A stretch of 64,000 bases of DNA from Paramecium tetraurelia (Eukaryota > Ciliophora > Oligohymenophorea > Peniculida > Parameciidae), in assembly GCF_000165425.1 (NCBI RefSeq), contig NW_001799031.1:1153-65152 (forward strand), read 5' to 3'. The notes under the pieces were generated by a model, which made no database searches, was not told the origin of the DNA, and was given only the letters and a program-made list of their open reading frames with translations. How positions within the stretch are numbered: position 1 is the stretch's first letter; every line of letters begins with the position of its first letter. Below are positions 1-64,000 of this stretch, piece after piece. Both the position numbers and the translations under genes were made by a program.

Positions 1-2
1 AA

Positions 3-68
3 TCCAACAGAGCCTTGAACGAACACTCGCTGCGTGGTAGCAAGTAAAAAAAAGAATAATATTAGTGA
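3..68 (+). CDS. Possible 3' end of a gene entering from the left
   Basis: The first 65 bases are less AT-rich than what follows and read as about 21 codons in frame 3 (S N R A L N E H S L ...) ending at a TGA at 66-68, with in-frame TAA/TAG as Gln. Nothing identifies a family. An alternative frame is also open here, so this is only a guess that a gene from the left ends in this window. Confidence 0.25.
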
Positions 69-539
69 AATATAAAAAATTAATAAATAAGTTAAATATG
101 ATAAAAGTATTACAATATTTAATATAAAATTAATGCGTCGTGGTTTGGTCCTATTAATTTTATTTCAATGGTTGATTTTCATTTTATTATGTTATTTTTT
201 TCAAATTCAATTTTTTTTGTACTCTTTTGATCAGAATAATATATGATTTATTGTGAAATTTAGAATAATTAATTAAACAGATGTTTTATTCTCTGGATTT
301 TCATTTTTTCTTTATACTAATACTCAATTTTATTTCAAATTATCTTTATGCTCATCAAAAAAATAAAAGTAGACTATTTTATATGATGGAAACTTTTAAT
401 TTGAGATTTTGTTAAATAGAAGTTCTGAGATTTTCTCCAATAATTATTAGCCGCCTACAGAAAAAATTATATAAATTAATTTTTTCTTTATAATTCAATA
501 AATAACCTATTTATAAATTTATTTAAACAATTATTATAA
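69..539. other. AT-rich intergenic stretch
   Basis: Very AT-rich sequence with homopolymer runs. I see no convincing coding frame, RNA gene or ordered repeat. Confidence 0.5.
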
Positions 540-960
540 ATGCATTTAATATTTTAGTATTTTCTTTGGAATTGCATTTAAATTAATAAAACATTGGAAT
601 CCTATTAAAACATATTAAAACAATAGGACGATGAATTAGAAAAATAATATCACATTCTTCAAATTTCTGCCAATCAATTTATAAATAGTAATGTCTCAAA
701 AATTTATCTAATATATTAACTTCCTATATGTAAAGCCAATGCAGAATTATTAATATTTCTCAATCAATTCAAACTTTACTTCTTTTACTAAGAATTTTTA
801 GTTTGAAGACAAACTTTTCAGATTAAGATAATAAATTTCAACTATAGTCGTCTCTTATACAAAAATAGAATCATGCAAAGAGCTTCTTAAAAGATGAACA
901 ATAGAAAGGCTAAATCAAATATATAATGTTGTTTATCATTTAAATGAAATAAATTCTTTA
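540..960 (+). pseudogene. Degenerate coding-like stretch
   Basis: From an ATG at 540 a frame runs 88 codons to a TGA at 804-806. A shifted frame continues with plausible coding composition (F E D K L F R L R Q Q ...) to another TGA near 894, and more peptide-like sequence follows directly. The residue mix, with acidic residues and scattered Gln from TAA/TAG, is more gene-like than the surrounding DNA, but no family is recognised and no intron joins the pieces. It could be a decaying gene or simply AT-rich DNA that looks open because only TGA stops translation. Confidence 0.2.
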
Positions 961-975
961 TGAATTTAGAAACTA

Positions 976-2307
976 TCATACATCAAAGTAGTTCTTTAAC
1001 ATTTAAAAAGATGCTTCTGGCTAATCAGTAGAAGTCATATGTCCAGCATTATAAACCACGCAAAAATGTAGTAATTTATAAGACTTAATCGTTCCAGCGG
1101 TTTCTTCCTCTTAAGTTATTGGATTAATAAATTTCCATTAAGTTTTTTTTTGTTTCTTCCATGTTGGCAATTCTTACCACTTTAATAAATTCACCCATTA
1201 TTCAACTCCAGCAAGAGTAACAACTGTATCTAATTAACCTTAATAAACGAAAATTTTAATTTTTTCTTAAAGCAAATATTCTATAGAAGGAAGGACAGAA
1301 ATGCTTTGATCCTCTGCAAATGCAGCATAAATATCTTGATTACATGAATTAAAAGTAATATTTGTAGGAAGATCAAATTATTCTTTGTGGTTATTAATAA
1401 AATCTTCATATTACACTCCAACATCAGTATTATAAAATTGAATATTATATCTAAAATTTGGTCCAATAATCTCGTTAAACATTATTTCTGCGTCCCTTAT
1501 AGCAATATATCTATCAAACTCTTTATTTTCAGCAGCTTCTAATGCTTCAATCCCAGATTTCATCATTTTGCCATATTAGTACTAGTCTATGACACCATAA
1601 CTTAGTAATTATGGAACCGTAGGTGTAACTTAGACTTTAGGATGTGACCATGCTCCTCCAATTCCAATTCCAACTAAATTTATTTTAGTTTGTTTCTTTA
1701 TTTTTTCTGCTAAAACAGGAATATAATGGCCAGCATAACTTTCTCCCCAAATATGCATTCTTGCATTTGCCAGTTCTTTATTCAATTCAAAAAATTAAGC
1801 CAATAATTCAATAACATAATCAGCTGCATCCCAACTGCTATTCATCATTTGATCTCTAGTCCAATAACTCATCCCTACAGAAAAAGGTTAATCTAAGTAC
1901 AGAAGATGAGCTTGCTTATTCCAAGATGTTTTCTAAGTATTTATAGATTAATACCCTTGCATGTAATTTTTAGTCATCATCGACTAAAATTGGCCCATTT
2001 TCATTAAAATTACTATCCTAAGAAGAGCATCCTGGACCTCCATAAATCCAAACAATTAACTCATCAGTTGGCTTTACATCACTCTTTCTAGTTGTTGCTT
2101 CTTTCAAATATAGCGAATAAAATAATCTATTTTCTGATTTTGTTAAATCTCCAACACTTGCATATCCTGTTTCAATGTAATAATCGACTGAAGGCAGAAG
2201 GTTTTTATAGAAATCTAATTGATCATAATTATACTTGTTTGATCTTTAGAGTAGATCACGCATTGGCCGAGTGAGATCAAAACAACTAATTCCACAAAAA
2301 ATAACAT
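976..2307 (-). CDS. Serine carboxypeptidase, S10 family
   Basis: Secretory or lysosomal exopeptidase that removes C-terminal residues. The deduced protein is 429 residues, close to the family's usual 420-480. The ATG at 2307 opens a hydrophobic signal peptide ([16 protein letters not shown]). The oxyanion and active-site motifs are clear: GGPGCSS near residue 83, catalytic Ser in GESYAG near 176, an Asp in GQLDTVV near 346 and the catalytic His in NAGHM near 409. Two short introns are needed: 2215-2234 (20 nt) and 1933-1954 (22 nt), both GTA...TAG on the minus strand. The stop is TGA at 976-978, and several Gln codons are TAA/TAG. All three members of the triad are present, so an active enzyme is likely. 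Confidence 0.93.
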
Positions 2308-2673
2308 AAGTAATATGAAAAGATTTTATTCTTAAAAATTTATACACTATACAATTACCTAAGGCATATCGTCATCTTAAAAATAATGGAGAATAGAAAC
2401 TAATGTAAATTCTATTAAATGTATATTATATTTAAATTAAAAAGGTCTTCATAACAGATAAAAATTATAATATTAAGGATAGTTACCATTGTATTAAGAT
2501 TAAATTTAAACTTTTATTTGTAATTACTATTAGAGCATCTTAATATTAAGTGCAAAAGTGATTGCTAAAATTACAAAAATTAATTTGCAATACTTAATTA
2601 AATACTGCACTATTTATGAAATATTGAACATTTTATTTAAAGAAAAGAATTGCTTAATTTTTATATAATTTAT

Positions 2674-3815
2674 GAATATTGCATACACAACTAAATTGGG
2701 TGGTATGGAATCAAATTGGATAATAATAAAAATAGGGACTTGTGAATGATAAACTTTAAACGAAATTGCAATTACAATTACAATGGAGAAATTTTGTTTT
2801 AGATTTTAGAAGTAATAAAACAGTTTATGAAATAGAAGATTCAATATCAAGGCTAAGCAGCAATCTTGATTAATTTAAGTCTTTTTCAAATCTCTAATTT
2901 TAATAGAAAAATGTTTTGTCTTGCTTAGAGTATTACTCTAAAATAGGTTTCGATATTTTTTGATATTTTCTAAAAATGAAGGAAATACAATATGAAATTC
3001 GATCAAATCGTATTAGCCGAACATTCAAAATTACTAAAGCATAGTTTAAAATAATTCAAATTAAAAAGGAGTCTAAATTTTGAAAGTAGGATCTATTTAT
3101 TATTAAATTAACTTACATTTTAATCAATGTATAATGTGAGTTTTTTTATTAATTTTTGAATTCGTCAACGAGAATGATTTCCTTAGGAATAATGTATTTC
3201 TGAAATTTGTTATTGAAACTTTAAAGATTTTGCAGTCATACAAATTTATTTATTCAATCTATCTTATTTACAATTTTAATAGAAACAGACGATATACTGT
3301 GACCAAACACAAATAGTTATACAATTTTTGTTACTTTTTCCATTATGAAATGAAATCTCTCAATACTATCTCTCAACACAACATATTTTATGCTGTGATT
3401 ATATTTGCCTCTAAGAGAAAGATTTTGTGATATTGAAAAGAAGGGAATAAAGTGAATATTAGGTAAGTTTAGATAAAATTGAAATATCAGTCCCTTGTTT
3501 GTTTGCTAATTGGAATTGATTTGAATTAAATTATGAATAGTAATCTTAAAAATTTTAAATTGAAATATAATTGAAAATTTGACTGAATTTTGGGTATCGG
3601 CCTAATTTTGAAATAAATATTAATTTTTAAAAGATGCTAATTATTTGTAAGGAATCTACATTTTAATATTACTCCTTGATGGTATTTTTATGTATCATGA
3701 AAATAAAGTAGAAATTACGAAATCTCAAATAAAAAGGAAACTCTTACATGTGAATTTGTGATTAAAAATTCCATCCACCTAGAAATAATATTTTTGTGAG
3801 AATCATAATAAATAT
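2674..3815 (+). pseudogene. Possible decayed gene, no intact frame
   Basis: Peptide-like sequence follows one frame for several hundred bases (for example VYEIEDSISRLSSN and MKEIQYEIRSNR) but is cut by in-frame TGA at 2961-2963 and 3081-3083, with further TGA-limited pieces to about 3815. No short GTA...TAG intron removes these stops. The pieces are richer in Asp, Glu and Arg than neutral AT-rich DNA would give, which suggests old coding sequence. No family is recognised, and the alternative is plain intergenic DNA. Confidence 0.25.
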
Positions 3816-3836
3816 TATAATTATTTTTAATAGAAA

Positions 3837-6009
3837 ATGGATTAAACATAGGAATTTATTCTTCGTTCTTCTATGACTCGTTCAAAAAAGGAGTTTTTGG
3901 ATCATATTAAAGAAAGAAAAATCTATTTCCCCCCCAATTTAGAATCCAGACTTTTGCAATGGAATTGCTACCCATTAATAAATTTTAATTTAGAGGAATT
4001 AGAAGTTAGTTTTGGAGTTTTCTTCTTTTAGATTTTAAAACTATCTTAAAATTAGACAGTGAGGGATGCATTTTAAGAATAACTAAAATTTTAGTTAAAA
4101 GATTTGCAGCAAGAAAATTTCAAGAATATTTGTCTTTGGGTATTTTAGAGATAATCATTAACCCCTTTTCCTCAAAGTAATGAGTTCAAAAGACTTGGTG
4201 ATTGCTTTAAAGAAAGTTTTATTTATGAAAAGCATATTTCAGATAAGCCTCCTTCCTATTATAAAAGTTAAAATGGCACTTAAGTTTCCGAAATAAGTGA
4301 ATAAGAAGTAAAATATCGAATTGTATTATATACACATAAAGATGAAAAAGGAGAAACACGTTATATCATATTTTCAACAAACAATGATATTAGAAGATTG
4401 TTTCCAATATAAAATTAAATTTTTATTCCAAAAAATAACTTAAATTAAAATCAATAACCTTAACCTTCCTTGAATTTCAATTCTAATAACCAAAAATTTG
4501 TATTAACAATTTAAGAATAAACTAATATCTAAGGGGAGTTAAAGGGAACAAATATTTAACCTTCAAATGGGTAACCAAAATAGTCATCGATAAAGAACAG
4601 CCCTCTTTTTCCAAATGGGGTTATCTAATAATAATCACAATAATAATAATAATAATAATAACAACAACACTAGTAATAGTAATTCTAATAATACTAACCA
4701 TAATAATACTAACCATAATAATACTAACCATATTAATACTAACCATATTAATACTAATAATAATAACCGTAATAATACTAATACTAATAACCATAATAAT
4801 AATAATAATTTTAGCAATAATAGAAATTATAAACAAATTATACTAATAGTAATACTAATGCTAATATTTTAACCAATAGTTTTATTAATTTTAATTATAT
4901 TAATGCAAATACTAATAACATGAATCTTTAATAAAACGGAAATGTATTATTTTCTTAAATGAAGGTAATACCAAAATTAAATAATGGAATTTTCGCATCA
5001 ACAGAAACAATATTATAGTTTCAAGATAAATTAAAAACTCCAATTTTTCATTCATCTTCACTTCCTTGTAATTCAAGTTAATAGAACGTATCAGAACAAC
5101 AAGAGACAGAAGAAATAGATGTGCTTTCTACATAACAGATTAATCAACTTTCATAAATTAAAAAAGATAATGAGGTGCCAATACAATCCAGAATTTAGAC
5201 TAACTGCTAGCTGAAGCGATAAGAATCTGAAGAATGCTAAATATGCACTATGAATTATTAATAAGATTCAAATGAAGCCTTAAAGACTCCTTGCTGCTTT
5301 CGGATAGTTCATGCTGATTGCTATAAACAAAGTTTATAATAAAAGGCAATATAACATATGAATTTTGACCTAATCACTTGTTACTCTTGTATGCAATCAT
5401 TAAAAGGCTATAATGAATTTTTAAAAACAAATATTTCTATTTCACTTTATGGTGAAATTGTAAAAAGGAAATTATTAGCAGAAATTCCTCTCAAATGTTG
5501 TAAATGTTAACTGCCAATTAAAGCTAGCAAAGAGATTCTAAGTAAATAGGTAAAGCTAGAATGTTTATAATGCAATACGATGCTTTGTAGTTTGTGTCGT
5601 CAAGAATATCATGGCGAAAACTAATATGTAAATGTTATAATTATAAAAGAATTAATCCTGTCCAAGTCTATTAATCGATATTTAAAAGGCATTTTTGAAT
5701 ATGCCAATTCTTGTTTGTCCTTTTTGTCTGCTACTTCAAACAAAGGATGATAGATGCAATCATGTGAAATGTTTCAGTTGCTAGAAAGAATTATGTTCAG
5801 CTTGTTCTGTGGATCGAATTCCAATATTGGCTCATGGAAATCATTATCACAGAGAAGGATGTCCTGACTATAAGCAATGGGAACTCAATGATAAAGTAGT
5901 TAAAAAAAAAGAATTCGATAAAAAAAAGTGTTAAAGATGTTAGGAATCAGGTAAACCTTGTGAATATCCAATGAGTTTGTAAGAGTACAAGAAATAAATA
6001 CAGTTTTGA
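3837..6009 (+). CDS. RBR-type E3 ubiquitin ligase with long Gln tract
   Basis: A RING-IBR-RING2 protein that would pass ubiquitin through a RING2 cysteine. It has about 716 residues: an N-terminal region of unknown fold, a Gln/Tyr/Pro tract (residues about 262-332), RING1 near 465-520 (CQIC ... CYSC with a central HADC), an IBR near 545-595 (CCKC, CLQC, CSLC then His) and RING2 from about 618 (CPFC ... CNHVKC ... CSAC). The C-terminal part is out of frame unless a 22-nt intron at 5628-5649 is removed. That intron begins GTAAAT but ends AAAG, a pattern seen in several other genes here; a one-base indel is the alternative. The likely RING2 catalytic Cys lies in the CSAC group. Substrates are unknown. 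Confidence 0.82.
4627..4830 (+). repeat. TAA-rich tandem repeat encoding poly-Gln/QQYQP
   Basis: Inside the RBR gene a run of TAA trinucleotides is followed by five copies of a 15-bp unit (TAATAATACTAACCA three times, then TATTAATACTAACCA twice). In frame with the gene this reads Q-rich blocks and QQYQP/YQYQP units. The tract is coding in the ciliate code and would be wall-to-wall stops in the standard code. Confidence 0.85.
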
Positions 6010-6021
6010 TGCGAAACAATC

Positions 6022-7150
6022 TCAATTTTATTACCATAAAATAATATTTTTAAATTAACAATATTGTCTAATTATTTTCAAAAATTTTGAAGACGCTTTT
6101 ACATATCTTCTTCTAAATTTGTTAAATAATTCCCTAACTCTTCTCCAAATCCAAACCAATATCCCATACACCAACATATATATGCCTATCTTGCCTATTA
6201 ATTTATATATGTTAATTACATGATCAAATATTGGATTAAGATCAATTCTAATCAAAAATTTGTTATTTTCTAGTACTTTGTGGAATTGTTTTAGTCGACT
6301 GCTTAAAATTGGAGCATTAGTTATTGAATCGGAACATTTATCTAATGCATTTGTATAATGATTTAGTGCGAGCCAAATTTATTTATGAAAACAAAAAGTG
6401 TATGGTATATACATATATTCTTATACCTGATATGAGAAATCATCAAAGTAAATAACAATTTAATCAGCACCCTCTAAGCATCTCTTTAGCTAATCTTTAG
6501 TAATTTACGATTGATCTTTAATGGAAAATTAAAACCCGTTAAAAACTTGTAAAGCCACATTCATATCTTGAAATATAGAGCTTAAATTAACAATTTTCAT
6601 TTATATTTTAAAGAACATTTAACCGACCTCATACCCATACTACTGATACTATTTGTCTTAGAATAAATTGAATTAGTCACCTATTATATTCAAATGCGAG
6701 TTTACTAAAAAATGATGATTCGAAAAGTAAATCAATTATCTGCCTCCATTATTCATCTATTTAGCATACAATAGTATTTTTTAATTTTAACCTCAAATTG
6801 TTGAAATAACTTATTAACCATTATAACTAGGCACTTTATTTGGATAGATCCTTGTTTAAGTCTACCTTAATCGATTCTATAACTTTTCCAAATGCATTCC
6901 CAAGTTCATACCATCCTGCTTGCAATTAGTCTTAATGCTGCTTATTTGATAATTCAACAGATTTAGAAATATTAGCTAAGAAACCATCGCAATCTAAATT
7001 TTCCATGTAATTGATTTCATTTGTTTAATACATTAAACCTAAGCCAGCAAATATACTTTTTATAATTAAACTGCATTTTTCTTAATTTGAATACTAAGCC
7101 TTGACATCCTGAAGAATTAATAGAGTAATAATTAAGCAAACTTTATTCAT
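6022..7150 (-). CDS. Orphan secreted/membrane protein
   Basis: I do not recognise the family. The 367-residue protein starts with a clear signal peptide (MNKVCLIITLLILQDVKAQ) and has one strong hydrophobic segment near the C-terminus (around GIYMLVYGILVWIW), followed by a basic tail rich in Arg and Lys. The predicted topology is a large extracellular or lumenal part, one transmembrane helix and a short basic cytoplasmic end. One 25-nt GTA...TAG intron falls about 40% into the coding sequence and corrects the frame. It is convergent with the RBR gene, with 12 bp between the stop codons. The extracellular part has few cysteines and no repeats I can see. Confidence 0.72.
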
Positions 7151-7301
7151 TTAATAAAATTATCAATCAAAGAAAAAAATTATTAATCAGTGTTTATAGG
7201 ATTAATAAAAGCAAGTTCTCAGTATATATAAATGATATATGGCATCTAAAAATAATTGATTATAAAGAAGATATTATTTAAGTAAATAAATTAATCTTAT
7301 A

Positions 7302-9257
7302 ATGATTTATAAACCTGACTTATTAAAATAAGAAAAGTAGATAGATAGAACAATTAAAAATTTAATCTATGAGGGAATTAATTATTAAGTTTATGAAAAT
7401 AACAGTGGTCATCTTATAAAGTAATATAAATTTGAAAATGTTTATGAGCTTAATGAATTGATTAAAACTTTAGAATTGGAATTGTATTTAAGTAAGTAAA
7501 CTGACATTCTTTATGCTCCCCAATATTATTATGTAGAAGAAAACACTACGATTTATATTCAATATTAATTATTTAATAATTTGCTGAAATAAGTGATATA
7601 ATAAAATTAAAGCGAAACACTAAAATAAAAGGAGGATTAAGAATTATATAATGAATTGATTGATGATGATGAAAAAATTTATGAAGTAAACCCTTAGGAT
7701 TATGCAAAAGAATTGCAGATCAAAACATAGAATCTTAAAGTAACTTAGAATTTAATAAACACTATCATAAAATTATATGAATTGGAATTAAATGGTTTTA
7801 TGATTAAAAACATAAAGCCAACCAATATTATCTATAATATTGAGAATTTGTAATTTATGGATAATTTTTTGCAAAGCATCAAATTTGAAGTTAGTTTAGA
7901 AGAGTATCTGATCCTAGATTTCGTAAAACAATAATACTAAAGTAATAATTAGAGCTTAAAAAATCTTGGTAGATGCTACATGCAATTATTCTTATTAATT
8001 GAGATTGAAGATTAACAAGAAACAGAGTATTTAGAACTAATCAATAAATATTATGGTTCTAAAATCTATAATTTACTCAGAATAATGATACAAAGCGATT
8101 ATAAATATTTTACTTCGATAATGCAATCTCAAGAGTTTGTGGAGTTAATTACTCCACTCAATATACTTGATAATAAGCAGCTATTTATTTAATTTTTTGA
8201 AAAAAAATAGTAGAAGAAAGATGAGATTTGGGAAAGGATAAAAAAGAATTTTGAGGTAGATTAATAATAACAGATTTGGTAAAAGTATTAAAAGTCTAAT
8301 TTGTAATTCATGATAAAAGAAAAAGAAATCGCTAAATATAGAGTAGAGTACAAAGTTTCTAATATTAATACGCATAAACTTGAGTATGATATTACGGATA
8401 TTGTGATAATTAATCAGCAGATTAATCAGAATTATGAAAGAGCCATCCTCCTAACAACTATTTAAGGAAAAATAATTGTGCATTCTAATGCAACTTTATT
8501 AAACATATTCTAATGCAGTCCTAAATCATTAAGATCAGCAATCAAATTCAAATTTGAGAACAATATATATGTCGCAATAGCAGGGGACGATAAAATTATT
8601 TACGTTTATAACTAGAATGAGCTTTAGAATTCATATCCAAAGATATTTTGTTAAATAGCCAATGAAACAACAAAGTAAATTTATTCATTGCTCTCTTATG
8701 ATAAGTTTTTGATATTTGGTGATGAAGTGGGATCAATTTATATTTATAAGAATTGGACATTTAGTACTAATTTAAGTGCTCATTCAAAAAGATGTAATAA
8801 ACTTTATTATTTTAATAATTAATTAATCAGTGTTTCTCATGATCAAACAATTAAAATTTGGGACAGTTTTAATTTTTTAATCAAACATATAATTACTGGA
8901 CACACAGCAAATATATTAAATTTATTTATCTTTGATAATTATATCTATTCATTCTCAGAAGATAAGATGATTAGATTTATTCAATTTAACAATACAATAT
9001 AAAAATATGATTTTGTCTACTAGACCAAGTTTGATTCTGCAATACAATCTTGCATATAGTATAATGAACAGATAATGATATTTGGAAATAAAGCTGGTTA
9101 ATTAATAGTTTACAATATAAAAGATAGAATTATTTTGCATACACATAAAGTTCATTTGAATACCATATTAGCCATCTATTGGATTTCTCATTCTCAAGGT
9201 TAATTTATAACCATAGGATAAGACAAGATATTTAGAATTAATGCAATCTAAAACTGA
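7302..9257 (+). CDS. Protein-kinase-like domain fused to WD40 repeats
   Basis: A single-exon gene of 651 codons. The first 300 residues resemble a badly eroded protein kinase: a start such as IYEGINYQVYENNSG, and near residue 168 a stretch IKNIKPTNIIYN that matches the catalytic-loop pattern HRDLKPxNI but lacks the catalytic HRD Asp. No VAIK lysine or DFG is evident, so it is probably a pseudokinase. From about residue 390 there are WD40-like blades, including the typical SHDQTIKIWD and repeated 'GxDKIxRI' endings. WD40 propellers are protein-binding platforms, so I infer a scaffold role. The kinase relationship is weak pattern matching; the WD40 call is firmer. Confidence 0.72.
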
Positions 9258-9275
9258 CAAATTAATATATGTACT

Positions 9276-9760
9276 AAGTTATCATCTTAAAATTTAATGT
9301 ATAAAATATTTCTAAAAACTTCTAGTTGAAATATTATGATTCTTTTTCTTACTTTCTCTTCAAGAAGAATAATAGTCAATATTACTGTAAAAAATCGTAG
9401 ATTCAATCTATATAAAATAATAAAATTTCAAAACTTCAAATGAAATTTTTTAGAAATAGTTGTTATAATCAAAAAGAACTACATTTTTGAGAAAAGGATG
9501 TAAAATTTGAAGAAATTAATTTCAATCCAACATATTGTTATTAATAGATTGATAGATTTATGGAATGAAGATCAGTCAATCTTGAGAATCAGTGTAATGA
9601 GATTAATTCATAAAAAGAGGAAGATTTTTATTCTTATAAAAGATTAGTGTAATTTTTGAGCGGTCAATAAACATTAATTTAAATGTTTTTTCTTCTATTC
9701 TATAACTTAACAATCTATTTCTAATAGTTTATCCTAAGTTTATTTTAACATCTGTAACTC
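9276..9760 (+). pseudogene. TGA-interrupted coding-like frame
   Basis: One reading frame carries gene-like sequence for about 160 codons (for example EKDVKFEEINFNPTYCYQQ and NSQKEEDFYSYKRLVQ) but has two in-frame TGAs, near 9491 and 9565. No 20-30 nt intron fits around either. A second frame across the same bases is also partly open. Most likely a relic; translational readthrough is a remote alternative. Confidence 0.25.
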
Positions 9761-10085
9761 ATTAATTGTGAATATAAATATTAATTATGACCATCTAAAT
9801 TCGTAGTTGAGATTCAATATTTAACTTTATAAAATAGATGTAAGATGTATTTAAAATTAATTTTTAGTATATAGTTTAGTTAATCATAATTAAAGAACTT
9901 AACCTTACCTAATGTATATGCTTTGATTAGATCCCTAAATTATAATTACTAAGTTTATAATTATCAAAAAAAAAGAAATAATTTTCTGTTGGTAGAATAT
10001 TAAATCAAATATTAAAATTTTGAAAGTTGTAACGATTTTAAAAATAAATAATTTGTTTGAAAAAGTTATTTAAATAAAATAACAA
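9761..10085. other. AT-rich intergenic stretch
   Basis: No coding frame, repeat or structured RNA that I can support. It holds the 3' side of the coiled-coil gene that follows. Confidence 0.5.
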
Positions 10086-10937
10086 TCAATTTTTTTAAGC
10101 TATTATTCTTTTGATTAGAAATTGAATTTAACTGACAATGTCTTATGGTTGTACATTGAGAATTTATGAACATGTTTCCACAATGACTGTGGCTTACATC
10201 TTTTTTAGATTCATATATTCTGTGCATATACCTTTTATCCAATGCCAGCAATCTCTCAATTAAGGTTTTGAATGTTCAAATATATCCTTTGGTGTTAATT
10301 TAACAACTAAGTCTTATACGCATCCGATAAACTTGTCTTGCTTAATGCATTTTTATTATAATCTATGAACCTCTTGAATAACATTTTCTGTTTTCAACAT
10401 GTCAGCCAATTCTTCGAAAATTCGTTTCCAACAATTCTGATCATCATATTTAGACCTAGTCCTTTTTCTACTATAATCTTAAGTTTAATCTTATTCATAT
10501 GTGATATCCAATAAAGTAGAATGAATGGATTTATTTCTAAGATGCTTTTGCTATGATAAGTTATCAATGGTAGCTTCTAATTCTTGAATCTTATATATGA
10601 GCAAATCTCTTTATTGAGTAAGCTCCTCAATTATTTGCATCATATTTTATTTTGTTTTACTCAATTCATCTTGAAGGAAGTTGATTTGTTATCGTAACTA
10701 TTCACAGTCATCTTCTTATGATTCAGTCAATTGCAATACATCTGAAGAAGACGATAGATACTTGCGATCGTCTTCGTTATTTTTTTGAATTATTTTCAAA
10801 TTATCTTTGTAACACTAGAGTTTCCTTTATATAAGTTAATAGTCTTATTAATCTTCTTCTTATGTATTAAGAGTACAAACTGAAGGAATCAATTGGCTGG
10901 GATGTGAATATTGCTATTATTGTTGTTATTTATACAT
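10086..10937 (-). CDS. Coiled-coil protein of unknown function
   Basis: The 283-residue protein has no recognised domain. It opens with MYK and six glutamines (TAA/CAA/TAG codons). A serine-rich turn (YLSSSSDVLQL) is followed by a heptad-like coiled coil (residues about 95-150, around LRQQINFLQDELSKTKQ and IYKIQELEATIDNL). The C-terminal half is globular with a CWKRIFEELADML helix. No intron is needed. The start at 10937 was chosen as the first Met after the stop of the upstream SPAG6 gene (TGA at 11003), leaving a 65-bp spacer; the frame stays open further upstream. Context beside a ciliary gene gives no functional proof. Confidence 0.62.
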
Positions 10938-11002
10938 AAATGAATTTTAATTATGTTGCTAACTTGTAATTTAATATATATTTGGATTAATATTATAAAT
11001 GT

Positions 11003-12653
11003 TCAATCTGCATTATAATCGTCCAATTTCTTAAGCAATTATTGTTCGTATCCAGCACTGTAATACTGAATGATTTCTGGGGGATAATAAGAATTGATTT
11101 CGTCGATATATTGTCTTAACTTGGAACCTGGATTAGCTTTGATTTCTTGGATCTTCTTTAATCCTTCTGACAATACAAATTGTCTAATGATGAAAAGGAA
11201 TGTTATACTTTTTGGCTGCATTATCATTTGGTAATGTCTTTTAGAATTGATGCAAGACATATTATAAAATATCAGGAGGGGCTTCTGAGATTAATGGTTC
11301 AAGAGCAGGCAAGTAAGTGCACATTTATAATATGGATTTCAAAGCTTAACTTGATTTCTTTTTGAGATCTTCACTGGAATCAGGGAATTTATAAACCTAG
11401 GATTGAAGGAGTAATTACAGCTAACAAATGGGATGGAACATCAGCTTCAGCCATGGCTCTTGAATGATCTGCTGAATGTCCACCTATCATTCCAAGAGAC
11501 CAAGCAGAAGCACTCTTGACTGATTGATCAGGCTCTTTTATTAAAGCGTCTTTCAATGGGGCAATTCCTTTTGCTGCTATAATTCCCATGGCCAAAGCTT
11601 CGTCAAAGGCTCCGATGAATCCTAGTGTCATGATTCCTGGTAAACGTGCATCTCCCTTAGCTTCATTAATATAATCGACAATAGACACAACAGCTCCTGC
11701 ACTACAGATCATTTTAGCTAGGTCTTGGGATTACCTTGCAATTTCTCTAATGCATGTTGCGTTGCGGCTTATTCTATTTAATAGGTTAATAACACGTACC
11801 TAACTCCAGGGTCTGTGTCTTTTAATCTATAAAGGATCTTGGGAAAGAATATCCACATCTACAATAGCTTCTGCCAAATCTATAGTGTGTTTTGCAATAT
11901 TGGCCAAACAAAAGCAAACAGATCTCTTCAACTCAGCATCATGATGAGGAATCAAGGCACTGAGAAATGGTGCAGCACCTGCATCAACTACATTCTAAGC
12001 CAATTCGGCTGAATGCTTACAGATTTCTGATAGGGCTCCTGCTGATACTCTTTTCAATGTAGTTTCTGGTTCTTAAATGCAGAGCACCAATAATGGAACA
12101 GCTCCTGCATCTACTACAGCCTAAGCCAAATCTGCTGTGTGTCTAGACAGTATATGTTTTATAATTACTTGGCAATGTAACGGAGAGCACTTGCTGCAGC
12201 TTCCTTGACACTTGGATCGAATTCCTCTAAACATTAGACCAAAGCTTCCAAGGCTCCTGAATTCACAACTGCCATTGCCAAAGTTGAAGAATGTTTAGCA
12301 ACGCATCTAAGTACGAATGCTGCTGCCTTTTTGTAGAAACGATTTTGTTCTCCCAACGAACTCACTAATTATGGCAAGATTTCATTGGAAACAACTGCTT
12401 CAGCCAAATCTTCTGAATGCTTAGCCAATCTTCCCAATGCCAAGGCTGCTGATTATTGAATTGATGGCACACAATCTAAGAGCAACGGTCTCAATAAGGA
12501 CATCACACCTAAAAGATTGGTTACGGTTTCATTACCTGCTGATTGCAATGCCTCAATATTTTATGGTCTTTTTGCTAACTCAGCCACTGTCTACACAAAT
12601 TAAACTCTTGCTTTTTGATAAACTTCGAAGGGTTGTAACACTGCACGACTCAT
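11003..12653 (-). CDS. SPAG6: SPAG6/PF16 armadillo-repeat central-pair protein
   Basis: Structural protein of the axonemal central apparatus needed for ciliary motility. The 507-residue product matches the family along its whole length, from the N-terminal FEVYQKARVQFVQ through armadillo repeats (for example YIAKHTADLAQAVVDAG) to the C-terminal GLKKIQEIK and YYPPEIIQYY. Five introns of 22-27 nt, all GTA...TAG, restore the frame, one of them between VPSHLLAV and YKFPDSSED. One defect remains: near 11847 the frame closes only if a single base is skipped (within IVDVDI|FPKIL). That may be an assembly error, or the gene is damaged. A 25-nt GTA...AAG intron would also fix the frame but would delete conserved repeat residues. 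Confidence 0.93.
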
Positions 12654-13564
12654 TTTAAATTTATTATTGAAATAAATTATACATTCTAATCATGTTAAAT
12701 AATGAAAAAAATAATATTTTATTTATTCCTCCCCATTCTTTTTTCTCCTTACACTTATGTTCGCCATGCACTATCAATAATATTAGTAGCAATAATCAAA
12801 TAATAAATTCCTATAAAATACAACCAATGAAACACTAACAACAACTCTAATTTCTTTCACATTCTTGATTCAAACACACAGATATAGTTCCATATAGAAA
12901 TTTCAGAAGCATACATTCGCTATTTCAAATAAATAAGTAAGAATAGTATATAAATGATTCTTGCATCATCTTAATGAATCCACTCTAGAGTTTTATGCAA
13001 GCAATATCAATAGATAGCAACATTTCTTATTAATAATCTCACCCTGTAATAAATCCCAGCCAAATATGTTTAGTTCTGATTGAATTAAATAATGGAAATA
13101 GCAATTTGATAAAATAATATATTTAGAAATTTTATATGTCAATTTTGGTCCAAATAAAATTGGAATTAAGACAGGTAGAGATTTTTTTTATTAGAAACAC
13201 ATTTCTCAAGATTATTCTAAATTTGAATACTCAATAAATAATCATAATTGTAATAAGTATTTTGATCAAACAGCTAATTCTAAAATGTAAATATATTTAT
13301 GGGTATGCCCTTACAAAGGGAATAAATTCTTTTGATAAATATTTTGATAAATGTATTCAAATATATATAATAAATACCCAAAAATCTTTGTTAGAAAAAT
13401 AGATTCCAATCAAATGAGCAAGGGATAAAGTTGTATTGCGTATTCAGAAATATCGAAAATCGCTGAAAAAAGAAATAGAAATATTTATAGGTAGGATTAT
13501 TTAGATTATTAATTATTGAGAAATATTATTTATTAAAAGAGATTTTTTATTAATAGAAATAGTT
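12654..13564. other. Long intergenic region, no gene seen
   Basis: About 900 bp between the divergent SPAG6 and the orphan at 13565. It is AT-rich with some short imperfect duplications near 13330-13360 (TTTTGATAAATATTTTGATAAAT). I see no supportable coding frame or RNA. It should contain both promoters. Confidence 0.5.
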
Positions 13565-14744
13565 ATGAACAATTATCTTTAAGGTAATCGCAATTAGGGT
13601 ATAAATGTAAGGAGTCAAAATCCTAGGCAAGAAATGGAAGAGGAATAAACAGCTGCTTCAATTTTCAAATCAATTGAAAAATAATCGCTAGAGAATGGAC
13701 TTAAATCATAACTCTTTTAGATTCAATTTTAAATCAAAGATTTCGCTATGAAACTTAATTAATTTGACTTTGATGCGAAAATTCGATCTCTAAAAGAAAA
13801 AATAAAAGGTATGCAAAACTTAATTGAGAATGATAAATCTCTGGATTAAGAATCATTATTAAACTATGTAATTTATCTTAAGGAGAATTACTTATCTCGA
13901 GAGAAGGATTTTAGAGTCCATATTAAGGTTTTTGAGGATCCTAATTATTTTGTGCCTGACAATCTTCATATGTTTATTAAAAAAATATCAGTATAAGATT
14001 GAAATACATTAGTCATATGAAATAAGCTATTCAGAATGCCAATCCTTATTGTTTCTGGATTAAGAATTAACTAATTTGGAAATGATCTATTGTGTATTGA
14101 AGCCAATAGTACAAAACTATAAAGAGATTCTTTATTATGAAAAGGTTGATTCTCCAATTAAATAATATACGAAAAATAGGAGAACCAATCAATATCCGTT
14201 TTCCTCCTAGTAAATTACCCTATTGATTGGATTATTGAACAAATACTATAAATTCCGAGCATGTAAAACCCCATTTTTATTTTTAGTGCCAAATAGGCAA
14301 GAAAAATACGTAGCCTACGTTAAGTGGACCCCTGATTTTAATATGAATCAAGCATAGTATCTAGAGAAATTAATTATAATCTTGGAAATACCTTAGGAAC
14401 AGAACAATATTACTTATGCACTTTTAAACATCTTTCAGTAGTAAAATCTGAAAGTTTGCAAATCTACATCTATACCAAAATAGAGAAATCAATTACAATA
14501 ACTAAGTCAGCAACTAGGTTGTAATTAATTTACTGCTACTTTGGTCCCTGAATGTAGCTTAGATTTTGCCTTAACAGAATTTCTTAAGATTGTGGCAACC
14601 AAAATCGATTTAAAACAATTAAGTTAATTTCTAGATGAGAACGACTATTTTATAAAGGAGGATAAGTCAGAGTCTGGGAGGTAGGAAGTAAATTATTTCG
14701 TTGATGCATTTGAGATGGAGAGATTAGGATTTTCAATTGCATGA
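13565..14744 (+). CDS. Uncharacterised protein, 385 residues
   Basis: I do not recognise this gene. It reads continuously from ATG 13565 to TGA 14742-14744 with one 22-nt intron (GTATAAGATTGAAATACATTAG, around 13992) that removes an in-frame TGA. There is a short helical, probably coiled-coil stretch near residues 60-90 (SLKEKIKGMQNLIEN). The remainder looks globular, with no signal peptide or membrane span. Codon use is typical of the window, with many TAA/TAG Gln codons. The gene is in tandem with the secreted lectin-like gene, with 35 bp between them. Confidence 0.72.
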
Positions 14745-14779
14745 ACATTTTGAGCTAAATAAGAATTATTAATATAATA

Positions 14780-15813
14780 ATGTTTTTCATATTTTGTGTT
14801 TTCTTTCTAGTAGTTAAATCTCAAGATGAATTGGCAGAGGGTGAAGAGATGGAATCTGATTGCGATATGGAATTTGACATGCCATTTTGTAGTGGAAATG
14901 GTACACTCTGAACTAATACTTAGGTACTCCAATGTAGGAAAACTCATTTTTAAATACACTAAAAATATTACTCTCATTTAATGATATGAAGGTAGTAAAT
15001 AAGATAGATCAATCAGAATATGAAGTTGAAGAACTAGAGAGAGGACCCACTTTATATGATGATGGTTATTCTGGAGTGTTCAAGGGAAGTCAAATTTTAG
15101 AAATCCCCTAAAACGAATAAACCCCATATTTTACCTACAGTATGTGGTTGTTTTTTCCAAGAACCAGTGGAGCTGAGAGACCAAGATCTGTCTGTCCCAT
15201 ATTCCAAAAAGGCAATGAGGAGACCCATTATCCCAGTTTATACTATGATTAAAAGCATAAATAATTCATAGTCTACATTGATTAAACAGTAACCTCAGAA
15301 AATTCAGGCTTAGTCTCAGTTAGTAGACCTTTGGCTAACCAATGGATTTATGTTTCATTGGTTAGTACAAGCAGTAAATTGAAATTGTACATAAATGGAG
15401 TTTTGGATAATATAAAAATATTTCAGGCAGCTCCTAAACCTAACGATCATCCTCTCTACGTAGGGAACACACCTTGGTTTAAAGATTATTGTAGCATGAT
15501 GTTTTTATTGGACAAATTCCAATATTACACAGAGGAAATTAAAGCCTATTTCATTTAGGCACAAGCTTAATTCTAATTGGAGAGTGCCAGCATTCATTTT
15601 GGATGCATAAGTTGTAACTTAGAGGAGGCAACAGGAGCATGTATAAGTGGGTACCATTTATGCACGAAGATTGAATTTTATAGTGGAGTTTACAATGTAG
15701 CTAGACAATTAGGGTGGATGGATTACGGAGATTTTGTATGGACATATTAGGATGCAATTAGGAAGAATGAGAAAAAGAAAGGATTGGCTGTTTGTTGTAT
15801 TGATTCATTCTGA
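14780..15813 (+). CDS. Secreted LamG/concanavalin-A-like protein
   Basis: The 336-residue product starts with a signal peptide (MFFIFCVFFLVVKSQ). A 23-nt intron near 14900 joins the acidic N-terminal region to the main domain. Residues about 100-240 resemble a LamG/pentraxin-type jelly roll: a central QWIYVSLVSTSSKLKLYINGV matches the family's 'W.hvA..... ...lYvdG' core strand. A C-terminal Cys-rich segment (FGCISC, HLCTKIEF and a final VCCID) may form disulphides. I infer an exported carbohydrate- or protein-binding protein; no catalytic residues are visible and the ligand is unknown. Confidence 0.72.
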
Positions 15814-15944
15814 TTATATTAAACATATCGAACTTTAGTTTTTTAGTGTAAATAAGAAATAAGAAAGTATAAATTTATATGATATCATACAATAATTATA
15901 AAAATAAGTTAATTAAATTAGTAAATATAAAGAGAATCAATAAA

Positions 15945-17593
15945 ATGTTAAAAGATCTCAATCCAAGGTAAGCGTTAAATGTTAATTGATAGTTGTGAAT
16001 ACAAGCACTGCAAATCATTTTTTCAAATCAACTTTTCGACCATGAAATGGTTGAAATCCACCACTCTTCCTGTGCCAATAAGTAGTTACTCTATTTCTGA
16101 TGATGTGAGATTTGTGAATTAGAAAGGAGACATCAAGTAAAAGACATTGATCAACGTTGAAAACTATTTGTTCTACAAAACCAAGAAGGTAATTGTGAAG
16201 ATTACTAAATCAGGACAAATTAAAGTGGATTGACTTTGAAAATGCCATCTTAGAACAATTCCATCATCAAAGACATGGACATGCCATTAGATTAATTAAG
16301 TGTTTCGATGTTGTCGAAATATTTTGTGATGCTTAATCCTGGTTCAAATATATAAAACGATATACTATTTAGTCAGATTTCAACTCCAATTACATTTTGA
16401 GGAAAAGAATAGGCAGAGGCCAATTCTCAGAAGTAAAATAAAATATTACTATTTTCTAGGTGTTTAAGGCCAAAAATAAATCGGATGGAAACGAATATGC
16501 AATTAAGATATATTAGAAATAAAACCTATTTGATGAAGTTGATAGAGCTGCAATATAAAAATAAATTTCAGTACTTAGAAGATTGTAATCCGATTTTACA
16601 ATCAAATTTTATGAAGTTTTCGAGAATACTGATTAAGTCTTTGTAGTTGAGGAACTATTGATGGGAGGGAACTTAATGGATTATATTATAAGGGAGAATT
16701 TCTTTTCAGAAGATCAAGCTGCCAAACTTATCTTCCGAATAGTCAAGGCAGTTAATTACATTCATTCAAAAAATATCATACATCGTGATATTAAACCAGA
16801 AAATTTAGTGTTCAGATTTCAAGACAATGTTGAAACTCTATGTATAAAGAAGTTCCAATTGGCTGATTTCTATAGTCCAGATGTCAATTATCATTATATA
16901 TGTTGTGGCACACCTGGATTCATTGCTCCTGAAATTTTATTAAATCAAAATTACGATTAAAAAGTTGATGTATTTAGTATTGGCGTTACTCTGTATATAT
17001 TGATGACTGGTTAAATGCCATTCGAAGGTAATTTTGAAAAGAGACTTGAATAAAATGTTGAAGGTTTAGTTGAATTTAGTATGATCAATCTCAGCATTCT
17101 TGGGATGAATTTTATTAAAACAACTCTTCAACCTAATCCTGAAGAAAGATTAAGTTCACATCAATGTTTGAATCATCAATGGTTTGTTCAAGAATAATTA
17201 GCCAAAATTAATCAGATGTAATTAAAAAAACCTATTCAATTACAAAGCCAATTCATTGTTAGGAGAATGAAATAGGCCAAGACATTGACTTTTAGTCCTT
17301 CTTCTCCTAGAAGTCAAATTTCTATACAAAGTCCAAGAAATCATAATCTCCAATAAGAATAATAAAAATAATCTCCAATTTTGGTGGGAAGTAAAACTGA
17401 AAAATTGATTGGACCTCATTCCAGTTCTAAAAGCATTCATTTTGAATAAATCCAAACATAACCTACAGATGATGACGATCAAAATTAAGACTTCAGTAAT
17501 TTGAAATCAGCAAGAAAGAAAACTTAATCATTTGTTATTAAATCTACTTCAACACTGAAGAATTTTAATGTATTGAAATCAAAATTTAAATGA
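15945..17593 (+). CDS. CaMK-like Ser/Thr kinase with PH-like N-terminus
   Basis: The 523-residue protein kinase needs three introns (25, 25 and 27 nt); the first, at 15968-15992, lets the start move to 15945, and the second ends in CAG. Residues about 20-130 look like a PH-type module. The kinase domain follows with the Gly loop GRGQFSEVFKA, the ATP lysine in YAIKIY, the catalytic loop HRDIKPEN and a CGTPGFIAPE activation segment. The metal-binding DFG is replaced by DFY (LADFYSP), which is odd for an otherwise intact kinase. The tail after the domain is Gln/Ser rich. A second gene at 42001-43473 has the same architecture. Activators and substrates are unknown. Confidence 0.87.
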
Positions 17594-17614
17594 TATTAAT
17601 CAATTTATCAATAA

Positions 17615-19348
17615 TCACTCATCAAAATTGTATTTTATTTTTCCTTTACAGATTATTTTTTATTTACAACCTTTGAATTCGCATTCATTTATTTGTTCCG
17701 AGCATTCTAAACAATGATTAAGTAAATGATTCTATTAACAAATAGTAAATTCAGTCCCTTTAGATTTATTACATTTCTAGCAATAATATTAACTGAAATC
17801 AATATCATATTAGAATCGGTTAATTTTTACATTTTATTCAATATTTATATTTTACTGCAACGATAGTTTTAGTAAGTCTTAGTGTCTCCATGTCAATTCC
17901 TTTAATAAATTGTTTTTATTTTGATCTACCTACTTCACAATTAACTTCTTCCTTGATTAAATTTTTGTATCACAGAATAAGCACTCTTAAACTTCAGATT
18001 AGCAATCAAAACAATAACGTAAATGTCCACAAGGAATCAACAATGTATTAGATGTATTTTCCATACAAATTCTGCATTTATTTATATGAGTTCCCTTTTA
18101 TACTTATTCACCTCTTGCTACATTTGCAATTATATCTTCATCATTTAAAGGAAGATAAAATATTTCTAACTCCTTCTAATCTTGATTTAAGTTGTTTTTT
18201 TAAGTGAAGCTAATTTCAAAATTATCCTACACCACATTTCCAAAAGCAATTATGTCATCAGTAGTTTTATTGATTATCCTAAGGTTAATTTAAATAGAAT
18301 ACAAAATTTAACTGTTTATATTGAAATTCTTGTTGCTTGTCTAGAATTCTTAAGCACAGATGAATTTTGAATTAGACAAAGTTAATTTTAATGAATTGGC
18401 ATAATTGGTAGAACAGAATTCTAAGTTCTTGATATCATCTAGATATTATAATTAAAAATACATTAAACTCCTCCTATGATAGCAGATATATTTGAGGTAT
18501 CTCTATATTTCATATAAAATTCTTATTGTTTCTCCATAGATATAAATTGAGGTGTGAATACTATTTGAGGAGAACATTATTTGACTTAGATAAAATTATT
18601 AGAGATGAACGTTTGATCTTTCAATTCTGTGTCATCACTGATTTTAATTCTAAAGACTTGTTTATCTTCATTCGAATTGATGTAATTAACTTTTCCTTCT
18701 ATTTCGATTATTTAAATTGGTTTATTATTTGCAGTTTAGTTTTCAAAATAATAAAGATCGTATAGGATTACCATTCCTTAGATTAATGAAACTTCTAATT
18801 CATTTTTGTTTCGAGATAAAATTTAGAGCAAGGCATCATTATTTTTTGTAAAATCTATATCCTTAGGTGTTGTTTAGAAAAAATGTAATTAATTAAATAG
18901 AGATTGCGAAGATTGAATAAATTAAACATTGTAATTAGGTTAGTAATAATTAGGATAATTGAATTTTTGAGTGCTAGCTTCAACATACTTCTTTATGATT
19001 TCCATTTTCCATTATCCTTTCTTGATTGTTTCTTCTGAGACTATATAGCACAACACTTTCTTGGCTCTAAATTACTGATAATTTTTACTGTGAAAATTGT
19101 ATTAAATCAAAAATATTCTATAACATATCGTCAAATTCAATCAATTCACGATAATCGACTAATAAAATAAGATTCTTATTATTTAAAATATTTAGACAGA
19201 GTTCAGTAAAGCTGCAAATGTAAATTTTAAATGAGGAATCATCTAATTAAATTTAAGTGTATTTTTATGGAGATTCTTCTATTTCTTTCAAACCAATATG
19301 ATCAATAGCTGTTCCATATGCAAATAAAGGAATTCTTATGTTTTTCAT
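17615..19348 (-). CDS. RING-finger protein, probable E3 ligase
   Basis: The 562-residue protein has two introns (22 and 23 nt, GTA...TAG). Most of the length is of unknown fold. Near residues 440-480 a compact RING is obvious: CRICMENTSNTLLIPCGHL, then CFDC and CLFC, the spacing of the C3HC4 type found in IAP/MDM2-like ligases. A second Cys-rich cluster closes the protein (YYCQKCNKSKG, CLECSEQ, CEFKGCK), likely another zinc-binding module. The role is inferred to be ubiquitin transfer. It is convergent with the kinase gene, with 21 bp between the stops. Confidence 0.8.
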
Positions 19349-19470
19349 GTTTTTGGTAATAAAATTACTTTATAATGCATTCCAAATCAAAAATTAAGGA
19401 ATATGAATCAATTTATACTGATATTTTCTGATGAAATAGTTTGTATTTAAATTTATATATATGATTATGC

Positions 19471-20348
19471 TCACAATTTAGGGTACTCTGGCTTGGTTTT
19501 AGTCATGGAAGATGTAATTGCAATAGGAATATCATTTGTAAAGAGCATTGCCATATTGGTTCTAGCCATGACATCTAAATGTTAATCTAGGTTTTGTTCT
19601 CTTGTAAATATGCTTTTGATTGTATAGCAGCCAACTGGGGATTTTGTGGCGATCAATTCTGCTAATTTGAATATTTCTTCATTCAAATTTTCATTCTTTA
19701 CGATCTTGCTGACTAATCCCAATTTGAGAGCTTCTTGAGCACTAAAGACTCTTCCTGTGTAAGCTAGTTCTCTGAAGAGCGAAGTGTTAGCATTCTACAA
19801 GCCTAATCTTTGTAAGGTGCCTATGTCAGGAGCCCTGGAACATTTAATTGAAAATCATTACATGGCAAGATCGATTTCTTTAATGGAGAATTTAGCATCT
19901 TCAGAGCAGTATCTGATGTCAGCAGAGGTGATGAGGTCGACTCCTCCGCCTAAGCAATAGCCTTAGATTCCAACAATGACTGGAACCTTGATTCTTGATA
20001 AGGATGTCATGGCCAATTACCAGTCTTTGAGGAGGTCGTAGATTCTGATTGATTTTCTTGCTTGATCCATGTCTTCATGGAACTGAATTTAAGGGGAGTA
20101 ATTACTTAAAACATTAAAGGAGCTTCCTTAAGATCCAAGCCAGCGCAGAAGTGATTGCCTCTGCCTGTCAAGACGACAACTCGAACATCGTCAGCTTTAT
20201 TAATGAGATCGACTGCTGCTTTGAAATCTTGGAAAAGTTGGGAGGACATGGAATTTCTAGTGGTAATTGAAATAAGGTACAATGATTTTGGTCTGTTGAT
20301 TTCTAGATGATAGATTGAGCCTTTTTGTGTTCCCACAAGAGTTTGCAT
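19471..20348 (-). CDS. ECH1: Delta3,5-delta2,4-dienoyl-CoA isomerase (ECH1-like)
   Basis: Crotonase-fold enzyme that shifts double bonds during beta-oxidation of unsaturated fatty acids. The 267-residue protein contains the oxyanion-hole motif (FCAGLDL) and a GGGVDLITSADIRYC segment. The isomerase's characteristic residues are kept: an Asp in VDLITSADIR, a Glu in SIKEID and an Asp in APDIGTLQRL. Three introns (24, 23 and 27 nt) are needed; the last two end in CAG. The C-terminus is PKL, compatible with a peroxisomal PTS1-type signal though not the canonical SKL, and there is no obvious mitochondrial presequence. Ordinary enoyl-CoA hydratase is the alternative, but the Asp pattern favours ECH1. 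Confidence 0.87.
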
Positions 20349-20454
20349 AATTATATTTTAATAATATTTAATAAAAATGATTAATTTTTATTTGTATTTA
20401 TTTTCGATGATATAAATGAATTTGAAAATATATATCCCACAATAAATAAATTTA

Positions 20455-21871
20455 ATGAATCATTTTGATGAGAGTCCTGCTCCAGCACCTAATGTTCCAG
20501 TGCCAATAGATGCAAGTTGGGTTTTGGTAACATCATTCAGTGCTTTGCTAACAATTTTGGGATTTGCATTCATTAGTTCTGGCGCAGTTCGTTATAAATC
20601 AGTGCAGTCGTCAGTGATAACAGTGTTGTTAGGATCAGTCCTGACTATTTTGTTTTTCTGGCTTGTATACAAAATATAATAATAAATAATTGATAGGTAG
20701 GATATGGATTCGCCTTTGGAGATGACAAGGGAAACAAATTCATTGGTTTAAGTAAATTTGCAGGAATCGGGTACACAGTCGAGTCTCCCACTGACGATTA
20801 CACAAATTTGAGTAATAGAGTTAAGTTATAATAATTTAGTATTCTCAACAGTCGGAGCAGTCATCGTTGCATCTCTCTTTGGATTAGGAACACTTGAAAG
20901 ATCCAGATTCTTTTCAGTTAGTTTATGCATAGCATTCATCACTGCAGTATTATACCCAATAGCACTTCATTGGATATAACCTACTGGATGGTTGAGTAAA
21001 TTTGGATTCGTGGATTTTGCAGGATCAACATATATTCACGTTTTCGGTGCAATCACAGCCTTGGTTGTTTCATACTTTTTGAAGGAGAGAAGAGATCAAG
21101 CTGGCAATGTGCATCCAGGCATTTTCCCTCATCATTCTCCAATTAACATCGGATATGGATCATTTATATTGACAATTGCAATCCTAATATTCATTAACGG
21201 TGCCAATACACAAGGAAAGAACGATAAGTACGAATAGGGATTGATAGCAGTCAATACTATTGTAGCAGCTACATTATCAGCTCTTACTAGTTTTATATTA
21301 TAATACTTGAAAACTCATAAGACAAGTTTAATTGCATTATCAAGGGGGAAGTGTTGCTGGAATTGTAGCTATTTCAGCATTGGCTAACGATGTTAGAATT
21401 TGGGAATCTGCTCTTACTGGTGTTTTGGCTGGTTTAGTGTATATTGTCCTCATACTTGTTATTAAGAGATCACATGTTGATGACCCTGCTTACACTATAG
21501 CTTCACATTTGGTATTTGATATTAATTTATTCTCTAGGGTCCTGGTCTCTTGGGAACTATTTTGGTTGGTTTTCTAGGTCTTACCAATGGTTGGGTTACT
21601 GGTCATGGACCTAAATAATTGGGATTATAATTAGTAGGAATCTTGGCATTTATTGGATGGGGACTATTGGTTGCCATCTTAATTATTCCACTAAAAGGTA
21701 CTGGTGCATTTAAAATTAATCCATTCTAAGAATCATAGGGAATAGATGTCAGTTATGGTAATTCAAATATGTTAATCATTTTTAGCTGAAGGAGAAGCCA
21801 TTCAATTCCTCGATGAACACCCAGAACCTGCATTGTTAAGCAGTTCTCCCAAGAAGGGAATCTTCCAATGA
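20455..21871 (+). CDS. Ammonium transporter, AMT/MEP/Rh family
   Basis: Polytopic channel for ammonium/ammonia in the plasma or an internal membrane. The protein of about 433 residues shows the family landmarks GYGFAFGD, DFAGSTYIH (first pore His), ALANDVRIWESALTG and IASHLGPGLLG (second pore His), so the twin-His pair is kept. Four introns of 32, 28, 26 and 28 nt are needed, the first at 20665-20696. The frame also requires skipping one base in a run of five Gs at 21344-21348, where the family's xRGxVAGIVAIS motif otherwise falls apart. A short GTTT...AAG intron ending just before the G run is an alternative. The C-terminal cytoplasmic tail is short. Confidence 0.92.
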
Positions 21872-21933
21872 TTAATAATATGTTTTCATACAAATAAATA
21901 CATATGTGAAATATTAAAAATTCAATTTAAATT

Positions 21934-23752
21934 ATGCACAATATCACCGTTGCCATTCGAGTCAAACCAGTCTAATAAACTTTCAAAACCATTATTGTTA
22001 ATGGGTCCACGGTCACTCTGCTTGATCCAGAATTAGAATTCAATAACCCTGTCGATGTAAATTGACATTTCTATATTATATTTTACATCCTAAAGATCCT
22101 GAAAAAGAATAGAATTAAAGATGCATCTTATGAGTTTGACCTTGTCTTTGATTAGCAAGCCGATCAAAAGGAAGTCTATGAAAAATCAGCAGAGCCCCTT
22201 CTGGACGATCTCATTTCAGGATAAAATGTAACTATTTTTGCATATGGAGCAACAGGAAGCGGCAAAACTCACACGTATCATTATTATCCCTAATCTCTTC
22301 TAGCATGATGGGAAGCCAGAATCAATAAGGCATTATACCAAGAGCATTGAATGATTTGTTTGTTAGATTGTCAAAAGAATAAGCCGCTCAAGTATCAACA
22401 TTCCTAATCCCTAGGCCTCACTCACCTTCTTAGAAATATATAATGAAACTATCCGAGATCTCTTGACTGGGAAGTTATTGGATTTGAGAGAAGATGGCAA
22501 CAAAGGATTAGTAGTTGTGAATTTATTTAAAGCTCCTGTCCCCACTCTCAATGATATAAACCAATACATCAAGTATGGTAACAGCAGAAGAGCAAAGGAA
22601 CCTACAGGTGCTAATGAAAACTCGACAAGATCTCACACGGTTTTGCAATTGATGCTCAAGCAATGCACCTTCACCTTTGTTGATTTGGCTGGTTCTGAAA
22701 GAGCTTCCCAAACTACTAACAAAGGACAAAGAATGGTTGAGGGAGCTATGATAAATCGATCACTCTTAGTTCTTGGTAATTGCATCAAGGCGTTATTCTC
22801 AAAGGAATAATTTGTTCCATTTAGAGGCAGCAAGTTAACTAGACTATTAAAGGATGCACTCCAAGGCAATTCTAAAACTGTCATGATTGCCAATGTTGCT
22901 CCCAACAATTATGAAGATTCATTCAATACACTCCTTTATGCTCACAGGACTAGGAATATTGATCCAACTCCAAATAATTTCTAAGAGATGATTGTTTAAT
23001 TAAGGGAGGAGAATGAAGACATCAAAAAGACGCTCAAGAAGTAAAATAGTTAATCCAAGATGCAGTTATAAATTGAATAGCAATTCAAAGAGCAATAGAG
23101 ATAAGAGAAGATGGAAAAATAATAATAATAACAATAAATTTAATAGATCCAGCAGTAATCAATTTAATAGCAATAAGCAGAAAAATAAGCATATGATGAA
23201 GAACCAAATTAAATCAATTATTTTAAAGCAATTTGCATAAGAATCAGAGTTAATTAAATAATTGTTTAAGTTAGAGGATGCTTTGATGCAAACTCATCTA
23301 GACATTAGTTGAATATTAAAAATAGTAGAGTGTACAATTTCAATAGAAGACTGAGGATCTAATTACCAAATGCACTGATTCTATAAATAATACAGAAAAT
23401 GAGTAATTTGAAATTGCTATGAAGTATAAAACAATCTTACAATAAAGGAGAAAAATATATGATGTATTACTTATTTGATAATTAAATATAGTAATGCATG
23501 CAAAGTCAATTTTAATCAGTCAAGGATGAATTTAGAAAATAAGTTCAAAATATAGAGAAGATGAAAGGTTTATAGAGTGAGAAAAGAGAAGAAGTAATGA
23601 AAAAGTTTAAAGAGTTGGAAATTGAACATCTCAAAAAGATTTCTAATTAAAAAAATGGGAATCAACCTTAAATTGATGAGGAAACATTGAAAGAAATTAA
23701 GAAAAATAGATTACAAAGTTTAAACAAATAAATTAAGGATGGAAAATTGTGA
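21934..23752 (+). CDS. Kinesin motor protein, kinesin-8/KIF18-19-like
   Basis: Microtubule motor with an N-terminal head of about 330 residues. The P-loop [10 protein letters not shown], switch I NENSTRSH and switch II DLAGSER are all present, and [15 protein letters not shown] before the P-loop resembles kinesin-8. Four introns are inferred: 22057-22095 (39 nt, ending AAAG and removing an in-frame TGA), then 29, 23 and 28 nt ending TAG. After the head come a Gln-rich stretch and coiled coils. Two places in the tail (near 23221, a TTTT run, and near 23303) need one base skipped to stay in frame, so the tail model is provisional. About 565 residues in total. The subfamily is inferred from a few residues only. 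Confidence 0.88.
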
Positions 23753-23986
23753 ATGAATAAAAAATATTAAAAATAAACCATTAAAACAATATTCTTTAAT
23801 TCATTTATTTCTTAATTTAATTTATCATCCATTTTCTGATATAAAATATTATTTAGTATTCTTGTTGTCTGAGATTATTGATTAAATGCTTTATTTAAAA
23901 ATAAGGCTATTTTGATATAAAGGAAATTGTTTGGAATCATATAAAAAAAAATCATAATAGCTAAGATTCAATATTGCATAAAATAC

Positions 23987-25405
23987 ATGGGAGTATTAGG
24001 ATAGGGGAAGTTCCTTAATGGTTAGTTGAAATAAAAGTAATTTTCTATCCTATTATACTCTAAATCTAAAAAAAGTTATTGTTAAAGTAATAATAGCATA
24101 TTAAATTTATAAAGAAAAAATATCTAAATACTTTCAACTAAATAATCGCAGCATAACTTGAGATAACAGATCCTTTATAATTCAAATCTTTGAATTAGGA
24201 CTCATAGAGATTCCATTGAGGTAAACTTGAATTTACTGTTATTCCCACTTCTACAAAGATGATCAGGGAGGTTTTGTAATCTTGCGATTATACTATGAAA
24301 GCAATTTAATTTTATGCAGATGATTGAACTTTAGTCTAAAAAGATGAATAACATATAGGAATTTGATACTACAACATTAATAGTTACAGCTAAGATGATA
24401 TAATCCCTGATTGACTATTTGCAAGTATGCTTATTATATGGAGATCTTAAGATAACACTTAAAGAATTTACATTATAGGAATAGAAGTAAATCTTATCTA
24501 GTGGAAAGCTATTCAGTATATTGAATAAAGGCAGGAAAGATAACACACGAACTAATCTAAAATAATTTTCTATTGATCCTAAAGGAACCTTGGGGATAAT
24601 AGTTTGAATAAGATTCTAAAGTAACTAAACAAATATGTTTAGCACTCCTGTTCCTGAGTAAAGCAAGCATTCTTTTTGGAGTAGCAGGATCCTGATAAAG
24701 TAGTAAATTTATGGAGATCAACAAAACAATGATAACAATTTGGTACATTTAATGGAGGATTGTGTAAGGAAGGAAGTTTGCCATTTAAACTTTTAGTTGA
24801 AATCTTCATTTGAATTAAAGCTGATAAATATAATGTTTTTGATTGAAAATTGCTAATAGTAGATTGAATTGGAATATTACATTGAACGTTTATTGAAACA
24901 CAAAGAAGAGTGAATGTTTAATCAGTATGAATAGGAGGTACAGACAAAGTGGAAAAGGAGAGAGAGTAGACCATAAAAATTACATAAGAGGAGACATGTT
25001 TTGAAATCTGAATCTAAGGTTAGTGAATATTAGGATACCTGATAAATTTGAAAAGGTTCATAGAGTGGGTTTATTAGAAGGCCTTATAATGCATCTTATG
25101 GTTATTTATGCGATGGGAGTGTACATTACAAAATTGTTGTTAAAAGTGAAAGTGAACACTAGATGAATTAGGAACAGAACAGGGCAGAGGAGAAGACCTC
25201 TGTGCTTAAAAAGAATTTGAATTGTTTGAGATATGCTGAACAAGAAGTAGAGTAGTTGAAACGTAATTATTTGCAAGTTTAGATGGGGAATGAAACCTTT
25301 GGGTATTTGCATGAGTTGAAGAGATTGTTTGATTGTGGAATCATTGTTAACCCTGAAAAAGTTGTTGTGATTGATATATAATAATTATTCAGTATTCAGT
25401 ATTGA
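23987..25405 (+). pseudogene. Coiled-coil gene, apparently disrupted
   Basis: A long stretch of coding-like sequence on one strand, rich in Gln, Glu and Lys (for example MIREVLQSCDYTMKAIQF, FELKLINIMFLIEN and NLNCLRYAEQEVEQLK), ends at TGA 25403-25405. It cannot be read as one protein: there are in-frame TGAs (near 24196 and 24912), a one-base shift in a TTTT run near 24311, and other frame changes. A 45-nt segment ending TAG at about 25021-25065 could be an unusually long intron. Either the locus is a pseudogene or the sequence carries several errors. No family is recognised. Confidence 0.45.
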
Positions 25406-25568
25406 TTCTCCTAACATTCAAGTGCTTCGTCACTATGGAGGGTGGTTTGGGCACGTAAATCGTTTTGCGTGGTCTATGGAGATCTCGGATATAGCGATCG
25501 TACACATCGTCTTTGAAATCATCATCGGCCATTCCGAAAAAGGCTGTTATAGTTACATTTGCAGACAT
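25389..25568 (-). CDS. Small uncharacterised protein, 59 residues or fewer
   Basis: A short frame, less AT-rich than its surroundings, encodes an acidic then basic, proline-containing peptide (FKDDVYDRYIRDLH ... KTIYVPKPPSIVTKH) ending at TGA 25389-25391. I chose the Met at 25568; the first upstream Met (25601) would overlap the next gene, and an internal Met at 25532 would give 47 residues. Its 3' end overlaps the disrupted gene by 17 bp. The residue pattern looks selected rather than random, but no family is recognised. Confidence 0.45.
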   Translation of the reverse strand: MSANVTITAFFGMADDDFKDDVYDRYIRDLHRPRKTIYVPKPPSIVTKHLNVRRINTEY

Positions 25569-25582
25569 CGTTAATTTTATTA

Positions 25583-28500
25583 ATGAAACACAAAATACCA
25601 ACTTTGGATCTACTCAAAACAACCAGACCAACCAGTAGAAATGATTCAAGACAATAATCTCATGTTTCTTTTCGCATCACTTTACAAACTCCTAAATCCA
25701 CTGCACGGTATAACCATCCCCAGACTTCGAGAGTGTTAGAGTAATCCTTATTTTAAAATGATATTTCGAAACTCAAATCGAAACATCGGAAAGTTAAGAC
25801 AGAGACTGATCCTCTTGTGTTTTGGGATTAGGTTCAAAACTATGGACACTTGAGAACCATAGAACCACCTAGGTTTAATCAGGAAAAGCAAGCTTAATTG
25901 TACTAAAAGTTGTAGAGGATGAAAATTGAAAAAGAGGAAAAAATTAGAAAGGAGTAAGAAGAAAGAGAGAGAGTCAAGCTATTAGAATTGGAAAGGAAAC
26001 ATAAGGAGTAATAGGCTTAGGAAATAGAAAAAAAAAGAATGCTGGACTCTTAAAGATATCAAGAGTATTTGGCTGAAAAATACAAAATAGATAGACGATT
26101 CACCATCTTCACCTTGGTTAATGCCATCATGTTGCGAAAATTACATTCCAAACCAACTTCGTTTAAATTAGCCAAATTGATCGCCAATCAATATCTAAAT
26201 CTCTTAAATTACAAAGCCATTTTACACAAAATAACCATGCAACACTCCTAACCCTTACAAATCTCTCAAATCCTCCAAGGCAATGCTGAGTAATTGGCAT
26301 AATTGAAGAACATATAGCATCGATTGAATGAGGGTTTGATACTCAAAAGAAAATAAACCAGAGTGTACTTAAATAAACAAAAAACCATCTTTGATTAAAG
26401 CCAAGCACCACCTTAGTTTTCAGAACCTGTACTCAAACGCATCCGTTTTTTATAGGCTTGTCTAAGATTGAAGGTGTTTAAATTGAATAAAAAAAACGTT
26501 GAACCCAAATAGAAAGTTAAAAGCAATAGAGTGCATCCCAATAGAGTCAAAGCACTTAAAAAACGATTGGATGACATCGATTTTATTAAAGCCAACTCTC
26601 CCTCTTTCAATAGTCCATTATCATCTCCTGGACAACCTGTTGCTAATCCTTTAGGTTTGTTTTGCACACTCTATAAAGTTGCAGACACTCTGAAAAATTA
26701 CGATAGAATTAAAAATCAAAAAATGATACAAAAAACTAATGATTATTTAGTCAAGAGAGTATAATCTTTATATTATCCTGTAATTAGATATGTCTCTATC
26801 TTCTTTAAAAATGTTGTTGTCTGGTCAATTCAATATTCTGATATTACCTTGGATCGAACTTGCATTGTATTATTTTTTAAAGGTGAAGGCAGATCTTAAT
26901 ATTTCTATCGTCTGGACATCCCTATTGGGGCTATTCAAAAGGAAGATATTGGAGAATAGAATTGTATAACTGTCTGGCCAACTGTTCGTGATTATCTGAT
27001 GAGTTATCTAGAATTAAAAGGACAATTAGCTCTATTAAATCAAACCAGATATGGATGCGCCAAAAATTACAAGTTGAATTTCATCTAGGGCCTATCAATG
27101 CGTTCTAGAAAGAATATCACTGAAGAAGACATCAATGCTATAGTGGAAACCAAGGAAATCCTAAATTATCTATAGACATCACAAATAGTGAGAATACGGA
27201 AGATATTTGGATCGGTCTACGAGTTATTACCTTAATTCTAAGATTGTAATCTTCTTTCTGATGCCACTTAATACATTTTGAATTTACCTCTAGTTCATGA
27301 TACAATTTTACAATTAAGAATACTCGAACAGTAGATCCTAGAATATCGACGTAACATCTATAAAAAACCATCGGATTTATCAACAAGATATAGGGATTTC
27401 ATTGAAAAAAATAAAAGTATACTCAACTAAATTCTGGCATTCCGTTTTGTTCATAATAACAGTGTCTTTTTTTAGGATTAAATGCTTGAAGATATCTATG
27501 AACTCTCCCATAAATCCATTTACATACAATGTGCAAATATCAACATCCAAGATATTTTGAATCATTATGACTTTTAAATCTGCAATTAAATCAGCAAATA
27601 TTGTCTGATTAGTTTACATCTAACACTCAAAAGCCAATTCCATTTTGATGATTTACTGTTTAATGCATAGAAACATTCAGTCCGAACAGGATTTCAAACC
27701 ATAACTGATTTCTTTGATGTAGATTACACACACTTTGATTGGAAATTTAAACTGGAGTACTTCAAAGTGAGAATTGAAGTGACTGTATTCGAAAGGGATA
27801 AGTCACTTAAATGGAATGAAAAGCAACTCCTTCAAGACATTAAGCAATCAAGAAGTGAGCGTGCATTCAAACCATTGAAAATGAAATTGGATGATTTCTG
27901 TAAACTAGGATAGGCTCTATAAGAAACTACATTCAATAATGGTGACATACAGTAATGCAATTTCGATTAGATACTTAAAAACATAATCTCTGAACAGTGT
28001 TCATATTCATAGGTGGCTGATTTAGTCTTAAAAAATGCATTTACATTAGACATAAAAAATAGAAAGATCATCATCCAACCCAAGTATCTTCACATTCTAT
28101 CCAAAACTCATAATTTCATTTAAAAAATGGATCATCAAAGTCTGTACAACAAAATCGATTGTGTGTTTAAATATAGTGTGTATCCAAACGAGTAGCTTGA
28201 CATTAGAAGGGGCTACGAAAATAGAGAAAAGGAGAATCAAATAGCATAACTATTGCCGTTTAATAAGTTATTTCAGGATATAAATCAAATGGATATGAGA
28301 ATAGCTGTTGAAGGGAGAAAAATTGAATAAGTTACTGATTATGCTTTTGACTTTTAAGATTAGTGGAGTGATTTACACAAATAAACTATGGTTTACAATA
28401 AATACTAATTTTTTGAAATGGCTACAAGGAAGTTTTTGTTTATTGATCAGACCAACTTCATGAAGATAATTTATATCAAAAAAAATCAATCACCAATAAT

Positions 28501-30898
28501 ATTGTATTTACATGATTATCATTTAATTCATCAAATTTCTAATTGTCAGCGAATGAATAAACATTAAAAATGCTAAATCTTAACTGGAATTATACGAGTG
28601 TTATATTCCCCCACCTCCTTTTTGTATCTGAAGGATCACCAATTTTACAATTATCTCAAGGCCTAGTTGCCAAATTATCATCAAATAAAAGTCCTATTGG
28701 TAAGCAATTCAAAGAAGTTATTGCAATTTTTGGACAGACTGGATTATATATACATATTGAAGTTATGGAACAATCAATCATGTTATGTTCATGTTAAGGT
28801 GTATTACTTATAGGATCATAAGCAAGAAAAAGGTTCAGAGAAAATATACATTTATGATGGAGAGCACTTGTTTGTCAGTGTAGAATTGTACGAGTTCAAT
28901 TCTAAATTGAAGAAATACATTTTATTATTTAATAAGTTTGATTTAGAATTGTAGTTTGATGTTGAGAAGTATTTTGATTCAAACATCATATTCAATTGGT
29001 GTAAGGCCATCATATCAAATACTAAATTTGATAAGAGATTCTTGTATAGAGTACCCTAGATTATGAAGTACAATCAAAACTAATCCCCTGTGAATTTCAA
29101 TAAATTTATGCTCAATTCCTTTTTTAATAGGCAGCAATCTCTTAATGTGAATTACAATGAAAAGGTGACCAGGTGCACATTCAATGAATTTCCGAAAAAT
29201 AACTTTGATTAAAATATTACTGATAAAAATTATTTGAATACTGTACATAGAATATTTAGAGTCATAGGACATTATACCTAAAAGTTTTATTTGGTAAAAT
29301 AGAAAAATAAGAGGAAGATAGTAAATGAATAGCGATATAAAGATATGAAGAATATAAAATTACTTAAGTAGGAGTTTGTTATTATTTCTATACTTGCTCA
29401 TACTTATTTAGATATGTTCCAAATTATCTATTATTTTCCAAGAAGTAAAAGAAAGTTAATGACTTACATCAACATTTTGCACTTTTAGGAGATGGATTTT
29501 AAAGATCATGTCATCTTCAATTTGATTGACAATTCTTAATTCACTGATTACAATGATTTATAAAATAAGGAAAAAGTACATCATTAAATTATTAAAAAAC
29601 ACCCATAGTTAGATATGAATTTAATCTAAAAGATCAAATTAATGAAAAAAACTGAGCAATCCCCTTTCGATTTGCAATCTGCAAAATAAAAGAAAAAGTT
29701 TCAATCTAGAATAGGATTTGCCTAGGTTAGTAATGAGATTTTGATGAAAAACAAAGTAATTAAGTAGGCTATTAGTCAGAATAATTAAATCTCAGAGAAG
29801 GTGATGAAATTCTTGGGATTTTCCAGGAAGTTGCATGATCATGAGGATAATCACAATAAAATGATAGAGATATAGATTTGGAACAGATTGTTGAATGAAG
29901 TATTTTTGTTGAATATGGATCATGAGAAGAACTTCAGTAATTTCAATACCTTGATGGACAGATTGCTGGAAACATTCGAAGATTTTGCAGAGTAAAAAAT
30001 CAAGATCATAGGTAAGGAACATCTAATGAAGAGACAATCTATGGAAAATTCAAGATATAATTATAAAGTGTAAACAGAGTTAACAGAGAAATTTGAAAAA
30101 TTGATAATATCCAATCATGTTAGAGTCACTTAGCAATTCAAATTTTCAAAGAGCAGATATATCTTGAACACCAATTGCTTTGACAGTTAGATAATGGAGT
30201 TTATTTGCAGTGCTTAATTTCGTATTGAAAGATTGGGATCAGCTTATGTGGAGTGTTTCTTAGAACCTTTGAATAACAAGAGAACGGATATCTTAAAACC
30301 TTTAAATCCGATGCCTTATTCTTCATCCTCCAATTACAATATCTATTTTCGATATTATTGCTTGACCAATTATTTCTTCAAGGATGTTAGAGTCAATCTT
30401 AGGGAACTATTGAATTTATTCATAGCAGATGGCTTTTTCAAATCTTAGACCAATTATATGAATAGCAAATTGTCCATATCTGATATCATCAATATGTGTC
30501 ATTATTTGACTTACAAGATCAAGACATAAAACTATCTGAATCTATCATAATTGGCCTTGCAACATTAAGAAACTGAAAATACTCTGAGAAAATACATTAT
30601 TACTGAGAGTGTAGATTAATTCTAGACTGATAAAAAGAAGGATGGGGAAGGATACATTTATAGCGAAGTGATAAAAAAGAAGAATAAACATCTGGTGTTA
30701 TTGTAATTATAATTATTCCATACATAACACAAAGTAATTGTAAATATGTTTGAAAATAAGACGGATTACTTTTAGCAGAAGGAGTTGACATTCACTTATA
30801 TTTAGTCAGTCGTCCCTAATTTTTAATTCCTTATAAAGACACGCAATTTTTTCAAGGCTCTCCAAAGATTGATGGAAGTACTTAAATATAAATAATGA
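25583..30898 (+). CDS. Very large uncharacterised protein, 1771 residues
   Basis: A single uninterrupted frame of 1772 codons without any intron, ending at TGA 30896-30898. Residues about 110-170 form a highly charged coiled coil (KEEKIRKEQEERERVK). A Pro/Ser linker near residue 345 (NSPLSSPGQPVANP) leads into a long, mostly globular region rich in aromatic residues and lysine. I see no transmembrane segments, signal peptide, kinase or ATPase motif. I do not recognise any family. The length, steady codon use and absence of TGA over 5.3 kb make the coding status certain even though the function is not. Its ATG is only 14 bp from the start proposed for the small divergent gene. Confidence 0.88.
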
Positions 30899-30943
30899 TG
30901 ATACTTATTTATATAAATATTTTATTATTAATAATAATAAATA

Positions 30944-31144
30944 ATGAGCTCAATCTAATCAGGATAATTATTCGTCAGCCAAGCATTTAAGAATTGCTTT
31001 AACTAGCTTGTTCCAGACATGAAAAAATTCAATGGTCAATACACAGAATAAGATCAAGATGCCATGACAAATTGCTTAGTCAGATATATTGACAGCTTCA
31101 GAACAACTTAGAAGGTGTTCTATTAGACTCATGAACAGGAATGA
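30944..31144 (+). CDS. Small Tim-type mitochondrial chaperone
   Basis: A 66-residue intronless protein resembling Tim8/9/10/13, which escort hydrophobic precursors across the mitochondrial intermembrane space. The pattern CFNQLVPDMKKF ... TNCLVRYIDSF matches the family's 'CFxxC..... CxxxCxxxYxxxF' frame and helix-turn-helix length. Only the first and last cysteines of the twin CX3C pair are present; the second is Leu and the third is Ala. The fold would therefore rely on one outer disulphide. Which Tim it is cannot be told. Confidence 0.6.
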
Positions 31145-31343
31145 GGCAAATACATATATTTATCAATAAAACAACATTTCATTATATTATGCAAATATCT
31201 ATAGAAAATATTTCTTTCGAAGCTTCGTCTCCATTGTTGAAATGATTAGCTGCAATTCATGCGTGACTAGACAATTAAATTGCAATTGATTAAGTAAGTG
31301 AAATGAATCAATTTAATTCGATATTTAATCTATTTTATTAAGT

Positions 31344-32882
31344 ATGAATGAGACTGATTTATTGAGATGTAAAAGAGAGCAATTTCACACAGAAATCAGA
31401 AGAAATCACTTAGAAAAGATATTCAATGTCAAAAGAAAAGTATCAAATTCCGATGCCCAGATTTCTGCTTATTACACTTAGTAAATGCATCACATGGGGA
31501 AAATTAAATTACTAGATCTACTACTCCTAATTAATGAAAAAGTCAATAAACCTGTAGTTGAAATGGTTTAAAATGACCTTGGTCTTCAGCTGAGTAAGTT
31601 GCTTAATTTAAATGAACTCTATTCTAATTGGGATTTATTCAAAAACATATTGAACTATCTACACATTTTAGTGCAATTGCCAGACGAGCATTTGCAAAAC
31701 TACCCAAAATTTAACGAGATGTTAATATCATTTAGTTAGCTATTCATCCTTTTGGAAGCTGATATTTTTCGAAAAGGTTTTTGCATAAAGGGGAACGATC
31801 AGAACTATCCATTAGAAGCAGGTTATGATGATATATCTCGATTGTCATATGCCTTTATTAAGATTGATTAAATCCTAATGTATTCATCAACTACATTTTA
31901 ATCAAGAGGAGAACTATTGCGAAATAAATTGTTTGTGCATAATCTCTGTCATGCTTTCCATGTATATAGATATATAATAAATTATACTAGATCCAAATGG
32001 ATAATAGTGTGCTTGAATTACATTTATAACTGATAACATCTTTGCTACAGGACTTGTACAAATAGGATAATGATTGTCGAAAACATGCAGAAGTGTTCCT
32101 TAAACCCATTTGCAGTGCATTGTCTACTAAAAATTTGGATAAGCTAAATTATCTATTATAAATATTGCTCAATTTGGCCTTTGTGGGAATGCATAATGGA
32201 TATGTATAAAATATAATTTAAGGACTAGATTAATTCAATATTTAAATTCAACGGAGCCCTGGAATTGATGTAAATCTTGAATGAAGGCTTGAATGATTAA
32301 TTGACTTTGAGAATTCTGGCTGAAATTGCTTAACAAAGTCCAGCCCATATTGAGATTTTGATAAAAAATGGATTGCTTCAATAATTGAAATTGAAACTAT
32401 GTTCGAATAAGTAATTATTATATATATCTAATGATTATAGTAAATTGGTTTTGAATTAGGCTTTATGGGTCTTAGAATTCTGCATATGTGGAGCAAAACA
32501 GTTTTACGATGTCATATTTGCATAAATTGACATTACAAATTATGTTATCCAATTACTGAACTCCCCCGATGAGTTGATACATGTTTAAGCTTGTTTTACT
32601 TTGTGTGCTTATCTTTAGAAAGGTAACTTTTAGTAAACTCAATAATTGTGTTAATCGAAAATACATCTAAAAGTATTTTAATTTTTGCAATTGAAAAATG
32701 TGGAATTGAATTAGGCTATCCTTGAAGCGATTATTGAGATATTGAACAAGGAAACGTGGTAGAGTAGTCAATATTCATTGATATCGTCATAAGAGAGGGA
32801 GAATTTACGTTTTGTTTTGGAGAGACTCGATGAAGACCAATCTATTTTTTCAATGATAAATAATTTATTGTCATATTTATGA
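31344..32882 (+). CDS. Importin-alpha-like armadillo-repeat protein
   Basis: The protein of about 484 residues begins with a basic segment (REQFHTEIRRNHLEKIF ... KRKV) that resembles the importin-beta-binding domain of importin alpha, followed by helical armadillo/HEAT repeats (for example LRILAEIAQQSPAHIEIL and ALWVLEFCICGAKQF). Importin alpha carries NLS cargo into the nucleus. Three introns are inferred: 31962-31990 (29 nt), one of 25 nt near 32206, and 32411-32440 (30 nt, a multiple of three with no stop, so retention would not break the frame). The repeats are divergent and I do not see the usual W/N ladder clearly, so a non-canonical ARM protein is the alternative. Confidence 0.66.
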
Positions 32883-32907
32883 AATTAAATAATAATTATT
32901 ATAAAAA

Positions 32908-33231
32908 ATGCCAAAAAATTATTAAATTGGTGCAATTAATTATGAAGACATCAAATTTGATACTGAAGATGAATAATTTTTCAATTTTCAATTTGAAGCA
33001 CCTTAAAGATGGTTATCAGACAATCCGTGTATAAATGACTTTTGGTTTAAAATTCCTCATTTGGTCCATAAGAAAGTAATCTCCAATTATCCAACAATAA
33101 GGAGATGTCTTTCAGTCGGTAAAAAGAGTATAATTGAATTGAAGAAATAAAATCAGTATAAGTATTTCTTGAAATATGTTGTGGAAAAGAAGAAATGTTC
33201 AGATTATATTGAAAGCACAATAAAGAAATGA
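32908..33231 (+). CDS. Small uncharacterised protein, 107 residues
   Basis: A continuous frame from ATG 32908 to TGA 33229-33231 without introns. The N-terminal half is acidic with aromatic residues (FDTEDEQFFNFQFEAP, then RWLSDNP), the C-terminal half strongly basic (VGKKSIIELKKQNQY, VVEKKKCSDY). No signal peptide or membrane span. I do not recognise it. It lies 25 bp downstream of the ARM gene on the same strand. Confidence 0.55.
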
Positions 33232-33419
33232 AATGTCTAATTTTACTTTGTGAATGATTTATTTTCATATATATTTATCTTGATATAGTGTAATATATTG
33301 TTAAAATGAGTTGCATGTGCGAGATAAGGAAAAGAAGTAGAGTGAAAATTTAGTTGAATTACTATTTAAATTAATGTGATGCATATATTAATATATACAT
33401 AAAAATCAAGATAAGGAAA

Positions 33420-35036
33420 TCATGATGTATAATTTGAAATGACATTTGGTAATGATTTGGGGATGTTTTTAAATTCTTAGGCTGTCTTGTTTAATAGATT
33501 TTCTGATTTGTATGCTTTTTAAATATTTTGAAAGGCTTTGTAATGGATGATTTCAATTGGATTTAAGTATAGAATTTTAGAGCCTTCTGGTTGATCCTGC
33601 AATATCTGAGATGATTGTAAATTGAGGTAGTTATCGAGGTTGGAATGCTAGTTGCTAACATTTGGTTTGTTGTATAAACTTTAATTCTCTTCGACACCGC
33701 AAATGAATGAACTAAATTTAGAATCATTAATTTCACTAATTATGCTTAATTATGTTTTTTAATTAATTAATCCAGAATCAAAAATTCTAACTTCCTTTTA
33801 AAAATATTCTAAATTATCTTGGATTTGATTAAGTTATCTATTGATAATTTGAAGTATTTATTCTTTGGAACAAAAGTAGATCATATTCTTTTCTATATTA
33901 ACTAAACAAGGAGTCAATTCTTCAGTAGTTATTTGATCATCCTGAAGATGTCCTACAGCATACTTGACTATCGTTGATCGTTTCATTTGTATTCTTTCAT
34001 TCTTCTCAGGATCTTCAACGATAGAACTCCTCAGAAATTCAGTTTATATATTTTCATTATCTTTCAATTACCTTTGTCTCCAAATAATTTTATTCTTGAG
34101 CACTTCAATAGCTTGAATCTATTCCTCATTCAGATTTTATCCTGTGAGATTCCCCAACATAGTTTCTATAGTTGCATTTTATCCATTTTGTAACCTAAAT
34201 TTAAACTGGATTAAATTACTTTAAGATTAAATCCTTTTCTCGTTTTACTAAACTATTGAATCTATTTTTCACATTATTTTCACTTCTGGTCCCATTGAAT
34301 AATTTTGAAATATCTGCCCATCTTCTACCCTGTTCCTGAACATAATTGAGTAACTGAAAGTCCTCATCATCCTTCCAAGGATCCCTAAAAGTCAATCTAA
34401 CAAATACTTCCGAATTCTTGGATTTAAATGATTCAGCCATCTTTCTCTGCACTATTTACTTGATCTATAATTCCTACTATGTAAATTCAACTCATTTGCA
34501 ATCAAACTCCATTTCTACCCCTATTCACATTCCTAATATTTGTTGATGATATTAAGTAATGCCTGATCCTCCTCTTAAGTGAATGGCTTTGATTGCAAAT
34601 CAGTCTTTTATAACTATGACCATTTCTACTTACATTAGACAGCATCTCTCCTATAAACCATTTCAGATACATCCTCCCAGAATTCATCAGGTAAATCTCT
34701 TATGTCCAAATCTTGAGCCTAACTCAATTTACCCACTATCCAAATTAGCACTTTCTTTTCTTCTATCGTCCAATTCTTCTTCTTATGCGATAACAATCCA
34801 CTGCTAACATGAAGGTTGTGTTGGATTTAAGATATTTCATCATCCGTAGGAAACTAGGCTAAATTAGTGTTGAAGAATTCCTGCATGTATAAAAATTGGC
34901 TATAAGGTTATCCTGCATGAGATTAGAGGAATTCCAAAAACTTCCCATAGCTCCCCGATTCTGAAACTGAGTTGTTTCGCTTTTTCGTAAGTTTCTCAAT
35001 TTTTCTGGAAGACAAAGAACGACTTGATTTTAACAT
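33420..35036 (-). CDS. MYB-domain transcription factor
   Basis: A nuclear DNA-binding protein of 522 residues. Three SANT/MYB-like repeats follow one another: a divergent first one (KNWTIEEKKVLIWIV ... QCKQKWSQL, about residues 108-165), a second (KPFTQEEDQALLNII ... QCRERWLNHL) and a third (DPWKDDEDFQLLNYV ... NVKNRFNSLVKR). The order matches R1R2R3 MYB proteins. Two introns, 23 and 25 nt, both GTA...TAG, are needed; the first lies between repeats two and three. The C-terminal half is low in recognisable features. The proposed start is only 23 bp from the stop of the upstream gene, so a downstream Met is possible. Confidence 0.88.
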
Positions 35037-35059
35037 ATTTTATATTTTATAAAACAAAG

Positions 35060-35530
35060 TCAAATAATATGATCAGGTTTAAACACTCCTGAATTGTACA
35101 ATAACACAGTTTCTTTACTAATCTGAGGTTACCATGACTTACTCCATTAATAAAGCAATTGTTGCAATTTTTACTTTTATTCTATCCTCAAACATTCCTA
35201 TTTCGATGAGAGATTGCCCAACATCTGCAATGCAAGCACTTTCCAAAATTCAGACTTCATCAATAACTTAATCTTCTGGTGCAATTGAAAGGCCACCTTC
35301 TGATTCAATTTATTCACACAAGGTCCTGTGATTGTCATCAGCCTCAACAAATACAAATCGTCCTCTGATATCAATATTTCTTCATATGCCTTGTTGATGT
35401 CCCCTGCATCCAAATATTCCAAAGCCTTATTCCATTCAGCCACCTATACCACAGCAGGCTATTTAGGTTTCTGTTCTCTCTATGCATTTGCAGGAGGATT
35501 TTTTATGAGATCTTGAAAGTTCCTTCTCAT
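35060..35530 (-). CDS. TORTIFOLIA1/SPIRAL2-like C-terminal-domain protein
   Basis: A 156-residue intronless protein whose core (VAEWNKALEYLDAGDINKAY, then DDLYLLRLMTITGPCVNKL and LHQKIKLLMKSEFWKVLA) resembles the helical C-terminal domain of plant TOR1/SPR2 microtubule-associated proteins, where a 'GDIEAAY ... LIELLDRTGPVL' pattern occurs. In plants that domain is attached to N-terminal HEAT repeats; here it stands almost alone. I infer a microtubule-linked protein. It is divergent from the coiled-coil gene, with only 20 bp between the two start codons. Confidence 0.6.
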
Positions 35531-35550
35531 TTTATATTTATTTTATTGTT

Positions 35551-37546
35551 ATGAGTTTATTAAACTTCAATCCTGCTGTGAGGAGTGAAATAACTACGTA
35601 TGTAATCTATTATGTAAGGTAGTCCTCGGTCAAAAAAAGTATTGGCTACTCTGGGTTTGGTTGTTCAAGATCTCTACTATCCTACAAGAGAAGAGATCCT
35701 ACAATAGGGAGTCTAATTTGAAGATGTAGACTATTACGTAGAAGCCAAATTGTAGCATATGAGTGAAAGAGTGGATCGATTTTTAGATCTAGTCAGATAA
35801 GAATACAATAATAATTCTGAAGAACATGAACGAAATGTAACTTATAATCTATGCTCTAGTCTCAATCTAGTCAATTGTAATTGAGTCAGTCTTTTATGTA
35901 AAAGTAAGAACAGATACTTAGAACGTTGCAAAACAAATAGAAAATCGAAATTGAAAGAGAAATATAAACTGAAATGAAGATCGAAGAAATGAAAAGGAAG
36001 AATCAATTTAAGGAAAAACGCATAGAAGAGTTAAGAAAAATGTAGGAGGAAGAGTTTCATCAAAGAATGCAAGAGAAGGAGGCGAAACTCAAATTGAGAG
36101 AACAGAAACTCAAATAGTCTAAATTACAAGCAGATATGCAAAATGAAACTATCATGCGTAAGTTCTAAGAGGAGGAACTTAAGATCCAATAAAAACAAGC
36201 TAAATATGCCTTGTTAAAACAAATGGAGAGGGAGGAAAGGGAAAGAGTTATTATGGAAAAAATGAATAGGAGAGCCCAAAGAATGGCAGAACAAGAATAA
36301 TAAGTGCAGCATGAAAACTAGATTAGATAATAGGAATACAATAAGAAATTGTAAAATATGGAACAAATGCTGTTTGAGAAGTAGTAGTACATAAAATAAT
36401 AAAATTAATTAAAAGAGGAAAGAGCTAGAGAAAAATATTAGAATGCTACAGCTTTAAAATAATTAGAGACCTATTAAATTGAACAACGAATCCATTCCAA
36501 AGAAAAGGATATCCAAATGAGAAGTACGATGCAAGAATTCAACAGACAATAATTGCTATAGCAAAAGAGAAATCAGGAATAGCAAAAACAATATATGATG
36601 GAATAAAAGAAATTCACAATTAGTCAAGAATAAAATAAAAGAAATCAAGAGTATTTTAGTTAGGAGAAGGAGAGGGAGTTGAAGAAATCAATGTTGGATG
36701 AGCAAAGGAAATAGAAGAGAGAAGAGTGTAGTCTCGTTTTACAATCCCATATGGAGGAAGTTTAAATGGTATATTAATTGATTCTACAATATTAATTAGA
36801 AATAAAGATACCTAGATAAATAAACTGAATTGGAGAACCAAAGAATTATGGCTTAAAAATAATAATAATTTTTAAATGCTGAAGAATTGAGATAACGAAA
36901 CATCTAAAATATGAAGAGGAAATATGTTTAAGAATTACTAAAATTGGAAGATGCCTCATAGAATTATTAAATTCAAAAGAGAAAAGAATAATACAAAAAT
37001 GCCACTTTATTAGAAGTATAATATTATGTAAATTACTTAGAGATTCGAAGAAACCGATAGAAGATTAAAATAACAATAGAGTGAATATTAAAAATTACAG
37101 GATACTAAAAAATAGATGGAAATTCAAATCCAAAATGAAAAGTTGAGAATTTTAGCAGTATTAAATACTAAAGTTATTTAGAGGAATTTGATAAAAAGAA
37201 AAAGCAATTAGGTGAAGAAAGAAGTAGTCAGCAGGTTAGCTAAATAGTAAAGCCAAATCCAACCGAAAGAATATTAATCAACAAACCTATTAAAACTAAA
37301 AGTGCAACCAGTTTTCATTTACCTCCAGCTAAAGAATAAAAAGATCAAAAATTGAATTCAGAAATTAGATCTACCAATAACAAAAGTAAAAGAACTTTAG
37401 AAGAAAAATCTATGTCTACTACCTCTTAAAAGAAAAGACACTACTTTATTTCTGAAGATACTATGAAGGCTGTCTCTTTATATGCAAATGGAGAAATCCT
37501 AAAACAATTTTAGATTGAAATACGTCCAAATAAAAAGAAGAGATGA
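35551..37546 (+). CDS. Long coiled-coil protein, unknown function
   Basis: About 620 residues, nearly all Gln/Glu/Lys/Arg-rich coiled coil (for example IEEMKRKNQFKEKRIEELRK). The first 90 residues are distinct (MSLLNFNPAVRSEITTPRSK, then VLATLGLVVQDLYYPTREE) and look conserved. Introns of 25, 23, 31, 25 and 24 nt remove in-frame TGAs. Near 37165 the last intron (GTATTAAATACTAAAGTTATTTAG) leaves the frame off by one, as if one G were missing at its donor; the downstream frame then runs cleanly to TGA 37544-37546 with a Lys-rich tail. Such proteins are common in ciliary and cortical structures, but that role is not shown here. Confidence 0.75.
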
Positions 37547-37920
37547 AAAATTTTGAACAGATTTTATATCTATTTATCAATATTAAAATCACTATATTAG
37601 TTTAATATTGATAAATTTCATTACAATTCAATTTCTATTTTTCAAATTTAATTAATGATTATTCTCACTATAATTACAATAATATCTATAACATATAATT
37701 ATATACTAATATTAATTACAAATTATATATTATATTCAAAAGTTTAAATCTATAGATTATTTATGTAATGAAAATTATCTTTTTTTCTTTGATTAAAAAG
37801 TATTTTTGCCTTAACTCTAAATAGTTTGAGTTTGTTGTTTTACACTGGTCGGTCTCAAAATCACTTAATTCATTGAACTATTATTAACAAAGTTACTATT
37901 AGCCTAATAACTATTTGCTC
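37547..37920. other. AT-rich intergenic stretch between convergent genes
   Basis: Between two convergent stop codons. It is very AT-rich with alternating TA runs and holds no supportable feature. Confidence 0.5.
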
Positions 37921-39031
37921 TCATGCTTCTTTGACTTGCTATTTTCTATATACATGAAATTTACTTGTATATTATCTTATCCTAATTTACGGAGCTTATT
38001 TTCGTATTTTATCAAAATCCTCTTTGATGAGTATATTCTTCTCAAATATACCAAATTTTGGTTGTTCTCCTTTTTTACACTAATGTTAATATTAAAATGA
38101 TTACATATTCCCCTTCTCCGCTTTGACTTCCCTTCTGCCACATACCGCTATAATAGGATCCATCGTTCCAAAACATCTTTCCAAATCCATGCCTCATATC
38201 TTCAAAGAAATTGCCTTCGTATCTACTACCAGTTTCCCATCTATAGATACCAAATCCACATTTTTTATCATAGACATATTCCCCCTCATAACAATCAGAT
38301 TGCTAAGCATTTTTGTCCTTAATCCAAGTTCCTTTTCCATGTCGAAATCCATTCATAAAGGTTCCATTATAATAGCCTCCTGAATTCCATGAGTATTCTC
38401 CTTGACCCTCTGGTTTTCCATTGGCATACTGTCCTTTATATATGTCACCATTGGATAAATACTCAATTCCCTATCCATGCTTGAGATTATTGTGGAACTC
38501 TCCTTCGTACTTGTCTCCACTTTCTGTTACATAAACGCCATATCCATTTGGGCTTCCCATTTTCCATTCTCCGATATAAGAATCTTTATTCACTCCAACC
38601 CAAATTCCTTGGCCATGTTTTAAACCATTTAACCAACCACCTTCGTAACTTTCACCATTTGCCCAATTAAATTTGCCCATTCCTTCTGGTTTTCCATTTA
38701 TGTACATTCCTTCATAGATTGAATTATCTGGCAGCTTTTCATATCCTTGACCATGCTTCCTATCATTCTCAAAGTGCCCTTCGTAAGTTCTCCCATTGTT
38801 ACAAATCAAGACACCTTTTCCATTTCTTTTTCCATTTGCCATCTACCCAAAATAGGACGATTCCTTATAAATTTTCAATGTGCAATTTTCCAACCTTTGT
38901 AGATTGCAATATTCAAATTGTTTATTGTGAGTCTTGTAGTTTAAAAATCTTTGGATGAATTCCTCATTTTCTTCAGTTCTTTACTCTTTTAATACTCTAG
39001 TTTTCAAATTTGATTGATTACGGATTTTCAT
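37921..39031 (-). CDS. MORN-repeat protein
   Basis: A 361-residue protein built mostly of MORN repeats, about eleven in tandem (residues about 65-300), for example GKRNGKGVLI, YEGHFENDRKHGQGY, YEGGWLNGLKHGQGIW and YEGEFHNNLKHGQG. MORN arrays bind membranes or other proteins and are common in ciliary and cortical cytoskeletons. The start at 39031 adds a basic N-terminal leader of about 65 residues. One 25-nt GTA...TAG intron near the 3' end adds a short charged tail ending at TGA 37921-37923. The partner is unknown. Confidence 0.88.
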
Positions 39032-39144
39032 TTTACTGCAAATCATTACTTTCACTATTCTTGGAATATAATATAGACACTTCCGAGAAGTCCTTACAAT
39101 TAACGATTGAATATTACATTAATTAATAAATAATCAATACTACT

Positions 39145-41727
39145 ATGGAATCTTGCTAAAAAACACACCATCAAAACAACAGAATTATTGGCATTTGTCT
39201 AAGATGCAAGAACAATTACTTGAGTTGCAAGTCTTGCTTTGCCGAATTCCATTATTAGCATAACGAAGACTTTCTATTAATTGACAACATCCTCTTAGTT
39301 GTAGATTAAGTACTATAGAAGATAAGTCAAGCAAATGATTAATTGAGATCCCAAAAATTATTCGAATTTGGTACCTTTATCAAATCAAAATATTCTCAAC
39401 TTAAAGAGATTGTCACTAAATTCATGAATTAAAACAATTAATTAAATCTATTACTTGTTCAGATGTTTAACAACAACATTCAAGATAATACACTAAATGA
39501 AATCTTGTGCCAGTTAATTGTGCAGGCTTAGAGCTTCAGTGAATAGGAATTATAGAATATTAACAAAATTTTTATTGAATCATTTCAATAGGTGTCATTG
39601 GACAATTAGATTAGAGAAATGCTAGATAGATGTACATTTATATAAATTTATAAATAAGGTTTCCTCCTATGCTCAATTCAAAAATATCCAGAAGCACATA
39701 AGTTGTCCTAAGCATTGATAAAATTAACAAGTAAAAAATAATTTCTCAAAACATAACTTTCATAATTAAATAACATCCCTAATTAGGAAATTTGGAGTTT
39801 AGAATGCTTATTCGGAAGAAACCTCTACCTTTTAAAAAAATATAATCTGAGTATTGATTACTTCTAGAAATTATTGTAATAAGATCAGAATGAACACATC
39901 CTCGCAGAAAGTTATATATATCTCAGTCTTAACTTAATTTAGACCAAAAAATATGCTGAAGCTTTGAATGAGCTTGCCATATATCGTACTTTGAACCCTC
40001 AAAATATCCTCATTAATTTTTTTGAAGGTTCTCATGTAATTAATATTTTAGGATTTGCTTTAGAAAGAATGAATGAGATACACGATGCTATTTCGAAATA
40101 TTAGGAATTGGCTCTGACAACTAATGATTTATTGTACAATTTAGCTTATGGTAGAAACTGATAAAATATAATTAGGAAAAATCTTACTTTAAGCAGAGTT
40201 TTACGATTAAGCCGAGGAAATATTTGAAAGAATCATTTAAAGTAATAATCAAAATGAGATTGCCTAAATTTACAAATGTATGTGTGCATTTTATAAAGGT
40301 TTAACCCTATTAATAGGAAAGAAAGTAGAAAAGGCTCTGAAACAATCAGAGAAATTGATTGATACCAAGCAAGAGAGTGTTTATGGATATGTATTGAAAG
40401 GTACAAAATTAGAGATTTTAATTTAATAGGAATTATTTTAAAGATATAAAAAAAGAATGAGGAAGTTATTACTATAAGCAATTAATTGAATTTATCTTTT
40501 CCTGATAACAGATGGAATTATTTATTTTAAAGTTGCTATTATGCATTATGATAGGCATTATCTTAATTTAAGATTCCGATTTTTGGGAAGCAAATGGATA
40601 TTTATAAAAAATAAAAGATGATAAATATATCAAAGAAAATCTAAAAAGGATTTAGGTGCGCAGCTTACTGCAACTGAAAAAAGTCCCAGAAGCTTTTGGA
40701 ATTCTAAATGAAATATAATTTTGCCAAGGTTATGATAATATGTTAAATGATACCTTTTATATGTTAAAAAAAATTGGCATGACTTTTCCCGGAGCCATTT
40801 AATTTCACAGATTATATGAAAAAAATAATAAGGATTCTGAAGCTATGCATTTTGAAGGTTTCTCATTGATTTAACATCAGGATAATGCTATTATAACGAC
40901 CTAAATTACGATAAAGCCTTATAATGTTTCGATAAAGCAATAGATGCAAATCCAAAATCGGCAAAATCATTCTATTACAAGGGTATACTATTATTTATAC
41001 GGAAGGCCAAATATTATTTAGAACATTCTAATTTGAATAAGCATTAGAATGTTACTTATAGGCTGGTAAAATAAGCTCAAAATACAATAATCACTATATA
41101 AGCTTCCACATAGGAAATTTATATTTACTTTTGTTTAAATTTGAGAAAGCCTAGGAAGCCTATAATCTTTCGATTGAACAAGATAGTTAAATAGAGGCTG
41201 GAGCTGAAAGGAGATAGGTTACTTTAGCTATGAAGGCGATAATCCATTGGTATAATAAAGATATTTAGAGTGCCCGTGACTTAGTAGATACAAATTTGTA
41301 GGTGTCTACTTTTATGTTAAGTAAGTAATTTTGAAAAGGAAATTTAGGCAGGCTTTATTAGGAATTAAAATATGATTACTAGGCTTAACATAATCTAACT
41401 CTATTTAAGTAAAACAATGTTGATGGATATAATTTTCAAAAATAAAATTATGATCATGGATAAATGTTCATAAAATATATGGAAAAGAATTCATAATAGT
41501 TTGAATAATTGGATGATAGTAAATTTTGATTCATATTCTATTTAATAGGGGAATATGAAATAATGAAATACGCTGCTTGGGTTTTAGATTACTATGCCTA
41601 CGACATTGAGTTTGGATATAAAGATTGGGATTATTCTAAAATCTTTTATTTAACAATTTAAAATGAATAAAATGAAAAGATTACTAGATAATAATAAAGG
41701 CGTCTAGAAAAATATCCAATAATATGA
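39145..41727 (+). CDS. B-box zinc-finger/TPR protein, frame partly broken
   Basis: The first 45 residues carry a B-box-like zinc motif (C-x3-H, CLRC, CKSC, then HYQH). Behind it are helical repeats and clear tetratricopeptide repeats such as ALQCFDKAIDANPKSAK and ALECYLQAGKI. Introns of 25 nt (40150-40174), 23 nt (GTTTC...CAG, near 40857), 27 nt (near 41321) and 30 nt (near 41519) fit. Between about 40400 and 41030, however, the frame changes more often than introns explain (near 40400-40550 and 41000), so the middle is either damaged or carries indel errors. The stop is TGA 41725-41727. I treat it as one gene because the repeat character continues throughout. Confidence 0.62.
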
Positions 41728-41756
41728 TATATTTTAATTAATAATTGATTTTTATA

Positions 41757-41987
41757 ATGAATAAATTAGAGAAGGAAAAAGTCTAGAAACTAGCAAAGAA
41801 GGCTTTTGATAGTCTAGATGCTGAGGGGGAAGGAAATCTCTCGTTAGAAGAATGTATTAAGGCTTTTAAAGTTCTGATGCCAGACAAGTAAATTGATCCC
41901 ACTTTATTTCCTAATGAATAGATAACATTTTAAGAGTTCTTGCGAATTATCAGCATTATTATTGATAACTACAATGTCTGTTTTTGA
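41757..41987 (+). CDS. Small EF-hand protein
   Basis: A 76-residue intronless protein. Residues 14-36 form an EF-hand: a helix (KLAKKAFDSL), then the loop DAEGEGNLSLEE with acidic ligands at positions 1, 3, 5 and 12. The second half ends QITFQEFLRIIS, like the exit of a second, degenerate EF-hand. It probably binds calcium as a sensor or light chain. It lies 29 bp after the TPR gene and 13 bp from the convergent kinase stop. Confidence 0.72.
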
Positions 41988-42000
41988 AAAAAAAATATAA

Positions 42001-43473
42001 TCATTACTTTCTACTTATAATTGATGGTCTAATGTCCCTGTTGTAAACCTATTACTTTTAGACAGAGGTTTCCTCCATACTTTCTTAGGAATCGAGATTA
42101 TGTTTTTCAAGTGTTGGATTCAATATTTGTTTAGATTTTAGACTGATTGAATGTCCGACGTAGTCAGTGTATATGGTTGAGAAGGCATCTCCGAAGAAGG
42201 GATGTTGAAGAGCTTAATATGCGGTTATTCTTTCTTCAGGATCTTTAGCTAACATGGCTTTTAATAGTTACTAATTATAATAATTGATTGTTTACAATGC
42301 AGTTTTTAGAATAATTATGTTGTTAGACTATGGACCAATCGATTTGACATTTCTTGTTGTTGGCTAAGACTTAATCTGAAGTTTGGCCTTGAAAGCAACT
42401 AATTCCTTTGGACAATCTATGAGATTGGATAATATCAGTACAGTTTAAAGAATACAACTCCAAGACTAAAAATATCACAAAGAGATGTCCACGCCTTCTA
42501 TTAATCTTTTCTCATGTTGACAATTTCAGGAGCCATGTAACCAGGGGTTCCACATCTATTATATTGTAATTAATTCTTAATGCTGAGTCCAAAATCTATA
42601 AATTTGACACTGTTATAATGTTGTTGTGAAATCATTATATTTTATGGTTTGATATCTCTGTGTATGACTTATTCCTAGTGTATTACTGCCAAGGCTATTA
42701 GCAAGGCTTAAAGGATGGTTTTGATGTCTGATTCTTTAAGAACGCATTGATTTTTCTTAAGCTATTCAATCAGAGTGGATAATGCAATTCCATCCAAATA
42801 TTCGACAATGATTCCATAATGATACTCTTCCACTCGATACACTTCGTAAATTTTGAGGATTGAATCGTGGTTGAATGAGTGAAGAATTCCAATCTCATTC
42901 TCTACTAATTGCTATAAATATACAGGTATTTTTACCATGTTTTCCTTGTCATTCTTTTATTTGCTTGAGACATATTTCATGGCAAACACTTTTTTGTCAT
43001 GTTATCTAAATATTTTGTACACTGAGGAGAACGAGCCCTTCCCAATGAGTTCATCTATTTTATAGTGGTCATCAAGGGAATGGAACCCAATTAAACAACT
43101 TATTTCTTGTCTAAACTTTTAGAGTTATTCAGAAGTTGCTTCAAAGTACTTCACATTCTTTCTAATTTATACTTCTTTTTCAAAATTTACTTATATTTAA
43201 TACCAAAGGCACGATTCTAACCATGTTCTTGTTTCCAATAAACTATGTTTTTCAAATTAAGTTCTAATTTGTACTTAGGATTTGGATCGTTGATATGCTA
43301 AGATGATGACTTATTTTTAATACTTCACCTATTGTAATCATATTGGGTAGAGCATGAACATAATAGACTTTATCTTTAAATAAGTGACGACGAACGCATT
43401 TGAATGAGTATCTCACTGTTGCATAATTTATTGAGGGTTGTGTTTATGATGTTTCACCTGTTGATTAAAGCAT
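42001..43473 (-). CDS. Ser/Thr kinase with PH-like N-terminal domain
   Basis: A 447-residue protein. An N-terminal PH-type module (residues about 20-130, for example SFKCVRRHLFKDKVYYV and FGIKYKKNVKYFEATSEQL) precedes a complete kinase domain: GKGSFSSVYKI, AMKYVSS, HRDIKPQN, DFG in FIDFGLS and CGTPGYMAPE. All catalytic residues are intact. Five introns are inferred (26, 29, 24, 25 and 25 nt); the 24-nt one at 42912-42935 is a multiple of three without a stop. The start at 43473 was chosen because the frame upstream is intergenic. It has the same architecture as the gene at 15945 but keeps DFG. The PH module may recruit it to membranes. Confidence 0.88.
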
Positions 43474-43588
43474 ATAAATAATATAATAAATTCAATTGGT
43501 TATATTAAATAAATTCTTGGAATAGTTACTAGACATTCTATTTCCCTTCTCCATTATAAACAAACTGTTATTCATAACCCTTTATTCC

Positions 43589-43638
43589 TACAGTTGAATG
43601 TGTTAAATAAAGAAGATTTGTACTTGAATTCAACTGTA
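43589..43638. repeat. TA-bounded palindrome, IES-like
   Basis: A perfect 13-bp inverted repeat (CCTACAGTTGAAT at 43587-43599 and its complement at 43628-43640) encloses a 28-nt spacer. Counting from the TA dinucleotides, the element is 48 bp plus one flanking TA, and both ends read TACAGTTG, which fits the TAYAGYNR end consensus of Paramecium internal eliminated sequences. It lies upstream of the kinase gene. It could be a retained eliminated sequence, or a plain hairpin in a promoter. Confidence 0.55.
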
Positions 43639-43735
43639 GGTCTAGAATTAGTTTGTGTGTTTTCTGTTATCAATAAGATTTGTAATGTTAAGAATTTGAA
43701 GAACGAAGTATACTATAATATTATACATTAACTAA

Positions 43736-44615
43736 TCAGAAAATTGTACACTCTCCACAACATGTTCTGCTTTTTGGTTGTTCTTAGATTTCTCTTCTTT
43801 CATAATGTGATTTATTGGAGCTTTCCCTCAAGACTGCCGATGTGACAACAGACTTATCATCTTCTTCCATTACAGTGGTTTCCATTTAACTCAGTAGTTA
43901 TTACACCTTCTATTCCTACCCATAGATCAATTCATCTAATTCATATTGCAGTCTTTGCTTCTCCTCAATCAATTATAACATTAGGAGCTCTTCATTCTTG
44001 GCGTTTTTCTCTTTCAATAATTGTTTCTACTCTTGTTTCTTTTATTTCAAGAGCATCTTCTCATCTAGTTCTTATTGCTTTAATTTTTCTTATTTCATTC
44101 TTCTCTTAATAATTTACTGATTCTGCTTATTAATCTGCTCTTGTTCTTTGATTTCCAAATTAATGTCCTAGAGTAGCATTTGCTTATCCTTGATGCAATT
44201 GGTGAGTTGATTTAAGACCACTTGATCCTTGTTTGTTTGGGTCATGCATTGGCAAATGGTATCTTCCAATTCATCAATTTTCTAATTTGATAAAATAAAA
44301 TGCTACCTAATTCATAGTGAATATATGCTCATCCTATTTGCATGTCTCTTAATCGATCTCTTCCAATTGTGATAAACATTTTTCATTCATCTCTTATATT
44401 ACATCATCTATTTGTTATTCATCGAAATCCAGAACATGTTGATAGATTTCATTTTTGTTGTCATCTTGGATTTTAACGACGATGTTTTCTGTGATCTCAC
44501 TCTCAGCTTCAATTTTATTTTAGAGTTCCAAAACCAGAGAGAGTGCTCCAAACAATTATTCTTGGTAGTAGGGTATGGCATCTAAAGACAATTAATCAAC
44601 AACAGTTTAATCCAT
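43736..44615 (-). CDS. Coiled-coil protein with C-terminal CaaX-type motif
   Basis: The 284-residue protein has one 25-nt intron. Residues about 115-220 are a long Gln/Lys/Glu coiled coil (for example MKQEKLKQQELDEKM). The C-terminus is SRTCCGECTIF, whose last four residues (CTIF) fit a prenylation CaaX box, with a CC pair just upstream that could be palmitoylated. I therefore infer a membrane-anchored coiled-coil protein. The start at 44615 gives MDQTVVDQLSLDAIPYY. It lies 49 bp downstream of the STE20 kinase on the same strand. Confidence 0.72.
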
Positions 44616-44664
44616 TTTTAATAATAAATTTTATATATAACGAATATTTAGCGGGTATTTTTAA

Positions 44665-46130
44665 TCATAATTTCTATTTAGGTATAAACTCAAAAGGAGG
44701 AGGTTTGGCTTGCTTAACTTATTGAGATTTAATTAAAGGAGTCTTAACATTGGCCAATTACTACAGTACTTCCTAGCTGACCTGGAAACTGAAGGGCAAA
44801 TTCAAAGGTTGTTATGTTTGTTTCTTTTTATCTTCTTCCTCTTTAATCTTCGCATTTAATAAATCCAATTTTGAAGCATACTTCTTTTTAACCAATTCTA
44901 ATTCTTCATGCATCTATTACTCAATCTGACCCTTAAGTCTCTTTCTCTCATCCAAACTCATGTTCTAGATCTACGCTTCTAAACTCAATTCTTTGGTGTG
45001 TTCAACCTTCTTCTTTTGATGATCACTTATTTATTAGTCCATTTTATTCCACTTCAAGAAATCAGGTTCCTCCTTAGCTTGAATCATCTAATCCTTAATG
45101 ACAAGAGTCCCATAATCACCATGAGTCATCTCATCATCGACCTCTTCACAATTGGAAATAATAGTCAATGGAACCTAATCCTTAATTGATTACTGACTAT
45201 TCTCATTCTTCTGCAATTTGGTTAATCTTGCTTCTTCTAATTTTTTTGAATATTGCTCCACTAGAGTTAGTAACTTTTTTTAATGTTGTTTTCCCTGTTT
45301 AATAAAGGTGTATTGCAATAATTGTTATGCAGTTGGTCTCTCATTGACTTCAACTTTTAAACAGGCTTTAACAAATTAATTGAATTCCTTCGACCACAAT
45401 TCAGGTTTGGTAAGTCCTATGGGCGGATTATTCTTGATGGCAAACATGGCTCTGACTGGATGAATATGAGAATATGGTGGAGCACCTTCTGCCAATTCGA
45501 TTGCTGTGACTCCAAGGGACCAAATGTCAGTCAATTAATTGTAACGAGACTTGCTAATCACTTCAGGACTCATCCAAAATGGAGTTCCTATAAATGTCCC
45601 CTTCATTTTAACATGAATAGTCTACTTTATCTGCACATGAATAAGTCAATTAAGCAGCAACTCCAAAATCTGCCAATTTCACTTAACCCTTGTGATCCAA
45701 CAAAATGTTCCCTGCCTTTATATCTCTATGGATTTTCTTGTTTGAATGTAGGTATTCAATCCCCAACAATGTCGAATACATAATCGCACTGATCTCTTCC
45801 TGAGTCAACCCTCGCTCCATCACTTCAATTAGACCCAACACAGAACCCGCTTCACAATATTCCATTATTAACCAGAGATTGCTCTCCTTGTAATAAGATC
45901 CTAAAAAAGACACAATGTTCGGATGTTAACAATCCTTATTAGAGAAATCTTACTTTCAAAATCTTTATTTCCTACACCAAATTGTCAACCTCATCAACCA
46001 TTGGAATTATTTTGATTGCCACTATTTATCCATCTTCCTTGTGTCTCCCCTTGTACACCGTTGCATAGGCTCCTTCTCCTATTAGCTCCAGCAACTCGAA
46101 CTCCTCTTCCGGATCGTGATTCCAATACAT
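44665..46130 (-). CDS. STE20/GCK-type (MST-like) kinase
   Basis: The 473-residue Ser/Thr kinase has [11 protein letters not shown], the ATP lysine in [22 protein letters not shown] and the STE20 signature [10 protein letters not shown]. After the kinase domain the tail is coiled coil ([18 protein letters not shown]) with no SARAH domain that I can see. Two introns are needed: 45935-45953 (19 nt) and 45601-45625 (25 nt). Both end in AAG, and both sit inside motifs so conserved (ILKDCQHPNIV and [11 protein letters not shown]) that the splice positions are hardly in doubt. The family regulates growth, polarity and the cytoskeleton; the pathway here is unknown. Confidence 0.92.
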
Positions 46131-46188
46131 TTTATTTTAATCAGATTAATACTATTTTGAATTCAAGAAAAACAAATTAACTACATAC

Positions 46189-46958
46189 TCATCTCACTTG
46201 GAATGTCTCATCAACTATTTGAAGATCTTGATAAGCATAATTGATGTATCTGGCTATCTGCACAAACTAACCCTTTATTTTGTACTCGCTCTTCCCCTCC
46301 AATATCTCAAAGTACTATCCATCATTGAATGAGAGCACAATCTTGTAATGCAAAGTCGAATTCTGGATTGCTAACATCATATAACCATAACACTCTTACT
46401 ATCCATCCCCCTCTTCACCATCCTCATATTGCTCAGATGCGAGATCTTCTATTCCATTACCTTCTTCTGACAACATATATTCCTATAACACAGTATTATC
46501 TCATCTTTCTAAGCATACACAATTCTTGTACTTCCTTATTCAAGATCAACTTCTCCCTCTTTGTGGCAATCAAAAAACTGATTCCTATTCCCATTATAAT
46601 GAAAGCCACAAAGTACTACCACCAAGTGGTTCCCTGCTTAAACACCTTCCCTTCCAATCCCCAAATCAAATTGTACAGCAAATATAGCGAAAGCAAAATT
46701 ATCAATATTCCTATTCCCCAAATACTAAGTCACTTGCATTATTATCTTACAACACAGGAACTCTGTACAAAACCATCGATTTCTAATCCTTTGAAATACC
46801 TCTCATTATTTTCTCTGCCTCTATCTTGTTATCAACATAAAATTACGATTCAGCTACTTCTCTGTCATTTCTATGTCGTCACTCTTCCCAGCCAAATACT
46901 ATTCTGATCTTTTAGAACGAGTAATTGCAGATATTGCACCAACTCTTCCAAATCTCAT
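46189..46958 (-). CDS. Membrane protein with two transmembrane helices
   Basis: About 239 residues, family not recognised. Two introns (26 nt each) join a charged N-terminus to two adjacent hydrophobic helices (GIGILIILLSLYLLYNL and FVAFIIMGIGISFLIATK) and then to a soluble C-terminal domain (STLHYKIVLSFNDGQYFEIL). A one-base shift is needed near 46505 to enter the final domain. The arrangement of two helices with both ends on one side suggests an ER or organelle membrane protein. Confidence 0.66.
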
Positions 46959-46989
46959 TATTTTATTATAATAATAAAAAGTCAACTTG

Positions 46990-47830
46990 ATTACTATTAT
47001 ATTAATTCTTCTGCATTAATTGCATGATTGTTAGTATCATAATATTTAATAAAGATTATAAATTTATACAGTAAGATAATTTATCTATACATTATAGATA
47101 AAATTAATTGAAATCATATGCGAAGTTTTTGACTACTTGAATGAAGAAGGAAAGAATAATATTTCATTTGATAATAATGATTATTTCAATTTCAAAGATG
47201 AATAACCATTACTTATATTAGAAAGTAGCATAAAAATGTTAAAAAGTGGGAATATAGATATAATTACAAACATCAGATATAATAATTCTTAATTTATTCA
47301 ATGGAATTATACTTTATTTGAATTTTATAAGAAACTAGAAAGTATATACTTTTTTTATTAATCGCTTATTTTGATTAATCCAATTTTGGATATAACTGAA
47401 ATTAAAAAATTAATAAACATAAACATTTAGTTTATTAGTGCTAGATGAATGAGAAGTCATTTAATAGTTTACATCAAATGGAGTATATTTTAATTAAGAA
47501 GGATAAACAATTATTTTAGCATTATTTTATATAAAATATTTAAATAGGATTCAATTCATAACCAAGCCTTAAATTAAGCAACAATTATAATATCAAAATA
47601 ATTTAATAGGTGAACTATAAAAATTAAATAAAAACTAATTTGATTTAAATAAGAGCATATTAATAATAGAGTACCAATTAATATTTACCATAATTATAAA
47701 AATAAACTAGACTTAAACAATATAACTAGAAAATTTGCATCTAAATTTCATAATGTATTTAAATCTGATAAGAATATTTACTGATTCAGGTGAATTTAGA
47801 ACTGATTTATGAAATAGACTATTTTTATTA
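46990..47830 (+). pseudogene. Degenerate gene fragment
   Basis: Extremely AT-rich but coding-like sequence (EVFDYLNEEGKNNISFD, SSIKMLKSGNIDII, MNEKSFNSLHQMEYILIKK) without a convincing start. A plausible 27-nt intron lies near 47072-47098. The first part stops at a TGA near 47448; a one-base skip leads into another open stretch to about 47772. It resembles an old, truncated gene. No family is recognised. Confidence 0.3.
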
Positions 47831-47961
47831 TATCTTCAGTCTCTTTCATATCTGATTTATACGGATCTCATAATTTCATCTCATATTCTTTCATATATAG
47901 AAATATTTCTTATTTAATATTCTTTTATTAATTTTATATATAATTTTAATTGAATTGTTTA

Positions 47962-49545
47962 ATGGATATTAATACAGAGGAACCTGAGATAGGTAAATAC
48001 TATTGATTATTTTGCAGGAAAAAAAGTGTGTGTTGAGCCTGTAAATCCGCCACTACGATTACCTACAAAAGTTGATATAAGCGTGGTACGATATTATAAT
48101 ATTGAAGATTGATCACGAAACACCTAAAAAGTATTTCAAATTAAAAACTCTCTAAAATTTGTTAATGTGGTTATTTTGCAAGAATCAAGTGAACCCACTA
48201 TGGCTGACTGTGACTGTAAAATTTTGAATCAATAAAATAGAATAAGCATTTAATAAGATGTGGAGTAGGTGATGAACTTGAATTTCGGGTTAAATTTGGA
48301 GACGTCTAAATATTTATCTTCCTTTAGTCAGAAGGACAAGATTGTGTATTTCAAAGAATTGGAGTAGGGGAAGGGAAACTTTTGGCAGTCACTATTTTAC
48401 ACGAGGTATCACGAGGACCCAGTATTCCAAACATAAAAGCAATAATAACAGGATCCATAGAGTGGTTTACAAGAGGAACAAATTTACAATCAATATAGGA
48501 ATTTCATCTTAAACAAGGAATAACTTAAATTGAACTTTTACCCAATTGATGAAAATATCTATCACGATTATGTGAAATTGGATGGGGAAGTGTAGACTAA
48601 GAGGATGAACATATTTGCAATGGATTGCGAGATGGTGCAGACAGAAAATAAATTAGAACTTGCGAGAGTGTCGATAGTAGATTACAATTACAAAGTTGTG
48701 CTTGATGTATTGGTCAAACCATAAACAAAGATCTTGGATTACAACACTAAGTATTCAAAGAATAAATTAATCCTGTAGATATAGCGGCATAACTGAGGAT
48801 ATGTTGAGTAATGTTACTGTTACTTTGGCAGAGGCATAAAAGATGGTGAAATCTATTTTGGATGAAGATTCAATTTTGATTGGTCATTCTTTGGAGAATG
48901 ATTTGAATGCTTTGTAGATAATTCATCATAAATGTGTGGATACGAGTGTGCTTTACATGACAGAAAGTAACAGAAAGTTATCATTAAAAAACCTTGCATA
49001 TAAATATTTAAATTTATCTATTTAAAAGGTAAATGAATCTATTGAAATTATAGGACACTCACGATTCGAATGAGGATGCCAAAATCGCATTGTCCTTGGC
49101 AAAGCTAAGAATTGAAATTTTGGATCACTTTCCAAGCACTTTGTTTACTCAATAATAAACTGCTACTCCGGATGTCTTAATTTAGCTTAAGAAGTTGGGA
49201 GGCTTACATCTAGTGGAATTGAAATCGGAAGTAGAATTCCTGTTAAAATACGACGTTGGTTTTGAGGATGTCGAATAGATCACCGATGAAAAAAGTAATT
49301 AAACCTCCAAAATCAAATAGAAATGTAGAGGATGGCTGAATTGCTTCGATAGAGGAATGCTAATGCTGTGAATCCCAAATTAATCTTTGCTCAGATACAC
49401 AACAACTTCGAGGGTTTCGAATCGTCTTTTTAGAACATGTATAATTTGGCCCCTTCTTAGACAAGTATTTTGTTACATTAAATTTTAAGTATTTATACTG
49501 TCAATTGGAGGAGAATAGTAATAATTTCTGTTAATTACCAAATGA
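47962..49545 (+). CDS. DEDDh 3'-5' RNA exonuclease, REXO/Rex1-like
   Basis: Exonuclease of the REX family, which trims rRNA, tRNA or other RNA 3' ends. The DEDDh core is clear: AMDCEMVQT (Asp and Glu), KYSGITEDML, GHSLENDLNALQ (Asp) and HDSNEDAKIAL (His and Asp). Introns: 25 nt near 47994 (CAG), 28 nt near 48752, 25 nt near 49028, 26 nt near 49294 and 25 nt at 49465-49489, which ends AAG and leads to a short tail (TIFILSIGGEQQQ). One problem remains: an in-frame TGA near 48110 separates the first 40 residues from the rest, and no short intron removes it cleanly. The start could instead be the Met at about 48199. Confidence 0.82.
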
Positions 49546-49801
49546 TAGTGCTTATTATTCATCTATAATTATTATTGATATGTTATTTGTGTATCTCGTT
49601 TCGTATTGATCTTATTTAGCAAATTGAATGTTCTTCACTAAGTTCTAACATTTTTTCTTTTCTATTTTATTGATCATTTATTATTCTAAGCTACTAAATA
49701 AAGGTTTTAAGCAAAAATGATTATAACCATATCTGCTAATTTAAGGTCGGTACATTTGTCCAGTAATCAAATAATTAAAAAATAAAATTAAATAAGGTTG
49801 A

Positions 49802-50207
49802 ATGGCAGAACGAAATGTAAGCGAAAATTCACTTGATTCAAAATGGCAGAGTAAGACTCAAAGCACGAAAGAAGACAAAATAACCAGTCTTTTAATTAGG
49901 CCTTACAACTACAATTGTAATTATTGAATATTAATATTAGGCTAATTAGACTAATATAATGTGAAATTATGTGGATTAGTATTCGACGCCATTGGAGTCC
50001 CAGATTTTTTTATATAAAGTGACCATGTGTAGAACAGGCAAACAGATGTCTTATAATGATTACAGATTATTCGTTATTTTATTGTTCCAAAGTCTTTGGG
50101 CCTAATATTTCTTGTTCTTCATAACTTCCTCATTTGTGAAAATCAGGAAAGTTGTTCATTTCTGGATTGTTGACAATAATGATTAACGATGTCATAAGAA
50201 ATTTTGA
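49802..50207 (+). CDS. Small membrane protein, provisional
   Basis: About 126 residues after removing a 24-nt intron near 49919 (GTAATTATTGAATATTAATATTAG). The N-terminal half is soluble and Ser/Lys rich; the C-terminal half has one long hydrophobic helix (RLFVILLFQSLWAQYFLFFITS). A one-base skip near 50047 is required to enter the membrane part, which also starts with its own Met. The family is unknown; the gene could be broken. Confidence 0.4.
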
Positions 50208-50536
50208 TCATGATCAAAAATTTTAAAAACTCTAGAAAATACTTTTAGAAAGCTGATAAAATGATGTTGAAGAACTCTAATAATATATAAATTTATAATC
50301 CCATTAAATCAATCTAAGATTGAGTTCTCGATTGAAGGTAATTGAACCCAAAAATTATATTATTAATTATTTCTTTGACATATTAATCATTTCATTTTTT
50401 GATTGCTGAACCTTCCTAATAAATAAGAAAACTTTAGGAAAAAAACCAAGATTTAAAAAATGGAGGGATCATTTTATTTAAAAAGAAGGCTGAGACATAG
50501 CTTTTTGAGATTTTTATTTTTATAATATTAATTTAA
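50208..50536. other. Intergenic stretch
   Basis: AT-rich and without a supportable frame or RNA. It should contain the SHIPPO gene promoter. Confidence 0.5.
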
Positions 50537-51517
50537 ATGGCCGAAACGAAAGAGGAAGTTAAAGCATAACCCAAAGTATATGCTTATGCCGATCTAATCG
50601 AATTCGAGAATAAGCAAGCCTTTAGTTCAATAGGGAAGATGCCACTATCAAACAAATAGACACTGCCGAGTTTTAGTTTTGGCTCAGCTGAACGTGCAAA
50701 TTAAGCGAAACTTTATCACAACAAAGAACTTGCGAGAATAGATTTTGCAGGTAAGAGAATTATGTATAAGATCAAAGGCAAGGCTAGTCCTGGACCTGTG
50801 TACAATGTAAGAGGAGGAGATCATTTTTATTACACTTAAGATGCGAATACTAAATTCGGAACTGATGCGCGTAATACTTTGGGCACAGGAGCGAAGTTTG
50901 ATTACTATCAAAGGAAGGACGTGGATGTAAACTTGAAGTTAAATAGTTATAGTTTGAACCTCAAGAAGCAGATTTGATTCGAAAACCCAAATATCCAAAC
51001 GTTAAGATTGGATTGGAATCCAGAGTATGCTTCTGATATATTAAGTTCCCTCCCGAAAAAAGATTAAAGGGAACTCCTGGTCCTCAATACGACCCAGCGA
51101 TTAAGCCTGAGGTGCCCACTCCTGCTCAATATTCATTTGGATATAGGAGGGACATCCCAGGGGCATCAGCCTTGGCTCCCACTTGTTCAACCCCAGTGAT
51201 CGTGGGGCCAGGAGCGTACTTGTAGAAGCCTCCTGCAAATACAAGTAATTTGGAGGATGCTCCTCATTGGACTTTACCTAAGGGCCCCAAGTTAGGGAAG
51301 ATCTTCGAAGGGTGGGATAAGAATCAGACCTACGACACAAAACAGTAATGTTAATGAGATAAAAAGGATTGCTGTAGGAGTGCAAGTGAATTCTAAGAAA
51401 AAGTCGTATCCAGCATTCAGTGTGGGGAAGTCTACTAGGGAAGCGAAGGTTGGACACTTCACGTAATTAATGGTCAAGGTTCCATCGAAGGTACACATAC
51501 CCCATCCAAAAATATGA
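50537..51517 (+). CDS. SHIPPO/ODF3-type ciliary protein
   Basis: A 303-residue protein with several Pro-Gly-Pro repeats of the SHIPPO type: KASPGPVYNV, KGTPGPQYDP, TPAQYSFGY and VIVGPGAYLQKP. These proteins coat or fill sperm-tail and ciliary microtubules. Introns are 50926-50951 (26 nt, TAG), 51025-51045 (21 nt, AAG) and 51345-51366 (22 nt, AAG). The last two are well supported because they remove TGAs and join repeat units cleanly. The C-terminus (SYPAFSVGKSTREA ... PHPKI) is another half-repeat. Which paralogue it is cannot be told. Confidence 0.87.
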
Positions 51518-51573
51518 TTATTTAAAGATTTCATATTAAGAATATATATATATTAAATATATTAATAAAAATA

Positions 51574-52247
51574 ATGCAAAAATATTTAGGTGCTATCTAC
51601 TACTAATTCAGATACTTGATGGGCCGTGCTTTCAAAGAGACTGGGTTGTGTAAGTGAGCATATGTCTAAACTATTTAGATTTTGATCAATACGGGTCTCG
51701 TTTATCCAATGACATTGCTTGGTTAGAGCCATTATCAAGACACAGGAAGATTATGCCGTTATTTGCATTCTACAAACCCAGAATAAGTGAATCAGCCAAC
51801 ATTCAAGACAATGCGAGTTTGATTGGTCAAGTGAACCTTGGAGAGAATGTGCAAATTGGATATGGAGCAATCCTGAGAGCCGATGATTAAGCCATTAGAA
51901 TAGGTTCTAACAGTGTGGTTGGTGACAACACCTCAATCCAATGCTCCAGAACTCGACTACCCACAAATGTATTGGCAAGTGTAACCATTGGTATGACTTG
52001 TTGATTTGATCTCTTAGGCCAAAGTGTTACCATCGGAGATAGTTGCATTATCAACAATTCAATCATTGACGACAACGTTACCATTGGATCTAGAACACTT
52101 ATACTTGATGGTGTTCAAATCGAAAGGGGATCATAAATTGCTGAAGATAGTGTTGTACCTCCAGGAAGATTGATACCTTCTGGTTAATTATGGGCAGGCA
52201 ATCCAGTGTAATTTGTTAGAAACTTGAACGAAAAGTAGATCAATTGA
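51574..52247 (+). CDS. Gamma-carbonic-anhydrase-like protein, zinc ligands lost
   Basis: The 205-residue protein has a left-handed beta-helix of hexapeptide repeats (for example ASLIGQVNLGENVQIGYGA and NVTIGSRTLILDG). The N-terminus (GRAFKETGLYFDQYGSRL) matches mitochondrial gamma-CA subunits, which in many eukaryotes belong to respiratory complex I. The three zinc histidines of active enzymes are replaced: the 'VHVA' position reads TSIQCSR, and the 'GHSAVLHG' positions read GDSCIINN. I infer a structural subunit without hydration activity. Two introns, 29 and 27 nt, both GTA...TAG, are needed. It is convergent with the TBC gene, with 24 bp between the stops. Confidence 0.88.
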
Positions 52248-52271
52248 AATCATAATATAATAAATATAATA

Positions 52272-53441
52272 TCAGTATAAATCAAATATGGTCTTCATAT
52301 AAAATTAAACATGTTTTCTGTAGGTTTAGATGTTTTCGAAATGAGACAGCAAGTCTAATAGTTATGATGGTTTGCTTTTCCTCATCTTCATAGCCAATCT
52401 TGAGATCAACTACCTATCAATAGTGTGTTTCTGTTTTGCTGCGTAAATCAATTCACCAACATTGAATTATAATATGCTACTTTCGTGACCTTAAAAATTA
52501 AATCCATAATCCTCCTCCTTAAACTATTCTAATTGTTTGTATGTCACATCAATGAAACCTAATATTAATTCAGGAATGCCTCGAATCATTCCCCTTACCA
52601 TCAGATAATCCCAGCATCTAATGCAATCATCTAACTTGAACACATATATGAACAGTGATAAAATCATTTTGCTAATCCAGAGTGAATCATTCACATCTTT
52701 TAGTTTCAGTTTTGGAAACTTCTTACGAATTAGATGATGTATCAATTTAATGAAAAAGAAATGTAGTGGCATATCATGACAAAAGTTAAAGCATAGTAAA
52801 TGTTTTTCATTGGTTAGCATTTACATAAAGCATTGGAAAGTCTTGTGTTCATCACAGCCAGACACTATCAATGCCAAAGCACAGACAAAGTTCATTCCTT
52901 AACAATAACCCACTCCTGGCAATGCATTTGATATGGCACATAGAATTCGCTTGAGTTGTTCTTGGCCACAACTCTCATGTTTGAATAGAGCATGATTGAC
53001 CAGAGTTCTATCAATATCTTTTAGAATGCTTTTGACATCCAAAGGCTTGTATTCCAAGTATTTCTCATAGGACAATTGGATTTGTCCATTAGTAAGAAGT
53101 GCATTCCAAGTGGCCCATCTATATTATTTGGGGGGTCCCAGAAGCACTAGTTCTTCGAATTCTGGTTTATTGCATAATAGATTGATGGTGGTTTGGATGT
53201 CATCGACATAATTCAAGGTGGCAATGGCTTGGGCCCATCTTTAGGCTGAATGTTCGTTCTTATAATGAGGGATTGCGGGTCCACATTGAACCATCTTAAA
53301 AAAATTAGCATTTTCCTTGTCCATTAATGATTGGACACAGGAGCCTGATTTTAGATCTTCTCTTCTCCATTTGGTGTCTGGAGATCCTTGGCGAGTTGGA
53401 TTGTTTTGTATTTCTCCTAAGCAGACATTGTTGTTTCCCAT
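52272..53441 (-). CDS. TBC-domain Rab GTPase-activating protein
   Basis: A 389-residue intronless protein that would switch off a Rab GTPase in vesicle traffic. The TBC core is recognisable: GPPKQYRWATWNALL, then the arginine finger in ILKDIDRTL, the glutamine finger in GYCQGMNF, and later IPELILGFID-type helices. Both catalytic fingers are present, so GAP activity is expected. The N-terminus MGNNNVC has a Gly-2 and a nearby Cys that might be lipidated, though position 6 is not the preferred Ser or Thr. The target Rab is unknown. Confidence 0.9.
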
Positions 53442-53567
53442 TGACTAGATAAATAAAATTAATGATAAAATTAAACAATAATTGTAATATAAACTAATCA
53501 ATATTCAAATCTGATTATGCATAAATTTGAAACACATGCGAATTATTATAATATTAATACAATAATA

Positions 53568-53855
53568 TCATTTAATCATTTTTGCATCATAACCAGTGCC
53601 TGGAGCCAAAACCTTGATTCTGGGAACTCGAGGGAATGAGTGCACATAATTTTTCCAATCCTACCTGTAATTGTGGGTCTAGTAGAATGGGGTGGCAGGT
53701 TTCTGGTATTGATATGACTATCTGCTTGCACTCGTGAATCCTGCCGAGTTGACTCTTTGGAGGGGCGCTTAGTTAGTGATGCCTGTCGATTTAAATGGCT
53801 ATTTGGTAATCCCAGAAGGAACACGAACAACAGCAAGAGTTTACTGTTTTTGCAT
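53568..53855 (-). CDS. Small uncharacterised protein, 95 residues
   Basis: Two overlapping frames are open here. I prefer the one starting at 53855 (MQKQQTLAVVRVPSGITKQ), because it uses TAA/TAG as Gln at several points and has a Tyr/Pro/Gly-rich pattern (YQYQKPATPFYQTHNYRQD, APGTGYD) like ciliary microtubule-associated proteins. The other frame (53575-53875) would give a Leu-rich N-terminus. No family is recognised. The gene is divergent from the mitochondrial RNA polymerase, with 155 bp between the starts. Confidence 0.55.
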
Positions 53856-54010
53856 AAATTATTTATTAAATACAAATAAGAATAGTTGTCACTTATTCTT
53901 ATTCTAATTAATAATGATTTTCGATTTCACATTTGGAGAGCAAAATTAAATTTAGGATTTGTTCTGTTTAATGAGTGTTTTAAACCTGTTAAATAAATTC
54001 ATATTTAATT

Positions 54011-57000
54011 ATGATTATAATTAGAGCCTTCAGAAATACTTTTTGCAGAGCCTCTATTTCAACATCCACAACAACATCATTTCCTCAAGTCTACAGGCAC
54101 AAATCCCAACTCCTGGAAGTGTCAGAATCATGCAAAATTATCAACCAATTGCCACATGAACTCATCGAACAGAGCTGCAATATCATCACCAACCATTTCT
54201 TTCCACTTCATGAAAACTACAAGCGAATCATACCCAAAATCGAGGAAGTCCTCAAGAACCCTTCATTAACCAAAGGCACTCTTTTTTAAGGTCAAGATTC
54301 CCAGTCGATTGCTGAACAGATTTACGAGATGGTCATCTTGATCGTTGATTTTGCAGACAAATTGAACATCGGCTTCTTGACTGGAGACATCCACCCACTC
54401 ACATTCAGTATCATCCAGAGAGAAATCGAAATCACACAAGATGTCGATCTCCTGAATGAGAATCTCAGGAAGTCCCTATTCAATATTGGTAAACAATACA
54501 AATTGCCACTCAATGGTATCAAACACCCCGACAATGAGAACCCTAGGAATTTATTTGAGAGACAATTAATCATTGAATAAGTGTCCAATGAATTGGCACT
54601 TGACAGATTCTAGTAGGTTTTCGATGACTTACAGAAGATGTCCAAGGCACAACATTTGTTTGCTGCCCAGAAATACATTGTGGAATGGTTCCCTAAGTTG
54701 TGCGCCTTGGTCTAGTAGGAGTAGATCCAATGTTTTAGTGACCCCAATAAGGAACAGCAAGGGTACCATTAGTACATCACAGCAATCCAGAGTGAAAAGT
54801 TGGCAATCATAGCTTTGTCTGAGTTGATGAAGGAGTTCATTGAAGCAGCTGTGTTATTCCATGAGGAGAAGACCACTTTGAATTGTTATTAAATAAGAGT
54901 CACTCGTTTGGCGAATAGAATCGGGGAGTAAATAATGAAGCAGCATTTGTATGAAGAGGAGTAGAAGAATCTAAGAAGGAAAAGCAAGGAAGACATTTAG
55001 AAGATGATAGAAGAAGGAACCGTACCTTAAGATTAGTCGGAGGAGGAAATCTAAAATTAGAAGGAACTTTTCTATAAGCAGGCAGTGGTCAAGGCTGGAA
55101 AGTTGTTGAAGACTCAATAGGAGAAATTAAGAGAGAGAATTAGGAATAACAGAGTATATTTGGCTAAGTACGGTTAGGCCATGCCAAAGGATATTGCTGC
55201 TTAAATTGGTATGGTATTGGTGCATTTCTTGGTTGATTCTATTAAATTCAGAAATGAGAACAATTTTTGGGTACCTGTGTTGGTCTAAGGTTACAAGAAA
55301 GTTAAGTAAGATATTGAAGTTGCAATTTTCAATGTGAATCAATTGTTCTTGCACCATCTATCAGCTGGAATGCATAAGGACAATTCATACTTTATGCATC
55401 TCGATAGGGCATTGCCTATGATATATCCTCCAGCTAAGTGGATGGACACTCAAATAGGTGGTTATTACTTGAAGCCTACAAATTTGATTAGAATTTAAGA
55501 TTAATCATTGTAGGAAGAAGCAGCAAAGAGAGCCAATCTCTAAAATCTATATGATATCTTAGACAACATCAGCAAGGTGGCTTGGAGAGTAAACAACAAG
55601 GTTTTGAATATTGCCATGTAAGTGTGGGAGTAAGGTGGAGGAATTGCTGAAGTTCCAAAAAGACAGCATGATAAGACCTATGTTTTCGAACATCAAATCA
55701 AAGAGTGTAAGTCGTATGAAGAGAAATATCAATTGTTGAAAATGATACAATCACAGAGAGATCTTTACTCATTGCAATGTGATTTTACATTGAAATTGGG
55801 AGTGGCATTGGCTTTCAATGGATGTTAAAAGATTTACTTCCCACACAATATGGATTTCAGAGGGAGATTGTATCCTATACCTCCTCATCTTAATCACATG
55901 GGTCCAGATATTGCAAGAGGGTTATTGGAATTCTCAGAAGGGAAGAAACTGGGGAAGAGTGGGTTGAGATGGTTGAAGATTCACTTGGCAAATAAGATGG
56001 GTAAGGACAAGTTATCTATGGAGGACAGAGAAGCTTATGTGGATCAGAATGTAGATTCAATTATTAAATGTGCTGAGGATCCCATAAAATATTAGGATTG
56101 GGCATAATTGGAAGATGCTTGGCAGAGTTTGGCTGCAATGTTTGATTATGTGGCAGCCATCAAGTCACCAAATCCAGAGGAGTATGAGTCTCATTTGCAT
56201 GTTCATTAGGATGGTTCGTGCAATGGTCTACAACATTATGCTGCTTTGGGTAGAGATGTTGAGGGTGCTACCTAAGTGAATCTAGCCAACACTTCTAAGC
56301 CTGGAGACGTTTACACACATGTGGCTGGTATGGTGGAGAGGAGAGTAGAATTTGATGCCAAGGATTCCTTAAGCAAGGATCACATAATTGCTTTAAAATT
56401 GTAGAATCAAATCAAAAGAAAAATAGTTAAATAGACTGTTATGACATCTGTGTATGGAGTCACCTTCATAGGAGCCAGAGAATAAATTCATAGATAATTG
56501 AAGGATAAAGGAATCATTGGGGAGGACGAACATTTGCAATACTAAGCTTCCATTTATTTGGCTCGAATCACATTGGATGCTATTAAAGATCTTTTTGAAG
56601 GAGCTCACAAAATTAAACAATGGCTTATTAAATGTGCTACCATCATATCAAATGAAAACTAGCCAGTGAGTTGGATTACTCCACTTGGCTTGCCTGTCAT
56701 CCAGCCTTATCGTTCCTTAAACAAATACGACGAAGTGAAGACACTGATAAGTAATGTGTCCATCGAATCAGATGCTGCTTATGTAAATATTTGACATTAT
56801 GTTGATAGTTACCAATTAACAAGGTTAAACAGAGATCCGCTTTCCCACCAAACTTCATTCACTCTTTGGATTCAACACATCTTATGTATTCATCTATTGA
56901 GTGTCTCAAATAGTATTAGTTTATGATAAATTATCGTTAGAGGGATAACATTCGCTGCAGTCCATGATAGTTATTGGACTCATGCTTGTAATGTGGACAA

Positions 57001-57172
57001 ATTAAATGAATTGTTGAGAGAACAATTCGTAAGATTGCATTCTCAACCACTTTTGGAGGATTTGAGGGATTCATTTTAGAGAAGATTTCCTCATTTAGAA
57101 TTCCCTCCAATTCCAGAGAGAGGACAGTTTGATTTAGAGAAGGTCAAATAAAGTGTGTATTTTTTTGCTTGA
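54011..57172 (+). CDS. Mitochondrial DNA-directed RNA polymerase, T7-like
   Basis: Single-subunit polymerase that transcribes the mitochondrial genome. The protein has 1035 residues; the first 25 ([18 protein letters not shown]...) look like a mitochondrial presequence. Family motifs are complete: MDFRGRLYP, the catalytic Asp in [18 protein letters not shown], the fingers motif [13 protein letters not shown], and the second catalytic Asp in VHDSYWTHA. Two introns, 26 nt near 56783 and 28 nt near 56911, both near the 3' end, remove TGAs. The middle of the N-terminal extension is coiled coil ([15 protein letters not shown]). Promoter-recognition factors are not encoded nearby. Confidence 0.94.
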
Positions 57173-57297
57173 TATTTTATATATATATATTGATGTGTGT
57201 GATTATGTTGGGTCAATCGAATTGTGTAAGGAACAAAAGTGATATGGATGTACAATAAAGAAGAGAGAGAGATTATATATATTATTATTATTAATTT

Positions 57298-60200
57298 ATG
57301 ATTGACAGAAGACATGAGAAAAAAAAGAGTGATAGTAGTAATACGTTAAGGATCAAAAAGAGAGAGAGTGAGGAAGTGGAACCAAGTAATCTGTTTTAGA
57401 ATTCTGATCGGTTTAATTCTAATCATTCGTAATTCAAGCACTCACTTAATATCTCTGATAAAAGCAGTTTTCTTGGTCTCTAAAATCCTTTGTTATCATA
57501 GGCTAGTATTTCTGACCGAGAAAATCGCAGCAAAAGATATTCTCAAGATGAATTTCAAAACAACCTGGAATTTGAATAACCCATACCTTTGATTCAATTA
57601 CTTGAGCATGAGATCAGACTACGTTGTAGACCGGAACTGCTCAAGTAAACAAAGTGTTAAGGCGATTAAACCGAATAGATTATCGCCAATCCAAAAGCAA
57701 CTCCAGAAATTGACGTAGATCAGGATATTTTACGAAAATACAACAAGCATTACACTCGAAACTACAATAGAGATCCTTATTACATCAAATTGGCCGAACT
57801 ACATGGATACCAAAGAATCAAACACGAGCTTCAGGTAGTCCTTTTTATTTAATTATAGAATTATAACGATCCGTATGCGTTGCTTAATGTGCGAAAGATC
57901 ATTGTTTATATCTCTTTTGTCATCCCCATCTTGGCAAAGACCATTATACATTCCATAGCATTTCAGTTATTGATGACAGTATTGATTCTCTTCAATATCA
58001 CCCTTTATGCAATTGTGAAAACATAACATAGATCGGATACTGATCAAATCGAATAGATCATTACTATCCTCTTTTTCACTGAAATCGGATTGCGTATATT
58101 ATCGCAAGGACTTTTCTTTTCAAAACACGCTTATTTTGTTAATTTCTCAAACATATTCGATTTTTCAATCGTGATGTTGTCAGCCATTAATTTATATAGG
58201 CCAGATATTGTGATAATAGATCTATCGCCTCTTCGTATTATTACTTTGTTGTAATATTTGGGTGATATTTTCGATGGCTTGAGAGTGATGTTGACCGCTT
58301 TAAGACAATCAATCCGATATATATTGGAGGCCTTGGCAATCGTGGGCTTGTTCTCATTGTTCTTTGCCTTAGCGGGAGTGTTCTTGTTTTAGGGATTGTT
58401 CAATTATAGATGTGTGCCTATAAACGAGGAAATTGGGGATGATTGGATTCAATGCAATGTAGATCATTGTCCTGAGGGAATGGAATGCAAATACGTTGAC
58501 GAGACAATCAAGTTGCCCACCTCTTTCAACAATATCATATACTCCTATGGTCAGATTCTGAGAACAATTACGATGGATGATTGGAGTTGGGTGATGTTTT
58601 TCACTATTAGAATATTCAATCCTTGGATTTGGATATATTATTTATTGATAATTTTTGTATGTGGGTTTTTTAGTTTTAATTTGGTTATAGCTGTATTGAA
58701 AACTCATTATGCAGAAGCAACTGAATAGTTTTTTTAATAATAGGAACAGTAAGAAATCAATCAAAAATTATTGGAAGAGAAATAAAACCTAGAGAGAGAT
58801 GTTACTGATGTATTTGATGTTGCAATGCTTCGTCAAATTGGATTTCACAAGACCTTCTAATAATATTATAAATTACTCAATCAACACAAAAAATTAACAC
58901 AATATAAATTAGAGGATTTTCAAACAAAGAATTCTACTCAACCCAGATTGCTATCAGCCAAATAGAGGCTGAACAATAATACAACTGTAAATTATTATGA
59001 TTGATTTCATAGAATAGCTGTTTTGATAAATTGTTTGAATGTTTAAGAGAATTCACGTTAAAAAATATTTTATTAACCAAATTCAAAATTCTCAGCAAGC
59101 AACAAAAATCACTTGTACTCAAGAATTATACTGAGGATGAAGATTAACTTAAAATTTTGGAAGATCTAAACAAATTTGAATTCGCCTAATTATCAAAATA
59201 AGTCAATCCAAAATAATATCAAAAATATACAAGTTTAGAAGATGTGTTACCATCCTTTGCGTATTAATATACTTTCTATATGAAAATAGAAACATTAGAA
59301 TTTCCAAGTAAAATATTGATGAGAAGGTTATCGATTATACCAAATATTAATGTTCCTTCGAATACTTAGTCCCACATAACTAATAAATATTCAGATCCAA
59401 CAACATTAGGAATAGTTTTAAATGTCCCATCAAAAAAAGTTACAGAGCAAAAAAGAAATAGATATTTCAAGATGTAGAATCTTAACGCTCCCACGTTGCT
59501 CACACCATATACATCCGAAATGAGAAGAAAATTGTAAAAGGATTCAACAAGTAAATGCTGAAATCAAAGCATTCCATTCCATTCACAATTCGAAAGTCAA
59601 ATGTTACTTATCTATTTGTTTAAGGGTATTATTTGAGTCATGATAAAATTGCATTTAAAATGAAGTAAAAGATTGAGAAAGAAAAGGTGAACAGTCTCAC
59701 CTTTGATCTTGAATACAAGAAAATGAGAATGAACGAAATTAAAAAAAAGAGGATCATTGATCAAAATTGGTCAGGAAATGAAGTCCTCGACACCTAGTAC
59801 TCAACCTTTAACTTCTAAAATGTTCTAGTGACATTAAATAAAACTGATTTTATAGTTTGGATTAAAGGAGTATCAGGGATATTACAAATCCTGAGGAAAT
59901 ATGTAAATAAAATAGTTTCTAGTAAATTTACTGAGATTGCATTGGATCTCCTTATATTCATAAATTTCACATTTTTAGCAATGTATGGCATAGCTGATGC
60001 ATCCATCATCTCTCAAGTCGAAGATTTCACTACAATAGTGTTATCCATAGAGACATTTCTTCGATATTGCAGTATTTCATTTAAAGAATTATCAAATAAT
60101 AATGAGAGTATTCTATAGACATTGATTGTTATCTTGAACTTTATTGAATTTACAATGAGTGATTATATGACGAAGTTAACTGAACAGAATTTGAGATTGA

Positions 60201-63200
60201 TTAGAGGAACAAAATGTCTATTATTCTATAGATGTTTAAAATATAACAGTATGGCAGTGACGATTGGTCACATTGCATCCAAAACCTTTAAATCTTATAT
60301 ATACTTGACGTTTTTGATGTTTATTGTGATATTTTTGTATGCACTGGTCGGAATGGAAGTATATGCAGGAGAGTTTGATTAAAATGATGTCTTAGGATAA
60401 TTACATTCATATAACAATGTTCTGATTTCATTTATGACTGTATTTAATATCATGACAAATGATGATTGGTATGGAGTGTTCGTATTGGGTACTGGAATAG
60501 ATGAGACATTCGGAATATTGTATTCATACTCTATGGTAATTATACTTAATTATTTAACATATGGATTAGTATTAGCCATTTTATTGGACGGTTTTAGCAA
60601 GTATTTAGATAGATAAATATTCTCAGAAATAGAAGATACAGAACAATCTAAAATGCAGACTTCTAATACTGAGAAATAAGACACTTAAAATACATAGTAA
60701 TTAACTGACATCAATCAGACTGTTCAAACTGATTTGATTAAGAATCGCAAAAGTAAAAAGAAGACTGCTTTGATTCAGCATCTAATAAATTCAATCAGAT
60801 AAATCAATTAGAAAATATTGGATGCATCTCCTGAACTTTATGATGGAATCTAATGTGAACAATCTTTATTCTTCTTCAACAAATCCAATCATTTCAGAAT
60901 GATATGTATGATAATTGCCAGATCTAGATTGTACAAATTAATTAACGATACCTCTCTTACATCATCAATAATCATTTTCATCATCCAGACTTATAATGAC
61001 TATGAGGAAAACAAAGAAATTTATCCACAGAAAGTGCTGTTTTACCTCAACATCATCTTAGCAATAGAATATATCATCAATGTAATAGCCAAGGGATTAT
61101 TCCTGGATCCAGGTTCGCATTTCAATTCCATCTGGCAGATCGTGGATGTATTTTACATTATTTCCTTCTTCTTTTAATATGAGAAAGATTACTATGTAAA
61201 ACCAATTTTTTAGATTCTACTTTACTTTGGATATTTTAGACCATTCAATCTTTTGAATAGAATCAAATTCTTGAATGTTTTAAGTTCAGCACTCTATCAA
61301 TCTTTGGTTGATATATTAAACGTATTGTTAACTCTCTTTTCAGTCTGGATCATATTTGGAGTGTATGGGATCATATTATATGAAGGACAATTTGGATTTT
61401 GTGAAGATAAGATGCAATTCAGAGTCAATTATGAGGACTGTATTCAACAAAATAGAACATGGATCAATTTCAAACATAACTTTGACAATATCACAATGGC
61501 TATTCCAACATTATTTACAGTCTCCACTTTTGATGGTTGGGGTGAAATGCTCCAAATTGCTGAAAACAGTGACAATCGAAATGTTGGACCTGTGCCATTT
61601 AATAGTTATATACACACCTATGTCTTTTTCATTACGTTTTGCTTTATTGGATCTATGTTTTTCTTGAGTTTGTTCACAGGTGTCTTATTTTCTAACTTGA
61701 AGGCTAATCAAAGGAAAATTGAGTAGGGGGAATTCAATTAGAATCAGAAGGAATTTATGGAGATATCGGAAATTATCACCAAAGATATTCCTGTATTTTC
61801 TACACCTCCTGACAATGTCATTAGAAGATTAGCATCAATCATCATGAATAATTCCATAATGCAAACTTTCTTTTTGCTCATCCTTTTATTGGATGTGGTT
61901 AACAATATCATTTTCCATTTTGGTATGAATTTGGAATATCTTGAAATTATTAATTACATCCATCATGTATTTTCAGTATTCTTCACAATCTGGAGTATGC
62001 TGCAATACTTGGCTTTGGGATTGTTTAGATTTTTTGATAATTATTGGAGACAATTCCTTTTCATCCTGAATCTCATTGCAGTCATAGATCTGGCTGTAGA
62101 TCTGAAATACAATTGGGTAGAAATCTATTATTTTTCGAGTCCTTTGACTCAATATTATAGACTCTATAGATTGTGTTTTGCTTTGAGGAGCCTTAGATTG
62201 ATCCTCATTTTTTAGGGTTTGATCAACATTCAGAGACTCATGAGAGTTATGGTTTATGCACTCCCATTTTTAGGCAAAATATTCTTCATTCTAATAGACA
62301 CAATGTTAGTCTTTGCCTTATTTGGATGTCAACTGTATGGATAGATCGATTCAGGGTAGGTTATGGATGATCAAATCAATTTTCATAACATTGCTTAAGC
62401 TATGCTGACTCTATTTAAATGTGCATCAGGTGATGATTGGAGAACCATAATGACTGACACCATGCATCATAATCCTAATTGTTCTACAGATTCAACTTAT
62501 TGTGGTTCCACTTATAGTTAAATTTACTTTTTTCTGTTTATGTTGTTGTCCAATTACGTCTTTTTAAATTTGTTTGTCTTGGGATTGATCGAATAATTTG
62601 AGTCATTTTTTTAGGTTTAAAATTCAATTATCCAAACTTATGTAGAAAATGAAGATAGAATAAAAACGATATGGTGCAAGTATTATTATTATATTTTATA
62701 AGATATTCTCCGGAAACTCAAGGCAAGGCTATGCATTATAAGTTTCTTTGTAGATTCCTATTGGATCTTGGATCTCCTTTGGGAAGAGGAAAGGAGGAGA
62801 ATCTTTGGGATGCTGCCAAACAAGCCTCTGCGTTCAAATTGAAGTGGTAAAAAATCAATTACTATTATGTAGTGATCATCATGGGTACATTCAATATAAT
62901 TAATTGATTTATGAATTGTTTAGGACATGCTTTTATAATGATGTTTTCAAGACTGGGAGTAAAAATGCCATAAAATAGATTAAATAATATAACAAGGAGA
63001 TGCAAATGAAATTAATGAATTATCGGAGGAATCTATTCATTAAGCGAGCCAATATTTGTTTAGTCGACCTAAGAACAAATTTTAACATTCTTCACGATTA
63101 CTTGAATGTTCTCATTGCTTTTAAGGCATGGGAATCCCATTCCAGAAGTCTGATCAAGAAGGTCAATAGGAGAAGCAAAGAATACACCGAAAATACTGAA

Positions 63201-63344
63201 TCAGACGAACAAATCCCGGAGGAGTATTATTATGATTCTAATTTTATGAAAGGCTTCAACAGAGTGGACATTCTTTCTTAAATGAGATAAGCATTTTCAG
63301 AGGGTCGGCTTAGATTAGTGACACCGATAGATTCCAACCAGTGA
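57298..63344 (+). CDS. Four-domain voltage-gated cation channel alpha subunit
   Basis: A very large membrane protein (about 1950 residues) with four homologous repeats of six membrane helices, like Cav/Nav/NALCN channels. Pore loops are visible in order: ITMDDWSW, MTNDDWYG, STFDGWGE and SGDDWRT. Each has Asp where calcium channels have Glu. S4 of repeat IV is Arg-rich (YRLYRLCFALRSLRL), while S4 of repeats I-III is poor in charges. Introns: 57835-57858 (24 nt), 58987-59012 (26 nt), 62680-62702 (23 nt, ending AAG) and 26 nt near 62849. The AAG intron restores the conserved C-terminal segment PETQGKAMHYKF and SPLG. A one-base inconsistency lies near 59545-59580. The frame ends at TGA 63342-63344; a shifted frame stays open to 63483, so the C-terminus is uncertain. 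Confidence 0.88.
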
Positions 63345-63525
63345 TCACAGATGATAACCAAAACAAACATCTCTTAACATTTCAAAGTTAGGACATGCTC
63401 CTAAATTCAGAACTACCATAATATGATCAGTAATTGCAGAATCATTCGAAGAATACTTTGTTTATCTATCATCCGGAAAAGTGAACTAAGTTTTGATAAA
63501 TATTTATTTTTTGTAATTAGTTATA

Positions 63526-64000
63526 ATGTATCATTCGCCCAAACTTCATAGTCTTTGTTACCATTCTTAATAGTAGTATTATTTTATCAATTTATGTTAT
63601 ACAAGCAATGTTATTAATTAGATAATCAAAATGATTAGTTTGCTGAATTCATCAGTACATGATGACTAATATCATTCAAATCACAAACTCAAAAAAAAAT
63701 ATTAGGTTCACAGACAATACAAAATTCCTGATTTTGACAATACTAGCAGATTCAACATTTTAAGAGGTTCTCCTAATTCCAGCAGAAAATACATTACTAT
63801 TGAACCGAGTAAATAATCATTAGATTGTGGCTCAGCATTTCAGGGATTTCAAATTAGAGTCCTCAAACCGCAGGAAAGGTATGAAACTCAAAAAGAAGAA
63901 AAATACATTCCAATCACTAAAAGTGCATAACTTAAAAGAAGAAAGGAAAAGAAAGAAGACAACATCAATCAAACTCAAGACGATTTACTACTACCTAAAT
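63526..64000 (+). CDS. 5' part of an uncharacterised gene leaving the window
   Basis: An open frame from ATG 63526 to the window end without TGA. The later part is coding-like and basic (SRFNILRGSPNSSRKYI, LKRRKEKKEDN). The first 40 codons are less convincing and may contain an unspliced intron or lie before the real start. No family is recognised. Confidence 0.45.

Follow-up and report, generated by a model that had tools for sequence, protein, structure and literature searches.

The window, a stretch of 64,000 nucleotides of Paramecium tetraurelia DNA (source assembly of 69.07 Mb in 231 contigs, cited below by C numbers), contains a gene for a STE20/MST-like protein kinase with two introns that both end in AAG (Table 1). 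The encoded protein matched PF00069 in a Pfam scan (E 1.2e-71), and the spliced product aligned with human STK4 (PDB 6yat, 3com) over 262 residues with zero gaps, the alignment spanning both junctions. The sequence-only reading that preceded this analysis had taken the borders of these two introns to be set by homology, and this was supported both by the gapless STK4 alignment and by duplicate genes, namely older paralogs of the kinase in C36 and C214 (67-68% DNA identity).

The same reading had listed eight segments of the window, distributed over six genes, as introns that begin with GTA and end with AAG. A direct read of the window sequence confirmed both ends in 8/8, the two STE20 segments lying on the reverse strand and the other six on the forward strand. 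The genetic code used was code 6, in which TGA is the sole stop. Six of the eight segments have a length that is not a multiple of three and shift the frame if kept, and the two with 3n lengths (51025-51045 and 22057-22095) contain a TGA that is in frame with the joined exons; hence, none of the eight is plain coding sequence. All have the GT 5′ end and AG 3′ end of U2-type introns, and their removal restores the interrupted reading frame, as seen in the junction frames, the frame of the exonuclease-like gene and the kinase alignment. Moreover, at seven of the eight the intron position is common to homologous genes, the channel intron being the exception. The segments also conform to the tiny introns of Paramecium (mostly 20-34 nt, GTA donor, TGA as the only stop), with six of them within 20-34 nt and STE20 intron 1 (19 nt) and the kinesin intron (39 nt) outside this range.

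Table 1. Genes and introns of the window discussed in the text, with the 3′ end of the corresponding intron in duplicate genes.
Feature	Position	Strand	Length and 3′ end	Evidence
STE20/MST-like protein kinase gene	44665-46130	-	474 codons including stop, as called; two introns, both AAG	gene-finder call; PF00069; STK4 match
STE20 intron 1	45935-45953	-	19 nt, GTAAG...ATAAG, AAG	gene-finder call; same junction in C36 and C214 paralogs, TAG end
STE20 intron 2	45601-45625	-	25 nt, AAG	gene-finder call; AAG in C36 and C214 paralogs
Intron of SHIPPO-labelled gene	51025-51045	+	21 nt (3n), in-frame TGA, AAG	gene-finder call; TAG in C75 and C179, CAG in C59
Intron of SHIPPO-labelled gene	51345-51366	+	22 nt, AAG	gene-finder call; AAG in C75, C59 and C179
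Intron of SHIPPO-labelled gene	50927-50952	+	TAG	TAG in C75; AAG in C59 and C179
Last intron of exonuclease-like gene	49465-49489	+	25 nt, AAG	not called by gene finder; AAG in C75 counterpart; frame closes on TGA when removed
Intron of ion-channel gene	62680-62702	+	23 nt, AAG	gene-finder call; absent from 6 fetched paralogs
Intron of kinesin gene	22057-22095	+	39 nt (3n), in-frame TGA, AAG	gene-finder call; AAG in C75
Intron of RBR/IBR-like gene	5628-5649	+	22 nt, AAG	gene-finder call; TAG in C75 counterpart
Further AAG intron call, absent from earlier list	40983-41005	+	AAG	gene-finder call; no duplicate-gene comparison
Further AAG call, GTA donor	24425-24451		AAG	gene-finder call; no duplicate-gene comparison
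Further AAG call, GTA donor	25121-25146		AAG	gene-finder call; no duplicate-gene comparison
Further AAG call, GTA donor	25303-25321		AAG	gene-finder call; no duplicate-gene comparison
Further AAG call, GTA donor	39632-39658		AAG	gene-finder call; no duplicate-gene comparison
Further AAG call, GTA donor	40278-40298		AAG	gene-finder call; no duplicate-gene comparison
Further AAG call, GTA donor	48086-48107		AAG	gene-finder call; no duplicate-gene comparison
Further AAG call, GTA donor	63224-63252		AAG	gene-finder call; no duplicate-gene comparison

At the level of the predicted proteins, the kinesin and ion-transport labels are supported by Pfam matches (PF00225, E 3.1e-95, and, for the spliced channel protein, PF00520, E 8.5e-44). 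The RBR-labelled protein gave an IBR match at E 2e-4, under Pfam's cut-off, and the SHIPPO-labelled protein matched no family at E 0.001 in the Pfam scan. The names exonuclease and SHIPPO are labels from the earlier reading of the sequence; judged on its translation, the spliced exonuclease-like protein presumably resembles a DEDD-type exonuclease. In this gene, removing 49465-49489 joins the frame to a TGA 17 codons further. A 26-nt GTA...TAG intron at 49295-49320 was overlooked by the gene finder, and without both segments the gene encodes 451 residues.

We then compared the window with its duplicates in the assembly. Parts of the window are duplicated on C75 with 87-90% DNA identity, and C59, C179, C193 and C204 align with it at 67-78%. 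Duplicated contigs, an assembly of this size, reading in code 6 and small introns are all features that fit Paramecium. For 7/8 AAG sites, one or more duplicate genes carry an intron at the identical junction; it ends in AAG at four of these sites and in TAG or CAG at three, and in most of the seven the intron sequence itself has diverged. AAG was present in all three copies of STE20 intron 2, and an exchange in the opposite direction was observed at 50927-50952, where the window and C75 have TAG and the two more distant copies AAG. In the wider comparison of the window with its duplicates, the intron was conserved in 34 comparisons and lacking in 10, and a further 39 allowed no assessment. 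Among the 10, STE20 intron 1 in C36 was overlooked by the intron caller, as the DNA alignment displays the intron.

Two of these sites call for separate comment. The channel intron was absent from the six paralogs that were fetched (L046-L051) from 12 non-self matches, and all six join exactly the codons that flank 62680-62702, which suggests, as far as a comparison of gene copies can tell, either that the intron was gained recently or that it survives in this copy alone. The 23-base channel insert can equally be drawn as TA...TA. The 39-nt kinesin intron is identical to that of C75 at 38/39 positions; special conservation of this intron was rejected, as identity to C75 is about 92% over the whole kinesin gene and ranges from 24/29 to 22/23 positions in the other introns called there. 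Within the 5′ exon of the window kinesin gene, at about 22000-22010, a one-base indel relative to the C75 duplicate (TTAA vs TTAAA, L038) represents a frame difference or a homopolymer error.

These comparisons bear on whether the segments might be spliced otherwise, as false intron calls or through another acceptor. In 7/8 cases the next 30 nt downstream contain further AG ends, for example a TAG located 13 nt past the end of STE20 intron 2, and decoy donors also yield AAG calls (see below). However, the duplicates use the same junction at 7/8 sites in spite of the divergence of most of the introns, use of the alternative ends would either disrupt the reading frame or delete conserved residues of the kinase, and the channel junction is joined exactly in the intronless paralogs. 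We therefore regard such alternative splicing as improbable for these segments, which would be GT-AG introns with an acceptor that reads AAG, and we judge all eight very likely to be real introns. A sequencing or assembly error, in which TAG was misread as AAG, was rejected because the AAG end is found again in copies of an intron on separate contigs; no point in its support was found, the share of AAG fits the published non-TAG share given below (excerpts of PMC9612004), and we give this explanation practically no weight.

To count AAG ends, we used a purpose-written gene finder for code 6 with no preference for any base at -3, applied to 264 kb, namely the window and 100 kb each of C36 and C214 (the latter including 255 N). 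With the splice-site preference limited to GT and AG, the first version made 356 calls (donor GTA 246; acceptor TAG 243, AAG 72) and recovered 5/8 segments; although neither feature was built in, intron lengths peaked at 22, 23, 25 and 26 nt and were seldom 3n. A second version, in which the third donor base was weighted according to published values, called 354 introns (TAG 247, AAG 69, GAG 20 and CAG 18) and 7/8 segments, 49465-49489 being the one missed by both versions. In the window alone it called 82 introns (TAG 52, AAG 18, GAG 5 and CAG 7). Fifteen of the 18 AAG calls have a GTA donor and seven had been listed before, so that the earlier list of AAG introns was incomplete. The 18/82 in the window did not differ from a comparison count of 9/54 (p 0.23).

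We also estimated how many of these calls could be spurious. When only GTA was allowed as donor, 247 introns were called (TAG 176, AAG 46, CAG 15 and GAG 10), whereas nine non-GT decoy donors, each permitted beside GTA, gave 6-16 AAG calls apiece (on average 9.3 AAG and 11.4 TAG calls). Decoy acceptors permitted beside AG received 14-32 calls vs 220-236 for AG. About 15-20% of the single AAG calls may therefore be false, but the class as such is not noise, as the decoy donors remain well below the 46 AAG calls of GTA. After subtraction of the decoys, either raw or scaled by density, AAG made up 16.7-17.3% and TAG 73.7-74.8% of the introns, and the AAG share was about 16-20% in every count made. 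In a run without any constraint on the 3′ end, the finder failed to locate ends with single-base precision: among 285 calls (TAG 59, AAG 9, AAT 17, AAA 10) TAG alone stood out and AAG did not. Hence, support for the AAG ends comes from the AG rule together with the duplicate genes and not from the coding signal alone.

An independent count was obtained from C36 and C214, which are duplicates of each other. In 36 gene pairs with 90 introns examined, 54 introns were at the same position, 28 were untestable and 8 were absent. The paired ends of the 54 shared introns were TAG/TAG 39, AAG/AAG 7, CAG/CAG 2, CAG/TAG 2, TAG/AAG 1, AAG/TAG 1, AAG/GAG 1 and GAG/GAG 1. AAG thus accounted for 17/108 ends, and 5/54 pairs differed at -3, where the base was identical in 49/54 vs 33, 31 and 32 of 54 at -4, -5 and -6. 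In the same introns (L009-L028), position -7 was identical in 44/54 vs 96/162 at -4 to -6 (p 0.003, uncorrected), perhaps reflecting a branch-site constraint.

The interior of the introns consists of about 38% A, 45% T, 9% C and 8% G, and we expressed the use of each base at -3 relative to this composition. In the duplicate-confirmed set the enrichment was 1.70 for T, 0.61 for C, 0.41 for A and 0.36 for G, and after decoy correction 1.65-1.67, 0.62-0.63, 0.43-0.45 and 0.37-0.42, respectively (uncorrected: T 1.61, C 0.57, G 0.57, A 0.48). Relative to composition, the order at -3 is thus T > C > A >= G, with T favoured about fourfold over A and the other bases tolerated, and the A-richness of the introns explains why AAG ranks second among the ends.

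The sequence-only reading had proposed that AAG introns form a notable class bearing on how the tiny introns are recognised. AAG and TAG introns showed no strong difference at -4 to -12, at +4 to +7 or in 11 short motifs; a search for a branch point or another compensating motif gave nothing clear (TAAT in 29/54 AAG vs 91/210 TAG introns), and interior AGs were not fewer in AAG introns (12/54 vs 47/210). A few uncorrected p values of 0.03-0.05 were obtained overall, among them less T at -4 in AAG introns (p 0.03); AAG introns were also shorter than TAG introns (p 0.001) and more often of 3n length (13/54 vs 27/210, p 0.054). These deviations may reflect false calls among the AAG introns or a real difference. 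A distinct intron class, recognisable by an extra motif or by a fixed identity, was therefore not supported: these comparisons gave no clear extra motif, and the ends interchange in the duplicates.

A different possibility is that AAG introns are a functional subclass with deliberately weak acceptors, in which selection would preserve A at -3 across whole-genome duplications, so that leaky splicing, with decay of the transcripts that retain the intron, tunes expression. Where at least one duplicate has A at -3, both have it in 7/10 cases, vs 27/75 for A at -4 to -6; one AAG was kept in all four copies of the intron at 51345-51366 (window, C75, C59 and C179), and excerpts of a published study report that P. 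tetraurelia introns other than GTA|TAG are more often retained (58% vs 50%, PMC9612004). However, the contrast in the keeping of A is weak and not significant (Fisher p 0.08, n 10), AAG interchanges with TAG and CAG in both directions, no clear compensating motif appeared at the positions and short motifs tried, and Saudemont et al., in the parts consulted, attribute patterns of this kind to splicing error under drift (PMC5663052). We consider such a subclass unlikely.

The available excerpts of published work on P. tetraurelia describe a similar picture. There, 69% of 94,711 introns are GTA|TAG, and across expression quartiles GTA-TAG introns make up 65.5-72.6% and GTA-nAG introns 91.8-94.9% (PMC9612004, Table 1), which implies that 22-27% of the introns have a GTA donor and a non-TAG nAG end. 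This matches our decoy-corrected counts, in which about 25-26% of GTA introns have a non-TAG end. In Saudemont et al., 69.8-77.4% of introns are GTA..TAG and the others are viewed as weaker signals shaped by mutation, drift and decay (PMC5663052), and Bondarenko and Gelfand found the termini in Paramecium and its relatives to be conserved at GT and AG only (PMC5014332). The published GT-nAG introns share with ours the tiny size (about 25 nt), a GTA donor in more than 90%, a GTA donor combined with a non-TAG nAG end in about one quarter of all introns, a deficit of 3n lengths and an in-frame TGA in some 3n introns (PMC9612004, PMC5663052). In contrast to our count of about 17%, the AAG share is not given separately in the excerpts of these two papers, nor was one for Paramecium found in the literature searched. 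The AAG introns are hence ordinary and match the published Paramecium data, and the proposal of a notable class was not borne out.

The order at -3 resembles that of other species, with U or C first, then A and then G. In excerpts of PMC11802449, human U2-type 3′ splice sites follow the order CAG > UAG > AAG > GAG, and in other eukaryotes AAG is likewise usable yet weaker than pyrimidine-AG, with G worst or near worst; in contrast to these, U stands clearly above C here and AAG is second commonest owing to the A-rich introns. Another ciliate, Nyctotherus ovalis, also has tiny GTA...TAG introns but, according to the parts of PMC2633312 consulted, nearly all of its experimentally derived introns end in TAG, the two exceptions being CAG and TGG.

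Taken together, we are confident that the AAG introns are ordinary U2-type GT-AG introns, presumably cut at the AG, in which A replaces the preferred T at -3 as a tolerated, weaker acceptor. Recognition of the acceptor would depend mainly on an AG that is suitably spaced within an intron of about 22-29 nt, and T at -3 would be a strengthening contact that is not required, with A as the weaker, tolerated state. In A+T-rich introns, mutation toward A would be frequent, which could make A the commonest substitute at -3, and under mild selection against A, AAG sites would arise, persist and revert. Position -3 would be read by the usual 3′ splice-site factors, possibly through a U2AF1-type contact or a step-2 proofreading contact.

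If AAG sites were nevertheless held by selection, for which the evidence is weak, they would offer a natural test of regulated intron retention. For the annotation of Paramecium genes, models that demand GTA...TAG would lose about one quarter of the introns, with AAG as the largest part of the loss.
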